Shown here piece after piece: positions 1 through 64,000 of a stretch of DNA of 64,000 nt. A program made the translations under genes and the position numbers. The notes beneath the pieces were generated by a model, which ran no database searches, had not been told where the DNA came from, and saw only the letters and a list, made by a program, of their open reading frames with translations. The stretch's first letter is position 1; each line of letters starts with the position of its first letter. Location of the stretch: contig JAJXUI010000003.1 in NCBI GenBank assembly GCA_021782995.1, positions 53,568 through 117,567 on the forward strand. The letters are read 5' to 3'. The stretch is from Pseudomonadota bacterium (GTDB lineage: Bacteria; Pseudomonadota; Gammaproteobacteria; Burkholderiales; Gallionellaceae).

Positions 1-17
1 TACATGAAAAAGTCAGC

Positions 18-548
18 ATGTTGCAGGATGAAAATGCAAAATTAAGTAGCAGGGCAGCCTCATTTGAGCGGCAGGCGCAGATGGAGCACGCGGCAAATGA
101 GGAAATCGTTAATCAAATCAAAAACCTCAGTGAGGAGAATGTCCGTCTCAAGGATAATCTGTCGTTTTTCCAGACTTTGCCTTTGACCCAGACGGATGTG
201 GAAAGTGATCTGTCCATCTTGAAGCTGAAGGTTGAACATGACTCGTTGCCGGGTGAATATTTCTGCCGCATGATACTGGTGCAGTCAGTGAAGCAGCGTA
301 ACAAGGCTTTTCAGGGGAATATGCAGCTGATCGTAAATGCGGTTCAGAATGGCAAAAAAGTAGTGATACAATTCCCGTCAGCAAATGCAGAAGAACAATC
401 TGCATATCAGTTGAATTTCAAGTATTATCAAGTGATTGACCGCGGTTTCAAGGTTTCTCCCGATATCTCCATTCAGAATGTCCAGGTTAGGGTTTATGAA
501 CGAGGAACCAAGGAGCCCAAAGTGATTGAAAGCGCGAGCTTGATATAA
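18..548 (+). CDS. Conserved hypothetical protein with N-terminal coiled coil (DUF6776-like)
   Basis: ORF 176 aa, coiled-coil heptads at N-terminus, directly upstream of bactofilin gene; the start may lie upstream of the window. Confidence 0.6.
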   Translation: MLQDENAKLSSRAASFERQAQMEHAANEEIVNQIKNLSEENVRLKDNLSFFQTLPLTQTDVESDLSILKLKVEHDSLPGEYFCRMILVQSVKQRNKAFQGNMQLIVNAVQNGKKVVIQFPSANAEEQSAYQLNFKYYQVIDRGFKVSPDISIQNVQVRVYERGTKEPKVIESASLI

Positions 549-570
549 GTTGTTAACTTCAGGAGGTTAA

Positions 571-981
571 ATGTTTGGTTCAGGAAACAGCAAGCCGCAA
601 AATCGTATTGATTCCCTGATTGGCGCAGGAACCAGGATAGTCGGCGATGTTCATTTTACCGGCGGATTGCGCGTAGACGGCGAAATTGATGGCAGTATCA
701 TTGCAACTCCGGGCAAACCCAGCACACTGGTATTGAGCGAGCATGCGCGTGTGAATGGTGAAGTGAATGTAACCCACCTGGTCGTGAATGGTGAAGTGAC
801 AGGGCCGGTAAGTGTGGCAGAATATCTGGAACTGCAAAGCAAGGCCAAGGTCACAGGAGATGTGCATTACAAGACCCTGGAAATCCAGCTGGGTGCAGTC
901 GTGGAAGGCAAGCTGATTCATTTGGCAGATGCGGCAGAAAAAGTTGTGGCTTTCAAATTGGGTAATTCTGAACCTGCCTGA
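571..981 (+). CDS. Bactofilin (polymer-forming cytoskeletal protein)
   Basis: 136 aa beta-helical repeat protein (GTRIVGDVHFTGGLRVDGEIDGSI...), RBS aggagg upstream. Confidence 0.9.
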   Translation: MFGSGNSKPQNRIDSLIGAGTRIVGDVHFTGGLRVDGEIDGSIIATPGKPSTLVLSEHARVNGEVNVTHLVVNGEVTGPVSVAEYLELQSKAKVTGDVHYKTLEIQLGAVVEGKLIHLADAAEKVVAFKLGNSEPA

Positions 982-1034
982 TGGAATTCTGAATTTATTT
1001 CATATAATCATATAGTTATGCAAAGGAGATGGTC

Positions 1035-1385
1035 ATGAACGCAGTGACTGAAATGCAGGATCCCCTGCTGTTTACCGATAGTGCTGCAAACAAGGTAAAA
1101 CAGCTGATAGATGAGGAAGGCAATACTGACCTGAAATTGCGGGTATTTGTTACGGGTGGTGGATGTTCCGGTTTCCAGTACGGATTTACCTTTGATGAGG
1201 TGATCAACGATGATGACACCGTCATGATGAAAAACGGTGTGCAATTGCTGGTTGACCCCATGAGCTTCCAGTATCTGGTTGGTGCAGAAATCGATTATCA
1301 GGAAGGTCTGGAGGGCGCTCAGTTTGTGATCAAGAACCCGAACGCCGTCACGACCTGCGGTTGCGGTTCTTCATTCTCTGCCTGA
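1035..1385 (+). CDS. erpA: Iron-sulfur cluster insertion protein ErpA
   Basis: A-type carrier motif [13 protein letters not shown] and C-terminal CGCGSSF; start ATG at 1029 or 1035. Confidence 0.93.
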
Positions 1386-1408
1386 TCAAGGCGAAGCGGC
1401 AAGCGAAA

Positions 1409-1437
1409 GCGAGGGTGCTCAGCCCCCTCGCTTTTTT
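1409..1437 (+). terminator. Rho-independent terminator after erpA
   Basis: GCGAGGG...CCCTCGC stem followed by TTTTTT. Confidence 0.75.
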
Positions 1438-1467
1438 CATGCCTGAATTTCAGTGAATGGGGGACGC

Positions 1468-2565
1468 TCAAGCCTGATGGATCGCGCCCAGGATGCATGG
1501 ATGCCGGGCGCCAGTTACTTCGGGCAGGTTGGCAGGGTGTCGATCCAGTGTCTGTTTCGCCAGCCATGCAAAAGCAATGGCCTCCAGCCAGTCAGCGTTG
1601 ATGCCGAGATCATCGGTGAGTCTGATCAATGCCTCAGGCAACATTGCCTGCAGGCGACTGATCAGCGCTGCATTATGCGCGCCGCCGCCGCACAAATAAA
1701 TTTCCTGAGCACCTTCACAGTGCCGGATAATGGATGTGGCGATACAGGTGCAGGTCAATTCAAGCAATGTGGCCTGTACATCTGCCACGGATTCATTGCC
1801 TTTCAGCTTGCTGGAAAGCCAGTGCAAATTGAACAGGTCGCGTCCACAGCTTTTGGGTGGGGGCATGCTGAAATAGGATTCCTGCAACAGGTTTTCCAGC
1901 AGGGATTTCAGTACAGCTCCGCTTGCCGCAAGGGCGCCATTCTTGTCGTAAGTCTGGCCGGTATGATGCTGCATCCAGGCGTCCATCAGCAGGTTGCCTG
2001 GGCCGCAGTCGAAGCCGCACGCGGGTTTTCCTGGAGCAAGATCAGTCAGATTGCTGATGCCGCCTATATTCACAATGACGCGATGTGTTTCTGGATGGCG
2101 CAATAACTGTTGATGGAAAGCCGGCACAAGTGGCGCACCTTGTCCGCCTGCGGCGATATCACGACTGCGGAAGTCGTTGATCGTGGTAATGCCGCTGATT
2201 TCGGCGAGCATGGCGCCATTGCCAAGCTGGATGGTATATCCATGCTCCGGACGGTGACGTATGGTCTGTCCATGGCAGCCGATCGCGCGGATTTCGGCGG
2301 GGCTTGCATCCGACTTTTCCAGTAATTTGCTGACCGCGTCCGCATACAAGGTTGCCAGTGTGTTCGCAATCAGGCTTGCACGTTGCAGCTCGTCGCCGGC
2401 AGGCGTGTGCAAGGCCAGCAAAGATTGGCGTAATGCTTCCTGATAGGGTTCGTAGTGGGTGGCGATCAGTTTCGGTGCGCGACCGGAAAAATCCAGCAGG
2501 GCGACATCAATGCCATCGAGACTGGTCCCGGACATGATGCCTATATAAAGTTCCGGGTTTTCCAT
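1468..2565 (-). CDS. anmK: Anhydro-N-acetylmuramic acid kinase
   Basis: MENPELYIGIMSGTSLDGIDVALLDF, GCHGQTIRHRP, CGGGAHN motifs. Confidence 0.93.
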   Translation of the reverse strand: MENPELYIGIMSGTSLDGIDVALLDFSGRAPKLIATHYEPYQEALRQSLLALHTPAGDELQRASLIANTLATLYADAVSKLLEKSDASPAEIRAIGCHGQTIRHRPEHGYTIQLGNGAMLAEISGITTINDFRSRDIAAGGQGAPLVPAFHQQLLRHPETHRVIVNIGGISNLTDLAPGKPACGFDCGPGNLLMDAWMQHHTGQTYDKNGALAASGAVLKSLLENLLQESYFSMPPPKSCGRDLFNLHWLSSKLKGNESVADVQATLLELTCTCIATSIIRHCEGAQEIYLCGGGAHNAALISRLQAMLPEALIRLTDDLGINADWLEAIAFAWLAKQTLDRHPANLPEVTGARHPCILGAIHQA

Positions 2566-2586
2566 GCTGTCTGCCGATGTGACGTA

Positions 2587-3888
2587 TCAGTTGGCAGCGG
2601 CGAGTTGCTTGCTATCGAGCAGGTTGAGTTGCTCCTTCAATGCTGACGTACTGGCGAGGAACTGGCGCTTTTGTGCCGGATTGATCGGTTTGGCATCGGG
2701 TAATGCGACATTCAGCGGGTTATGGTGCACGCCGTTGATCTTGAATTCATAGTGCAGGTGTGGGCCGGTCGCCAGGCCGGTCTGGCCGACATAGCCGATG
2801 ATATCGCCTTGCTGCACGCGCTGCCCCTTATGCAGGCCGGTAGCAAAGCGTGACAGATGGCCGTATGCAGTAGAGTATGGGCTCTGGTGGTTGATCATGA
2901 TCACATTGCCGTAGCCGCCCATATTGCCTACAAAGCTCACGACGCCATCTGCAGTGGCCTTCACCTTGGTGCCTATGGATGCGGCGTAGTCTACGCCTTT
3001 GTGCGCGCGCCATTTGTTGAGGATGGGGTGAAAACGCGAAAGGCTAAAGCCGGAACTGACGCGAGTGAATTCCAGCGGGGAGCGCAGGAAGGCTTTATGC
3101 ATGCTGTGGCCGTCAGGACTGTAATAATTGCCGTGCCCTGGAGATGATTCAAAATATAGCGCCTGATAGGCGTGGCCCTGGTTGATGAACTCTGCAGCGA
3201 GTATCTTGCCGGTGGAAACCGGTTCGCCATTGCTGTAATTCATTTCATAAATCACCGAGAAATGATCTCCTTTACGCAGGTCTCGGTGGAAATCGATATC
3301 ACCACTGAAAATGTCCGCGAGTTGTACTGCTGCGGAGTCGGAAATGCCTGCCTGGTCGGTTGCAGCAAACAGCGTGCTGCTGATCCTGCCTGTGCGCACG
3401 AGGATGCGCTTTTCTGACTGCAGCTCGGCTTCACGGGTTTCAAATCTGCCCTGCCTGTTTTCAGTTATGACTTGCTTGCCCGCGCTATTGATGTATCGCA
3501 GGGAAACCAGGCTGCCATCAGCCAGGGTTTCAGCCTGTACATTTTTGCCAACCGGCAGGTGTTGCAGCGAATCCGGATTTTTTGCGTTACGCAAATACTG
3601 GCTTGCTGCAGGATCGTCTACATTCAGCCTGCGCAGCAGCTCATCTACAGTATCGCCGCGCTGGACACGTTCAGAACGCCAGAATGTGCCGGTCGCAACA
3701 CTGTCATGCGCGTGAGTGGGCAGGACAAGGTTCTCTACCACTTTCTGGTTAAGGTCAAAGGGGATTTCACTTTGCGGGATGATGCCGAAAGCGGATACCA
3801 CTGCAAGTAAGGGGATGGTAGAAATCGCAGTAAACCAGCGTAGTTTCAGTTTATGCTCGTGTAACAGGGATTTTTTTTGGTTTAGCAT
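2587..3888 (-). CDS. M23-family metallopeptidase (peptidoglycan DD-metalloendopeptidase)
   Basis: C-terminal HKGVDYAASIGTKVKATADGVVSFVG...TGLATGPHLHYEF LytM motifs, N-terminal TM. Confidence 0.92.
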   Translation of the reverse strand: MLNQKKSLLHEHKLKLRWFTAISTIPLLAVVSAFGIIPQSEIPFDLNQKVVENLVLPTHAHDSVATGTFWRSERVQRGDTVDELLRRLNVDDPAASQYLRNAKNPDSLQHLPVGKNVQAETLADGSLVSLRYINSAGKQVITENRQGRFETREAELQSEKRILVRTGRISSTLFAATDQAGISDSAAVQLADIFSGDIDFHRDLRKGDHFSVIYEMNYSNGEPVSTGKILAAEFINQGHAYQALYFESSPGHGNYYSPDGHSMHKAFLRSPLEFTRVSSGFSLSRFHPILNKWRAHKGVDYAASIGTKVKATADGVVSFVGNMGGYGNVIMINHQSPYSTAYGHLSRFATGLHKGQRVQQGDIIGYVGQTGLATGPHLHYEFKINGVHHNPLNVALPDAKPINPAQKRQFLASTSALKEQLNLLDSKQLAAAN

Positions 3889-4017
3889 TTAAAATTCGGG
3901 TCTTGAATGGATTTTGCCAATCGGTCGATTTGTTATGATCGGCCTGTCTCAATTGCCAAGCATCTTAGCAGAAATGCATGTATGCTCAAAATTTAAATAA
4001 ATACATAAAGTTATAGT

Positions 4018-5220
4018 TTGGGTATGGAACAGCGCGAAGTTATTGAAATCATTAAACGAGGATCCAGTGAATTATTGCTGGAAGCTGAATTGAAACAGAA
4101 GCTGGCTCAGGGACGACCGCTGCGTATCAAGGCCGGATTTGACCCTACTGCACCAGACCTGCATCTGGGACATACTGTTTTGATTAATAAATTGAAGCAG
4201 TTGCAGGATCTTGGGCATCAGATATTGTTTCTGATCGGAGATTTCACCGGCATGATTGGTGACCCTACCGGAAAAAATGCCGCACGCCCGCCCCTGTCAC
4301 GTGAACAGGTGAAGGCGAATGCAGATACTTATCAGGAACAGGTTTTCAAGATACTGGATCCGGCAAAGACCGAAGTGGTATTCAATTCCACCTGGATGGA
4401 TAAGTTCAGCGCAGTGGACCTGATACGCCTTGCCTCTACCCATACGGTTGCACAGATGCTGGAGCGGGATGATTTTTCCAAGCGCTATGCCGGCAATCTG
4501 CCAATCGCAATTCATGAATTCATCTATCCGCTGGTGCAGGGGTATGACTCTGTTGCCCTCAAGGCGGACATCGAGCTGGGCGGCACTGACCAGAAATTCA
4601 ATTTGCTGATGGGGCGCGAGTTGCAGAAGCATTTCGGCCAGCCGTCGCAATGTATCCTGATGATGCCCTTGCTGGAAGGGACGGATGGCATTAACAAGAT
4701 GTCCAAATCGATGGGCAACTATATTGGCATTACCGATACGCCGCAGGATATGTTCGGCAAACTGATGTCTATCTCGGATGAACTGATGTGGCGCTATCTG
4801 GAGCTGTTGTCATTCGAGAGCATGTCAACCATCAAGGGCTGGCAAGAAGAAGTGAACCGGGGCAGGAATCCGCGGGACATCAAGGTGATGCTGGCGCAGG
4901 AGTTGGTGGCGCGTTTCCATAGCCGCAAGGCTGCCGAAGATGCGCTGGCAGAATTCGAGGCGCGCTTCAGGCAAGGTGTATTGCCTGACGACATGCCCGA
5001 AGTTATGGTCAGTTCCAGTGACGGAGGCATAGGGATAACGCACCTGCTGAAACAGGCTGGCCTGGTGGATAGCACATCAGATGCGATACGCATGATTGCC
5101 CAGTCTGCGGTCAAGCTGGATGGCGAGCGGGTGAGTGACAAGACGTTGCAGATCAAGGCAGGCGCCATCGTTGTGGCGCAGGTAGGCAAACGGAAATTTG
5201 CGAGGATTACTGTCAGTTGA
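4018..5220 (+). CDS. tyrS: Tyrosyl-tRNA synthetase
   Basis: HLGH-type motif ([13 protein letters not shown]), KMSKS motif, C-terminal S4 domain. Confidence 0.95.
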
Positions 5221-5348
5221 TTTGTTTGGCGGGTAATTGTTACAACGACAATTAATATAATATAAACATATACTTATATAATTTACTGCAGAGAGAAGGC
5301 GCAATGCCAGCGGGCTTATGCCTGGGAAGCTTCAGCCTGATCCGGCCA

Positions 5349-5375
5349 TAAAGTTTCGACAATGCTTGCCGATAA
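5349..5375 (+). promoter_or_regulatory. Sigma-28 (FliA) promoter
   Basis: TAAAGTTT-N11-GCCGATAA, identical to the enterobacterial FliA consensus, in a noncoding region upstream of an MCP gene. Confidence 0.85.
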
Positions 5376-5792
5376 GCCTAAATAACTGGCACAAGAGTCA
5401 ATATCGGGCGTGAATTATCGGCAGACAGAAGCTCAATGGAAATACTCAACCAGTACCAAGCTGACGTGAATAAACTGAACCCATTTCGAAATACGTAGCG
5501 GGTTTTGACTGCAACATGCAGGATCGAATGGAAAGTTAAGTCTACTGACGAAATGGATGATTAATGTCTGCCAAGATGTAGCTCTGCATTTCCATTTGAC
5601 TATTCCAACCTGGGGCCGGACGTGATAATTGAAGTGCAAATGCACTGAAGCGTGAGCTGCAGCGAGCGGCAATTGATGCGATACTTGGCCAGAGGCATTG
5701 TTTTCAGGCTGGTGCATTGCGAGGGCTGTAAGGCACAGTTACCTTGTGCGGGCTATATTTATGACAGAAGTGGCGGACGATACGGCATACGC

Positions 5793-6992
5793 ATGAAAAC
5801 AGAATACATTGCAAAACATGCTTGGCAGGCTGTAACACTGGTTGCGGGTGAAGTGCTGCTTTTTGCATTTGGCGAGCCTATGCTTGCAATGCTGGTATAC
5901 GCAGTGCCTGTGATTCTATGGAGCCTGCTGGGGACTGCCGGCAGCATCAGGGAGGAAGCCGAAAGCGAATCTGTAAATGAGTCTCAAGCGGGCCGGCCAG
6001 AACAATCCAGGGTGGCGCTGCTGCAAGACGGATTTGCCTCTTTGAGGCAGGAGGTCATGGATTTGATTGATGAAGTCGGCTCTGATCTGTCTCAGCAGCG
6101 CAGTGTCCAGTCAGACGCGGTCAGGCGCCTGATTGCAAGTTTCCAGAGCATTGAATCGCTGATCAGGGAGCAGACCAGGCTGTCGACGGGCGTTATCAAT
6201 ATTGTTAGCCACAAGCAAGCTGATACGGATATTTCGGAAACCAGCCACTTTGATGAAATTGTCGGGATTGTGCACCGCATGGCTGACAGCATATCAAGCA
6301 ACGGACAATCCAGTGTGGAAATGGTGCAAGTGTTTGCCTCTCTGAAAGGGCGTATTGAAGCGGTGACGCAATTGCTGGGAGAAATGGAAAGCATCAGCAA
6401 GCAGACCAATCTTCTGGCCCTGAATGCGGCAATTGAGGCGGCTCGCGCAGGAGAATTCGGCAGGGGATTTGCTGTAGTGGCCGATGAGGTCAGGTCGCTA
6501 TCGGCCCGGAGTGGCGATTTTTCCAGCCAGATTGAGGCTGAGACATCGGGAATGCGGCAGATCATGGGCAAGGCTGCTGCCATCATTGCAGACCTTGCTT
6601 CAAAAGATTTAAACTTGGCCTTGGACACGCAGGGGCGTGTGCAGCAGATACTGGATGAGGCCGAGAAAAATTCTAGCATGGTTGCCATGCAGCTTGAGCA
6701 GATGTCCGCAATTACCGGCAAGGTCGGTATCGAGGTGGATGCCGCAATCCGTTCTTTGCAGTTTGAAGATCTCTTGCGTCAATTGAATGAAAGAATCGAT
6801 GGCCGTGTCCAGGCACTGGAAGAGGGATTTGATACATTATTTGATACTGCGGAACAGGGAATCATGAATAACAGTGCTGAAAAAATTGCCGGCCAACTGG
6901 AATCTGCGCGTCTCAAAATGCACCAGGCAGCAACACATCGCGTGAGTGTACATCAGGAAAACATGGATGGCGGCGATGTTGAGCTTTTCTGA
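5793..6992 (+). CDS. Methyl-accepting chemotaxis protein (short, two N-terminal TMs)
   Basis: MCP hairpin tip [42 protein letters not shown] extends to 5652 but [11 protein letters not shown] at 5793 is a more plausible start; C-terminus GDVELF. Confidence 0.88.
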
Positions 6993-7004
6993 TTTTTACG
7001 CGGG

Positions 7005-7385
7005 ATGAATGGCATGAAAAGGCTGCTGGTGGTGGATGATGAGCAACCCATTCGTTCAATGCTCAATGACCTGTTGGGTGATGACTACGAAGTCATGCTG
7101 GCTGCAAATGGCCAGGAGGCGTTTGCATTGCTGAACAGCCATTCATTTGACCTGATCATCACTGATCTGGTCATGCCTGAAATGAATGGCATCGATCTGA
7201 TCACTTCAATACAGAAAATCAGTCCTGATCTCAAAATTATCGCCATTTCTGGCGGTGGCGGTCTCAATGGCAGGTTTGACTACTTGCCGGTGGCTGAGCT
7301 TTTGGGTGCAGAAAAGATATTCCGCAAACCTTTCGAGCTGAGCAAGCTGAAGAAAACCGTGGATGCCATGCTGGGCCAGCATTGA
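7005..7385 (+). CDS. Single-domain response regulator (CheY-like)
   Basis: Receiver domain: VVDDEQPIRSML...DLIITDLVMPEMNG...IFRKPFEL. Confidence 0.9.
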   Translation: MNGMKRLLVVDDEQPIRSMLNDLLGDDYEVMLAANGQEAFALLNSHSFDLIITDLVMPEMNGIDLITSIQKISPDLKIIAISGGGGLNGRFDYLPVAELLGAEKIFRKPFELSKLKKTVDAMLGQH

Positions 7386-7474
7386 AGGGCCAGTGCGCGC
7401 ATATTTTTATAAACAGGCCGGGCGCATTGCACCGGATACCGTATTTTGGATAAGCAGCAGGGTGACAAGCGCGC

Positions 7475-10400
7475 ATGAGCGAACAACCTGACTTGAGCGG
7501 TAAACAGGCATTTGCAGAACGTTTGAGCGTCATGCGTTCCGAGTATGTCCGGAATTTGCCTGGCAAACTGTCCAGCATGCAATATGCCTGGGATGCAATT
7601 CAGCATAAAACAGCTTCTTCTGAAACAATAGACTCCCTTTACTGGGCAGCCCACAACCTTTCCGGGTCTGGCGGCACATTCGGTTTTCCGGACATTACAG
7701 CGACCTCAAGATCCTTATTGGCAGCCCTGATGGATTTCAAGCATGCGGGCTACCGGCTTGATGTCGAGTCAGCTGCTCAAATTGGCAAAGCACTGAATGC
7801 CCTCGGCATCGCAATCAGGCGTGAAGTCGTGAATGGCAACCTGCAGGCAGTTACACTGATTGATGACTCTGGCAACGAGCGGGGACATGAAATGCGGCGG
7901 CAGGTGTATCTGGTTGACTCCGACAGTGAGTTTGCATACAGGATTGCAGAGAAGTTGCAGAACTATGGCTATGCAGTCAGAATCTTCGAAGGCACTGCAG
8001 AATTCGAGGTGATGGTGGCGTCCGGACGGCCAGATGCCATCCTGATGGAAATGTCGCTTCCATCAGGAGCGTTTGCGGGAGCAGACTGCATATTGAGGCA
8101 CAAGGAAAGTCTTGACGGCATTCCAGTCATTTTTCTCAGCAGGCGTGATGACCTGGAATCAAGATTACATGCAGCACGCGCAGGTTCCTATCATTATTTT
8201 GTCAAGCCGGTTGATATGCCTCTGTTACACCAGAAACTGGATTGGGTGACCAAATTCTGGGGAAAACCGGAATACAAGGTGTTGCTGGTAGATGATGATG
8301 AATACCTGACCGGGGTATATAAGTCGATATTTGAAGCTGCGGGCATAACGGTCAGTTTGCTGAATGACCCAGCACTGGTCATCGGGAAAATGCAGCAGGA
8401 CATGCCGGACCTGATCCTGCTTGATGTCAATATGCCGGGAATCAATGGGCTCGAGCTTGGGTCAGTCATCAGGCAGTTCGAAGCCTTCATGCACATTCCG
8501 ATCGTTTTCCTCACCGCAGATGTAAATATGGACAAGCGTCTTGCGGCGATGCATCTGGGGGGGGATGATTTTCTTGGAAAGGGCGTTGCCCCTGCATTCC
8601 TGATTGAGGTGGTCCGTACCCGAATTGAAAAATCCCGCAACCTGAAATCCGGCGAGCAGCAAATCAAGAAACTGATCCATGAGTATGAGAACCTGCGAAA
8701 AGCACAGGATAACCACTCCATGATTTGCACGATTGATCCTGCGGGAAATATGACGGACGTGAATGACAGGATGTGCAGTAGTACGGGTTATACAAGAGCA
8801 GAGTTGCTGAATAAATCCTTCAGAATGCTGGGTTCCGAAGTGAACCCGGCGTCATTTTATGACAGGATGTGGGACATACTGTGCCAAGGCAAGGTGTGGC
8901 AAGGCCAGATCCAGAAGAGAACGAAAAGCGGACAGCCATTATGGCTGGATGTCACGACAACGCCTATACAGGATGGGTTCGGAACTATCGAGAAATTCAT
9001 TTCGATAAGAACCGACATTACAAAACTGAAAGCGCTGGAGCTGGGTCTGCGCGAAGAACGGGAGCGTCTGACGCTGGCTATGGAAGCAACCAACACGGGA
9101 TTGTGGGAGTGGAACATTGCCGAGAACGCAACTTATTACAGTGAGCGATGCAGGAAATTGCTGAATATGTCACCGGAAGTCGACATTTCCTGGCCAGAGC
9201 TTATTCATCCTGATGATTTTGATGTTGCAGTGGAACAGTTGGTGCGCCACATCATTGGAGAGGTCGGGATGTATACCTCCGAGCACAGGAAAATAAATGC
9301 TGACGGCGGTTGGGATTGGGTGCTGGAGAGTGGAAAAGTGGTAGAAACCGATGAGCAGGGTGAAATCGTGCGCATGATAGGCACCATGCAAATCATCAAT
9401 GCGCGTAAAGCGCTTGAGGCAATACAGGAGCAGCTCAGCAGGCAGCTATTGCAGTCTTCCAAAATGGAAGCCATTGGCCAATTGACCAGTGGTGTTGCAC
9501 ATGACTTCAATAATATCCTTGGCGGAATGCTTGGATATGTTGAGTTGTCGACGGGTTTGCTGGGGCGTGACAATCCGAATCTGGACAAGTTGCAGCGGTA
9601 TCTTGGTGAAATCCAGAGTGCAGGTACGCGGGCAAAGGAGCTTGTTGAACAGATGCTGGTTTTCTCCAGGCTGTTGCCCGAAGCTGAAGAGCAGGCCCAG
9701 CCCGTTACCCGGGTTCTGCCTGTGGTCAAGGAAGTCATCAATCTCCTGATATCAACGATCCCTGCAACTATCAAATTGAGTTTTCATTTGCCTGAAGAGG
9801 ATCTCAGGACGGCGATACAGCCAGTTCATCTGCACCAGATACTGCTGAATCTCGGAATCAATGCGAGGGATGCCATAGGTAAGTATGGCGAGATTGATAT
9901 CAAGGTGGGCAAGTCCGAAATTTCCGGGCTGGAATGCGCATCCTGTCATCAGCGATTCACAGGAAAATTCATTGAATTGATCGTCAAAGACAATGGTTCC
10001 GGCATACCGCCGGAAATTCTGAACAAGATCTTCGATCCTTTCTTTACGACCAAAAGCGCTGATAAGGGTACAGGCATGGGGCTGGCGGTTGTGAGCAGTG
10101 TGGTACACCCCCTCGGCGGGCATATTCGGGTGGAAACGGAACCGGGCCGGGGATCAATGTTCAGGATATACCTGCTTGAGGCGGAGGGAGGGCTGGGCGA
10201 AAGCCTGCAGGGAAGTGGCGAATCGGAAATGGAGGTGCCGGGGCTCACCGGAGTGCGCATATTGCTGGTCGATGATGAACATACCATGGCTGCAATGCTC
10301 AAGGAATTGTTGAGCATCAATGGCGCAGAAGTTTCTGCTTTTACTGATTCAGGGGCGGCTCTCAGGGAATATTTGCTCAGGCCGGATGAATTTGACCTGG

Positions 10401-10678
10401 TCATTACGGATGAAACCATGCCGGAGCTTACCGGACTGGATTTGGCAAAGCAGATACATAGCCGCACACCTGGCCTGCCCATCATTCTGTGTACCGGTTA
10501 TAGTGAACGCATCACGCCTGAAGCAGTGGAAAATGCAGGGATTGCATTTACGATGACGAAGCCCTTGAAGGTGTCGTTATTGCTTGCAAAAATACACGAA
10601 CTTATGAGCAGAAGTCATGCCGGTATGGGCGATTACCTGAACCGGCCTGGCGGCGGAAGCGAAAGTACTACAGGATAA
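7475..10678 (+). CDS. Hybrid sensor histidine kinase / response regulator (Hpt-like N-terminus, two receiver domains, PAS domains, HisKA/HATPase, C-terminal receiver)
   Basis: 1067 aa; LLVDDDEYLTGVYK, SGVAHDFNNILGGMLGYVEL (H-box), GTGMGLAVVSSVV, LLVDDEHTMAAML. Confidence 0.9.
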   Translation: MSEQPDLSGKQAFAERLSVMRSEYVRNLPGKLSSMQYAWDAIQHKTASSETIDSLYWAAHNLSGSGGTFGFPDITATSRSLLAALMDFKHAGYRLDVESAAQIGKALNALGIAIRREVVNGNLQAVTLIDDSGNERGHEMRRQVYLVDSDSEFAYRIAEKLQNYGYAVRIFEGTAEFEVMVASGRPDAILMEMSLPSGAFAGADCILRHKESLDGIPVIFLSRRDDLESRLHAARAGSYHYFVKPVDMPLLHQKLDWVTKFWGKPEYKVLLVDDDEYLTGVYKSIFEAAGITVSLLNDPALVIGKMQQDMPDLILLDVNMPGINGLELGSVIRQFEAFMHIPIVFLTADVNMDKRLAAMHLGGDDFLGKGVAPAFLIEVVRTRIEKSRNLKSGEQQIKKLIHEYENLRKAQDNHSMICTIDPAGNMTDVNDRMCSSTGYTRAELLNKSFRMLGSEVNPASFYDRMWDILCQGKVWQGQIQKRTKSGQPLWLDVTTTPIQDGFGTIEKFISIRTDITKLKALELGLREERERLTLAMEATNTGLWEWNIAENATYYSERCRKLLNMSPEVDISWPELIHPDDFDVAVEQLVRHIIGEVGMYTSEHRKINADGGWDWVLESGKVVETDEQGEIVRMIGTMQIINARKALEAIQEQLSRQLLQSSKMEAIGQLTSGVAHDFNNILGGMLGYVELSTGLLGRDNPNLDKLQRYLGEIQSAGTRAKELVEQMLVFSRLLPEAEEQAQPVTRVLPVVKEVINLLISTIPATIKLSFHLPEEDLRTAIQPVHLHQILLNLGINARDAIGKYGEIDIKVGKSEISGLECASCHQRFTGKFIELIVKDNGSGIPPEILNKIFDPFFTTKSADKGTGMGLAVVSSVVHPLGGHIRVETEPGRGSMFRIYLLEAEGGLGESLQGSGESEMEVPGLTGVRILLVDDEHTMAAMLKELLSINGAEVSAFTDSGAALREYLLRPDEFDLVITDETMPELTGLDLAKQIHSRTPGLPIILCTGYSERITPEAVENAGIAFTMTKPLKVSLLLAKIHELMSRSHAGMGDYLNRPGGGSESTTG

Positions 10679-10730
10679 TAAGTAAACTCGGGTAACGGCA
10701 GAGATCGGCACCCGCGCGGAGGAGAGAACC

Positions 10731-13700
10731 ATGCATTCAGGCATCATCCCATCGTACAAGACTGCCTTGAAACCCATGATGGGAGTAATTTTATTCCTGG
10801 CTGCCATACTAGTCTTTTTCTGGCTCGCACCGGCAATTCAGGGTGTCAAGGGGATCGCCGGATATCCGCCATTGCATACGATACTGGAGCTGTTTGCAGT
10901 TATAGTCTGCTTGCAGGTGTTTTCCGTTGGCTGGTTTGCTCACGGTAGCGTTCAGTACAAAAACCTTGTTCTGCTTGCCACTACATTTCTGGGCGTAGGA
11001 TTGCTGGATGTGATGCATGCGCTTTCCATCCGGGGCATGCCGGATTTCATTACTTCCAATGGTACGGAAAAAGCCATTTTCTTCTGGACTGCGGCGAGAT
11101 TTTTTTCTGCACTGGGCTTGCTTGCCATTTCCATCCTCCCCTGGCGTCCGCTATCTGGCCAGATCAAGCGGTGGAGGTCGCTGGCTGCAATGCTGGCGGT
11201 CGTGTTGCTGGTGATCTGGTCGGGTTTGTACCATCTGGACTGGTTTCCGCACACATTTATTCATGGCCAGGGATTGACCACCATCAAAGTGAGCCTGGAG
11301 TATGTTCTGGTAGCCATGTTTTTGCTGGCTGCCTTGAGATTATTCATGCTGATGCGAGAAAAGCAGCCCTTCGATGTGGTTGGGCTGTTTACTGCTAGCA
11401 TCATCATGGCCTTCAGCGAGCTGTTTTTTACGCTTTATTCCGATACTGCCGATATTTTCATGATCCTTGGCCATGTATATAAAGTCATCGCATACATATT
11501 CATTTATAAAAGCTTGTTCCTTTACAACGTCAGCTATCCCTATAGACGTTTGCAGGAAGCCAATATTTTGCTGGAGCAGCAGATTGCTGACAGGATTCGT
11601 GCTGAAGACCGGCAGCGAATCTCGGAGCTGAATTTCCGTCAGTTGATCGAACTTTCACCTTTGCCAATCAGTGTCAGGGATGCAAATGGAAAACTCAAAT
11701 TCATCAATCGCAGGTTTATCGAGATATTCGGTTATGAATTTGAGGATATTGAGAGCAGGGCGCAGTGGCGTCTGAAGGCATTTCCGGATGCGGCGTATCG
11801 GGCAGAAGTGGATATTGGCTGGAAAAGGTTGCAAGCAGCTGCAGTTGTGAATAACGGGCTGATGGGCAGTAAGGAGTATGAAATTACCTGCAAGGATGGG
11901 AAAGAGCGTGTCGTACAGACGACCGGTTCGGTGCTTGGAGGTATTGAGTTCGTGATTTTCAATGATCAGACCGAGCAACGCGCTGCGGAAATTCAGACGC
12001 GGACCCTCTGGACGGCAATCGAACAGAGTCCCCTATCCATCGTGATCTGTAATCTTGAGGGAAATATCACTTACGTAAATCCGCACTTTGTTTCCCTTAC
12101 GGGATATAGCCCTCAGGAAGTGCTGGGGAAAAATATGAACATCCTGAAATCAGGTTCGACGGCTACCTCAACATATACGGAATTGTGGCAGAAGATTACG
12201 CGGGGCGAAAATTGGCAGGGTGAGTTGTGCAATCGCAAAAAAAATGGTGAGTATTACTGGGAAAATGTTCATATTGCGCCTGTCAGGGGGGGAGATGATC
12301 AGGTGAACAACTTTGTAGGGATCCAGCTTGATATTACCCAGCGCAAATTGATAGAAGACGAGCTGCGCAAGTCGAATGAGATGCTGGAGTCGCGAGTGCT
12401 TGAGAGAACGCATGAGCTGCAGCTGGCCAAAAAGGATGCGGAAGCTGCGAGTGAAGCGAAGAGCAGTTTTCTGGCCAATATGAGCCATGAGATACGAACT
12501 CCGTTAAATAGCATCATAGGCATGACTCATCTTGTGCTGAGAGGACAGCTTGCGCAAAAGGAGCGTGAATATATCACCAATATCCATCATGTATCGCAGC
12601 ACTTGCTTAATGTAATCAATGACATACTTGATTTCTCAAAAATTGAGGCCGGTAAGATGACGTTGGAGTCGATTGATTTCCGGATGCAGGTTGTACTTGA
12701 TCATATCGAAAGGCAGGTAAGTGATGCGCTGATGCAGAAAAACCTGAAACTGACTTGCGAGGTTGACCCGGATTTGGAGGGCGTGTTGCGAGGAGACCCG
12801 TTGCGACTGGGGCAGGTGCTGTTGAACTACATCAGCAATGCAATCAAGTTTACCGAACGCGGAGAAATCGTGGTTCTTGCCAGACTGATCAAGGCGGATG
12901 AGAAGGGCTTGCTGGTACGATTTTCTGTAAAGGATACCGGGATAGGAATTTCACCAGCGCAGATCAAACAGTTGTTTCAGGTATTCCATCAGGCGGATGC
13001 ATCAACCACTCGCAAATTCGGCGGTACCGGGCTGGGGCTTGCCATATGCAAGAAAATTGCCGAAATGATGGGAGGTACATTGGGTGTGGAAAGCCAGCCT
13101 GGACAGGGGAGTGAATTCTGGTTTGAGCTATATCTGATCCGAGGCGAGGGAGAGGGAGCTTACCCTGATAACTTGCAGGAAGCAGAGCATTACAATCTTA
13201 AAGGCAAGCGCATTCTGCTGGTTGAGGATAATCTGTTTAACCAGAAAGTCGGAATGGAATTGCTGGATATCGTGGGGGCGGATGTAATCATCGCAAATAA
13301 CGGGCGTGAGGCAACCAGGATAATCGAGAGCGAGAGTTTTGATTGCGTACTAATGGATGTACAGATGCCTGTCATGGATGGCTTTGAGGCGACGCGCATC
13401 ATGCGTGGCAATCCGGCGCTCGCGACCTTACCGATCATAGCGATGACTGCAAATGTCGGGGTTGAGGATCAGCAACGTTGCTTACAGGCAGGCATGACGG
13501 ACTTCATCGCCAAACCCATACAGCCGAAAGTGATGTATGCAACGATTGCAAAACAGCTGGGGATAATACGCATTGCGATGGCAGAAAATGCTGTTTCGGC
13601 TTCTGCTTTGCCAAAAGATGTTTCCGGGCTGTCTGCAATCGATTTGTCTGTACTCGAAGATACCTGGGGAAATAACCGGCTCAAGGTGATCCAGTATGCA

Positions 13701-13958
13701 AAAATTTTTGCAGAAACTCTTGAAGAAAACCTCGGACAGATCGATTTGGCAATGGCGTCCAATGATATCCCGCGGATGACCCTGTTGGCGCATAGTTGTA
13801 AATCGGCCGCAAGAACAGTTGGCGCGAGGGAAATGGGAGACTTGTGCGAGCAACTGGAAAATTGCAAGTCACTGGATAAATTGCAGGAGGCGCGGTCACT
13901 GATGGAAAGAATGCGCCCGATCATGCTAAATATCCTCGTAGAAACATCTCGGCTATGA
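10731..13958 (+). CDS. Hybrid sensor kinase with N-terminal MASE3-like membrane domain, PAS repeats, HisKA/HATPase, receiver and Hpt
   Basis: 1075 aa; FLANMSHEIRTPLNSIIGMTHLVL, GGTGLGLAICKKI, LLVEDNLFNQKVG...LMDVQMPVMDG, C-terminal AHSCKSAARTVG Hpt motif. Confidence 0.9.
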   Translation: MHSGIIPSYKTALKPMMGVILFLAAILVFFWLAPAIQGVKGIAGYPPLHTILELFAVIVCLQVFSVGWFAHGSVQYKNLVLLATTFLGVGLLDVMHALSIRGMPDFITSNGTEKAIFFWTAARFFSALGLLAISILPWRPLSGQIKRWRSLAAMLAVVLLVIWSGLYHLDWFPHTFIHGQGLTTIKVSLEYVLVAMFLLAALRLFMLMREKQPFDVVGLFTASIIMAFSELFFTLYSDTADIFMILGHVYKVIAYIFIYKSLFLYNVSYPYRRLQEANILLEQQIADRIRAEDRQRISELNFRQLIELSPLPISVRDANGKLKFINRRFIEIFGYEFEDIESRAQWRLKAFPDAAYRAEVDIGWKRLQAAAVVNNGLMGSKEYEITCKDGKERVVQTTGSVLGGIEFVIFNDQTEQRAAEIQTRTLWTAIEQSPLSIVICNLEGNITYVNPHFVSLTGYSPQEVLGKNMNILKSGSTATSTYTELWQKITRGENWQGELCNRKKNGEYYWENVHIAPVRGGDDQVNNFVGIQLDITQRKLIEDELRKSNEMLESRVLERTHELQLAKKDAEAASEAKSSFLANMSHEIRTPLNSIIGMTHLVLRGQLAQKEREYITNIHHVSQHLLNVINDILDFSKIEAGKMTLESIDFRMQVVLDHIERQVSDALMQKNLKLTCEVDPDLEGVLRGDPLRLGQVLLNYISNAIKFTERGEIVVLARLIKADEKGLLVRFSVKDTGIGISPAQIKQLFQVFHQADASTTRKFGGTGLGLAICKKIAEMMGGTLGVESQPGQGSEFWFELYLIRGEGEGAYPDNLQEAEHYNLKGKRILLVEDNLFNQKVGMELLDIVGADVIIANNGREATRIIESESFDCVLMDVQMPVMDGFEATRIMRGNPALATLPIIAMTANVGVEDQQRCLQAGMTDFIAKPIQPKVMYATIAKQLGIIRIAMAENAVSASALPKDVSGLSAIDLSVLEDTWGNNRLKVIQYAKIFAETLEENLGQIDLAMASNDIPRMTLLAHSCKSAARTVGAREMGDLCEQLENCKSLDKLQEARSLMERMRPIMLNILVETSRL

Positions 13959-14264
13959 ACTCAGTCATGAAGCCGCCGCCTGCTGAAAACGCATTCGTGA
14001 AAAGATGACAGGAAGCAAATGAGTTCGGTATTTCATGTCATGAAATTAATATTAATATAATCAATGACTTGAAATTTAAGGCTTGCCGTGAAATACAAGA
14101 GATATTATTGTAGTGTGTTGTATCTATTGAAAATAGATGTGTTTTCCGGTTGCCTGGGGTGGTATGGGTCGGCAAGCGATTTTGCGGACTTGTTCAGGGT
14201 TGTATCATGAGGGCGGGTTTGCTAGAATCCCGCCCTCAAATTTTTTGATAAGGTAGTCTGTCTG

Positions 14265-14477
14265 ATGACAACAATTCGTGTAAAAGAAAACGAGCCATTT
14301 GAAGTTGCAATGCGTCGTTTCAAGCGCTCCATCGAGAAAACCGGCCTGCTGACAGATCTGCGCGCCCGCGAATTCTACGAGAAACCCACTGCCGAGCGTA
14401 AGCGCAAGCTTGCTGCTGCAGTGAAACGCCACTACAAGCGTCTGCGTAGCCAGCTGTTGCCTCCAAAGTTGTACTGA
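14265..14477 (+). CDS. rpsU: 30S ribosomal protein S21
   Basis: 70 aa: [48 protein letters not shown]. Confidence 0.97.
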
Positions 14478-14514
14478 TTTTCGCCCGATTGTTTGCTAGT
14501 AACGAACGCAAGCA

Positions 14515-14973
14515 GTGAAAGTCATGGGCCTGAAACAGCAAATCAATGATGACATGAAAGCCGCCATGCGCGCCAAGGAAGGCGCGCGTCTGGCCGCTAT
14601 TCGTCTGGTTCTGGCTGCCGTGAAGCAGAAGGAAATCGATGAGCGTATAGCGCTTGATGATGCCGCTGTTCTCGCGGTGCTGGACAAGATGGTCAAGCAG
14701 CGACGCGACTCTATTGAGCAATTTGAAGCGGGCGGTCGTCAGGATCTGGCCGATAATGAAAAGTTCGAGCTGAGCGTGCTGCAGGGGTACATGCCGCAGC
14801 AGATGAGTGAGGCAGAGATAGATGCGGCTGTAACACATGCGATTGCTGCCAGTGGAGCAGGCGGCCCTCAGGATATGGGCAAGGTTATGGCTGTCCTCAA
14901 GCCCCAGCTATCCGGCCGTGCAGATATCAGCAAGGTTTCAGGCTTGGTCAAATCCAGACTGGCCAAATCGTAA
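14515..14973 (+). CDS. GatB/YqeY domain-containing protein
   Basis: 152 aa, LKQQINDDMKAAMRAKEGARLAAIRLVLAAVKQKEID; between rpsU and dnaG. Confidence 0.94.
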   Translation: MKVMGLKQQINDDMKAAMRAKEGARLAAIRLVLAAVKQKEIDERIALDDAAVLAVLDKMVKQRRDSIEQFEAGGRQDLADNEKFELSVLQGYMPQQMSEAEIDAAVTHAIAASGAGGPQDMGKVMAVLKPQLSGRADISKVSGLVKSRLAKS

Positions 14974-15061
14974 TCGGGTCAAGCGTGATAATCGCTGTTC
15001 GGGCGTTTTCTCCTGATCTTTAGGGTTCGCGCGGAATTGGCCGCGAAGTCGCGGGGGCGGG

Positions 15062-16789
15062 GTGATTCCAAAAAGTTTTATTCAGGATTTGCTCAATCGT
15101 CTGGATATTATTGACGTAATCGAGCGCTATGTGCCGCTGAAGAAAGCAGGTGCAAATTATTCCGCTTGCTGTCCATTCCATAACGAAAAATCCCCCTCTT
15201 TTACCGTCAGTCCGGCCAAACAGTTTTATCATTGCTTTGGTTGTGGTGCACATGGTACGGCAATCACCTTCATGATGGAGCATGCCGGCATGGGCTTCGT
15301 GGAGGCGGTGGAAGAGCTGGCAAAGGGAGTCGGGATGGAGGTGCCGCGAGAAGCGCCACTTCCTGGGCAGCTGCAGAAAAAAGCGGCACCTGATCTTTAC
15401 GAAGTCATGTTGAGTGCGACCCGCTATTATCGGGAGCAACTCAAAAAATCCAGCCGTGCAATCGAATATCTTAAAGGCCGTGGACTATCAGGAGAAATTG
15501 TTGCGCGGTTTGGTATCGGGTATGCCCCGGATGGCTGGCAGAACCTGGAATCCATAACTGCCAATTACCAGGATAAGAGTCTGGTCGAAACCGGCCTGGT
15601 GATCGAGGGCGACAATGGCAAGCGGTATGACCGCTTTCGGGATCGCATCATGTTTCCGATCGTCAATTCCCGTGGACAAGTCATCGGTTTCGGCGGACGG
15701 GTGCTGGACAAAGGCGAGCCCAAGTACCTTAATTCACCTGAAACGCCCTTGTTCGAGAAAGGCCGTGAATTGTACGGGCTCTTCCAGGCGCAAAAACCCA
15801 TACGTAGCCAGCAGATGGTTGTCGTAGTGGAGGGCTATATGGATGTAGTGGCACTGGCCCAGCACGGCGTGGATTATGCCGTGGCAACGCTGGGAACGGC
15901 GACCACCCCATTTCATGTGCAGAAGCTGCTGCGCTTGACGGATCAGGTAGTTTTCTGCTTTGACGGGGATGCGGCGGGACAGCGTGCGGCGTGGCGCGCG
16001 ATGGAAAATGCCTTGCCGCATTTGCAGGATGGGAAACGACTTGGGTTCCTGTTTCTGCCGGTAGAACATGATCCTGATACCTATGTGCGTGAGTTTGGCA
16101 GGGAAGCGTTTGAATATGAATTGCATAATTCATTGCCACTGTCAGGATATTTGCTGCGAGAACTTTCGGCAAAGGTGAATTTGCAAACACAGGAAGGCCG
16201 CAGCAACCTGCTGGAACTCGCAAAGCCCTTGTTGCTGGCCATTTCCGCACCAGCACTTGCTTTGTTGTTGCGCAAAGAGGTGGCGGCTCTTGCAGGCATT
16301 TCAATTCATGAACTTGATTCGCTGTATGGGGTCAAATCAACAATTGCCATGCCGCGGCGTGAATTGCAGAAAGCCGCGAGACCAGCCGTCTCAAATATGC
16401 GCATTTTGTTGCGTTGTCTGTTGTTCAGGCCGGGATTGGCAAGAGAGCTGCCGGATAACTTGATGGCAGACGATGGGCTTGTAGCCGCCATTTTTGAAAT
16501 TCGGAGCTGGATATTTGCTCAGGATGAGGAGGTTACGTCTGCGGCCCTTTTCCAGTTTTTCCAGGGGACTGTGCATGAGTCGCTGGTGGTGGCCGAGCAG
16601 GCGGAAATCATCCAGTGGGGTGAAGCCTTTGATGTTCAGGCGGAATTTCAGGGGGTGCTGGGGAAGCTGGAAGATGAGGCGCGCAGGAAAAAATTCCATC
16701 AGTTGCAAGCCAAAATGGCCGGGAATGACATTAATATCTTGAGTGTCGAAGACAAGGCACTTTATCTGCAGTTATTGCGACGGAAGTGA
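15062..16789 (+). CDS. dnaG: DNA primase
   Basis: Zinc finger CPFHNEKSPSFTVSPAKQFYHCFGCG, TOPRIM EGYMDVVAL. Confidence 0.97.
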   Translation: MIPKSFIQDLLNRLDIIDVIERYVPLKKAGANYSACCPFHNEKSPSFTVSPAKQFYHCFGCGAHGTAITFMMEHAGMGFVEAVEELAKGVGMEVPREAPLPGQLQKKAAPDLYEVMLSATRYYREQLKKSSRAIEYLKGRGLSGEIVARFGIGYAPDGWQNLESITANYQDKSLVETGLVIEGDNGKRYDRFRDRIMFPIVNSRGQVIGFGGRVLDKGEPKYLNSPETPLFEKGRELYGLFQAQKPIRSQQMVVVVEGYMDVVALAQHGVDYAVATLGTATTPFHVQKLLRLTDQVVFCFDGDAAGQRAAWRAMENALPHLQDGKRLGFLFLPVEHDPDTYVREFGREAFEYELHNSLPLSGYLLRELSAKVNLQTQEGRSNLLELAKPLLLAISAPALALLLRKEVAALAGISIHELDSLYGVKSTIAMPRRELQKAARPAVSNMRILLRCLLFRPGLARELPDNLMADDGLVAAIFEIRSWIFAQDEEVTSAALFQFFQGTVHESLVVAEQAEIIQWGEAFDVQAEFQGVLGKLEDEARRKKFHQLQAKMAGNDINILSVEDKALYLQLLRRK

Positions 16790-16916
16790 GGCGTGGGACT
16801 TTTGAAGTAAAGTCGGGTATAATCCGCGACCCGCCTCTGTGGCATATTTAATTATGTCGCATTGATTCAATACTTTATATATACTGGTTATTTAACTTAA
16901 CTGGGCATCCACTGAT

Positions 16917-18884
16917 ATGGCGACTCAGCAAGACAAAAAGAAAACTCCCGGCGGCAAGAAGTCGGCGTTGAATACGAAACTCGATGCAAATCTGCAGATT
17001 GCCGAGAATGCTTCTCCTTCGCAGATACATGATGTAGAGGAGCGGCGCACACGCCTTAAAGCACTGATCGTGCTTGGCAAGGAGCGTGGCTATCTGACGT
17101 ACGCGGAAATCAACGACCACCTGCCTGAAATGCTTGAGGTCGAGCAGATCGAAGGCGTGGTCAGCATGATCAACGACATGGGCATCACGGTAACCGATCA
17201 GGCGCCTGATGCGGAAAGCATGGTCATGACTGAAGGTGCCGTCGTGGTTGTGGACGAAGACGCTGTAGAAGCAGCTGAACAAGCACTCGCGGCATCCACT
17301 GTCGATTCCGAATTTGGCCGCACAACTGACCCTGTTCGCATGTATATGCGTGAAATGGGCACGGTGGGTCTGTTGACGCGTCAGGACGAAATCGTCATTG
17401 CCAAGCGGATCGAAGAAGGCCTGAAGCACATGATCCAGGCAGTTTCAGCCTGTCCGGCCACAATTGCGGAAATCCTCGCGCTGGTTGAGAAGGTGCGGCT
17501 GGATGAGATGCGTATTGATGAAGTCATTGACGGATTCATCGAGGAAGAAGATGAGGTCGTGGTCAATGAGGAGCCTTCAGAAGAAGTCAGCGATGAAGAA
17601 ATTGACGAGGATGAGGACGAGGAGTCCTCGGAAGATCGTGATGCACTTGTTGCAGCCAATCTGGAACAGCTCAAGGCCGATGCATTAGACCGATTTGCCG
17701 TTATAGCCGACCTCTTTGGCAAGATGGGCAAGGCCTATGAAAAGCACGGATATCGCAGCAAACAATACAACAAGCTGCAGGAGCAGATATCAGAAGACCT
17801 GATGCAGTTCCGTTTCTCTGCCAAACAGGTGGACAAACTGTGCGATACCATGCGCAGCCTGGTAGAGGAAGTGCGTCAGCATGAGCGCAGTATTCAGGAT
17901 TTGTGCGTAAACAAGGCAAAAATGCCCCGTCCGCACTTCATCAAGATGTTCGTGAACAATGAAGACAATCTGAACTGGATTGATGACGAGATTGCCTCGA
18001 AAAAAGCATATAGCGAAACCTTGTCGCGTTTCCAGGCTGCAATCGTCGATCAGCAGACCCGCATGCTGGAAGTGCAGAAGCGTGTTGGCATCCCGATCAA
18101 GGACTTGAAGGATATCAACAAGCAGATGACAAATGGCGAGGCCAAGGCGCGTCGCGCCAAGCGTGACATGATCGAAGCCAACCTGCGTCTGGTAATCTCC
18201 ATTGCGAAGAAATATACCAATCGCGGACTGCAGTTCCTTGACCTGATCCAGGAAGGTAATATCGGCTTGATGAAGGCAGTGGACAAGTTTGAATATCGTC
18301 GCGGATACAAGTTTTCAACTTATGCCACATGGTGGATACGCCAGGCGATTACGCGTTCAATTGCAGACCAGGCGCGCACCATCCGTATTCCGGTGCACAT
18401 GATTGAAACCATCAACAAGATGAACCGCATTTCCCGCCAGATACTACAGGAAACCGGCATAGAGGCTGATCCGGCGACGCTTGCTGTGAAAATGGACATG
18501 CCGGAAGACAAGATCCGCAAGATCCTGAAAATTGCCAAAGAGCCAATCTCGATGGAAACGCCGGTTGGTGACGATGACGATTCGCATCTGGGGGATTTCA
18601 TAGAAGACTCCAACAGCATGGCGCCAATCGAAGCTGCTGTATATGACAGTTTGAGAAATGTCACCAAGGACATACTTGACTCGTTGACTCCACGTGAAGC
18701 CAAAGTGTTGCGCATGAGGTTCGGTATCGAGATGAATACCGACCATACTCTGGAAGAAGTGGGCAAACAGTTTGACGTAACGCGTGAGCGCATTCGTCAG
18801 ATTGAAGCGAAGGCGCTGCGCAAGCTGCGTCATCCTTCTCGTTCAGAGAAACTGAAGAGCTTCCTCGACGGCGATAACAGTTAG
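16917..18884 (+). CDS. rpoD: RNA polymerase primary sigma factor (sigma-70)
   Basis: 655 aa, region 2 [41 protein letters not shown], region 4 [33 protein letters not shown]. Confidence 0.98.
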
Positions 18885-18893
18885 TGCTGTACC

Positions 18894-18933
18894 GGGACGT
18901 TAGCTCAGTCGGTTAGAGCAGAGGACTCATAAT
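18894..18933 (+). pseudogene. 5' half of host tRNA with CAU anticodon (probable tRNA-Ile2), truncated by element insertion
   Basis: gggacgttagctcagtcggttagagcagaggactcataat; joined to 27461-27497 it gives a complete 77-nt cloverleaf with perfectly paired acceptor gggacgt/acgtccc. Confidence 0.9.
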
Positions 18934-19051
18934 ACATGGCGCAAACCTAACGGAATGCGCTAGAATGGCAGTAAAATCAATCGGTTGCAGCGTGTTTGTC
19001 TCGGTAGAGAAAAGCCACGTGTAATCGCTAAGTAACGGTTCAACGAGTAAC

Positions 19052-19130
19052 GGGCCGCTAGCTCATGCTTGGTTAGAGCAGCAGACTCATAATCTGTTGG
19101 TGCTGTGTTCGACTCACAGGCGGCCCACCA
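19052..19130 (+). tRNA. Element-encoded complete tRNA with CAU anticodon (19088-19090), CCA encoded
   Basis: gggccgc/gcggccc acceptor, gctc/gagc D-stem, gcaga-ctcataa-tctgt anticodon arm, ctgtg-ttcgact-cacag T-arm, ACCA end. Confidence 0.93.
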
Positions 19131-19138
19131 AAACGAAG

Positions 19139-19165
19139 CCCCAGCCCTCACCGGCTGGGGTTTTT
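19139..19165 (+). terminator. Intrinsic terminator of element tRNA
   Basis: CCCCAGCC-N6-GGCTGGGG-TTTTT. Confidence 0.9.
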
Positions 19166-19399
19166 CGTTACTGCACCCCGCAACGCTCCCACCTACCGGC
19201 CACACAGCGCCCGGCACAGGCGGCGCAGTACCCTAGCCGCTACCAGCATGGCACCCCGCTAGTGATCGTCGCCCACGCCGCCCGCTACGTGGCCTAGTTC
19301 GGCGAGGCTGCATAGGCCGCGTTCGATTAGTCCTCGTCGTACTGCTATTGATCGTTCTGATCGCCTAATACCTTGGCCTAACGCCCGATTGCTGCCGAT

Positions 19400-19439
19400 G
19401 AAAAAACAAACCCGCCGAAGTCATGCGACTAGGGCGGGT
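19400..19439 (-). terminator. Intrinsic terminator at end of the element's minus-strand gene cluster
   Basis: ACCCGCC...GGCGGGT stem with an A-rich tract on the + strand (U-tract on the - strand). Confidence 0.7.
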
Positions 19440-19536
19440 CTGAGTGCCGTATCAAGCGAGGAGGAAACGCCCTACGAGCTGCGGAGGTTAGATTAACGAG
19501 GAACTCACCGCTATGCCTCGGCCTCACTGAGAGTTG

Positions 19537-20016
19537 TTAGGTAGGGCTTGTCATGCGTCGTGCGATTTCTGCTTCGATTTGTTCCAGCGTGGGCAGGGTG
19601 ACATGGACAGCACGCGGAGCGGCCAGGCCGTGCAGTTCGCTCAAGGCGATAAGTGCCTGCACGCGGGATTCGCCGTCCTTGTTCATGGCGGGATTCGCCA
19701 GCCGGTTGAGCGAGAACACAATCCAGTCGCGGATGTGCGCTTGCTTCTGCTGCTCGGTCGGGCGAATGCCCGCGTAGATGGTGGCATAGATGCCTTCGCG
19801 CCCCTCCCATGCACCGCGCCGGATTACGTCGCGCATGTCGGCCAACTGGTGAAGCACGCGCTGCCATACAGAGGTCGGCGACTCAAACGGCTGGGCGACA
19901 ACCACACGATCCCGGCCCTCAAGCCAGATCGTGTATCGGTCTGCCGGTGCTGTCCGCTCGTCATCGAATACAACATGCACTCGGGCGGTGCGGTCGATGT
20001 GGGTAATGATGCTCAT
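19537..20016 (-). CDS. Hypothetical protein of the integrative element
   Basis: 159 aa ORF in minus-strand cluster. Confidence 0.65.
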   Translation of the reverse strand: MSIITHIDRTARVHVVFDDERTAPADRYTIWLEGRDRVVVAQPFESPTSVWQRVLHQLADMRDVIRRGAWEGREGIYATIYAGIRPTEQQKQAHIRDWIVFSLNRLANPAMNKDGESRVQALIALSELHGLAAPRAVHVTLPTLEQIEAEIARRMTSPT

Positions 20017-20028
20017 TTGTCGCTCTCC

Positions 20029-20784
20029 TTATGGCGTGGGCAGGCTCGGTGTGCTGTACAGCCCGCTCACGGTGTCGGCCGCGAGGTACTGCACGTCCAG
20101 CTTCTTGAAAATCTCTTGCAGGGTGCCGATTTCAAACGGGGTCAGCTTCTCGCGCACTTCGTCGCGCACGTTGCGGCGCTCGTCGGGCGCTGGTGCATTC
20201 GGGTCGTCCAGTTTTTCCAGCAGAACGCTCAGAAGCTGCATCTCGTTCGAGTCCAGCTTGCCCAAGTTGCGGGCGGGCTTCTCGTCGGTGGTAAGAGTTA
20301 CGTCCTGCTGGAACCGGCTGGGCGCATCAAGACCGAGCAAGCGGCTACGGCGCTCCATGACGCGGACAGCAGCGGCCACAGCGGCAAGTCGTGCGGCCTT
20401 GTCTTCCGCGAGGCAGGTGCGCGGCAGGCCGGTATCGGGGTCTTTAACGACTTCCCCATTGCGGTCGATAACGGGAATCTGCACGATCTTGCCGTTGTGC
20501 AGTAACGGGGTGAAGCTGCGAAGCACGTTCATTGCTTCGGCATACAGCGAATCGAGGCGGGCCAGCTCTAGGCCGCGCAATTCCTCCGCTGGCTCTTTTG
20601 CCATAGAGGTCAATGCTCGGGTGATGACGTTATGGACTGACACCGCAGTGATGCCCATGTGGTCGCCGATTTCTTGAAGGCTGCGACCGTCAAGCCTCAT
20701 CTGGATAATCTCGGCGCGGCGTTCCGCTTCGCGGATGCTCTTGGCGCTGGTGATGGCCTTCGGGCCTTTGCCTGTCTTAATCAT
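20029..20784 (-). CDS. HTH-containing phage-like protein (terminase small-subunit-like N-terminus)
   Basis: 251 aa; REAERRAEIIQMRLDGRSLQEIGDHMGITAVSVHNVITRAL resembles HTH of terminase small subunits/sigma-like HTH. Confidence 0.6.
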   Translation of the reverse strand: MIKTGKGPKAITSAKSIREAERRAEIIQMRLDGRSLQEIGDHMGITAVSVHNVITRALTSMAKEPAEELRGLELARLDSLYAEAMNVLRSFTPLLHNGKIVQIPVIDRNGEVVKDPDTGLPRTCLAEDKAARLAAVAAAVRVMERRSRLLGLDAPSRFQQDVTLTTDEKPARNLGKLDSNEMQLLSVLLEKLDDPNAPAPDERRNVRDEVREKLTPFEIGTLQEIFKKLDVQYLAADTVSGLYSTPSLPTP

Positions 20785-20845
20785 TCGGTACTCCGATGGA
20801 CAGGCACTTATGCGGCAGGGCCGCAGGTTACGCCGTTCTGTTCAG

Positions 20846-21394
20846 TTACATGAAAACCGATACCCGGCTCATCTCTTTCGCGGCGTTGGCAATACGGACC
20901 TTGGACATGCCAAGCGATTCAACAATGCGGCTGACGCGAGCATCGTTCTCTTGCGTGGCAAAGCCTTCCGGAGTCGCGCCGGCCTGCTGCGAGAAATATC
21001 GGGCTTCCTTGTAATCGTGGAAGTCCGTTTCCAGTTCCCGCACCAGCTTGGCAAGGGTTTCGGCCAGCGGCTCCATGTCAGCGATGCGACTGACAGCGCG
21101 GGAAAGCACACTGTCGGCAACCTGCTTCAGCTTCGCAGCGCGAGCGGCCTGCTCAACCGCTTCGGCGCTGCCAATGTCCTGCTCAAGGCTGGTGCGCCGA
21201 AGCTCCAGACGCTGAATAAGGCGACGGGTCTTCTCGATTTCGATTTCCAGCTTGTCGGCTTTTGCGTCCTCACCCTTGGCAGCGGCGGTAGTCCAGTCCG
21301 CGTGAAGTGCGTGATACTGACCGCTGGCGTCGTTGTGTTTGGCGATTACGTCAGCAAGCGTTTCGCGCAGCTTGTTCATTTCAGAGGTGTTCAT
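20846..21394 (-). CDS. Coiled-coil hypothetical protein
   Basis: 182 aa, charged heptad-rich; same orientation and tight spacing within the cluster. Confidence 0.6.
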   Translation of the reverse strand: MNTSEMNKLRETLADVIAKHNDASGQYHALHADWTTAAAKGEDAKADKLEIEIEKTRRLIQRLELRRTSLEQDIGSAEAVEQAARAAKLKQVADSVLSRAVSRIADMEPLAETLAKLVRELETDFHDYKEARYFSQQAGATPEGFATQENDARVSRIVESLGMSKVRIANAAKEMSRVSVFM

Positions 21395-21417
21395 GGTCTT
21401 TCCTTTGTGGTTGATGA

Positions 21418-21840
21418 TTACTTGCGATGCTGGTTGGTGGCGTTGAGTTGCGCCTCGAATGCAGCTTTGCGTCGAGCGCCGCTGTCGCCACCGTTGAAGG
21501 CGTGCGCCTTCTGGTCAAGCTCTGCGCCAACAATCGCGTTGGGCAGGGAGGCCTTGAATTTCTCAAGCTCCTGATGCTCGGCTACCGTCATTTGAGACGG
21601 GCGGGACGGTTGCCCGCTGGTTTGGTCTTCCCGGTACTGATTAGTCTTCACTGTTGATGCTCCTTGGTTGAGAAGGTGGGTTAATGCGTCTTGGCGGGAA
21701 GCCCCCGCCCCAAGACTCTGTCTGACCTGCTCCACCGCTTGGAGAAGGTCTTTATTCAGTGTGAATTCCACGCGAGCGCCGCCGTCGTTTTTCAATCGGT
21801 CGCGGAATGCTTGCTGGTTCCTGGCGTTATCGGTTGGCAA
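21418..21840 (-). CDS. Small protein with putative ribbon-helix-helix-like segment
   Basis: 140 aa; ARVEFTLNKDLLQAVEQVRQSLGAGASRQDALTHLLNQGA. Confidence 0.5.
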   Translation of the reverse strand: MPTDNARNQQAFRDRLKNDGGARVEFTLNKDLLQAVEQVRQSLGAGASRQDALTHLLNQGASTVKTNQYREDQTSGQPSRPSQMTVAEHQELEKFKASLPNAIVGAELDQKAHAFNGGDSGARRKAAFEAQLNATNQHRK

Positions 21841-22106
21841 AGCTGGCCTCTCGGCTGGTTTGTTGTAGTGAGTGCAGCTTATGGCAAATTACCGGTAATA
21901 GCTTGACGGAAGCCACTACATATAGTCGAAGTCCATCATCAAACCTACTATGGGTAGTGGTCTGCGGCCACATTGCAGCGGGTGGCATCAGGTGGCGCGG
22001 CGCTCTCGGTTTTTCGCGGTTGAGGTACATAGCCATTACTCGATAGTTCCCATGAATGAAAAAGCAGAAGCAGGTCAATCCGTTACGCGGCTAGAACGAG
22101 GTCGTG

Positions 22107-22484
22107 CTAGTTACCCGTTCTCCGCGTGATGGTTCCCGCTGGCGTCCCAATGAGCGCATCGGTGCGCCTGACATGGGCATTCCATGCGGCGCTGCATTCG
22201 GCATAGAACTGTTCCAGCGAATGCAACCAGTGTTGATTGACGCATCCGTTACGGTGCATCTCGGGCTGGATGGCACCTTCCCGAATGATGCTGTCCATTT
22301 CTGCCGTCGTAAGGCTGTCATCGGACACCCCCACTCGGTAGGAGCTGGTCTGCCCGTCGCGCATATCGCCCGCAGCGTGCCATGTCAGCCACGTTACAAA
22401 CTTGTTCAGGTCTTCTTGACGGCAGCGCCACGGCCCACGAGCAAGAGCGTTCAATATCGACTTCGGAATCGGCTTCACTTTCAT
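22107..22484 (-). CDS. Hypothetical protein of the element
   Basis: 125 aa ORF, minus strand, colinear with cluster. Confidence 0.5.
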   Translation of the reverse strand: MKVKPIPKSILNALARGPWRCRQEDLNKFVTWLTWHAAGDMRDGQTSSYRVGVSDDSLTTAEMDSIIREGAIQPEMHRNGCVNQHWLHSLEQFYAECSAAWNAHVRRTDALIGTPAGTITRRTGN

Positions 22485-22668
22485 TTCGCTATCTCCTGAA
22501 TGACGGCCACATGGGGTTGCAGGGCCGCTGATTACGTTTTGCTATCCCTCTCCGTCCTCTCGATAGGGTCAGCGCCCTATGGTTCAGCGGAGGCTTGTAC
22601 TGCCCAGCCATGCGGTTCATTTGCTGACGGAACCGCCGACCGATAGAACTGGTTTAAGAAATTAAGGC

Positions 22669-22741
22669 CTTAAACTCACTCCCCCCACGGCTGCAACTAG
22701 CTGGAATGGATAGCCGTCTTAAACTCTTAAACTCTTAAACT
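22669..22741. repeat. Iteron-like CTTAAACT octamer repeats
   Basis: CTTAAACT at 22669-22676 and three perfect tandem copies at 22718-22741; one-mismatch inverted copies at 22651-22658 and 22804-22811. Confidence 0.75.
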
Positions 22742-22822
22742 TACTTTTTTACCTAGTATTACCAAGGGTTTGCGGGTGATTCGCGCTCTTAACTGCTGCC
22801 TTATGTTTAAGAGCGCGAGCCG

Positions 22823-25207
22823 TCAGTCATAGCTCGGCAAGTCCAAAACCATGTAGCACTCGCCATGCTCGTTGTAGTCCTTCACCATGTCGGTGCCCGA
22901 GCATTTCGTGATGTATCCGCTGCTGCACAAGCTCCGCAGAACCCCATCAAGCGCACCGGTCGAGCCTTGCTTGTGGGATTTGAATGCGGGCAGGCTGCCG
23001 GTCTTCATCGTGAGGAACTTCCTCGGGACGATGCGGTTCTGGTGCAGGGCTGGCTTCACCTTGTAGCCTGCGCTCGGCGCTTTAATCAGGTAGTCCCGGA
23101 GGATTGCCAGAACCTTCGTTTCCCGCGCCTTGTCATCGCTGCCGATGTCACCGCTTTGCAGACGGGTCGTGAATACCGCGATGTCCCGCCGAACAAGGTC
23201 AATGGCCCATTCCGCATGGCGTGTGGTTATGCAGGGCGTCACATTGTTGTCGGCGACCGCCAGCAGAGCGGCAATGCGAAGCGCCTTGAGGTGCGCTCGG
23301 TTCCACATCTGGCGGCGGGAGTTGTCATCACCTGCCCGGTTAATGCTGGCGTCACACTCAAGGTTGAATGCGTCCAGCAAGTGCGCCGCATGGTGATCTC
23401 GTGCAACCGGCTGATAGGCGTTGTTCTGGTTGAGTGTCATGGCGTGCGTCACCAGTCCGCCAAACCATACCGCCCACGATTCGGGCAGTGCCTGTATCGG
23501 GTTTGGGTTCTCTGGCGGACGGTCGCCCTCATGCTCGACTATGGTGAAGCGGGACATAAACCCGTCTTCCATCATGTCCTCGGTCAGCGACTCGCGGAAG
23601 GTGCCGGGGGTGGAGTCGCCAATCATGCTGTATGCAATCCCGCTCACGGTAGCGACGTTCTTTTCCTTCTCGCTGTACGAGATACCGCCGACGAACGCAT
23701 CCGGCCCCGACTTGGAGTAGAGCTTCGTCATGGTGGTACGAAGGTCTTGGAGCGACTTGTCGTTAGCCTCGCTCATGCGCTTCAACCGACGCCCAAACTC
23801 GCTGGATACCTGCAAGAAGCAGGTGCGCCCTGCTGCTGCCTTCGTCAGAGCTTGGCCGGATGCGTATTCGCTGAAATCGAAGAACTCATGTACGCCGGGA
23901 TACTTCGCCTGCACCCCATGAATGAACATCGAAATGCCTTCGTGCATGGCTTCCTTGCCGATACCGCTTTTCGCCAGCAGAACCAGATACAGGTTCAAGC
24001 CCGATTTCGGAATCACCCATCGCTTGCCGCAAACACCGGCCAGCAGACCCAGCGCGGCCACAATGGCGACCTCTGGCACCGGGCGCATGGCGGCGGAGTG
24101 AATAAGCTGGGCAACCTGTCCCGCAACACCCGGAGGCCAGGGTAGCTGCGCCGCGCTGCGGGGCGCTGGGGCCGTTTGCTGGTGCAACTCAAGGGGGTTG
24201 CCAAGCTGGCTGCCCTGCGCCGCGCTGGTCGCCTGCAATTTCTCTGCTAGTTCGGCGCTCAGAAGCTCGGCACTGGCGACCCGTTCATTCTCGCGTTCAA
24301 GTCGAGCACGAATCATCGTCAAGGTGCGATTCAGGTAAGCATCATTCCGCGTCGCCTTCTCGCGCTTGCCCAGCTCCGACATGCGGAACAACCGGCGCAC
24401 CTGCTCATTCGACTTGCTGTAGAACGCCAGCATGGACAGGAGCGATAGATCAGCCTCGCTCTGCGACGGGTAGCCCAGCCCCTTCCAATCGCCCGCCCAT
24501 AGCTGCCGGAACTTGTCGCCATTGCTTGCATCCGCCCCGCGCTGCCAGATAGCTTCGTCGGTTTCGGTTTCGCTGACCTCGATCAGTTGCACTGTGGCCG
24601 TCCCCTGTTCTTCCGTCATCCGGGACACCATGTCGTCCAGTATTTCCTGCCGGTTCGCAATCGGCTTGGCAATGTAGGCATCGCCAGTGCAGATGATGAA
24701 TCGCTCTTGCGAATAGACCTCAACCCCGTCGCGCCGACGCCCTTTGCCGACCTTGCCTTCAACCCAGATATGCAGGCCTCGTCCGCTGCGCGACCGCTCG
24801 GTGTAGCTGTCAAAGGCACCGACGATCCTTTGGAAGCGTTCCAACTGCTCTTGCGTCGTGTCGTCCTTCACATCCAAGTCAATGCAGGTGTAAGGGTCGT
24901 TGGCGGTCAGTACATACCCGACAAACAAACCCTTCTCAACGGCCACATGGGCAACGGCATCAAAGCTGCTCCATGTCCTCGGGTCGGTGACACTTGCGGC
25001 GCGACCATCAACGGCCAGCGGGCGCTTGTCGGCACCAGCAAGGCACCATTGCGGCAGGTCACGCGGACCCTGCGGGAAATTGTCAAAGCCCTTTGCGCCG
25101 ATGCTGCTTACAATCCCCGGAAGCTCATTCAGGGGGCTGTTCTGGTTGTTCTCATTTACGGGTAGGGGGGTCGCGCTCCCTGCCCGTTTTGTTTGATCGA
25201 AGCTCAT
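22823..25207 (-). CDS. PrimPol (NrS-1-like) plus DUF3987/helicase-like replication protein
   Basis: 794 aa; TWSSFDAVAH...YTCIDLDVKDD...SRSGRGLHIWVEG primase-polymerase motifs; LAKSGIGKEAMHEG P-loop-like motif in C-terminal half. Confidence 0.85.
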   Translation of the reverse strand: MSFDQTKRAGSATPLPVNENNQNSPLNELPGIVSSIGAKGFDNFPQGPRDLPQWCLAGADKRPLAVDGRAASVTDPRTWSSFDAVAHVAVEKGLFVGYVLTANDPYTCIDLDVKDDTTQEQLERFQRIVGAFDSYTERSRSGRGLHIWVEGKVGKGRRRDGVEVYSQERFIICTGDAYIAKPIANRQEILDDMVSRMTEEQGTATVQLIEVSETETDEAIWQRGADASNGDKFRQLWAGDWKGLGYPSQSEADLSLLSMLAFYSKSNEQVRRLFRMSELGKREKATRNDAYLNRTLTMIRARLERENERVASAELLSAELAEKLQATSAAQGSQLGNPLELHQQTAPAPRSAAQLPWPPGVAGQVAQLIHSAAMRPVPEVAIVAALGLLAGVCGKRWVIPKSGLNLYLVLLAKSGIGKEAMHEGISMFIHGVQAKYPGVHEFFDFSEYASGQALTKAAAGRTCFLQVSSEFGRRLKRMSEANDKSLQDLRTTMTKLYSKSGPDAFVGGISYSEKEKNVATVSGIAYSMIGDSTPGTFRESLTEDMMEDGFMSRFTIVEHEGDRPPENPNPIQALPESWAVWFGGLVTHAMTLNQNNAYQPVARDHHAAHLLDAFNLECDASINRAGDDNSRRQMWNRAHLKALRIAALLAVADNNVTPCITTRHAEWAIDLVRRDIAVFTTRLQSGDIGSDDKARETKVLAILRDYLIKAPSAGYKVKPALHQNRIVPRKFLTMKTGSLPAFKSHKQGSTGALDGVLRSLCSSGYITKCSGTDMVKDYNEHGECYMVLDLPSYD

Positions 25208-25318
25208 TTTTCGTCCTTAGCTGTTACGCAGCCGTTACAGCACGAAGCCGGAGCGGACGGAACCGCTTGAAACGCTTTGCGAATTGATGGATTGGCCCAT
25301 GTCCTGCGAATACTTTGT

Positions 25319-25561
25319 TCAGTAGGATTGGGCGCCGGTGTTACCTGTGCCGGTATGCGTATTCGCGGCAAGCCAAGCGTCCAGCGTGGTTCGTTCGTAC
25401 CGAACCAGCTTGCCCAGTTTGACGAACTCTGGGCCGCGCCCGCCCTGTGAGCGCCATTGCGCGAGGGTGTTGGGCGAGGGTGTGCCGCCCAAGTAGGCGG
25501 ATGCTTGTGGGGTATCGAAAAGCTGGCGAACTACGGGCTGCTCTTGCGTGGTCGTGGTCAT
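25319..25561 (-). CDS. AlpA/MerR-like helix-turn-helix regulator or excisionase
   Basis: RQLFDTPQASAYLGGTPSPNTLAQWRSQGGRGPEFVKLGKLVRYERTTLDAWLAAN; ORF open to 25627 but MTTTTQEQ at 25561 is the likely start. Confidence 0.8.
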   Translation of the reverse strand: MTTTTQEQPVVRQLFDTPQASAYLGGTPSPNTLAQWRSQGGRGPEFVKLGKLVRYERTTLDAWLAANTHTGTGNTGAQSY

Positions 25562-25829
25562 GGCGGTGACTCCATCTACGGCCACCGCCACCAGCAATAG
25601 AAAAGGCGGACAGTGGGCCAACTGCACCGAATTACCAGTGCATTGACCCCCTGTCCGCCTTCGCAGACTTTTCGTTTGCCCTTTCGGGTCGCGTCCTCTC
25701 CTTTCGGGTCGGACGGCCTCCCGAAGCGTTGCGCTTCGGGTTCAGCAAGGTGGTGATGGCCGTAATGTAGCAACGTGGGCCATCGTGTGCAATCTTATAT
25801 TGTCTTTTCCGTCTAACTCTTGGGTCTCA

Positions 25830-27140
25830 TCAAGCCCGCAGGGCTATGACGTTTTCACCGCTGGCCGCAGCCTTGGCAATCTCGCCCTGACGCACTATCC
25901 ATGCGCTGATCGCTTCCAGCGCGGGCAGCAACGATGCCGGGTCGGGGTTGTTCGCGTAGTGCTTACCATGCACGTCCGAAGCCTTGTGATTCTCTAGCTG
26001 GCGGCTGGTGTCGCCGTCAATGCCCACGATCTTGGCAACGTCCTCAAAGGTGCGGCGCATGTCGTGATTGGACAGGTGGAGTCCCGCAACCTCGCTGACC
26101 TTCTCCCACATCGCACGCGGGTCTTTCATGTGGCCGCTGTCGCCGCGAACCGCCGGAAAGACGTACTCATTACCCTTCGTCGTGCGCTCGGCATAACGGC
26201 GCGTCAGAATCTGGTGCAGCGCCTTGGTGATAGGAAATGTCATCTGGTTATGGTTCTTCGCAATATCGGCGGGGATATGGAAGGTGGGCAGGTCGCCGTC
26301 GAGCTTCACCCTACCCCATGTCAGGCTCGATGCTTCCCCGATTCGACAGCCCGTAAGAATGAGAAACATTACGAGGTCTGCCGCGACGCTGGTGCTGCGC
26401 CGGTTGCGCTCCGGGTCTGCGTACTGCTGGAGAAGCAACCATGTCGCGCCGATCTTGTCCTTTGGAATGCGGCCGTCGCGTGCCTTCTCCGGGTTCCATT
26501 GCGTCATGCCGCCCTGCTTGAACATCTGCGAGACAGGGTTGATTGGCAGAATCGGATATTCGCCGTCGCTGGTGGCGTTCTTCTCCCGCGCCCAGTTGAG
26601 CAGCGCCCGGAGGTTACGGAATGCCTGATTCGCCTGAACTGGTGCGGTCTTGGTCAGTTCGCGGAACCGCTTTAGGCAAGCATCGCGGGTGATGCCAGCA
26701 ACGGGCTTGTCTGCCCACTCTGAGAAGGTGACGGCCACACACTTCCGAATATCGGCCTTGCTGGCAGGGCGAAGCGGGCCATGCTTGGTGCGCTTGTGCT
26801 CGATGTAGTCCTCCATCACTTCGCGGAGGGTTTCGGTCTGCGCGACCTTCTTGCGCTTCTCGTCCTGTGGGTTGATCCCGTCGCCCATATCCAGCAGCAT
26901 CTTCAAGGCACGCTTCCGCGCCTCGTCGCAAGAAAGCATGGGATGCTGGCCGAGCGTGAAACGGCGCGTCTTGCCATTCACCGGGCGCTGGACGATGTAG
27001 CTCCGCACTCCGTTGGAGGTGACGCGGACGCCGAAGCCCTTTGTCGCTCCTTCCTCCCAATAGAACTCCTGTCCTTTCTCTGCTGACGGGACGGGCAGGT
27101 TATCGACTGCCAGCTTGGTGAGCTTCTTGATGGTTGCCAT
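25830..27140 (-). CDS. Tyrosine recombinase/integrase (P4-type, DUF4102 N-terminus)
   Basis: 436 aa; N-terminal KEFYWEEGATKGFGVRVTSNGVRSYIVQRPV-like segment; catalytic LTGCRIGEASSLTW ... LSNHDMRRTFEDVA ... Y residue in HGKHYAN. Confidence 0.93.
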   Translation of the reverse strand: MATIKKLTKLAVDNLPVPSAEKGQEFYWEEGATKGFGVRVTSNGVRSYIVQRPVNGKTRRFTLGQHPMLSCDEARKRALKMLLDMGDGINPQDEKRKKVAQTETLREVMEDYIEHKRTKHGPLRPASKADIRKCVAVTFSEWADKPVAGITRDACLKRFRELTKTAPVQANQAFRNLRALLNWAREKNATSDGEYPILPINPVSQMFKQGGMTQWNPEKARDGRIPKDKIGATWLLLQQYADPERNRRSTSVAADLVMFLILTGCRIGEASSLTWGRVKLDGDLPTFHIPADIAKNHNQMTFPITKALHQILTRRYAERTTKGNEYVFPAVRGDSGHMKDPRAMWEKVSEVAGLHLSNHDMRRTFEDVAKIVGIDGDTSRQLENHKASDVHGKHYANNPDPASLLPALEAISAWIVRQGEIAKAAASGENVIALRA

Positions 27141-27460
27141 GTCAGTTGCCCTCCTGTGCCAGCGTGAAAGGTGTGGGGGCTGATATTTCTAGGTCGGTTC
27201 CGGTTATTCTTGTCATGTTGGCATTTCCTCTTAGACGTTGCGATGCTGACCAGAGGTCGGGACTGTTGGCGCAGTCGCCGGCCTCACTCGTTCCACGGTC
27301 TTACTTTTTCCCGTGTAAGCCCAGTGTAACGAATGCACGTAGAAGTTAGCAATAGCACATATAACCAAAATCGCCGCTAAGTCGTTGATTTGCCTACGGT
27401 CGTATAGTTACATATAAGCAGGCAAAAGCAGGTATAATGCCACCCCTGATAACTCATAAT

Positions 27461-27497
27461 CCTTTGGTCCGCGGTTCGAGTCCGCGACGTCCCACCA
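27461..27497 (+). pseudogene. 3' half of the host tRNA(CAU), separated from its 5' half
   Basis: cctttggtccgcggttcgagtccgcgacgtcccacca following the 9-bp repeat. Confidence 0.9.
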
Positions 27498-27506
27498 ATC
27501 CATAAG

Positions 27507-27528
27507 CCCCCGCAATCGCGGGGGTTTT
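27507..27528 (+). terminator. Original host tRNA terminator, now displaced to the right junction
   Basis: CCCCCGC-aatc-GCGGGGG-TTTT. Confidence 0.85.
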
Positions 27529-29292
27529 CTATTTCAGAGGTCCGAAATGAATTTCAAGCAGAACCAAGATGATCACAAAAAATAGTAGTGACAGGCTTTT
27601 CCAGAACAGTACTGGATTTCTTTCGATAAGCGGCGGGCGAGTCTTGTTCAGGAATGACCTGTTTGGATGAAACAGGTCAAAAATGAACTCGGATAATTCC
27701 GGGTATCGTTTATACGGATCGACTTGAACGGCTTTTGCGATAGCCTCATCAACCCATATGGGTATGGCAGGCTCATAGTTACGTATCGAGTCATACCTTA
27801 ATTTCTTTTGTTCTGCAGCGTATTTGCATTTTGCTACTTGCATGCCATATGGAAATTTCCCGGTCAGTAACTGATAAGTGATGATGCCCAGTGAGTATAT
27901 GTCTGAGCGGCTGGTGCCGGCTTCTCCCAGAAAATATTCAGGTGCTGAATACAGTGCCGTTCCGAGCAGGTTTTCCCGTTCAAATGGAGCTTCGACTTCA
28001 TTGATGCCAGCTACATGGGTTGAACCGAAGTCGATTATTTTCACGGTTCCTGTGCTGTCTATCATGATATTTTTGGGGCGCAGATCCTGATGCCGCATTT
28101 CCAGGCGATGGAAGGCGCGCAATCCCTTTGCAATCTGGTCGATGATATTCCGAACAGTCTGCAAATCGGGCCTGGGGTGATCGCGCATCCATTGGGATAA
28201 GGTGACACCTTCGATATATTCAGTGACATTGTAAAAATAATTACGTTTTCGCTTTTGCAGGAAAGGCTTGAGTACATGCGGATTGCTGATTCGTCTTGCA
28301 ATCCACTCTTCAAGCAGGAACCTTTCAAGATGGGCGGCATTTCCCTGCAAATCTACGGAGGGTGTTTTCAGGACCACGATAGTTTGAGTGTCCTTGTCTT
28401 GAGCCAGATAGACATGGCTGCGATGGCTTGCGTGAATTTCTCTCAGGATTCGATATCCTTCAAATTCCATCCTCGCATCCAGCATGGGTGGAAAAGGCAA
28501 TTCGTTAACCTGCCGGTAAAGCTGGCTGGCGTCCGGACCCGGGGTTTCATCAATTCGCACGATCTGGATAGTCAGGTTATCGTTGCTGCCCTGCTTCATC
28601 GCTTCAGAAGCGATAATTTGTGCTGCAATGTCCAGTTCATTGGCGTGAATCTTTATGGTCTCGACCATGAACGATATGCTGGCAAATTCGTGAATTCCAT
28701 CTGTCATCAGCAGGAAAATATCACCGGTTTCAAAATGCAGTGACTGGTAGTCTATATCCAGATAGTTGTTGATTCCCATTGCACGACTGAGATAGCTCTT
28801 CTCCCCGGCAATCCGCATGCGATGATCCTGGGTCAGTTGTTCAAGGGAATTGCCTTGCAGGCGATAGATTCTGGTATCGCCAACATGAAACAAATGTGCA
28901 GTCGTTGACTTGAGTATCAGGGCGCTCATTGTGCATACATAGCCCCTGTCCTTGTCAAAACGGTATTCGCTGCGCTGGGATTGCGCATGCAGCCAGGAAT
29001 TGATCGCAGTCAGAACCTGCTGAGCTGATTTCTTGACTGACCATGCTTCCGAAGTGCAATAGTAGTCAGCCAGGAATCCGGTAATCGCAGATTTACTGGC
29101 TTCCTGGCTGACTTCGCTGCTGCTGATGCCATCAGCGAGGGCAATGGCGATGCCCTTGCTTTCCAGTTGCTCATCATCGGGGATGTACAGGCCATGGTAA
29201 TCCTGATTGATATCCTTATGGCCTTTGTCAGTGTATTGGCCGGTGGTGATTCTGAGTTTTGTATTCATGGCTTGAAAATGAAAAGGAGTCAC
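27529..29292 (-). CDS. Bifunctional PP2C-type phosphatase / Ser-Thr protein kinase with C-terminal TM
   Basis: N-terminal PP2C (ALADGISSSEVS..., GDTRIYRLQG), kinase domain (RHQDLRPKNIMIDSTGTVKIIDFGST), C-terminal hydrophobic helix. Confidence 0.92.
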   Translation of the reverse strand: MTPFHFQAMNTKLRITTGQYTDKGHKDINQDYHGLYIPDDEQLESKGIAIALADGISSSEVSQEASKSAITGFLADYYCTSEAWSVKKSAQQVLTAINSWLHAQSQRSEYRFDKDRGYVCTMSALILKSTTAHLFHVGDTRIYRLQGNSLEQLTQDHRMRIAGEKSYLSRAMGINNYLDIDYQSLHFETGDIFLLMTDGIHEFASISFMVETIKIHANELDIAAQIIASEAMKQGSNDNLTIQIVRIDETPGPDASQLYRQVNELPFPPMLDARMEFEGYRILREIHASHRSHVYLAQDKDTQTIVVLKTPSVDLQGNAAHLERFLLEEWIARRISNPHVLKPFLQKRKRNYFYNVTEYIEGVTLSQWMRDHPRPDLQTVRNIIDQIAKGLRAFHRLEMRHQDLRPKNIMIDSTGTVKIIDFGSTHVAGINEVEAPFERENLLGTALYSAPEYFLGEAGTSRSDIYSLGIITYQLLTGKFPYGMQVAKCKYAAEQKKLRYDSIRNYEPAIPIWVDEAIAKAVQVDPYKRYPELSEFIFDLFHPNRSFLNKTRPPLIERNPVLFWKSLSLLFFVIILVLLEIHFGPLK

Positions 29293-29334
29293 AGCCCTGT
29301 GGGGACTGTGACTCCTGTTATTCTACTTAAAAAA

Positions 29335-30144
29335 TCAGAGTGCGCGCTTTGGAGCAGTCTTGATATGTGTTGAGTAGAGTGTCAGGCCGGTGAATGCCAG
29401 GCCACCTACCAGGTTGCCCAGTGCAGTCGGGATTTCATTCCAGATCAGATAGTCCATGATGGAGAAGTCGCCGCCCATCATCATTGCTGTCGGGAACAGG
29501 AACATGTTGACCACGGAATGCTCGAAAGCCATTGCGAAGAACAGCATGATGGGCATCCACATTGCAATCACCTTGCCACTGACGGTGGTGGAAATCATTG
29601 CGCCCACCACGCCCATGGAGACCATCCAGTTGCACAGCATGCCGCGGATGAACAGTGTCAGCATGCCGGCTGCACCAAATTTTTCATATCCAAGGGTTCG
29701 AGAAACGCCAATTCCGGCCAGCTTTTTGCCAACCTCATTGGGCTCCACCGAAAAGCCGTAAGTAAAGATAATGGCCATCATCACTGCAACTGTCAGTGCG
29801 CCGGCAAAATTACCGATGAAGACAAGTCCCCAGTTTCTGAGGATGCCTTTGACGGTGACACCAGGGCGTTTGTCCAGCCAGGCCAGTGGAGTCAAAACGA
29901 ATACGCCAGTCAGGAGGTCAAAGCCCATCAGGTAAAGCATTGAGAACCCGACAGGGAACAGGATGGCGCCAATCAGCGGCGAGCCCGTCTGTACGGCGAT
30001 TGTTACTGCAAATGCAGCTGCAAGAGCCAGTATTGCACCTGCCATATATGCGCGAATCAGGGTATCGCGGGTTGACATGTAAAGTTTTGATTCACCGGCA
30101 TCCACCATTTTGGTGACAAACTCCGAAGGTAATAAATAAGCCAT
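29335..30144 (-). CDS. Formate/nitrite transporter (FNT) family protein
   Basis: 269 aa, six-TM FNT pattern; GFDLLTGVFVLTPLAWLDKRPGVTVKGILRNWGLVFIGNFAGAL, FEHSVVNMFLFP. Confidence 0.9.
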   Translation of the reverse strand: MAYLLPSEFVTKMVDAGESKLYMSTRDTLIRAYMAGAILALAAAFAVTIAVQTGSPLIGAILFPVGFSMLYLMGFDLLTGVFVLTPLAWLDKRPGVTVKGILRNWGLVFIGNFAGALTVAVMMAIIFTYGFSVEPNEVGKKLAGIGVSRTLGYEKFGAAGMLTLFIRGMLCNWMVSMGVVGAMISTTVSGKVIAMWMPIMLFFAMAFEHSVVNMFLFPTAMMMGGDFSIMDYLIWNEIPTALGNLVGGLAFTGLTLYSTHIKTAPKRAL

Positions 30145-30531
30145 AACATTCCCCTTTCAAATTGAACAAATAATCAAATTTTAAAAACCTCATTCTGGTG
30201 CACTGGATTTAAAGCATAAATCAGGCCAGAGATTGGGGGATTTTATCTTGTTGATTTTTATTAATATAAAAAATTGCTGCGTGAGTTGTTCAGATTCGGT
30301 GCAAGAAAATGCACTCAAATGGACGGGTAGGTAAAATCTGGTGCACCGTTGCTGAAAATCGCGCATCAGATTTGATTCATGTCATTACTTTCCTACACGA
30401 AACGGAATTTGGCCAAGGCTAGGAGATTTATTGGGTTGTTAATTGTTGTTCTGTAATATATTGTATTTATTATGGTAATCTAAAATATAATTTTATAAGC
30501 CCTGGCAGGAATAATGTAAACAGGCTGGGTC

Positions 30532-30550
30532 TGTAGGAAAAGTTCCTACA
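30532..30550. promoter_or_regulatory. Palindromic site TGTAGGAA-AAG-TTCCTACA upstream of flhDC
   Basis: Perfect 8-bp inverted repeat ~96 bp 5' of flhD start. Confidence 0.6.
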
Positions 30551-30645
30551 AAAAAATTGGAACAAGTCCGATTTGTTGCCTTGCATTCAAGTTGCACAAT
30601 GCAGCCATCAAAAATGTTGCTACATTCAGTGAAGGGAGAGCGGAA

Positions 30646-30966
30646 ATGACTACAGCGCAAATTCAATCGGAAATCAAGGATGCCAATCTTTCCTATTTTC
30701 TGCTGGCTCAGCAGATGATCAAGGAAGACAAGGTGTCTGCCATTTTCAGGCTGGGCGTAAGCGAAGAGATGGCGGATTTGATTGCGGGACTCAGTCCGGC
30801 GCAGATCCTGAAAATGTCATCATCCACCATGATGTTGTTCCGCTTCCGTTTCGATGAGCGTTTGCTGCTGAACATGATTACAGATTTCAACAAGGACAGG
30901 CTGATGTCGCGGGCACATGCAACGATCCTGTTGTCCGGCCAGCCAGTCGAAGCACTGGCTGCCTGA
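30646..30966 (+). CDS. flhD: Flagellar transcriptional activator FlhD
   Basis: MTTAQIQSEIKDANLSYFLLAQQMIKEDKVSAIFRLGVSEEMADLI; RBS gaagggag. Confidence 0.95.
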   Translation: MTTAQIQSEIKDANLSYFLLAQQMIKEDKVSAIFRLGVSEEMADLIAGLSPAQILKMSSSTMMLFRFRFDERLLLNMITDFNKDRLMSRAHATILLSGQPVEALAA

Positions 30967-30990
30967 TTGCATTTTGTGGGGGGATGAGCG

Positions 30991-31542
30991 ATGGGATGCA
31001 AAAGCGTAATCAATGAAGCGCGTGAAATCCAGCTTTGCATAGAGCTGATTACCCTGGGCGCGCGGCTGCAGTTGCTGCAGGAGGAAACTTCTCTGAGTCG
31101 TGAGCGCCTGCTGCGCCTGTATAAGGAGGTGAAAGGTGTTTCACCCTCAAAGGGAATGTTGCCTTACTCGACTGACTGGTTCATGAGCTGGCTGCCCAAT
31201 ATACATTCTTCCATGTTCATGGATATATACCGCTATCTGACCAGCAATACGGGCATCAAGGGCATCGAGGCACTCATCAAGAGTTACAGGCTGTATCTGG
31301 AGCAGGCTGGTGCTGCGCCTGATGAAGAGCCGGTACTGAGCATTACGCGAGCCTGGTTCATGTTGCGGTTTTTTGATGCAAAGCTGCTGCAGCTTACAGA
31401 TTGCAAGGAATGCGGAGGCCACTTCGTGGTTCATGCCGATGAACTTTGCAATCACTACAATTGCGGAATCTGCAAACCGCCCTCACGAGCAGGCAAAACG
31501 CGCAAAACTTCCCAGTCCGAACAGGATGAAATACTGGCCTGA
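30991..31542 (+). CDS. flhC: Flagellar transcriptional activator FlhC
   Basis: Zinc-binding CKECGGHFV...CNHYNCGICKPPSRAGK, follows flhD. Confidence 0.95.
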   Translation: MGCKSVINEAREIQLCIELITLGARLQLLQEETSLSRERLLRLYKEVKGVSPSKGMLPYSTDWFMSWLPNIHSSMFMDIYRYLTSNTGIKGIEALIKSYRLYLEQAGAAPDEEPVLSITRAWFMLRFFDAKLLQLTDCKECGGHFVVHADELCNHYNCGICKPPSRAGKTRKTSQSEQDEILA

Positions 31543-31568
31543 GTCGATCCTCCCGGGGAAACTGGCGG

Positions 31569-31604
31569 CGCCGCCGTTACTGGAAGCAGTAAGGCGGCGT
31601 TTTT
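31569..31604 (+). terminator. Rho-independent terminator after flhC
   Basis: CGCCGCCgTTACTG-gaag-CAGTAAGGCGGCG-TTTTT. Confidence 0.85.
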
Positions 31605-31733
31605 CACAACAGGCGCAAGTTATACTTCCCGGAATGGCGCTGAGCACGCGTATTGTTTAATATATGCATCAGTAATGAGACTGAACACCAGCCGATTCAG
31701 GCCGGAATATGCAACTGTTAGGGGGATTACCTT

Positions 31734-32588
31734 ATGTTGGTAATACTGGGATATATCATAGTGATGGCCTCTGTGTTTGGAGGGTTCGCTATGGCTGGAG
31801 GGCATCTGGCGGCACTTTTCCAGCCCTTGGAATTACTGATGATCGGTGGTGCGGCGGGCGGTGCCTTTTTTGTCGGCAATTCCGGCAAGACCATCAAGGC
31901 CACATTGAAAGCATTACCCGGTGTTCTCAAGGGTGCCAAGTACACCCAGGATAGTTACATGGAGCTGATGGCGCTACTGTATGAGCTGCTGGGGAAGATC
32001 CGCAAAGAAGGCCTGATGTCCATCGAAGGCGATGTGGAAAATCCTCATGAAAGCCCGCTTTTCGCAAAATACCCGGCGGTACTGAACGATCATCATGTTA
32101 TCGATTTCATCTGTGATTATCTGCGTATCATGGTCAGCGGCAACCTGAATGCCATGGAGGTGGAGAATCTGATGGATGTTGAAATTGAAACCCACCATCA
32201 TGAGGCGCTGGTTCCTTCGCATGCCATTGCCAAGCTGGGTGACGGCATGCCGGCGTTTGGAATTGTGGCTGCGGTGATGGGGGTGGTGCATACCATGGAA
32301 TCGGTCGGCCTTCCGCCGGCGGAGCTCGGAATCCTCATTGCGCATGCGCTGGTCGGTACCTTCCTGGGTATCCTGCTGGCATATGGTTTTGTCGGTCCGC
32401 TGGCTGGCCTGCTGGAGCAGAAGGCCGATGAATCGACGAAGATGTTCCAGACCATCAAGGTAGTATTGCTGGCCAACCTGAATGGTTACGCACCTGCAAT
32501 GTCAGTGGAATTCGGCCGTAAAGTGCTGCTTTCCACTGAGCGTCCCACTTTCCTGGAAATGGAAGCATTTGTAAAACAGAAGCGCTAA
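31734..32588 (+). CDS. motA: Flagellar stator protein MotA
   Basis: 284 aa; MLVILGYIIVMASVFGGFAMAGGHLAALFQPLE, PAELGILIAHALVGTFLGILLAYGF. Confidence 0.95.
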   Translation: MLVILGYIIVMASVFGGFAMAGGHLAALFQPLELLMIGGAAGGAFFVGNSGKTIKATLKALPGVLKGAKYTQDSYMELMALLYELLGKIRKEGLMSIEGDVENPHESPLFAKYPAVLNDHHVIDFICDYLRIMVSGNLNAMEVENLMDVEIETHHHEALVPSHAIAKLGDGMPAFGIVAAVMGVVHTMESVGLPPAELGILIAHALVGTFLGILLAYGFVGPLAGLLEQKADESTKMFQTIKVVLLANLNGYAPAMSVEFGRKVLLSTERPTFLEMEAFVKQKR

Positions 32589-32651
32589 GGCAATCAGATC
32601 GGGATGGATCTTCCTGATCCATCCCGGCTTTCAATACATGATAGACAGGCC

Positions 32652-33671
32652 ATGGCTACAAACGATAAACGTCCAATCGTCATCAAGCGCATCAAGAAAA
32701 CTGCTGGCGGCCACCATGGCGGTGCGTGGAAGATTGCCTATGCCGACTTTGTAACTGCGATGATGGCATTCTTCCTGCTGATGTGGCTGCTAGGCTCAAC
32801 TACCAAGGGCGACCTGAAGGGAATAGCAGATTACTTCAATACACCGCTCAGGATTGCATTTATGGGCGGGGAAAGCAGTGGTGACCGCACAAGCGTGATC
32901 AAGGGGGGCGGGACTGACCTGACCAAAACCGAAGGTCAGGTTAAGAACGGGGAAATTCCGCCTGAGCAGAAAGCGACCATTATGAAACTGTCACGGGAAG
33001 AACTGCTGCGGCAAGAACGACAGATGGAGCTGGCCAGGCTGAAGGAACTGAAAGCGAATATCGAAAAGGCCATCAACAACAATGACAAGCTGAAACAGTT
33101 CCGTAACCAGATCCTGCTCGATATTACGTCAGAAGGCTTGCGCATCCAGATTGTCGATGAGAAAAACCGTCCGATGTTCAGGCTTGGGCGCGCTGAACTT
33201 GAGCCCTATACCAAGGAAATTCTGCACGAAATCGGCAAAACGCTGAATGAGGTTCCCAATCGCATCAGCCTGTCCGGGCATACCGATGCCACTCCTTATG
33301 CCGCTGACCGCAAGGGCTTCAGCAACTGGGATCTGTCCGCTGATCGAGCCAATGCTTCCAGGCGTGAACTGATAACAGGTGGACTGGACGAAAACAAGGT
33401 GGCGCGCGTGGTGGGGCTGGCATCCGCAGTGCTTTTCGACAAGGAAAATCCATTCAATCCGGTAAACCGGCGCATCAGCATCATTGTCATGAACAAGCAG
33501 GCGGAAGAAGCGGCCCAGAAAGACGGGGGGACACTGCAAGTCGATGCAGAGAAGCAGGGTCAGGATGTCGCGCTACAGCAAGGGTTGACAGCATCTGGCG
33601 TCATGCCTGCATTGCCAGCATCTGCCAATTTGCCGACCACCACCTTGCCGCAGGCAGTTACAGCGCACTAG
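32652..33671 (+). CDS. motB: Flagellar stator protein MotB
   Basis: KIAYADFVTAMMAFFLLMWLLG plug/TM motif, OmpA-like C-terminus (SLSGHTDATPY). Confidence 0.94.
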   Translation: MATNDKRPIVIKRIKKTAGGHHGGAWKIAYADFVTAMMAFFLLMWLLGSTTKGDLKGIADYFNTPLRIAFMGGESSGDRTSVIKGGGTDLTKTEGQVKNGEIPPEQKATIMKLSREELLRQERQMELARLKELKANIEKAINNNDKLKQFRNQILLDITSEGLRIQIVDEKNRPMFRLGRAELEPYTKEILHEIGKTLNEVPNRISLSGHTDATPYAADRKGFSNWDLSADRANASRRELITGGLDENKVARVVGLASAVLFDKENPFNPVNRRISIIVMNKQAEEAAQKDGGTLQVDAEKQGQDVALQQGLTASGVMPALPASANLPTTTLPQAVTAH

Positions 33672-33695
33672 TTTCACGTTTTTTCTGTCTGAAAT

Positions 33696-33722
33696 TAAAG
33701 TTTTGCTTCGAGCTGCCGTAAT
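33696..33722 (+). promoter_or_regulatory. Sigma-28-like promoter upstream of cheV
   Basis: TAAAGTTT-N11-GCCGTAAT, close to the FliA consensus and correctly spaced. Confidence 0.7.
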
Positions 33723-33919
33723 AATCAGCGGGAGGAAACAAAAGGCAGTAGGTCAGACAGGGCGCATTTTCCTGATAGCTTTTTGATTTTATATATCTGA
33801 TTATATGAGTAAATTTTTTGTATTTTCGGGGTCGGTGTTAATGGCGGAATTAATGCATTGCAGCAAGAATGAAACGGATGCCAGCCCATCTTGCTGGAAT
33901 GAAGGAATGGAGAGAAGTG

Positions 33920-34864
33920 ATGTCTGACTTGTTCAATAATATCAATGCACGCACCAAGCTGGCTGGCACCAACAAGCTTGAAATTCTCATGTTCACGCTG
34001 GGGCTGGACAAGCGCAGCGGCAGGCGGGAAACATACGGCATCAATGTCTTCAAGGTACGTGAAGTCATGCGCATACCGGCCATCACCAAGGCGCCGGATA
34101 TGCCGTCTTCAGTCGAAGGTATGGTCAGTCTGCGCGGGACACTGGTACCGGTCATTGATCTCGCGAAATATGTGGGGATGGATACGGATACCAAAGCGAC
34201 CATCATGATCGTGACAGAATATAACGGCCATACCCAGGGTTTCCTGGTCGAGGCGGTCGATACCATTCTGCGTCTTGACTGGTCCTCAATGAAGGTTCCG
34301 CCGGAAATGCTCAATGCGCAGCTGGGCGGCCTGGTGGTGGCGGTGACGGAATTGCCGGACAAGCGCCTGGTCATGATGATGGATGTGGAGAAGGTGCTGG
34401 CTGACACCAGCAATATTGGCGTGGATGAAGTGCTGTTCAAAAATATCCAGCAGATTGACCATCCTGACCGTACCGTATTCTATGTTGATGATTCCCCGGT
34501 GGCTCGTCGTCAGATACAGCGCACGCTGGATGCGATGGGAGTGAAGTCTATCGTGTCGGTGAACGGCAAGAAGGCCTGGGAAGAGCTCAAGCGGCTGGCG
34601 GACTCAGCGGATCTCGCGCATAAGCCGGTGAGGGACTACGTGCAGGTCATCCTGACTGATGTCGAAATGCCGGAAATGGATGGCTACATGCTGACGCGCA
34701 AGATCAAGGAAGACCAGCGTTTTGCCAATATTCCTGTCCTCATGCATTCTTCTCTTTCTAGCCAGTCCAATCAGCAGCTGGGGAAAACGGTCGGGGTGGA
34801 TGAGTACGTTTCAAAATTTGAGCCGCAGAAATTGTCGCAAACGCTGATACGTTTGCTGAAATGA
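33920..34864 (+). CDS. cheV: CheV (CheW-receiver fusion), paralog 1
   Basis: N-terminal CheW-like domain, C-terminal receiver FYVDDSPVARRQIQ...[12 protein letters not shown]. Confidence 0.9.
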   Translation: MSDLFNNINARTKLAGTNKLEILMFTLGLDKRSGRRETYGINVFKVREVMRIPAITKAPDMPSSVEGMVSLRGTLVPVIDLAKYVGMDTDTKATIMIVTEYNGHTQGFLVEAVDTILRLDWSSMKVPPEMLNAQLGGLVVAVTELPDKRLVMMMDVEKVLADTSNIGVDEVLFKNIQQIDHPDRTVFYVDDSPVARRQIQRTLDAMGVKSIVSVNGKKAWEELKRLADSADLAHKPVRDYVQVILTDVEMPEMDGYMLTRKIKEDQRFANIPVLMHSSLSSQSNQQLGKTVGVDEYVSKFEPQKLSQTLIRLLK

Positions 34865-34875
34865 AGGGAGCCAAG

Positions 34876-35829
34876 ATGTCTTTGGAACAAACTGGAACAC
34901 AATTGGTCACGAGCGGAAGCATACTGGATGCTGTTGATGAGCGCACCAGCCTGGCGGGCTCCAACAAGATGGAAATCCTGCTCTTTTCCATCGGTTCGAA
35001 TGAAACGTTCGGCATTAATGTTTTCAAGGTGAAGGAAGTCACACGCGCCATTTCCATCACGAAAACACCAAACATGCCGCATGGCATAGATGGCATTGTC
35101 AGCTTGCGCGGCCATGTCATGCCCGTGCTCAATCTTTCGACTTTCATGTCCCTGGGTAATCCTGCAGAACAGAAAGTCATGATGGTGGCAGAGTATAGCC
35201 GCCATACGCTGGGCTTCCTGGTGAAGGACGTGGACCGCATTGTCAGGGTGGACTGGGACAAGGTACACGCTGCAGAAGGGATGGCCAACAACCATGAAAA
35301 CCTGATTACCGCGATTACCGAATTGCCAAATGGCACGCTGGTTTCCATTCTGGATGTGGAGCAGATCCTGTCGACCGTGTTTGGCGAGGATGTGGTCGGA
35401 AAAATCGAACGAATCGAAAAAGGCCACGAAATGTGCGTCTTTTTTGTAGATGACTCAACCGTAGCGCGTAAGAAAATAACCGAAGTGCTGGACAGGATGG
35501 GGGTCAAGCATATCCAGGCGCACAACGGGCAGGAAGCATGGCAAAGGTTGAAAGGGCTTGCAGATGCAGCCCAGCATTCAAATATCAACCTTCGCAAGCA
35601 GATACAGGTCATCCTTGTCGATGCCGAAATGCCGGAAATGGATGGCTATGTACTGACTCAAAATATCAAGGCAGACCGGCGCTTCGACAATATTCCGGTA
35701 GTGATGCATTCATCGCTTTCGTCGGAGGCCAACCGCGCGATGGGCAAACGGGTAGGGGTGGATTATTACGTTGCGAAATTTGATTCGACCATGTTATCAG
35801 ATACACTGCGACCACTGCTTAAATTATAA
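34876..35829 (+). CDS. cheV: CheV (CheW-receiver fusion), paralog 2
   Basis: TFGINVFKVKEVTRAISITKTPNMPHGIDGIVSLRG; receiver FFVDDSTVARKKI...LVDAEMPEMDGY. Confidence 0.9.
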   Translation: MSLEQTGTQLVTSGSILDAVDERTSLAGSNKMEILLFSIGSNETFGINVFKVKEVTRAISITKTPNMPHGIDGIVSLRGHVMPVLNLSTFMSLGNPAEQKVMMVAEYSRHTLGFLVKDVDRIVRVDWDKVHAAEGMANNHENLITAITELPNGTLVSILDVEQILSTVFGEDVVGKIERIEKGHEMCVFFVDDSTVARKKITEVLDRMGVKHIQAHNGQEAWQRLKGLADAAQHSNINLRKQIQVILVDAEMPEMDGYVLTQNIKADRRFDNIPVVMHSSLSSEANRAMGKRVGVDYYVAKFDSTMLSDTLRPLLKL

Positions 35830-35944
35830 GGAATGAGGTAATTGTGATGGTGAGTATTTATCTGCATGATTTTATTATATAAATCTTGAGGTAAAAAACC
35901 GCTGTTTACAGGCAGTCCTCGCAATATTGATAAGGAGAAACATT

Positions 35945-36334
35945 GTGGCTGATCAAAATATGAAATTTCTCGTAGTGGATGACTTCTCCACGATGCGGCG
36001 CATTGTGAGAAATCTGCTCAAGGAATTGGGTTTTTCCAATGTTCAGGAAGCTGAGGACGGTGTGCAGGCACTGAACATGTTGCGTAAGGACAAATATGAT
36101 TTTGTGGTTTCCGACTGGAACATGCCCAACATGACAGGGATCGACCTGCTGCGCAATATACGCGGAGATGCCGAACTCAAGCACCTGCCAGTGCTGATGG
36201 TGACGGCGGAAGCCAAGAAGGAGAACATCATTGAAGCTGCCCAGGCCGGTGCTTCGGGCTACATCGTCAAGCCGTTCACGGCTACAACCCTGGATGAGAA
36301 ACTGCAAAAGATCTTTTCCACCCTGCAAAAGTGA
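35945..36334 (+). CDS. cheY: Chemotaxis response regulator CheY
   Basis: [41 protein letters not shown]...[14 protein letters not shown]; alternative starts within 35927-35960. Confidence 0.96.
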
Positions 36335-37074
36335 GAAATGTCATGAGTAATAAAGCCAGCGCGAATAATGACTCGGATGATCTGGAATCGCTGTTTGACA
36401 GCATCGTTGCGGCTAACAAGGGGCCTGCGCAGGCCAAGCCCGCAACGATATCCGCCAGCAAACCGGGCGAGGATGTTGAGGAGGGAGTATTCAAGGAAAT
36501 TGGCACGCTGACACGAAGCCTGCACGATAGCTTGCGCGAGCTCGGTGTCGACAAGAAGCTGCAGAATGTGGCGTCCTCGATACCGGATACCCGGGACCGC
36601 CTGAACTACATCGCCAACATGACCCAGGCAGCGGCAGAGCGCGTATTGAATGCAACTGAGGCAACTCAGCCGGTGGTGGACAAAATTGAATCCGGTGCGC
36701 GCAGCCTTGCAGATCAATGGCAAAAGCTATTTGACAACAAGCTGAGTGTGGATGAATTCAAGCAGCTTGCATTGCAGACGCATGCTTATCTTGCGGAAGT
36801 GCCGAAACAGACCCGTCAGACCAGCGCCAGCCTGACTGAGATCATGATGGCACAGGATTTCCAGGACCTGACCGGTCAGGTCATCAAGAAAATCATGGAT
36901 GTTACGCAGAATCTTGAGCAGCAGCTGTTGGCATTGCTGGTGCATACAGCGCCGCCAACTGTCAAAGTGGATGTAAACCTGCTGAATGGGCCTGTAATCA
37001 ATGCCGAGGGTAGAGCCGATGTGGTGACCTCGCAGGCGCAAGTTGACGAGTTATTGGAAAGTCTGGGGTTCTAA
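36331..37074 (+). CDS. cheZ: Protein phosphatase CheZ
   Basis: [22 protein letters not shown] and C-terminal [10 protein letters not shown] CheY-binding tail. Confidence 0.95.
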
Positions 37075-37075
37075 A

Positions 37076-38908
37076 ATGGGCGACTTTACCGGGATGGAGG
37101 ATTTACTGAGCGACTTCCTGATGGAAGCATCCGATCTGCTGTCTGATGTTGACAGCAAGCTGGTGGATCTCGAAAAGGCCCCCGGTGACAAGGATCTGCT
37201 CAACATGATTTTCCGCGGCTTCCATACGATCAAGGGAGGTGCGGGTTTCCTGAATGCAAATGAACTGGTGACGCTGTGTCACCTGACTGAAAACCTGTTT
37301 GACAAATTGCGCAATGATGAGCTGCAGCTGAATCCTGCATTGATGGATGTCATCATGGATGCCACCGGTGAGGTGCGCCTCATGTTTGGCGATCTTGGCA
37401 AGAGCGTGCAGCCCAAAGCAGCGCCAGCCGACTTGCTTTCCTCACTGCAGGACGCCCTGCAAGGCAAGACGGTGAAGAAAAACAAGAGCACGGCCAAGCA
37501 AGAAAAAAATGTTCCCGTAGTCAGTTCGGCAAATGTGTCGGGGGGGGCTGGTCCGGACTGGCAGAAACTTTATGATGCGCTGCAGGGAAATGAAACTCCT
37601 GTAGATGCGGAGTTGACGCCAGTCGCAGAGGAGAAAGCCGAAATAGACGAGCAACAGCTTATGGTCAGTGCGTTTGGTCGGCGCGCAGAAGATATACCCG
37701 GGGCCAGCCGAGAGCATGCCGCACCGAGGCGTGACTCCGATCCTCCGGCAAAGGACAATACGATACGGGTCGATACCGACAGGCTCGACCAGGTGCTGAA
37801 CCTTTCCGGGGAAATCGGACTGACCAAAAACCGGCTGACACATTTGCGCAGCGATATCCTGCGTGGACAGACCAGTGCAGCAACCTTGAAATCGCTAGAT
37901 GAATCTGTCAACCAGCTGGACATGCTGGTCGTCAATTTGCAGAACGCAGTGATGAACACGCGTATGCAGCCTATCGGCAGACTGTTCAAGAAATATCCCC
38001 GACTTGCCCGTGATCTTGCACGGCAGCTTGGCAAGGATGTCGAACTGGAGCTTTCTGGTGAAGCCACGGAAATCGACAAGACGATGATCGAGGATCTCAA
38101 TGATCCGCTGGTTCACCTCATCCGGAATGCGGTTGATCATGGCGTGGAGAGTCCGGAGCAGCGTGCGGCTGCAGGAAAATCCAGCAAGAGTATTGTGCAC
38201 TTGAGTGCGCGGCAGGAAGGTGACCACATCCTGATCACGATTGCCGATGACGGGAAGGGCATGAATCCCGATGTTTTGCGCAGCAAGGCTGTGCAAAAGG
38301 GCCTGATTACGAATGAAGAGGCAAATTCGCTGAGTGATGAACAAAGCCTCAGCCTGATCTTCATGCCTGGATTTTCCACCAAGGAGGAAATTTCAAGTGT
38401 GTCGGGCCGGGGTGTTGGCATGGATGTGGTCAATACCAATATCCAGAAACTTAATGGGCGCATAGAAATTAAATCCATTCCGGGTCGGGGCACCATGTTC
38501 GTAGTGTATCTGCCGCTGACTTTGGCGATCCTTCCGGTTCTGTTTTTGCGCTTGAGCAATCAGCCATTTGCCGTGCCGCTGACCCTGGTGCGGGAAATTC
38601 TATCCATATCGGAAAGCGAGCAGCAGCTGATCTCGGGCAAGCCGACCATGGTGGTGCGGGGAGAGGTGCTGCCTGTATTGTCGCTATCCAAGCTGATTGG
38701 CTGGGAAGACTCAGGTCAATCAGAGGTGGGGGTGCTGATGCAGCTTGGCGGGAACAGCTTCATCCTGACTGCCGATGGCTTTGATGGGCATGACGATGTG
38801 GTGATCAAGTCGCTTGATACCTTCCGCCCCAAAGGTGTTGCCGGGGTAACAATGTCCAGTGAAGGCAAAATCGTACTGATACTCGATCTTAAAGAGCTGC
38901 TTTCCTGA
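37076..38908 (+). CDS. cheA: Chemotaxis histidine kinase CheA (copy 1)
   Basis: P1 [14 protein letters not shown], HATPase, CheW domains; likely start ATG 37076. Confidence 0.94.
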
Positions 38909-38931
38909 AGCTCATTTCAAGAGGTTGTGCC

Positions 38932-40149
38932 ATGAACAGCACACGGGATAATAAATTGGAAATGAGGATGCCAGGCAAAAAAACAGTAGCGGTAGTCGCA
39001 TTGGCCGGATTGCTCCTGCATTTTGCACTCGCACTGCTGGATGGCGGATGGCTGGTCACATTGCTCCATGCGGGGGTTACTGCAGGAGCCGTGGCGCTGA
39101 TGTGGAAGTTCATGTCGAGAAGTCCGGCATGGCTTGACAGCCCGGATTGCCTCGATGCCGCGGGAATGCAGGACAGGCATTTCGACATGTTGATGGAAGA
39201 TGCACAGTCAAGGTTCAAGCAGCATTTCGATGGCGCGAACGCCGAACTTGCGCGTGTACAATCCGTATTGGCCGATGGTGTCCGTAATCTGATGCTCAAC
39301 TTCAATGAAATGCAGAGAATGATGAAGACACAGCAGGATATGTCCCAAGGCCTGATCAAAAGTCATCAATCGATGGACTCAGCCGGGGCAGGAGATTTCC
39401 TGGCGCAAATTACAAATACATTCAGGGAGCTGATTGTCACGATTGTGAACAATAGCAAGGTAGGTGTTGAGCTGGTGGAAAAAATGGATGCTGTCTCCAC
39501 CAAGGTTGGGGAAATTCTCAAGGTGCTGGTCGAGATCGATGGCATTTCAAAGCAGACCAATCTGCTGGCACTGAATGCTGCAATTGAAGCGGCCCGCGCT
39601 GGCGAATACGGCAAGGGATTTGCAGTTGTTGCCGATCAGGTGCGCAAACTGTCCGGTCGTTCAGAGCAGTTCAGCCAGCAGATACGTTCGATGGTAGATA
39701 GCGTGCGTGAAGCGATAACTGTTGCCGAGACTTCAATTGCGCACATGGCATCCCTGGACATGGGATTTGCGGTAGATTCGCGCAGGAAAGTGGAGGAAAC
39801 CCTGCAAAGGGCGCAAGAGGCAAATGAGGAAATGTCCGTGATCATTTCACGACAGGATCAAGTGTCGCAGGAGGTGGATCAGGTTGCCGGACGCGCCTTC
39901 ATTTCCTTGCAGTTTCACGATATTGTAGACCAGATGATTGAACATTCAGCCAAGCGGATCGCTTCGCTCAAAATGGCGGTGGAATCGATGAACAGCATCT
40001 CATTGAAGTTATTGCGCGCGAAGGCTGAACCGGGGTCCAGGACATTGGCATTTCGGAATGAGCTTGAGGAGATATTTGCCCGGGCTGATGTAATTGCAGA
40101 CCAGACGCAGCAGACTGGCAAGGCAGCCAGGGAAATTGAAATGTTTTAG
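38932..40149 (+). CDS. Methyl-accepting chemotaxis protein (short)
   Basis: [45 protein letters not shown]-terminus EIEMF. Confidence 0.9.
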
Positions 40150-40157
40150 GGGGTATT

Positions 40158-40523
40158 ATGGGAAAGACAGTATTGAGTGTTGATGATTCTAATTCGATCC
40201 GGCAAATGGTTTCTTTCACGCTAAAAGGTGCGGGATACGAAGTCATTGAGGCGAGTGATGGCCAGGAGGCGCTGGACAAGGCAAAAGGCAAAACGGTTGA
40301 CCTGGTGCTCACGGACCAGAACATGCCGCGCATGGATGGCATTACCCTGATCAAGTCGCTGCGTGCCTTGCCAAGCTACAAGAGCGTACCGATCCTGATG
40401 TTGACGACCGAGTCTGGAGATGCCATGAAGGCGCAAGGCAAGTCTGCAGGGGCAACTGGCTGGATAGTGAAGCCGTTTGATCCGAACAAATTGCTTGAAG
40501 TCGTCAAAAAAGTCATCGGCTGA
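40158..40523 (+). CDS. CheY-like response regulator
   Basis: LSVDDSNSIRQMVSFTLKGAGYEVIEASDGQEALDKA...LTDQNMPRMDGITLI. Confidence 0.94.
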   Translation: MGKTVLSVDDSNSIRQMVSFTLKGAGYEVIEASDGQEALDKAKGKTVDLVLTDQNMPRMDGITLIKSLRALPSYKSVPILMLTTESGDAMKAQGKSAGATGWIVKPFDPNKLLEVVKKVIG

Positions 40524-40651
40524 ACTGCAGCTACGCTGCCGCCGATATATATCAACAGGCATGCATCAACAATAACGGATGCAGGACTGCAGTTAATTGG
40601 TCTGCCGCATGTCATGCAGCTTTGATGGTGCCGGATAGCCGGGATGCAATC

Positions 40652-42646
40652 ATGAGTGTTGATCTAAGTCAGTTTTTTCAGGTTTTTTTCGAGGAAGCCG
40701 CTGAGCATCTGGCTTCAATGGAAAGTTTGTTGCTTGAGCTCGATGTCAGCAACCCAGCCATGGAAGACCTGAATGCAATATTCAGGGCTGCACATTCCAT
40801 CAAGGGCGGTGCAGGCACATTCGGATTTACCGACATGATTGCCCTGACGCATGAGCTGGAAACCCTGCTGGACAAGCTGCGGAATCAGGAGATTCATCTC
40901 ACGGATACCATGCTGGATGTTTTCCTGCAGGCGAAGGATGCAATCTCCATGCAGCTGGCCGCTCATCGAGGTGAAGGCGATGCAGATCAGGAGGTCATAG
41001 GTGATGTTTGCACCAGGCTGAAACAGCTGTATATGGAAGTACCGCCTGACACGGGTCGGCAGTCCATGGCGAGTAGCAGTGCAGCCAGGCAGGATCCTGA
41101 ACAGGAACATGATGACTACGGATTTTTCGATCCATTACCTGAATCATTTCCCTCATCGGAAGGAGAGGATTACGGATTTTTCGAAACGATACAGCCTCCC
41201 CGTGCCATTGATGAACAAGAGGCATATGGATTCTTTATATCAGCTAGCAGCGCCGAACAGCAGAAGCACGAAGTGCCAGATCCGGGATATGGTTTTTTTG
41301 CCGATGACTCACATCATCATTCGAGCCAAGATCATGGGCAAGGCTACGGATTCTTTGAACCTGCCGCCGGGCTGGCAAAATCACCGCAAGTGGCTGACGG
41401 GTCAGAGAAGGTTGCGGCCAAGCACGTGCAACAGCGTAATACTGTAAAGCCCGGGACCAGTTCCAATGAACAATCCTCGATCAGGGTCAGCATCGAGAAG
41501 GTTGATCAGCTGATCAATCTCGTAGGTGAACTGGTCATCACCCAGGCCATGCTGGCACAGTCTGCAGCCTATCTTGATCCATCGGCATATGAACGCATTG
41601 AAAGCGGATTGAACCAGCTCGAACGCAATACCCGAGACATCCAGGAATCCATCATGTCTGTGCGCATGCTGCCCATGTCTTTCGTTTTCAGCCGTTTTCC
41701 GCGCGTGGTCAGGGATCTGGCTGGCAAGCTCAGCAAGCAGGTTGAGCTCAAAACATTCGGGGAATCGACGGAGCTGGACAAGGCGCTGATCGAAAGACTG
41801 GCAGACCCGATGACGCACCTGATCCGTAACAGCCTGGATCATGGTATTGAAACACCGGAAAGACGCATCGCAGCAGGCAAATCAGAACAGGGCACCATTA
41901 CGCTGAATGCTTACCACCAGGGGGGGAATATCGTCATCGAGGTTGAAGATGATGGGGGTGGTCTTAACAGGAATAAAATTCTGGCCAAGGCGCGAGAACG
42001 TGGTTTGGCAGTCAATGACAACATGAGTGATGAAGCGGTCTGGATGCTGATTTTCGAAGCTGGATTCTCCACTGCTGAAGCAGTGACAGATGTCTCAGGG
42101 CGGGGTGTCGGCATGGATGTTGTAAAACGGAATATTGCAGAAATGGGTGGCCGGGTAGAGCTGAGCTCGGTGGAAGGCTATGGCACCCGTACCACCATCA
42201 GGCTGCCGTTGACGCTGGCCATTCTGGATGGGCTTTCCATTTTAGTTGGCGGCCAGATATTCATCCTGCCGCTGGCTTCCATTGTTGAGTCGCTGCAGGT
42301 AACGGATGAAGAACTGAAAAGTGTCAGCGGAGATGGGCGCCTGCTGCGCGTGCGCGGCGAATATCTCCCGATGGTCATGCTGCATGAGGTTTTCAGTATT
42401 GAAAATGCCATTACCGATCCTAAACTCGGGATAGCAGTGTTCCTCGAGTCGGGCGGAAAAAAGACTGCTTTGCTGGTTGATGAGTTACTGGGTCAGCATC
42501 AGGTTGTCATCAAGAGTCTGGAATCCAATTTCCGCAAAGTGCACGGGATGTCCGGGGCAACCATCATGGGGGATGGTACTGTGGCCCTGATCCTGGATGT
42601 GGCTGCATTGAGTGCTGAAACTGAACTGCTGGCGCAGGCTGCATAA
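40652..42646 (+). CDS. cheA: Chemotaxis histidine kinase CheA (copy 2) with YGFF-repeat linker
   Basis: P1 FRAAHSIKGGAGTFGF, P3-P5 domains; linker with five YGFF motifs. Confidence 0.94.
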   Translation: MSVDLSQFFQVFFEEAAEHLASMESLLLELDVSNPAMEDLNAIFRAAHSIKGGAGTFGFTDMIALTHELETLLDKLRNQEIHLTDTMLDVFLQAKDAISMQLAAHRGEGDADQEVIGDVCTRLKQLYMEVPPDTGRQSMASSSAARQDPEQEHDDYGFFDPLPESFPSSEGEDYGFFETIQPPRAIDEQEAYGFFISASSAEQQKHEVPDPGYGFFADDSHHHSSQDHGQGYGFFEPAAGLAKSPQVADGSEKVAAKHVQQRNTVKPGTSSNEQSSIRVSIEKVDQLINLVGELVITQAMLAQSAAYLDPSAYERIESGLNQLERNTRDIQESIMSVRMLPMSFVFSRFPRVVRDLAGKLSKQVELKTFGESTELDKALIERLADPMTHLIRNSLDHGIETPERRIAAGKSEQGTITLNAYHQGGNIVIEVEDDGGGLNRNKILAKARERGLAVNDNMSDEAVWMLIFEAGFSTAEAVTDVSGRGVGMDVVKRNIAEMGGRVELSSVEGYGTRTTIRLPLTLAILDGLSILVGGQIFILPLASIVESLQVTDEELKSVSGDGRLLRVRGEYLPMVMLHEVFSIENAITDPKLGIAVFLESGGKKTALLVDELLGQHQVVIKSLESNFRKVHGMSGATIMGDGTVALILDVAALSAETELLAQAA

Positions 42647-42843
42647 GTGCGGGCACATTCTTTCTCCGGGTGTGGCGCAAGCGGTTAATAAGAAGCCTTT
42701 AATGATGCATGTTCTACCGATCAACATGAGCTGTTTGGCGGGAAACTGGATGCTGCAAGGTTAAAGAATTTCCATTCAGTGCCGTTAACAAGTCTGATAG
42801 GCGGTTCATTCTGCCAGTCTATGATTTCATGGAAGGAAAATTG

Positions 42844-43329
42844 ATGGCAAATGAACCGGTAAATACAGCGAGCCTGTCGGGCGGTGAATTCCTCACATTC
42901 ACGCTGGGCAGCGAAGAATATGGCATCGATATCCTCAAAGTTCAGGAAATACGCGGCTATGATGCCGTAACGACAATCGCCAATACGCCGAAGTTCATCA
43001 AGGGGGTGATCAACCTGCGCGGCATCATCGTGCCGATCGTGGATATGCGCATCAAGTTCAACCTTGGAAATGTGACCTATGATCCGCAGACTGTTGTGAT
43101 CATCCTCAATCTGGCCAGCAGGGTGGTCGGTGTGGTGGTTGATGGTGTTTCTGACGTCATTGCGCTGAGTGCCGATCAAGTCAAGGCAGCCCCCCAGTTT
43201 GGCGCAACCCTGGATACCAAGTATATCGTGGGACTGGGTACGATCAACGAGCGGATGCTGATCCTGATTGATATCGAAAAACTGATGAATAGCAGTGAAA
43301 TGGAGCTGGTGGACAGGATTGCCTCCTGA
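42844..43329 (+). CDS. cheW: Chemotaxis coupling protein CheW
   Basis: [53 protein letters not shown]. Confidence 0.95.
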
Positions 43330-43371
43330 GTGGCGCCACTAAACGAATCTAGCATGATGGGAGAATGAGAA

Positions 43372-46221
43372 ATGCGTACAAATTTGCCAGTTACCAGTAA
43401 CGAATACATTCTGACCGACAATGATTCCATTGTTTCGAAAACGGACCTGTCAGGGAAGATTACCTACGTTAATGATGATTTTCTGCGCATCAGCCAGTTT
43501 GCCGAAGCAGAGTTGATCGGTCAGCCGCAGAACATCGTGCGGCATCCCGATATGCCGGTCGAAGCCTTTGTCGACCTTTGGGAAGTGATCAAGTCCGGCC
43601 GACCATGGGTAGGAATGGTCAAGAACCGCTGCAAAAACGGGGATTTTTACTGGGTCAGGGCAAATGTGACGCCTATTTTCGAACGCGGGCAGATTACAGG
43701 CTACATGTCGGTGCGTTCCAAGCCTTCACGTACTGATATCGAATCAACTGACCGGATATACCAGATGTTCAGGGAAGGCAAGGCAGGCAGCCTGAAAATC
43801 CAGGAAGGTAAAGTCGTAAAACATTCAGCCTGGGATCGTTTGAATCCGGTAAAGAACATGCGCTTGCGCGGGAAGCTGGCCACATCGATGGGCATGATGT
43901 CGGCGTTGCTGATGATTATTGGGTTGCTGGGCATCTGGTCGTCATCACAAACACAGAATTCTTTCCAGGATTTATATGACAACCGGCTGGTGGCCTTGGC
44001 ACAGGTTGACACCATTGCCCGAGCGTTGAACCGGAGCCGCCTGGATGTCACGCATGTTTTTGCCTTCCAGAATGATGACAACCTGCGCAGGATAGAAGAT
44101 CAGGTCAGGGAAAACAGCAAGATTATCGATAAAAACTGGAAAGATTACCTTGCAACCTACCTGACGCCGGATGAGAAAAATCTGGCACAAAAATTCGAGT
44201 CGAATTACGCGAGCTACATAAAAGATGCCCTGATGCCGACAGTATATGCATTGCGCGATCATGATATGGGCGAGGCAAGACGCCTGATTGACGGGAAATT
44301 ACAGCGTAACTACAGCATTGTCAGGGATGCGATCCATGATCTGAGCGATTACCAGCTTGCTGAAGGCAAGCGGCTGTATGAGGGATCAATAGGCCGCTAT
44401 AACGCCATGCGTGTAATATCCATTGTTGCCATACTGTTTGGCCTGATTATTGCCATGGTCAGCGGCTATATGCTGATACGCGTTATCACCGAGCCATTGC
44501 AGCTGGCCAAGAGCATCTTTACCCGCATCAGTGAGGGAAAATACGACAACAAGATCGAGATTTCAAATCGGGATGAGATTGGCGATGTCATGTATGCGCT
44601 GCTTTCGATGCAGATCAAGCTGGGATTCGATGTCAACAACTCCCGCAAGGTTGCAAACGAGGCGCTGCGCATCCAGATTGCGCTGGATAACGTTTCTACC
44701 GGGGTAATGATTGCCGACAATGATCGCCGCATCATTTACGTGAACAAATCCGTGGAAGATCTGCTGAAAAATGCGGAGAAGGACATCAAGAAGGACTTGC
44801 CGAACTTCTCGGCAAGCGGTTTGCTGGGGCGCACCATTGATGACTTCCACAAAAACCCGGCGCACCAGAAACAGCTGCTTGCCACATTCAATAATGTATT
44901 CAGGGCCGAGATACAGGTTGGCGGGCGCACTTTCAGCCTGGCTGCGAGCCCGGTCTTGAACAGTCAGGGTCAGCGCCTGGGCTCTGTAGTGGAATGGCGA
45001 GACCGTACACTGGAAGTTGCCACCGAGAGGGAGGTGGCGGAAATCGTGGAGGGTGCAGTGATGGGGGACTTCAGCCGCCGCATGGACATGGATGGCAAAA
45101 CAGGCTTCTTCAAACAGCTGGGTGAAGGCATGAACAAGCTGACTGAAACGAGTGAAGTCGGGCTGAATGAAGTTGTGCGCATGCTGTCGGCAATGGCAAG
45201 GGGCGACCTCACAGACCGAATCACAAATGAATACTTCGGTACCTTTGGCCAGCTGAAAGATGATTCAAATACTACGGTGGAGAAGCTGAGGGAGATCCTG
45301 TCCCAGGTGAGGGAGGCAACCGATACGATCAATACGGCAGCGAAGGAAATTGCTGCCGGCAATACGGATCTTTCCCAGCGCACCGAAGAGCAGGCCTCTT
45401 CTCTGGAAGAAACTGCCGCAAGCATGGAGGAACTGACTTCCACCGTGAAGCAGAATGCTGAAAATGCGCGACAGGCAAACCAGCTGGCAAAAGGAGCGAG
45501 CGAAATTGCAGTGAAAGGCGGAGAAGTGGTGGGGCAGGTTGTTGGTACCATGAGTTCGATTAACGAAAGTTCGCGCAAGATTGTCGATATCATTTCCGTG
45601 ATTGACGGCATTGCATTCCAGACCAATATCCTTGCCCTGAATGCTGCAGTCGAGGCCGCGCGCGCAGGAGAGCAAGGGCGTGGCTTTGCGGTGGTTGCCG
45701 CCGAAGTCAGGAACCTTGCACAGCGCTCCGCAGCAGCCGCGAAGGAAATAAAATCGCTGATCGGCGATTCGGTGGAGAAGGTGGAAGTGGGCACCCAGCT
45801 GGTGGATGAAGCCGGGAAAACCATGGATGAAATTGTGACTGCCGTGAAGCGTGTGACTGATATCATGGCGGAAATATCTGCAGCTTCGAATGAACAAAGC
45901 ACGGGCATCGAGCAGGTAAACCAGGCCATCACACAGATGGATGAGGTGACGCAGCAGAATGCGGCACTGGTGGAAGAGGCTGCTGCGGCTGCAGAGTCGC
46001 TGGAAGAGCAGGCGCAAACACTGACCATGGCGGTTGCAGTATTCAAGCTGAACGGGGCGGGTGAAGAGGAGGTGAAACGGATTGCAGCGCGGCCCAAGCC
46101 TGTGGCACCGGCACCCAAACCCGTGCTGGCAGCCCCGCCGCAGAAGAAGGCACCGGCACGCAGCCGTGCATTGCAGCACAAGACGACCAGGCAGGATCCG
46201 GGTGAGTGGGAAGAGTTCTGA
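43372..46221 (+). CDS. Methyl-accepting chemotaxis protein with N-terminal PAS (Aer-type), HAMP and C-terminal pentapeptide
   Basis: N-terminal PAS ([22 protein letters not shown]), MCP core [39 protein letters not shown]-terminal EWEEF. Confidence 0.93.
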
Positions 46222-46246
46222 TCAGGCTGTCAGTGCAGTAGCCTGA

Positions 46247-46290
46247 AACCTCCTTGTGTATTCTGCACATACAGGAGGTTGTTGTTTTTT
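46247..46290 (+). terminator. Terminator-like hairpin between mcp and cheR
   Basis: AACCTCCT...AGGAGGTT followed by gttgtttttt. Confidence 0.5.
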
Positions 46291-46312
46291 AGAGGGTGGA
46301 GGGGGAGACAGC

Positions 46313-47209
46313 ATGTCGTCAAATGATGCGGTCAAGGAAGGGCGGGAGTTCCATTTTACGAAGCAGGATTTCGACAAGATTCGCAAACTGATATATGCAC
46401 ATGCCGGGATTTCCCTGAGTGACTCCAAGCAGGAGCTGGTTTACAGCAGGCTTTCCCGGCGGCTCCGTGCAACCGGCATCAAGCAGTTCAGTGAATACCT
46501 GGCCTTGCTGGAGAGCAATAATGAGGCAGAGTGGGAAGAATTTGCCAACTCACTGACGACCAATCTCACTTCATTTTTCCGTGAGCCCCACCATTTTCCG
46601 ATCCTCGCCCAGCATCTGCGCGCCATCGCCGGCAAGCATCCCATCTCGTTATGGTGCTCTGCCGCTTCAACGGGTGAAGAGCCCTATACGATGGCGATGA
46701 CGGTGCTGGATGCGCTGGGCCGGCAGGCGGAAGATGTGAAGATACTGGCGACTGATCTTGATACAAAGGTGCTTGCCACAGCCAAGGCGGGGGTTTATCC
46801 GGAGGACCGGGTGTCCAAGTTATCACCGGAACTGGTCAGAAAGTATTTCCTGAAAGGGACTGGCAATCAGGCGGGCATGGTCAAGGTGAAAGAGGAAGTG
46901 CAGAATCTGGTGACCTATCGCCAGGTGAACCTGCTGAACAAGGATTGGCCGTTGCGCGGACCGCTGGATGCAATCTTCTGCCGCAATGTGATGATCTATT
47001 TTGACAAGCCGACCCAGCTTGGCATCCTGAAGAAATTTGTACCCCTGTTGCGGCATGATGGTTTGCTGTTTGCGGGCCATTCCGAAAGCTTCCATCATGC
47101 TGACGATTTTTTCAAATTGCGTGGCAAGACGGTATATGAGCTGACTACGCCCCTGCGTAACCAGGCAATGGAAAGTGAGCGCAAGTCGCAACCCAGGGCT
47201 CCTTGGTAA
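46313..47209 (+). CDS. cheR: Chemotaxis protein methyltransferase CheR
   Basis: LWCSAASTGEEPYTMAMTVLDALG, FCRNVMIYFDKPTQLGIL. Confidence 0.95.
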   Translation: MSSNDAVKEGREFHFTKQDFDKIRKLIYAHAGISLSDSKQELVYSRLSRRLRATGIKQFSEYLALLESNNEAEWEEFANSLTTNLTSFFREPHHFPILAQHLRAIAGKHPISLWCSAASTGEEPYTMAMTVLDALGRQAEDVKILATDLDTKVLATAKAGVYPEDRVSKLSPELVRKYFLKGTGNQAGMVKVKEEVQNLVTYRQVNLLNKDWPLRGPLDAIFCRNVMIYFDKPTQLGILKKFVPLLRHDGLLFAGHSESFHHADDFFKLRGKTVYELTTPLRNQAMESERKSQPRAPW

Positions 47210-47232
47210 CTACATGATTATATTATGTTAAA

Positions 47233-47847
47233 ATGATACATATTGCGGCGGATGCCGGGGCGCCAAATTCGCCCAACGTGTATTACGACAGCGCCTTTGA
47301 CCTGGAAGCAGCCAAGATCCTGCCGGGAGAATATTACGTCACCAAGCGAAACATGGTGCTGGTAACCGTGCTTGGCTCTTGCGTAGCCGCATGCATACGG
47401 GATAAAAACAATGGCATCGGCGGAATGAACCACTTCATGCTGCCGGACAGGCAGGCAGATTCAGGGCCTGCCAGTATCTCGGCAAGATATGGCGCCTTTG
47501 CCATGGAAGTGATGATCAACCAGCTGTTGAAAAACGGGGCGCAACGGCAACATCTTGAAGCCAAACTGTTTGGTGGCGCCAGCATCCTGCGAGGCGTAAC
47601 GAGCGCCAATGTGGGTATGCGCAACGCGGAGTTTGCGCTGCAATACCTGCAAAACGAACGGATTGCAATCGCCAGTCAGGATTTGCTGGATCTCTATCCC
47701 AGAAAAGTCTATTTTTTTCCTGCCAGTGGAAGGGTGCTGGTCAAGAAAATTCGCAGCATGCACAATCAAACCATCATCGAACGGGAACAGGGTTACCAGT
47801 CGAGACTCAGCGAAACCGTCATACAGGGGGGGGTGGAATTGTTCTGA
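47233..47847 (+). CDS. cheD: Chemoreceptor glutamine deamidase CheD
   Basis: TVLGSCVAACIRDKNNGIGGMNHFMLP, AKLFGGASIL; C-terminus GGVELF. Confidence 0.95.
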   Translation: MIHIAADAGAPNSPNVYYDSAFDLEAAKILPGEYYVTKRNMVLVTVLGSCVAACIRDKNNGIGGMNHFMLPDRQADSGPASISARYGAFAMEVMINQLLKNGAQRQHLEAKLFGGASILRGVTSANVGMRNAEFALQYLQNERIAIASQDLLDLYPRKVYFFPASGRVLVKKIRSMHNQTIIEREQGYQSRLSETVIQGGVELF

Positions 47848-47969
47848 TGATCGGATTTTTAAGGTAATTCAACAATGATTCGTTGTAAAATGCCGCAGCG
47901 GTCCTGTATTTAATAACAGATTTCGGCAGTGGCATCCGGATTGCTGGATATGCAAAAACAGATGGCAGG

Positions 47970-49076
47970 ATGAAGAATATGGCTGTGGCAAAAATGGCGA
48001 CAACTGGCAAAATCAAGGTGTTGATTGTTGACGACTCTGCATTGATACGCAGCATCCTCAAGGAGGTGATCAACAGCAATCCCGATATGGAGGCAGTAGG
48101 GGCAGCGGCCAATCCCTTACAGGCCAGGGATATGATACGAACCCTTGATCCGGATGTGATCACGCTGGACGTTGAAATGCCTGAAATGGATGGCCTGACA
48201 TTCCTGGAAAAACTCATGCGTTTGCGCCCCATCCCGGTGCTGATGATTTCCAGCCTGACAGAAAAAGGCTCAGAGACTGCACTGCGTGCGCTGGAACTTG
48301 GCGCGATTGATTTCCTGCCGAAGCCCAAGATCGATATCAGTGAAGGAATGCGCGAATATGCAGAGGAAATTGCAGAAAAAATCAGGGCTGCCTTCCAGGC
48401 GAAATCCGGATTGCCTCGCCGCATCGCTCCGTCAGCTGCGCCTGTCGAGTCCTTGCCGGAACTGGGCAGCAAGTTCAAGAGTACAGAAAAAATCATCATA
48501 CTCGGGGCATCTACAGGCGGCACCGAGGCCATCAAGGAATTTCTCATCCGCTTGCCAGCGGACGCACCAGGCATCCTGATCGCGCAGCACATGCCGGAAG
48601 CCTTTACCAAGTCATTTGCCGCCAGACTGGATAGCCTGTGCAAGATCAAGGTTGTCGAGTCGCAGGGAAATGAGCGCGTGCTGCCTGGTCATGCCTTCAT
48701 TGCCCCCGGTCATTCCCATTTGCTGCTGAAGCGCAGTGGCGCAAACTATCTCACCGAGCTGAGCCTGTCTCCGCCGGTCAATCATCATCGCCCTTCTGTG
48801 GAGGTGCTGTTCCGTTCTGCTGCCAAAAATGCAGGCCCCAACGCATTGGGGGTCATGTTGACAGGCATGGGCAAGGATGGCGCAATTGCCATGCTGGAGA
48901 TGAAGCGGGCCGGTGCATATAATTTTGCCCAGAATGAAGAAACTTGTGTGGTATTCGGCATGCCGCGAGAGGCGATTGCAGTTGGTGCGGTGGATGAGGT
49001 CGTTCCCATTCATGACATGGCCCAGCGTGTCATGAGCCGGCTGGTACAGGGTGGTGCACGAAGCATCAGGGTTTGA
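47970..49076 (+). CDS. cheB: Chemotaxis-specific methylesterase CheB
   Basis: Receiver domain plus [10 protein letters not shown] and GMGKDGA catalytic motifs. Confidence 0.95.
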
Positions 49077-49121
49077 GTTGAGCGTGTAAAAGATGGAATA
49101 TTAATATTTAGGGGAAAAGCG

Positions 49122-49430
49122 ATGTCAATCAACACAACCATTAGCGGGAATACCGTAGTCATCAACATGACAGGCAGGTTTGATTTCAACGTGCAGCGGG
49201 ATTTCAAGGAGGCCTATGATCCCCAGCTGGGCAACATATCCATCAATACCATTGAAGTCAACCTGGCAGGCGTGGACTACCTGGATAGTTCTGCGCTGGG
49301 CATGTTGCTGATGTTGCGCGAACGCGCGTCAGCGGCCGGCAAGCAGCTCAAGCTCTGCAAACCGGGTGCAAGTGTGGCGCAGATACTTGAAATCGCCAAC
49401 TTCGCAAAATTGTTCACAATCGAGAAATAG
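49122..49430 (+). CDS. STAS-domain anti-sigma factor antagonist
   Basis: 102 aa; VNLAGVDYLDSSALGMLLMLRERA. Confidence 0.93.
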   Translation: MSINTTISGNTVVINMTGRFDFNVQRDFKEAYDPQLGNISINTIEVNLAGVDYLDSSALGMLLMLRERASAAGKQLKLCKPGASVAQILEIANFAKLFTIEK

Positions 49431-49550
49431 CCCGGATTCGCGTTTGATTTCCCTGAACTTGTTGTCCGGCAGCGTTGGTTCAGGTGTGATGGCAGCAACC
49501 TGGCCAGGCCGGAATTTGGCTCTGGCATATAAAGCGTATTCAGGGAAGGT

Positions 49551-50759
49551 GTGTATATGGGGGCAGCAGAAGTGGGTACAGCTTCATCCCTGAAGCTGGC
49601 CATGATAGTGGATGATGTGCCGGCCAACCGGATGGTGCTGCAATCTTTGCTGAAGCATGAAGGTTATGAAGCTGTTACCGCCGAAAATGGCGAGCAGGCG
49701 ATAGAGCAGTATCTCGTACACAAGCCTGACATCATATTCATGGATGTCATGATGCCTGTCATGGATGGCTATCAGGCGACTACGCGCATCAAGGAAATTT
49801 CCAAAGCGCAATTTGTACCAGTCATTTTCCTGACCGCGCTTAATGAGGCGGATGCGATGGTCAGGTGCATCGAGTCGGGTGGCGACGATTTCCTCAGCAA
49901 GCCATTCAAGCAGGAGATCCTGCGGGCAAAGATCAAGTCCATGGAGCGGATACGCGAATTGTCCAGGGTGGTGGAAGAGCAGCGCCGAGACATTGAAATG
50001 CGCCACCAGATGCTGCTCAAGGAACAGGCAATGGCACAGCAGATCTACCATCGTGCCGTAACGGATGAAAATGTGGCGAGCAAATATATCCGTTCGATGC
50101 TGAATTCCGCGTCGATTTTCAGTGGCGACATGCTGCTGACCGCGGATTGCAGCGACGGCAGCATGTATGTCCTGCTTGGAGATTTTACCGGGCACGGCCT
50201 GACTGCTGCAGTCGGCGTGTTGCCATCAGCAGAAGTATTCAGGGCCATGACCGGCAAGGGGTTTGGTGCAAGGGAGATACTGCAGACCATCAATGCCAAG
50301 CTGAACAAGCTCCTGCCAACCGGAATGTTCCTGGCAGCAGCACTAGTGTCGATAGAAGCAGGCATGAAACGGGCGCGGATATGGAATGCCGGCATGCCTG
50401 AGGTATTGGTTGCCGGAAGCCCGGCATCTTCCGGTGTGAAACAGCGGGCAGTATCCAGCTATTTGCCGCTGGGAATTCTTGCCGATGTTGATCTTGAGCT
50501 GCCCCCTGTTGAAGTGGAACTTGAGGAAGGTGACAGGATACTCATGTGCAGTGACGGCCTGAGTGAAGCGGTTAATGCAGTAGGAGAGGCATATGGCATG
50601 GATCGTTATGAGCAGGCTGCGTTGTCCGGTGCGGACGGTTTCGAGCATGTGATCAGCGATTTCAAATCGTTTTGCGGCTCGCAACCCTACCGGGATGATG
50701 TCAGCTATGTTGAAATCAAGTGTATGCCGGGCTTGCTGAAAGGCAAATCCGTCGATTGA
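49551..50759 (+). CDS. Response regulator with SpoIIE/PP2C phosphatase output domain
   Basis: Receiver MIVDDVPANRMVL...FMDVMMPVMDGY, phosphatase LLGDFTGHGLTAAVG...LMCSDGLSEA. Confidence 0.93.
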   Translation: MYMGAAEVGTASSLKLAMIVDDVPANRMVLQSLLKHEGYEAVTAENGEQAIEQYLVHKPDIIFMDVMMPVMDGYQATTRIKEISKAQFVPVIFLTALNEADAMVRCIESGGDDFLSKPFKQEILRAKIKSMERIRELSRVVEEQRRDIEMRHQMLLKEQAMAQQIYHRAVTDENVASKYIRSMLNSASIFSGDMLLTADCSDGSMYVLLGDFTGHGLTAAVGVLPSAEVFRAMTGKGFGAREILQTINAKLNKLLPTGMFLAAALVSIEAGMKRARIWNAGMPEVLVAGSPASSGVKQRAVSSYLPLGILADVDLELPPVEVELEEGDRILMCSDGLSEAVNAVGEAYGMDRYEQAALSGADGFEHVISDFKSFCGSQPYRDDVSYVEIKCMPGLLKGKSVD

Positions 50760-50795
50760 ACAGACGATAGAGGTTTTTTCAGGATAAATTCCAGC

Positions 50796-53435
50796 GTGAG
50801 AAAATTCTATATCAACTTGGGTCTTAAGCTTATATTCATCGTTGTCGTGGGGGTGCTGCTGGTCTTCACGTCATTCGGCTTGATACGCCTGTATGTTGAA
50901 AGAAATGACCTGTACAACCAGATGCAACTTTCCGGGCAGGAAAGGACTGAGCTGGTGGCGGAATCCCTGTCCAATCTTCTGGTCGCCTTTGATTACAGCA
51001 ACATCGAGTCGCTCTGCGAACGTATCGTCAGGATGCAGGATGTCAAGCAGATTAAGGTGTTCGGGCGTAATGGCCGGTTGATGGTTGATCGCACCAGCAG
51101 CGATTTCAAGGCAGACAGCAACGGTTTGCAATTCACCTCTCCGGTAGTTTTTTCCGGAGAAACGATAGGCAGGGTGGATCTCGAAATATCACTTGACCGC
51201 TATGAGCAGAAAATCAAGGTGGTATACCGCAATGTTGCTGCTGCAGTAATTTTTTCCACATGCTTTTTCATCATCCTGATATACCTTACCGTTTCACGCT
51301 TCGTGGTCAACCCGATTTCCAGGCTGAGCAAGGCTGCAGACCGGCTGGCAGTAGGAGATTACGAGGCGGAACTCCCGGCTGCCACGGGCGATGAAATGGG
51401 GAACCTGATCCGGGCCTTTTCTTTGATGCGGGAAAGCCGGAAACTGAATGAAGCACGGCTCCAGGCCGTGTTTGAGCAGTCACCCGATGCGTTCATCCAG
51501 CTCGACAGTAACGGCGCAATCATCGACTGGAACGACAAGGCGGAACTGGTCTGGGGCTACAGCAAGGCTGATGTACTGGGAAATAACTTCAGCATCGTGA
51601 TGCCGGCGCCTGAACTGGGGCTGAATCCCGGATACCGCAAGTGTTACCAGAAATCCGAAGGCGTGATAGGCGAGATCCGCGAAGTCATCGGGCAGCGCAA
51701 GAATGGCAAACTGTTTCCGCTGGAATTGCGAACCAGCGAAGTACATCTGGACCATGGCGATGCTTTTCTGGTGCTGGCCCGCGACATAACCGAACGCAAG
51801 GATAACGAGAACAGGCTGCTGGATGCAATGAAGGCTGCAGAAGCTGCGAATGCGGCGAAAAGTGCATTCCTGTCCAACATGAGCCATGAGATCAGGACGC
51901 CGATGAACAGCATTATCGGCATGAGCAAGCTGGCGATGAAAACCCACCTGAATGCCAAACAGCACGATTACCTGAGCAAGATAGAATACTCGGCGGCACA
52001 TCTCCTGGGCCTGATCAACGACATACTGGACTTTTCCAAGATCGAGGCAAACCGGCTGGAACTGGAAGCGTCCGATTTCGAGCTCGATACATTGCTGGAA
52101 AGCCTGAATGGCCAGCTTGCGCACAGTGCGGCAAGCAAGAAACTCAAACTCGAATTCGATGTCGACAGACAGCTTGACGTGCCTTTGTCCGGCGATGCCA
52201 TGCGCTTGTCGCAGGTATTGCTCAATTACATCAGCAACGCGATCAAGTTTACCGAAACGGGCAAGGTGACGGTTCACGCCATGCTGCTTGAGGCGCATGA
52301 CGATAGATACCTGATCCGTTTCGAGGTACGTGACACCGGTATCGGCCTGACACAGCAGGAAATCAGCAACCTGTTCCATCCATTCCACCAGGCTGATGTC
52401 TCCACGACACGGCGGTATGGCGGGTCTGGCCTGGGGCTGGCCATCAGCAAGCAACTGGTTGAGCTGATGGGCGGTATGGTGGGGGTGGAAAGTACGCCGG
52501 GTGAAGGCAGCACATTCTGGTTTACGGTCACCCTCAGCAAGGGAGACAAGCCAGATATGGCGATGCGAAAGAGGGAGGCTAAGGCAGTCGATGTGTCTTT
52601 CCTGGCAGGATTATCCATCCTGCTGGTCGAGGATAACCCCTTCAACCAGCAGGTCGCGGTAGAACTGCTGAATGATGTTGGCGCAGCTGTCAGCATCGCC
52701 AGTAATGGCCGTGAAGCGATCAACATGCTGACAGCGCACCGATTTGACTGCGTGCTGATGGATGTGCAAATGCCCGTGATGGACGGGCTGGAGGCAACAC
52801 GGCTAATTCGCTCGAATCCCGAACTCGCTGGAATACGCATTATCGCCATGACGGCCAATGCCGGACGTGAAGACCGCGAGCGCTGTTTTGCGGCCGGCAT
52901 GAACTACTTCATCACCAAACCTGTATTTGCCAATAACCTGTATGCGGTGCTTGCGGAATGCCTGAAAAGCGCGGCGGGTAATGGTCAGTTGATGGCTTAT
53001 GCCAACCCGGAACCGGCTCCGGAAGTGCCGTTGATGGCTGCAACAGTGATAGCCGGAAAACATGATGCGGGAGCAGATATGCCGGAACGCAAAGTGATTG
53101 ACCTGTCCATACTTTCAAAAATGCTTTCGTCCGATCCGGACAAGGTGCGGAAATTCTCGCTCAAGTACCTGCTATCGGCTAAGCAGGGACTGGAGGAAAT
53201 TGATGCTGCGCTGGCCGAGGCCAACCTGGAAAAGCTGGCCGCACTTGGTCACCGCAACAAATCACCTGCCAGAACGGTTGGTGCATTGTCATATGCGGAA
53301 TTATGCCAGTCGCTGGAAAAATTCAAGCATGGTGGCGAGATTGAAGAAGCGCGGGAACTGGTAGGGCAGCTGCACCAGATGTATGAAAGGATAGCAGAGC
53401 AGATTGGCAAGGAAACAGCGGGTCAGGGGACTTGA
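50796..53435 (+). CDS. Membrane hybrid sensor histidine kinase (HAMP, PAS, HisKA, HATPase, receiver, Hpt)
   Basis: 879 aa, GTG start; FLSNMSHEIRTPMNSIIGMSKLAM, GGSGLGLAISKQL, LLVEDNPFNQQVA. Confidence 0.92.
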   Translation: MRKFYINLGLKLIFIVVVGVLLVFTSFGLIRLYVERNDLYNQMQLSGQERTELVAESLSNLLVAFDYSNIESLCERIVRMQDVKQIKVFGRNGRLMVDRTSSDFKADSNGLQFTSPVVFSGETIGRVDLEISLDRYEQKIKVVYRNVAAAVIFSTCFFIILIYLTVSRFVVNPISRLSKAADRLAVGDYEAELPAATGDEMGNLIRAFSLMRESRKLNEARLQAVFEQSPDAFIQLDSNGAIIDWNDKAELVWGYSKADVLGNNFSIVMPAPELGLNPGYRKCYQKSEGVIGEIREVIGQRKNGKLFPLELRTSEVHLDHGDAFLVLARDITERKDNENRLLDAMKAAEAANAAKSAFLSNMSHEIRTPMNSIIGMSKLAMKTHLNAKQHDYLSKIEYSAAHLLGLINDILDFSKIEANRLELEASDFELDTLLESLNGQLAHSAASKKLKLEFDVDRQLDVPLSGDAMRLSQVLLNYISNAIKFTETGKVTVHAMLLEAHDDRYLIRFEVRDTGIGLTQQEISNLFHPFHQADVSTTRRYGGSGLGLAISKQLVELMGGMVGVESTPGEGSTFWFTVTLSKGDKPDMAMRKREAKAVDVSFLAGLSILLVEDNPFNQQVAVELLNDVGAAVSIASNGREAINMLTAHRFDCVLMDVQMPVMDGLEATRLIRSNPELAGIRIIAMTANAGREDRERCFAAGMNYFITKPVFANNLYAVLAECLKSAAGNGQLMAYANPEPAPEVPLMAATVIAGKHDAGADMPERKVIDLSILSKMLSSDPDKVRKFSLKYLLSAKQGLEEIDAALAEANLEKLAALGHRNKSPARTVGALSYAELCQSLEKFKHGGEIEEARELVGQLHQMYERIAEQIGKETAGQGT

Positions 53436-54337
53436 AATTGAATAATCAAAAATTCCATTTGCTGGTGGTCGATGATGAGGCTTTCAACCGGGAAATCCTC
53501 GCCGAGATGCTGTCGGGTGCCGGATATGAGGTGATCCAGGCGGCGGATGGGGAAGATGCCTGGGAAATCCTGAATGGCGGACAATACAAATTTTCAACTG
53601 TACTGCTGGACCGAATGATGCCGCGCCTGGATGGCATGGCATTGCTTGCACGCATGAAGGCTGACAGCCGGTTTGCCAATTTGCCGGTGATCTTCCAGAC
53701 TGCCATTGACCAGCCGCAGGATATTGCCGAAGGCATCAAGGCAGGTGCCTTCTATTATCTGATCAAGCCGGTGGATGAGCGCGTGCTGTTTGCGATTGTG
53801 CAAAGTGCAATCGGTTTCTACAAACTGACCGGTACCACGGTCTTGCCTGAAGTGGCGGAAGAGATAGATCTTTCCCGCGCCATCAAGTGTTGCGAATTCA
53901 GGTTCCGCACCCTGCTGGAAGCCAGGTCGGTCGCCAAGGCGCTGGCCGGGTTTTACCCCGAGCCAAAACGTGCCTATTTCGGCATCCTGGAACTGCTGGT
54001 CAATGCGGTGGAGCATGGAAACCTGTCGATCACCTATGGAGAAAAAACCAGGCTGCTGCAACAGGGCTTGTGGGAAAGGGAAATTGGCCACCGTCTGCAT
54101 CTTCCAGAATATGCTTCGAGGCAGGTCTTGGTCCGGGTTGAAGGCGAACAGGACAGGATACGGCTGGAGGTGCTGGATGAGGGTGACGGTTTCAACTGGC
54201 AGGACTATATGGAAATTTCACCAGAACGCGTGTTCGATCCAAACGGCCGGGGCATCGCGATGAGCAAGATGACCAGTTTCGACAGCCTGGAATACCTCGA
54301 CAAGGGAAACCATCTGGTCGCCATCGTCAATCTCTGA
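53432..54337 (+). CDS. Response regulator with RsbW-like HATPase output domain
   Basis: Receiver LLVVDDEAFNREIL...LLDRMMPRLDGMALL; C-terminal ILELLVNAVEHGNL (N-box) and DEGDGFNW (G1). Confidence 0.88.
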   Translation: MKLNNQKFHLLVVDDEAFNREILAEMLSGAGYEVIQAADGEDAWEILNGGQYKFSTVLLDRMMPRLDGMALLARMKADSRFANLPVIFQTAIDQPQDIAEGIKAGAFYYLIKPVDERVLFAIVQSAIGFYKLTGTTVLPEVAEEIDLSRAIKCCEFRFRTLLEARSVAKALAGFYPEPKRAYFGILELLVNAVEHGNLSITYGEKTRLLQQGLWEREIGHRLHLPEYASRQVLVRVEGEQDRIRLEVLDEGDGFNWQDYMEISPERVFDPNGRGIAMSKMTSFDSLEYLDKGNHLVAIVNL

Positions 54338-54446
54338 CCCCGAAAGCTGCGCAATGCAGCGAACTGCAGCAGAAATTCCTGCCTATTTCCCGCCTTGATC
54401 TGGCGCTGAATCTCGATAATGGCCGTGACATAGCGGGAAATGGGTC

Positions 54447-55622
54447 ATGGCAGAAGAAAGCGATCTCGAAAAAACGGAACAACCGTCGCAGCAGCGGCTG
54501 GACAAGGCACGTGAACAGGGCCAGGTTGCGCGTTCGCGCGAGCTGACCACCTTCATGATGCTGCTGGCGGGCGGCTCCATGCTGTACCTGATGGGCAGCA
54601 CCATCGCGCAGAAGCTGGTCAAGCTGCTGCATAACGGGCTCACGCTGGACAAGCGTTTGGCCTATGACCCCTCACAGCTGATGCCGCACCTGCATGCACT
54701 TTCTTCCAGCGCCCTGCTGGCCATGTTGCCTTTCCTGTTCCTGTTGCTGGCTGCCGCCGTGCTGTCGCCGTTGATGCTGAATGGCTGGCTGTTCACGCTC
54801 AATCCGCTGCAACCGAATTTTTCCCGGATGAACCCGATTACCGGCATCGGTCGCATGTTTTCGACCAATAGCCTGGTCGAGTTGCTGAAGGCGATCGCCA
54901 AGGCAATCGTGGTCGGAGGCGTAGGGGCATGGGCCATCTGGCATCACAAGGATGCCGTGATGCTGCTGATGACACAGCCTTTGCAGTCGGCGATTCCGCA
55001 GCTGGGCAGCCTGATGTGGGGCTGCTTCATCGCGATCATGGGCGGCATGCTGCTGATCGCCGCGGTGGATGTGCCTTTCCAGCTGTACGAGCACAACAAG
55101 AAACTCAAGATGACCAAGGAAGAGGTGCGGCAGGAAGCCAAGGAAACGGAAGGCAATCCGGAGGTCAAGGGCCGCATTCGCAGGCTGCAGCGTGAAATGG
55201 CGCAGCGCCGCATGATGAGCGAAATCCCCACGGCGGATGTGGTGGTCACCAACCCGACCCATTTCTCCGTGGCGTTGAAGTACAAGGAAAACGGCATGCG
55301 TGCGCCGATGGTGGTGGCAAAAGGCACCCAGCTGACCGCGTTGCGCATCCGCGAAATTGCGGCGGAACACCATGTGCCGGTGCTGGAGACACCACCGCTG
55401 GCACGTGCACTGTACAAGCATACCGAGATCGGTGAAACCATCCCCGAAGCACTGTATACAGCAGTGGCCGAGGTGCTGGCCTATATCTACCAGCTAAAGC
55501 GTTACCAGAAGGAAGGCGGCAATGCGCCGCGCGCACCACAGGCGCTGCCGGTACCGGCAGAGCTCGACCCCGCCAACAGCGGACCGGTGCCGGTTGAAGA
55601 AAACATAGAGGAAGGTGAATGA
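54447..55622 (+). CDS. flhB: Flagellar export apparatus protein FlhB
   Basis: SDLEKTEQPSQQRLDKAREQGQVARSREL, autocleavage NPTH motif. Confidence 0.96.
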   Translation: MAEESDLEKTEQPSQQRLDKAREQGQVARSRELTTFMMLLAGGSMLYLMGSTIAQKLVKLLHNGLTLDKRLAYDPSQLMPHLHALSSSALLAMLPFLFLLLAAAVLSPLMLNGWLFTLNPLQPNFSRMNPITGIGRMFSTNSLVELLKAIAKAIVVGGVGAWAIWHHKDAVMLLMTQPLQSAIPQLGSLMWGCFIAIMGGMLLIAAVDVPFQLYEHNKKLKMTKEEVRQEAKETEGNPEVKGRIRRLQREMAQRRMMSEIPTADVVVTNPTHFSVALKYKENGMRAPMVVAKGTQLTALRIREIAAEHHVPVLETPPLARALYKHTEIGETIPEALYTAVAEVLAYIYQLKRYQKEGGNAPRAPQALPVPAELDPANSGPVPVEENIEEGE

Positions 55623-57703
55623 CCATGCTGCAATCCCTGCAAGAATTTATCAAGCGCGTCGGCCTGCGCAACCTGGCCGGGCCGGTGCTGATCGTGATGA
55701 TCCTGGCGATGATGGTGCTGCCGCTGCCGCCACTGATGCTGGATATGCTGTTCACCTTCAATATCGCGATGGCGATCATGGTGCTGCTGGTCAGCATGAA
55801 CACCACGCATCCGCTGGAGTTTGCCGTGTTTCCCACCGTGCTGCTGCTGACCACTTTGATGCGGCTGTCGCTGAATGTCGCCTCCACCCGCGTAGTGCTG
55901 TTAAAGGGCCATGAAGGGGCGGATGCGGCAGGCAAGGTGATCGAATCGTTCGGCCACTTCCTGGTCGGCGGGAATTATGCAGTGGGCATCGTGGTATTCA
56001 TCATCCTTGTCGTGATCAACTTCATGGTCATCACCAAGGGTGCCGGACGTATCGCGGAAGTCGGCGCGCGTTTCACCCTGGATGCGATGCCCGGCAAGCA
56101 GATGGCGATCGATGCCGACCTCAATGCCGGCCTGATCGGCGAAGATGTGGCGAGGTCGCGTCGCGCCGCTGTCGCACAGGAAGCAGAGTTCTACGGCGCG
56201 ATGGATGGTGCCAGCAAATTCGTGCGCGGCGATGCGATCGCCGGCATCATCATCCTGGCAATCAACCTGATCGGCGGTTTTGTGGTGGGTGTGCTGCAAC
56301 ACAACATGGATATCGCCAATGCGGTGAAAAACTACACCCTGCTGGCAATCGGTGACGGTCTGGTGGCGCAGATTCCCGCGCTGGTCATCTCCACTGCAGC
56401 CGGCCTGATTGTCAGTCGCGTAGCCAGTGAGCACAACATCGGCCAGCAGCTGGTGCGCCAGCTGCTGAACCAGCCTGCCGTCATCATCCTTGCCGCTGTC
56501 ATCATCGGCGCAATGGGACTGATTCCCGGCATGCCGCATTTTGCCTTCCTGTTCCTGGCCGGCGCCATGGGCGGGCTGGCCTATTACCTGATCAAGAAAG
56601 ATGAGCGCAGGGAAGAAGTGGCAGAAGAGCCGGTCGATCTGGCGGCGATGCCCGCAGTGGAAAACACCGAAGCCAGCTGGGAAGACGTTTCTCAGGTGGA
56701 TGTGCTGGGTCTGGAAGTGGGGTATCGCCTGATCTCGCTGGTAGACAAGGCACAGGATGGCGACCTGCTGCGGCGCATCAAGGGCATCCGCAAGAAATTC
56801 ACGCAGGATATCGGCTTCCTGCCGCCGCCGGTGCATATCCGTGACAATCTTGAACTGCGGCCGAATGCCTACCGCATCACCCTGAAGGGAGCGGAAATCG
56901 GCAGCGGAGAAGCTTATCCCAACATGTTCCTGGCCATCGATCCGGGCAATGTCACCGGTGAAATCCAGGGTTCACCCACCCGCGATCCGGCATTCGGCCT
57001 GCCGGCGAGGTGGATCGAGGCAGACTTGCGCGACCAGGCGCAGGCGATGGGCTATACCGTGGTCGATGCCAGCACCGTGGTGGCCACCCATATCAGCCAC
57101 CTGATCAATACCAACAGCGCAGAACTGCTCGGCCGCCAGGAACTGCAGCAACTGCTCGACCATCTCGCCAAGTTTGCGCCCAAGCTGACCGAAGACCTGG
57201 TGCCCAAGCTGCTGCCGCTGGCCACCGTGCAGAAAGTGCTGCAGAACCTGCTGGAAGAAGGCATGCATATCCGCGACATGCGCACCATCCTCGAGAGCCT
57301 GACCGAACATGCCGGCCAGACGCAGGATGCATTTGCGCTTACCACGCAGGTGCGGATGGCGCTGGGACCGGCCATCGTGCAGCAGCTGTATCCTGCGCAA
57401 CAGGAACTGCAGGTCATCGGCATGGACAAGGAACTGGAGTACGTGCTGGCACAGGCACTGCAGGCCGGCGGCGGCAAGGCCATCGAGCCCGGCCTCGCCA
57501 ATACACTGTTGCGCGAAACGCAATCTGCAGTGGAAACCCAGGAGCAGCAAGGCTATCCCGCCGTCCTGCTGGTGCCCGGCCAGTTGCGTGACCTGATGGC
57601 ACGATTCCTCAAGCGCACCTTGCCGCAATTGCGCGTGCTGTCGCAGGAAGAGATTCCCGGCTTCAAGAGCATACGGGTGACCTCGGTGGTGGGTGGCAGG
57701 TAA
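55619..57703 (+). CDS. flhA: Flagellar export apparatus protein FlhA
   Basis: 694 aa; FPTVLLLTTLMRLSLNVASTRVVLLKGHEG, FVRGDAIAGIII. Confidence 0.97.
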   Translation: MTMLQSLQEFIKRVGLRNLAGPVLIVMILAMMVLPLPPLMLDMLFTFNIAMAIMVLLVSMNTTHPLEFAVFPTVLLLTTLMRLSLNVASTRVVLLKGHEGADAAGKVIESFGHFLVGGNYAVGIVVFIILVVINFMVITKGAGRIAEVGARFTLDAMPGKQMAIDADLNAGLIGEDVARSRRAAVAQEAEFYGAMDGASKFVRGDAIAGIIILAINLIGGFVVGVLQHNMDIANAVKNYTLLAIGDGLVAQIPALVISTAAGLIVSRVASEHNIGQQLVRQLLNQPAVIILAAVIIGAMGLIPGMPHFAFLFLAGAMGGLAYYLIKKDERREEVAEEPVDLAAMPAVENTEASWEDVSQVDVLGLEVGYRLISLVDKAQDGDLLRRIKGIRKKFTQDIGFLPPPVHIRDNLELRPNAYRITLKGAEIGSGEAYPNMFLAIDPGNVTGEIQGSPTRDPAFGLPARWIEADLRDQAQAMGYTVVDASTVVATHISHLINTNSAELLGRQELQQLLDHLAKFAPKLTEDLVPKLLPLATVQKVLQNLLEEGMHIRDMRTILESLTEHAGQTQDAFALTTQVRMALGPAIVQQLYPAQQELQVIGMDKELEYVLAQALQAGGGKAIEPGLANTLLRETQSAVETQEQQGYPAVLLVPGQLRDLMARFLKRTLPQLRVLSQEEIPGFKSIRVTSVVGGR

Positions 57704-57734
57704 TCATATCTATTTGATTAAATTAAATTATTTC

Positions 57735-57765
57735 AAGGCGCTTTCGCGTGGATCGAAAGCGCCTT
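57735..57765. terminator. Strong hairpin between flhA and flhF (attenuator/terminator-like)
   Basis: AAGGCGCTTTCG-N7-CGAAAGCGCCTT perfect 12-bp stem. Confidence 0.55.
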
Positions 57766-57916
57766 TCTGTTGCCGCCCGCATCTTCAATCAGGTCCTGGA
57801 AATTCTGCCCCATGAATTGAGCGGGATTTCCCTGTTTATTTCCCCGACCACTTTCATCCCGTATCGAGATAATGCAAGCAAGCAAAGGCGGTTTGAATTC
57901 TTGCCGGGAGCAGAAC

Positions 57917-59290
57917 ATGAATGTCAGAAAATTTACAGCAGCGACCACCCGCGATGCCCTGCAGCAGGTGAAGGAAGAAATGGGCGACAACGCAGTGATC
58001 CTGTCCAACCGCAAAGTACAGGGCGGCGTGGAAATCATGGCGATGACCGATCAGGCGCTGACCGACATCACCGGTACTCATGCCGCAATGGCCGAAGCCG
58101 CAGAAACACGGGTGGCAAACCTGCCCGAGCTGTCTGCAGAAACCGATGTCTACAGCGTGCCCAAAAAACCGGCACAGCCGGTGTTTGGCGCAAGCACGCT
58201 GCAGGCGCGCAGGGAAATGCGGCCCGAGCCGGCAAAAATCGCCAAGCCGGTACGCATCAACCCGGCACGCGCGGCAGCCAGCCCTGCCGCCGAACCAGTA
58301 AGCTTGCCGGCCGCGGCACCAGCACCTGCACCAGCCATCACGCCGCATGACCAGCAGGTGCTGGTGAAGGAAATCAAATCCATGCGCAACATGCTGCAGG
58401 AACAGTTCAACAACCTGTCCTGGTCCGACATGCAGCAGCGCGACCCCAAGCGCAGCAAGCTGCTGCGCAACCTGGTGAATGCCGGGTTCAGCACAGCCCT
58501 TGCGCACAAGTTTCTCGAAAAAATGCCTGCCAATGCCGACATGGCATGGATCAACCAGGTGCTCACGCATAACCTGCGCGTGGCCACCCAGGCGGAAGAT
58601 GTGGTGGTGCGCGGCGGCGTATATGCGCTGATCGGCCCCACCGGTGTCGGCAAGACAACCACCACCGCCAAGCTGGCGGCGCGCGCCGTGGTGCGTTATG
58701 GCGCGGACAGCGTCGCGCTGATCACCACCGACAGCTACCGTATCGGCGCACTGGAACAGCTGCGTATCTATGGCAAGATCCTTGGTGTGGCCGTGCATGC
58801 CGCGCGCGATACCAGCGACCTGCGCATCACGCTTTCCGGCCTCAAGCACAAACGCCTGGTGCTGATCGACACCATGGGCATGGGTCAGCGCGACAAGCGA
58901 CTGGCGGAGCAGGCGGCCATGTTTGATGCGGCCGGCGTGCAGCGCCTGCTGCTGCTAAACTCCACCAGCAGCGGCGATACGCTGGATGATGTGGTGCGCC
59001 AGTACAACGGCAGTGGCGTGATCGGCTGCATCGCCACCAAGCTTGATGAAGCGGCAACCATGGGTGCCGCGCTGGATGTGATGGTGCGGCACCGCCTGCC
59101 GCTGCACTATGTGGCAAACGGCCAGCGTGTGCCGGAAGACCTGCACGAAGTGAACATGGCCTACCTGCTGCACCGCACCTTTGAAAGCACCAGCAAACCG
59201 CCTGCATTCGCCATGCAGGAGCTGGATATCCCGGCGCTGATGGCCGGACATGCCGCGGTCAGCAGCGTACGGAGCGAGCATGCCTTCTGA
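57917..59290 (+). CDS. flhF: Flagellar SRP-like GTPase FlhF
   Basis: MNVRKFTAATTRDALQQVKEEMGDNAVILSNRKV; GPTGVGKTTTTAKLAAR. Confidence 0.95.
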   Translation: MNVRKFTAATTRDALQQVKEEMGDNAVILSNRKVQGGVEIMAMTDQALTDITGTHAAMAEAAETRVANLPELSAETDVYSVPKKPAQPVFGASTLQARREMRPEPAKIAKPVRINPARAAASPAAEPVSLPAAAPAPAPAITPHDQQVLVKEIKSMRNMLQEQFNNLSWSDMQQRDPKRSKLLRNLVNAGFSTALAHKFLEKMPANADMAWINQVLTHNLRVATQAEDVVVRGGVYALIGPTGVGKTTTTAKLAARAVVRYGADSVALITTDSYRIGALEQLRIYGKILGVAVHAARDTSDLRITLSGLKHKRLVLIDTMGMGQRDKRLAEQAAMFDAAGVQRLLLLNSTSSGDTLDDVVRQYNGSGVIGCIATKLDEAATMGAALDVMVRHRLPLHYVANGQRVPEDLHEVNMAYLLHRTFESTSKPPAFAMQELDIPALMAGHAAVSSVRSEHAF

Positions 59291-60158
59291 ACACACCTCA
59301 GACCAGGCTGAAGGCCTGCGCCGCCTACTGCTGCGGCCATCGTTGCGCGTCATCACGGTGGTCGGAGCACAGGACGGCATGGGCGCCACCAGTGTCGTCA
59401 CCGGGCTGGCACAGGCGCTCGCCCGGCAGGACAAGCAGGTACTGATACTGGACGAAAACCTGTCCAGCGAAAACGTTGCCAACCGCCTGCAGCTGAAACC
59501 CCGTTACGACCTGCTCAATACCGTGCGCGACCACATGCGCGTGCGCGAAGTGCTGCTGCATGCCTCTGCACGCGTGCATGTGCTGCCGGTGGCACGCGCA
59601 ATGCAGTCGCTTGCCACGCTGGATGACGAAACGGGCGCGCGCCTGCTCGACACCCTGAACTCGGCGACCTATGGCATGGATATCGTACTGGTGGATGCTG
59701 CGACCAGCGGCCACTCCGTCTGCACCACCCTGCAGGCGGATGAACCCTTGCTGCTGGTGCTGGACGGCACGCCGGAAGGCATTACCGCCAGCTATGCCCT
59801 GCTGAAGCAGATGGCACTGCAGCATGGGCGCCAGCGTTTCGATATACTGGTCAACAAGGTGCAGGACGAAGCAGAGGCCGGCAGGATATACGACAACATG
59901 GAAAGTGCCGCAAGGCGCTACCTTGCAGTCAAACTGCATTACCTCGGGCATGTCCCCCGTCCCGGGATGATGGGGGCAAACTTTCGTGCCGACCACCTCT
60001 TGCAGGCGGCAGATGCGCAAACCGCCCATGCCTTTGCCGGCCTGGCAGCCAGGCTGTTGCCGCCGGAGCGGGCAGAGGAAAACCACAAGGCGCTGGATAA
60101 CCTGATGGCCCGCATGGCCCTGCAGAAATCGGCCATGCCACGCAGGAAGGTGGCCTGA
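59280..60158 (+). CDS. flhG: FlhG/FleN-like MinD-family protein with degenerate Walker A
   Basis: VITVVGAQDGMGATSVVTGLAQALARQDKQVLILDENL; between flhF and fliA. Confidence 0.85.
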   Translation: MPSEHTSDQAEGLRRLLLRPSLRVITVVGAQDGMGATSVVTGLAQALARQDKQVLILDENLSSENVANRLQLKPRYDLLNTVRDHMRVREVLLHASARVHVLPVARAMQSLATLDDETGARLLDTLNSATYGMDIVLVDAATSGHSVCTTLQADEPLLLVLDGTPEGITASYALLKQMALQHGRQRFDILVNKVQDEAEAGRIYDNMESAARRYLAVKLHYLGHVPRPGMMGANFRADHLLQAADAQTAHAFAGLAARLLPPERAEENHKALDNLMARMALQKSAMPRRKVA

Positions 60159-60159
60159 C

Positions 60160-60903
60160 ATGATGCGGGCAAAACAGATAGAATTGGCCAATATGTATAA
60201 CGCCACCGGAATCAGCGACAAGGAGCAATGCCTGAAAGAGTATGCGCCACTGGTCAAGCGCATCGCCAATTTCATGATGCTCAAGCTGCCGCACAGCGTG
60301 CAGGTGGATGACCTGATCCAGGCCGGCATGATCGGCCTGCTCGATGCGGCCAATCGCTATGACGAGTTGCGCGGTGCACAATTCGAGACCTATGCCACGC
60401 AACGCATCCGCGGCGCCATGCTGGATGAATTGCGCGGTGCCGACTGGCTGCCGCGCAGCCTGCGCAGCGATTTGCGCAAGATTGAAAATGCCATCAGCCG
60501 TGCCCAGCAGCAACTGGGCAAGGCCCCCACCGAATCGGAAATTGCCAGCGAGCTGGGCGTGCCGTTGCTCGAATACCAGCAGATGCTGCAGGAAGCACGC
60601 GGCGCGCAACTGATGTATTACGAAGACTTCCACAGCGCGGAAGATGAGGATTTTTTCGAGCGCTATGAAATCGATGAAGAATCCAACCCGCTGGAAATGC
60701 TCAAGGACGACCGCTTCCGCCAGGCGCTGATCATGGCCATCGAAAAGCTGCCCGATCGCGAGAAACTGATGATGGCCATGCACTATGAGCAGGACATGAA
60801 CCTGCGTGAAATCGGTGAAGTGCTGGGTGTCAGCGAATCGCGGGTATGCCAGCTGCATAGCCAGGCGGTGTCGCGGTTGCGCAGCATGCTGGGAGGGCAC
60901 TGA
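60160..60903 (+). CDS. fliA: RNA polymerase sigma-28 factor FliA
   Basis: YAPLVKRIANFMMLKLPHSVQVDDLIQAGMIGLLDAANRYD; LREIGEVLGVSESRVCQLHSQAVSRLR. Confidence 0.96.
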   Translation: MMRAKQIELANMYNATGISDKEQCLKEYAPLVKRIANFMMLKLPHSVQVDDLIQAGMIGLLDAANRYDELRGAQFETYATQRIRGAMLDELRGADWLPRSLRSDLRKIENAISRAQQQLGKAPTESEIASELGVPLLEYQQMLQEARGAQLMYYEDFHSAEDEDFFERYEIDEESNPLEMLKDDRFRQALIMAIEKLPDREKLMMAMHYEQDMNLREIGEVLGVSESRVCQLHSQAVSRLRSMLGGH

Positions 60904-61646
60904 TGGACAAACTCAGCCTGCTGGGTTTGCTGTTTGCGTTTGCAGGCATCATGGGCGGCTCCCTGCTGGAAGGGAGCAGCATGGTGCTGCTGCTGCAAGG
61001 GGCAGCCCTGTTGATCGTGCTCGGTGGCACGCTGGGCGCGGTGATGTTGCAATACCCCGCTCGCACTTTCATCCTTGGCCTGCGCATGATGCGCTGGGCA
61101 TTCTTCACGCCGAAAATCCAGTCGCAGAAAATGGTTTACCAGCTCAGCGCCTGGAGCAATATCGCACGCCGTGACAGCGTGCTGAAGCTCGAAGACCAGA
61201 TCGATGACATCAGCGATCCCTTTGTGCGCAAGGGCCTGCAACTGCTGGTGGACAACCAGCCGGCAGAAAAAATCCAGGATGTGCTGCAAGTGGAAATCGA
61301 CACCTATGAGCAATGCCATTTCCAGGCGGCGCGGATATGGGAATCGGCCGCCGGCTATTCGCCTACCATCGGCATCATGGGCGCCGTGCTCGGGCTGGTG
61401 CAGGTGATGCAGCACCTGCGCGATCCTTCCACGCTGGGCATCGGCATTGCAGTGGCATTCATCTCCACCCTGTATGGCGTCGGCCTCGCCAACCTCGTGT
61501 TCCTGCCCATTTCCGGCAAACTCAAGCTCATCATCCTGCAGCAGGTCAAATTGCGGGAAATGGTGGTGGATGGCCTGATGATGATCGCCAGCGCAGAAAA
61601 TTCCCGCCACATCGAGAACAAGCTGCAGGGATACATCCCTGCCTGA
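60903..61646 (+). CDS. motC: Second flagellar stator protein (MotC / MotA-like)
   Basis: 247 aa; ESAAGYSPTIGIMGAVLGLVQVMQHLRDPSTLGIGIAVAFISTLYGVGLANLVFLP. Confidence 0.9.
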   Translation: MDKLSLLGLLFAFAGIMGGSLLEGSSMVLLLQGAALLIVLGGTLGAVMLQYPARTFILGLRMMRWAFFTPKIQSQKMVYQLSAWSNIARRDSVLKLEDQIDDISDPFVRKGLQLLVDNQPAEKIQDVLQVEIDTYEQCHFQAARIWESAAGYSPTIGIMGAVLGLVQVMQHLRDPSTLGIGIAVAFISTLYGVGLANLVFLPISGKLKLIILQQVKLREMVVDGLMMIASAENSRHIENKLQGYIPA

Positions 61647-61650
61647 AGCC

Positions 61651-62460
61651 ATGTCCCGCGCGCCACGCCGTCAGCATGAAGAAAACCAGGACCGCTGGCT
61701 GATCTCGTATTCCGATTTCATCACCCTGCTGTTCGCGCTGTTTGTCGTGCTGTATGCCATCTCGAAAGTGGATGAGGAAAAATACAAGGAATTCGGCAGC
61801 TCGCTGAATTTTGCATTCGGTTCGCTTGTTGCAGGCAAGGCGGGCACGCAAAATGCCGGCAAGGGCGCACATGATGAAGCGCAGGGCGTGTTGCTGCAGG
61901 CAATCATCGAGCGGCGCAATGCAAAACTTGCCGAGCAGCAGCGCAAGATCAACGAAGCCATGCAGGCCATCAGCAACAAGCTTAACAGCGTGCTGTCCCC
62001 CCTGGTGAAGTCTGACCAGGTCAGCGTCACGCAGACCGCCAAAGGCGTAGTGGTGGATATCAATGCCAGCGCCCTGTTTGAGCAGGGCGAAGCTAACTTG
62101 CAGAAAAATGCAATCAAAACCCTGAGCGCTGTAGCCAAGGTACTGCAGGAAGGCACGGATGCGATAGAGGTGGAAGGGCATACCGACGACATTCCCATCT
62201 ACACGCCACAGTTTCCATCCAACTGGGAGCTTTCCGCTGCGCGCGCCAGCAGTGTAGTGCGACTGTTCATTGAGCAAAATGTTGCGGCAGAACGCCTGCG
62301 GGCAGTTGGCCTTGCCTCCTATCACCCCATTGCCAGTAACGACACACCTGAAGGACGCGCACGCAACCGGCGCGTCACCATCACCATCGTGGCCCCGGTC
62401 ATCGAGCGTCCCTTGCAGACTACGGAAGAAGCTAGCGAAGCTGCGCCTCCTGTGAAGTAG
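61651..62460 (+). CDS. motD: Second flagellar stator protein (MotD / MotB-like)
   Basis: DRWLISYSDFITLLFALFVVLYAISKVDEEKYKEF; OmpA-like VEGHTDDIPIYTPQFPSNWELSAARA. Confidence 0.92.
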   Translation: MSRAPRRQHEENQDRWLISYSDFITLLFALFVVLYAISKVDEEKYKEFGSSLNFAFGSLVAGKAGTQNAGKGAHDEAQGVLLQAIIERRNAKLAEQQRKINEAMQAISNKLNSVLSPLVKSDQVSVTQTAKGVVVDINASALFEQGEANLQKNAIKTLSAVAKVLQEGTDAIEVEGHTDDIPIYTPQFPSNWELSAARASSVVRLFIEQNVAAERLRAVGLASYHPIASNDTPEGRARNRRVTITIVAPVIERPLQTTEEASEAAPPVK

Positions 62461-62674
62461 GGGCGACTTGATATATGCTGCGCCAGCTGGGCCGGCAATG
62501 CAGTAGAATTTTTTCCGTTATTTGCGTGGAAGCGGAAATAACCGATCCGGCAGAGTAGTTCCAGGTGCGGACGTTTGCGGTTGTCAGCTTTGCTGACACG
62601 AATATTAGGAAGCCGGCTTTCTCATCCGGCCGGTAGAAACGTCTGTTATCGGAACTTATTTCCGGAGGGTTTCA

Positions 62675-63667
62675 ATGAAACGTGCTGTGAGTATGCATTT
62701 CTCCACAATATTTTTTTGCTGGTTCTTGTTAGTCTCTTCCTCGACTTTCGCTAATGATTCCATCGGGAGCGTGGCAGTAGGTGGAATAGCTTTCCTTAAG
62801 AGCGAGGATGTTCGCTTAGTCAGGGAATATCTTCTCATTTCTCCTGACGCGATAAGGATCAGGTATAGGTTCTTAAACGAATCAGGCAAGGATATTTACA
62901 CAACCGTTGCCTTCCCCATGCCGCCGTATGGGTGGAATCCAGGTTGGTATATGGGCATGGCTAATGAGCGTCCATTAGAGACCTTCAAAGTTAATGTGAA
63001 TGGAAAACACATTGATACTAGGCGTGATATGCGCGCTATGATCGGCAATAAAGATGTCACAGGCTTGCTACGGAATGTTGGATTAACCGATGAGCAGTTA
63101 TTCAAGACATTCGCCATGTGCTTAGATGAGAACGAGGGCACAGAAAGATTTTGTGGGGTTACTAAAGCTCAGGAAGATAGATTGAAGCAGATTGGATCGT
63201 GGAAAGTGGCCGAAACTGCGCTATGGGAGCAATCCTTTCCGTCCCATGAGGAAATAGAAGTGCGGCACGAATACGTCCCGTTTGTTGGCGACTCTTACAT
63301 GTATGTCTATCAGCAGGGAAAATTCGACTACTCTGAACTGGAGCAAACGTCCGATGCCTGCCTCGATCCTAGTACGACCAACGCGATTAAAAGGAAGGTA
63401 CAAAGTCTTGTTAACCATGGGGCAACCGTTGCACGAATAAGAGTCAAAAGAGTTGAGTATATTTTGGGAACGGGTAGAAATTGGAAAGGTCCAATTAAGG
63501 AATTCAGCTTAAGATTAGAAAAAGATTCCCCCAATCAAATATTATCCCTATGCTTCCCTGGCACACCCAAACGCATTAATCAAACCGCACTCGAGTTCAA
63601 ACAAAACAATTACGTTCCTCAGGACATGGTAACGGTCTATTTCTTTGAGGTCAGACGAGACATTTGA
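62675..63667 (+). CDS. DUF4424-like secreted/periplasmic protein
   Basis: 330 aa with signal peptide; FANDSIGSVAVGGIAFLKSEDVRLVREYLLISPDAIRIRYRFLNESGKDIYTTVAFPMP. Confidence 0.75.
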   Translation: MKRAVSMHFSTIFFCWFLLVSSSTFANDSIGSVAVGGIAFLKSEDVRLVREYLLISPDAIRIRYRFLNESGKDIYTTVAFPMPPYGWNPGWYMGMANERPLETFKVNVNGKHIDTRRDMRAMIGNKDVTGLLRNVGLTDEQLFKTFAMCLDENEGTERFCGVTKAQEDRLKQIGSWKVAETALWEQSFPSHEEIEVRHEYVPFVGDSYMYVYQQGKFDYSELEQTSDACLDPSTTNAIKRKVQSLVNHGATVARIRVKRVEYILGTGRNWKGPIKEFSLRLEKDSPNQILSLCFPGTPKRINQTALEFKQNNYVPQDMVTVYFFEVRRDI

Positions 63668-64000
63668 GTGAATTAGTGGCGGCATGTCGCGACTGGCAGG
63701 TTTGGGGAAGCGAAAAAGCAATGCCAGACAACCGAATTGGGCACGAGGCTGTCGGTTTAGGAATAAAGTACAATTAGTCCGTTTTCTGTGAGGAAGCAGA
63801 AATTTAGTGGATGGCAGTACAGTCCCATTAACAGCCGATTTTTAATGTAATTTACATAGGCTGAAGTCTTCCAGGAGCAGCCATTAGACGATGTCCAATA
63901 TGACTGATTTCTGCGAGTCCGACAGTCTTTAATGGAATCTGGGCCACCGATAGCAGACCATCAATCTATTGCATTGAGAAGTCCGTTTGGGGCACAACTC

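Follow-up and report, generated by a model that had tools for sequence, protein, structure and literature searches.

A compact integrase-bearing element of about 8.5 kb is inferred, with a probability of about 0.9, to use tRNA-dependent integration, in which it breaks the tRNA-Ile2(CAU) gene of its host and compensates with a complete tRNA of its own. The element lies in the window, the whole stretch of 64,000 nucleotides that was analysed, where it splits a tRNA(CAU) gene 3' of rpoD. The junctions and the replacement tRNA are defined by the following features.

16917–18884, plus strand: rpoD (RpoD, 655 aa; ORF list), the host gene directly 5' of the split tRNA.
18894–18933, plus strand: 5' half of the disrupted host tRNA(CAU) gene (GGGACGT...GAGGACTCATAAT), directly after rpoD.
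18925–18933, no strand: attL core ACTCATAAT, 9 bp, common to attL and attR.
18934–19051, no strand: spacer from attL to the tRNA, 118 bp, with repeated GTTACA, TGTAAC and AAGTAAC words.
19052–19130, plus strand: complete replacement tRNA(CAU), 79 nt including CCA (ARAGORN, Rfam, conservation, stem pairing).
19139–19165, plus strand: intrinsic terminator of the element tRNA, a CCCCAGCC-CTCACC-GGCTGGGG-TTTTT hairpin.
27452–27460, no strand: attR core ACTCATAAT, 9 bp, matching the attL core.
27452–27497, plus strand: 3' half of the disrupted host tRNA(CAU) gene, undamaged through CCA.

The inserted unit measures 8,527 bp. Its attB site lies within the host tRNA gene, the core is short (about 10 bp), and the tRNA is not rebuilt. 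A classical restoration test found no tRNA 3' half after the attL core, and attL is not kept functional. The host 5' half continues into non-tRNA sequence, and its anticodon stem is paired at only 3/5 positions. Joining of the two host halves gives a 77-nt tRNA with every stem paired in a stem-pairing check, and this rebuilt tRNA is 97% identical to the intact gene of one host-family member. In relatives, the C-terminus of RpoD is 90–97% identical, and a tRNA-Ile2-type gene is found downstream of it in most. Both halves are undamaged, which would suit a scheme in which they are expressed and joined, as archaeal split tRNAs are, leaving the element tRNA dispensable. We give this scheme almost no credence, as the halves are 8.5 kb apart, the 5' half leads into unrelated sequence, and joining of this kind is not known from bacteria.

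The sequence-only reading had described a complete 79-nt tRNA(CAU) with CCA and intact stems 118 bp inside the left junction. ARAGORN, Rfam and stem pairing bear this out, with the junction ending at 18933. The match to Rfam RF00005 (54.1 bits, E 7.5e-9) is the sole RNA family match in the window, and the acceptor (7/7), anticodon (5/5) and T (5/5) stems are fully paired. The element therefore supplies a full cloverleaf with the anticodon of the broken gene. This tRNA shares only 75% identity with the rebuilt host tRNA, and its D loop has 11 nt, two more than that of the host; it is a separate tRNA, as had been proposed, and no duplicate of the split gene. The hairpin terminator was also recovered, and its stretch has a folding energy of −24.5 kcal/mol (z = −6.6). 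A tRNA of this form, the 79-nt type (78 nt in L095), is resident directly after rpoD, with no element, in three host-family members (L093:10185, L094:2111, and L095:8278). The distribution of this resident type across the genera of the host family is patchy.

Among five close relatives, the element tRNA (95–100% identity) and the terminator (94–100%) are more strongly conserved than the spacer (51–85%) and the host half (73–93%). The single variant tRNA among these relatives differs from the others only by compensatory changes at two base pairs of its T stem. In 18 distinct element tRNAs, 297 of the 306 stem positions are paired, with many pair types. The pairs C4-G69 and C5-G68, put forward earlier as TilS identity features of tRNA-Ile2, are present, as they are in 16 of the 18 distinct element tRNAs; they are consistent with an Ile2 identity and do not prove it.

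The broken host gene is most likely tRNA-Ile2, because the genome has separate fMet and elongator Met tRNA genes, possesses TilS, and uses AUA codons (8 in rpoD; 81 per 6,630 codons checked), and because no UAU tRNA was found in it. This genome is a MAG of 2.75 Mb that is 85% complete, and a second Ile2 gene could be missing from it. Its CAU tRNAs are fMet, elongator Met, the element tRNA, and the two host halves. The separate fMet and elongator Met genes point to an Ile2 identity for the element tRNA as well. Another tRNA-Ile2 gene in the genome had been named as an observation that would speak against replacement; an exact-pattern search of the 85% complete MAG found no other intact gene of this type. 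The element tRNA is thus most likely the only AUA reader found in this incomplete genome. Because a MAG can miss a gene, the weight of the sole-copy argument is borne by seven cultured isolates with the same arrangement (Eoetvoesiella, Castellaniella, Rhodocyclus, Pseudohongiella, Marinobacter, Paraglaciecola, and Ectothiorhodospira). No second intact Ile2-type gene was found in their draft assemblies with two exact patterns, by which an unusual gene could be missed. A separate elongator Met gene was seen in Marinobacter, Paraglaciecola, and Ectothiorhodospira. These isolates are alive with no intact Ile2-type gene detected other than the element tRNA, which is therefore very probably functional in them.

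The chance that a CAU tRNA falls no more than 250 bp from a chosen point of this genome is about 4e-4, and chance placement is excluded because the layout recurs in other genomes. The D arm of the element tRNA is present in 97 viral contigs. A search of viral contigs with this D arm and follow-up patterns led to three contigs (L153, L231, and L250) in which a complete CAU tRNA comes after a split one; in L153, which lies downstream of rpoD, the two tRNA types are swapped relative to the window. The layout was then expressed as a pattern that used no protein information (CAU 5' half, 99–129 nt, CAU tRNA, same orientation) and scanned over 85,462 species genomes. The scan matched 26 loci; in 24 of them a split CAU tRNA precedes a replacement, a count that is a lower bound since other distances fall outside the pattern. 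Loci L251 and L257 are one sequence in two bins, so that 23 of the 24 are distinct. This identical sequence was binned as Burkholderiaceae and as an alphaproteobacterial MAG, likely a binning error. The hosts include Nitrosomonas, Dechloromonas, Azoarcus, Rhodocyclus, Castellaniella, Eoetvoesiella, Comamonas, Marinobacter, Paraglaciecola, Pseudohongiella, Ectothiorhodospira, Bacteroides, Tannerellaceae, and a Saccharibacteria bin. Judged from the sequences of these loci, the arrangement is a real, repeated strategy and no one-off.

The remaining two matches (L264 and L268) are plain tandem intact tRNAs and were rejected as split-and-replace cases. They are what a tandem tRNA duplication or a pseudogene, with no mobile element involved, would predict. 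For the window this explanation has a negligible probability and is refuted by the attL/attR pairs: an integrase is present, an attR with the matching 3' half lies 8.5 kb away, and the same core and element occur in unrelated hosts with different tRNAs.

A rival view is that the element tRNA is ordinary cargo, useful to the element for the translation of its own genes or as protection against defences that cut tRNAs, and that it lies near the broken tRNA only by coincidence. Many phages hold such a tRNA far from any split gene, as the 97 viral contigs illustrate, and jumbo phages also carry a tRNA of the element type. However, the 24 genomes each combine a broken gene with a replacement of matching anticodon at a near-fixed distance just inside attL, within a scan that itself required a CAU tRNA in the same orientation and so left mismatched anticodons outside the sample. 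Moreover, the element tRNA is the only intact Ile2-type gene left by exact patterns. We consider the cargo explanation quite improbable and retain tRNA-dependent integration with replacement. The earlier proposal of a 'destroy and replace' strategy is well supported by the diverged tRNA with the same anticodon, by its position as the sole intact Ile2-type gene found, and by the recurrence of the layout with related integrases.

Twenty of the 24 replacements are complete, three contain a group I intron, and one has been split in its turn, with a third, intact tRNA after it. The introns (L255, L265, and L269; Rfam RF00028, 80–98 bits) lie in the anticodon loop of the replacement tRNA and hide the integration core. 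The nested case is that of Ectothiorhodospira shaposhnikovii (L356:740-1112 and G546:C66), with a host half, a halved replacement, and an intact second replacement. The matching 3' half adjoins an integrase fragment that is 64% identical to the integrase of the window. This order of parts indicates that a replacement tRNA has been split and replaced again.

Several other loci were set aside. Two host-family genomes with a broken tRNA-Ile2 (G008 and G017) have a group I intron-like insert instead of an element, and Acinetobacter records with an integrase beside tRNA-Met showed no split tRNA. Three host-family members have a tRNA with this 5' half and a group I intron-like insert in the anticodon loop (L127:7789-8070, L128:325-552, and the second tRNA-like match of L135), at the spot used by the element. 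Of L127 and L128, which were scanned, only L128 reached the Rfam cut-off. In genome G106 (L125:10702, minus strand), an orphan 3' half of the 77-nt type lies a few kb from an int-alpA RNA, while the tRNA gene next to rpoD is complete, belongs to the other type, and does not match the orphan half.

The named genes of the element are all on the minus strand and are transcribed toward attL.

19537–20016, minus strand: ORF of 159 aa with no family match; a homologue in the Eoetvoesiella element is 50% identical.
20029–20784, minus strand: ORF of 251 aa with an N-terminal HTH; PHROG 645, tentatively small-terminase-like.
20846–21394, minus strand: ORF of 182 aa, coiled-coil-like.
21418–21840, minus strand: ORF of 140 aa; PHROG 4738, a weak match to phage transcriptional repressors; 95% identical in Eoetvoesiella.
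22823–25207, minus strand: primase/helicase-type replication protein, 794 aa; PHROG 3022 (E 2e-229), DUF3987, NrS-1 polymerase HBD.
25319–25627, minus strand: HTH_17 excisionase-type regulator, 102 aa; PF12728, PHROG 66.
25830–27140, minus strand: tyrosine integrase, 436 aa; Arm-DNA-bind_3 (PF13356) and Phage_integrase (PF00589).

The integrase is a tyrosine recombinase with an N-terminal arm-binding domain, as expected for tRNA-dependent integration. The element is PICI-like in being compact and in combining an integrase, an AlpA/HTH_17 excisionase, and a primase. No structural, portal, or large-terminase gene was found among the scanned ORFs of the 8.5 kb, and a temperate phage was rejected for this reason; the element apparently belongs to a compact, non-phage family. 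The top Foldseek match of the 251-aa HTH protein is a terminase small subunit (E 1.1e-5), obtained with a low-confidence model (pLDDT 56). Because this resemblance is weak, we only suggest that the element may be a satellite. Just beyond attR, a host gene (27529–29292) codes for a fusion of a PP2C phosphatase with a protein kinase domain, and a formate/nitrite transporter gene adjoins it.

The sequence-only reading had called for a search for integrases of this family paired with an attL-proximal full tRNA(CAU). Such pairs were found: relatives of the window integrase are present in 5 of the 15 layout-positive genomes searched, with identities of 95, 73, 67, 66, and 52%. In 400 genomes of the order that were not chosen by layout, the best identities were 33–36%, and none of the seven new integrase loci scanned there had a tRNA within 1.5 kb. 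Therefore, the tRNA layout is the right probe, and the integrase alone is a poor one. A search of viral contigs with the single integrase protein gave no match.

Pairs of attL and attR on one contig were found in Eoetvoesiella (8.2 kb), Oryzomicrobium, Pseudohongiella, and Comamonas, the last with a different integrase. The rebuilt host tRNAs of these four are fully or nearly fully paired. Of seven cases compared, five would lose acceptor pairs in a chimera of the host 5' half and the 3' half of the element tRNA. The core ACTCATAAT recurs in the Eoetvoesiella element (L345), which keeps the integrase, the excisionase, and one regulator at 95–98% and has a different primase (46%). The tRNA therefore travels with the integration module. 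One and the same element tRNA is present in two kinds of host, with a tRNA of the 77-nt type in the window and of the 79-nt type in Eoetvoesiella. In Pseudohongiella (L346:994-9249), the element tRNA equals the host tRNA, and a classical attL could have worked there; its integrase frame contains an internal TGA, perhaps in a decaying or homogenised copy. Eoetvoesiella also has a further, decayed 3' half 1 kb past attR (L345:10289-10335), which follows two small genes that by eye resemble toxin-antitoxin genes and is likely the remnant of an older island.

These pairs bear on the possibility that the arrangement is mainly an addiction device, with the host bound to keep the element for the sake of an essential tRNA. 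The element tRNA does look essential while integrated, and only its deletion with the element in place should be lethal; the earlier idea of addiction-like maintenance is only partly right. A parallel is offered by PICIs that damage the attR tRNA fragment, which are thought in the available text of PMC10111431 to act like addiction modules. However, the attR half is intact in the window and in five other elements, precise excision would give a fully or nearly fully paired host tRNA, and only imprecise loss would be punished. We regard addiction as an unlikely main function. Freedom from matching the host tRNA, and with it a gain in host range, is the most likely benefit of tRNA replacement and the better-supported one.

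In the mechanism that we propose, the tyrosine integrase would recombine the 9-bp core, which lies in the anticodon loop of the tRNA-Ile2(CAU) gene that follows rpoD in the host. As attP would lack the tRNA 3' half, integration would break the host gene, and compensation would come from the element's own tRNA-Ile2(CAU), 118 bp inside attL, in the direction of the broken gene and with its own terminator. It is probably transcribed either by read-through of the broken half from the promoter of the host tRNA or from a promoter within the spacer. No sigma-70 promoter was detected in the spacer of the window, so transcription would rest on read-through or a weak promoter; the Eoetvoesiella spacer contains one candidate, TTGTAA-17-TAGAAT. 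The spacer is probably also the attP arm, and its TGTAA and AAGTAAC words are kept across the five aligned relatives. The transcript would be trimmed by RNase P, and the tRNA would be charged and would read AUA after conversion of C34 to lysidine by TilS. Precise excision would rebuild the host gene. Because the target need match only the invariant anticodon loop, such a cassette would admit one element to hosts with differing tRNA-Ile2 sequences.

The mechanism is already known as tRNA-dependent lysogeny, which was described and tested in actinobacteriophages (Guerrero-Bustamante & Hatfull, mBio 2024, PMC10865867). The examples in the available text of that paper include Fionnbharth (tRNA-Lys-TTT) and the Gordonia phages OneUp and Mollymur (tRNA-Ile2-CAT, 9–10 bp core). 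Those phages and the present element share a tyrosine integrase with an arm domain, an attB in a tRNA gene, a core that does not rebuild the tRNA (9–11 bp there), and an element tRNA of the same isotype. They are temperate actinobacterial phages studied by experiment, whereas ours is an 8.5-kb proteobacterial element with no recognisable structural genes, read from its sequence. The position of the tRNA beside attL sets the window element apart from the phages as that text presents them, and serial replacement and intron-bearing replacements, seen here, do not figure in it.

In Sinorhizobium meliloti, prophage-related sequences have inactivated host tRNAs and replaced them with foreign tRNAs of the same isoacceptor (PMC11476347, 2024). 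That case is likewise proteobacterial, but it concerns Thr, Asn, and Lys tRNA hot spots in an alphaproteobacterium, is phage-related, and shows no common element family. Gram-negative PICIs resemble the present element in their small size, in their integrase, excisionase, and primase, and, for some, in the tRNA-Ile2 target. According to the available text of PMC10111431 (2023), a replacement sequence in their attP keeps the target functional and the attR fragment is sometimes damaged; a separate complete tRNA, as in the window, is not part of that description. Legionella adelaidensis (L246) uses the same gene after rpoD and the same anticodon region, but there the full tRNA stays at rpoD and an identical 3' half lies at the far end, 13 kb off. 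It was rejected as the same case and represents classical restoration. The novelty is therefore limited to a compact, apparently non-phage element family, its distribution beyond actinobacteria, serial replacement, and the presence of group I introns in some replacements, of which an earlier description is possible.

A broader view can be held only tentatively. The cassette of attP arm, tRNA, and terminator may be a portable host-range module that became distributed over different phyla at the tRNA-Ile2 site and causes an essential tRNA gene to turn over repeatedly, with replacements being split and replaced again, while a group I intron in the anticodon loop hides the core and protects some of them. 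The cassette also suggests a simple design for integration vectors to be used across laboratory hosts that differ in their tRNA sequences. Such a replacement would escape annotation pipelines that report full tRNAs only.

The authors of PMC10865867 state that prevalence beyond actinobacteriophages needs more investigation, and for one target our results give a direct answer. At tRNA-Ile2(CAU), the arrangement is widespread among Beta- and Gammaproteobacteria, and it is also found in Bacteroidota and a Saccharibacteria bin. The findings indicate that element-borne tRNAs can become the only AUA-reading tRNA of a cell, even serially.
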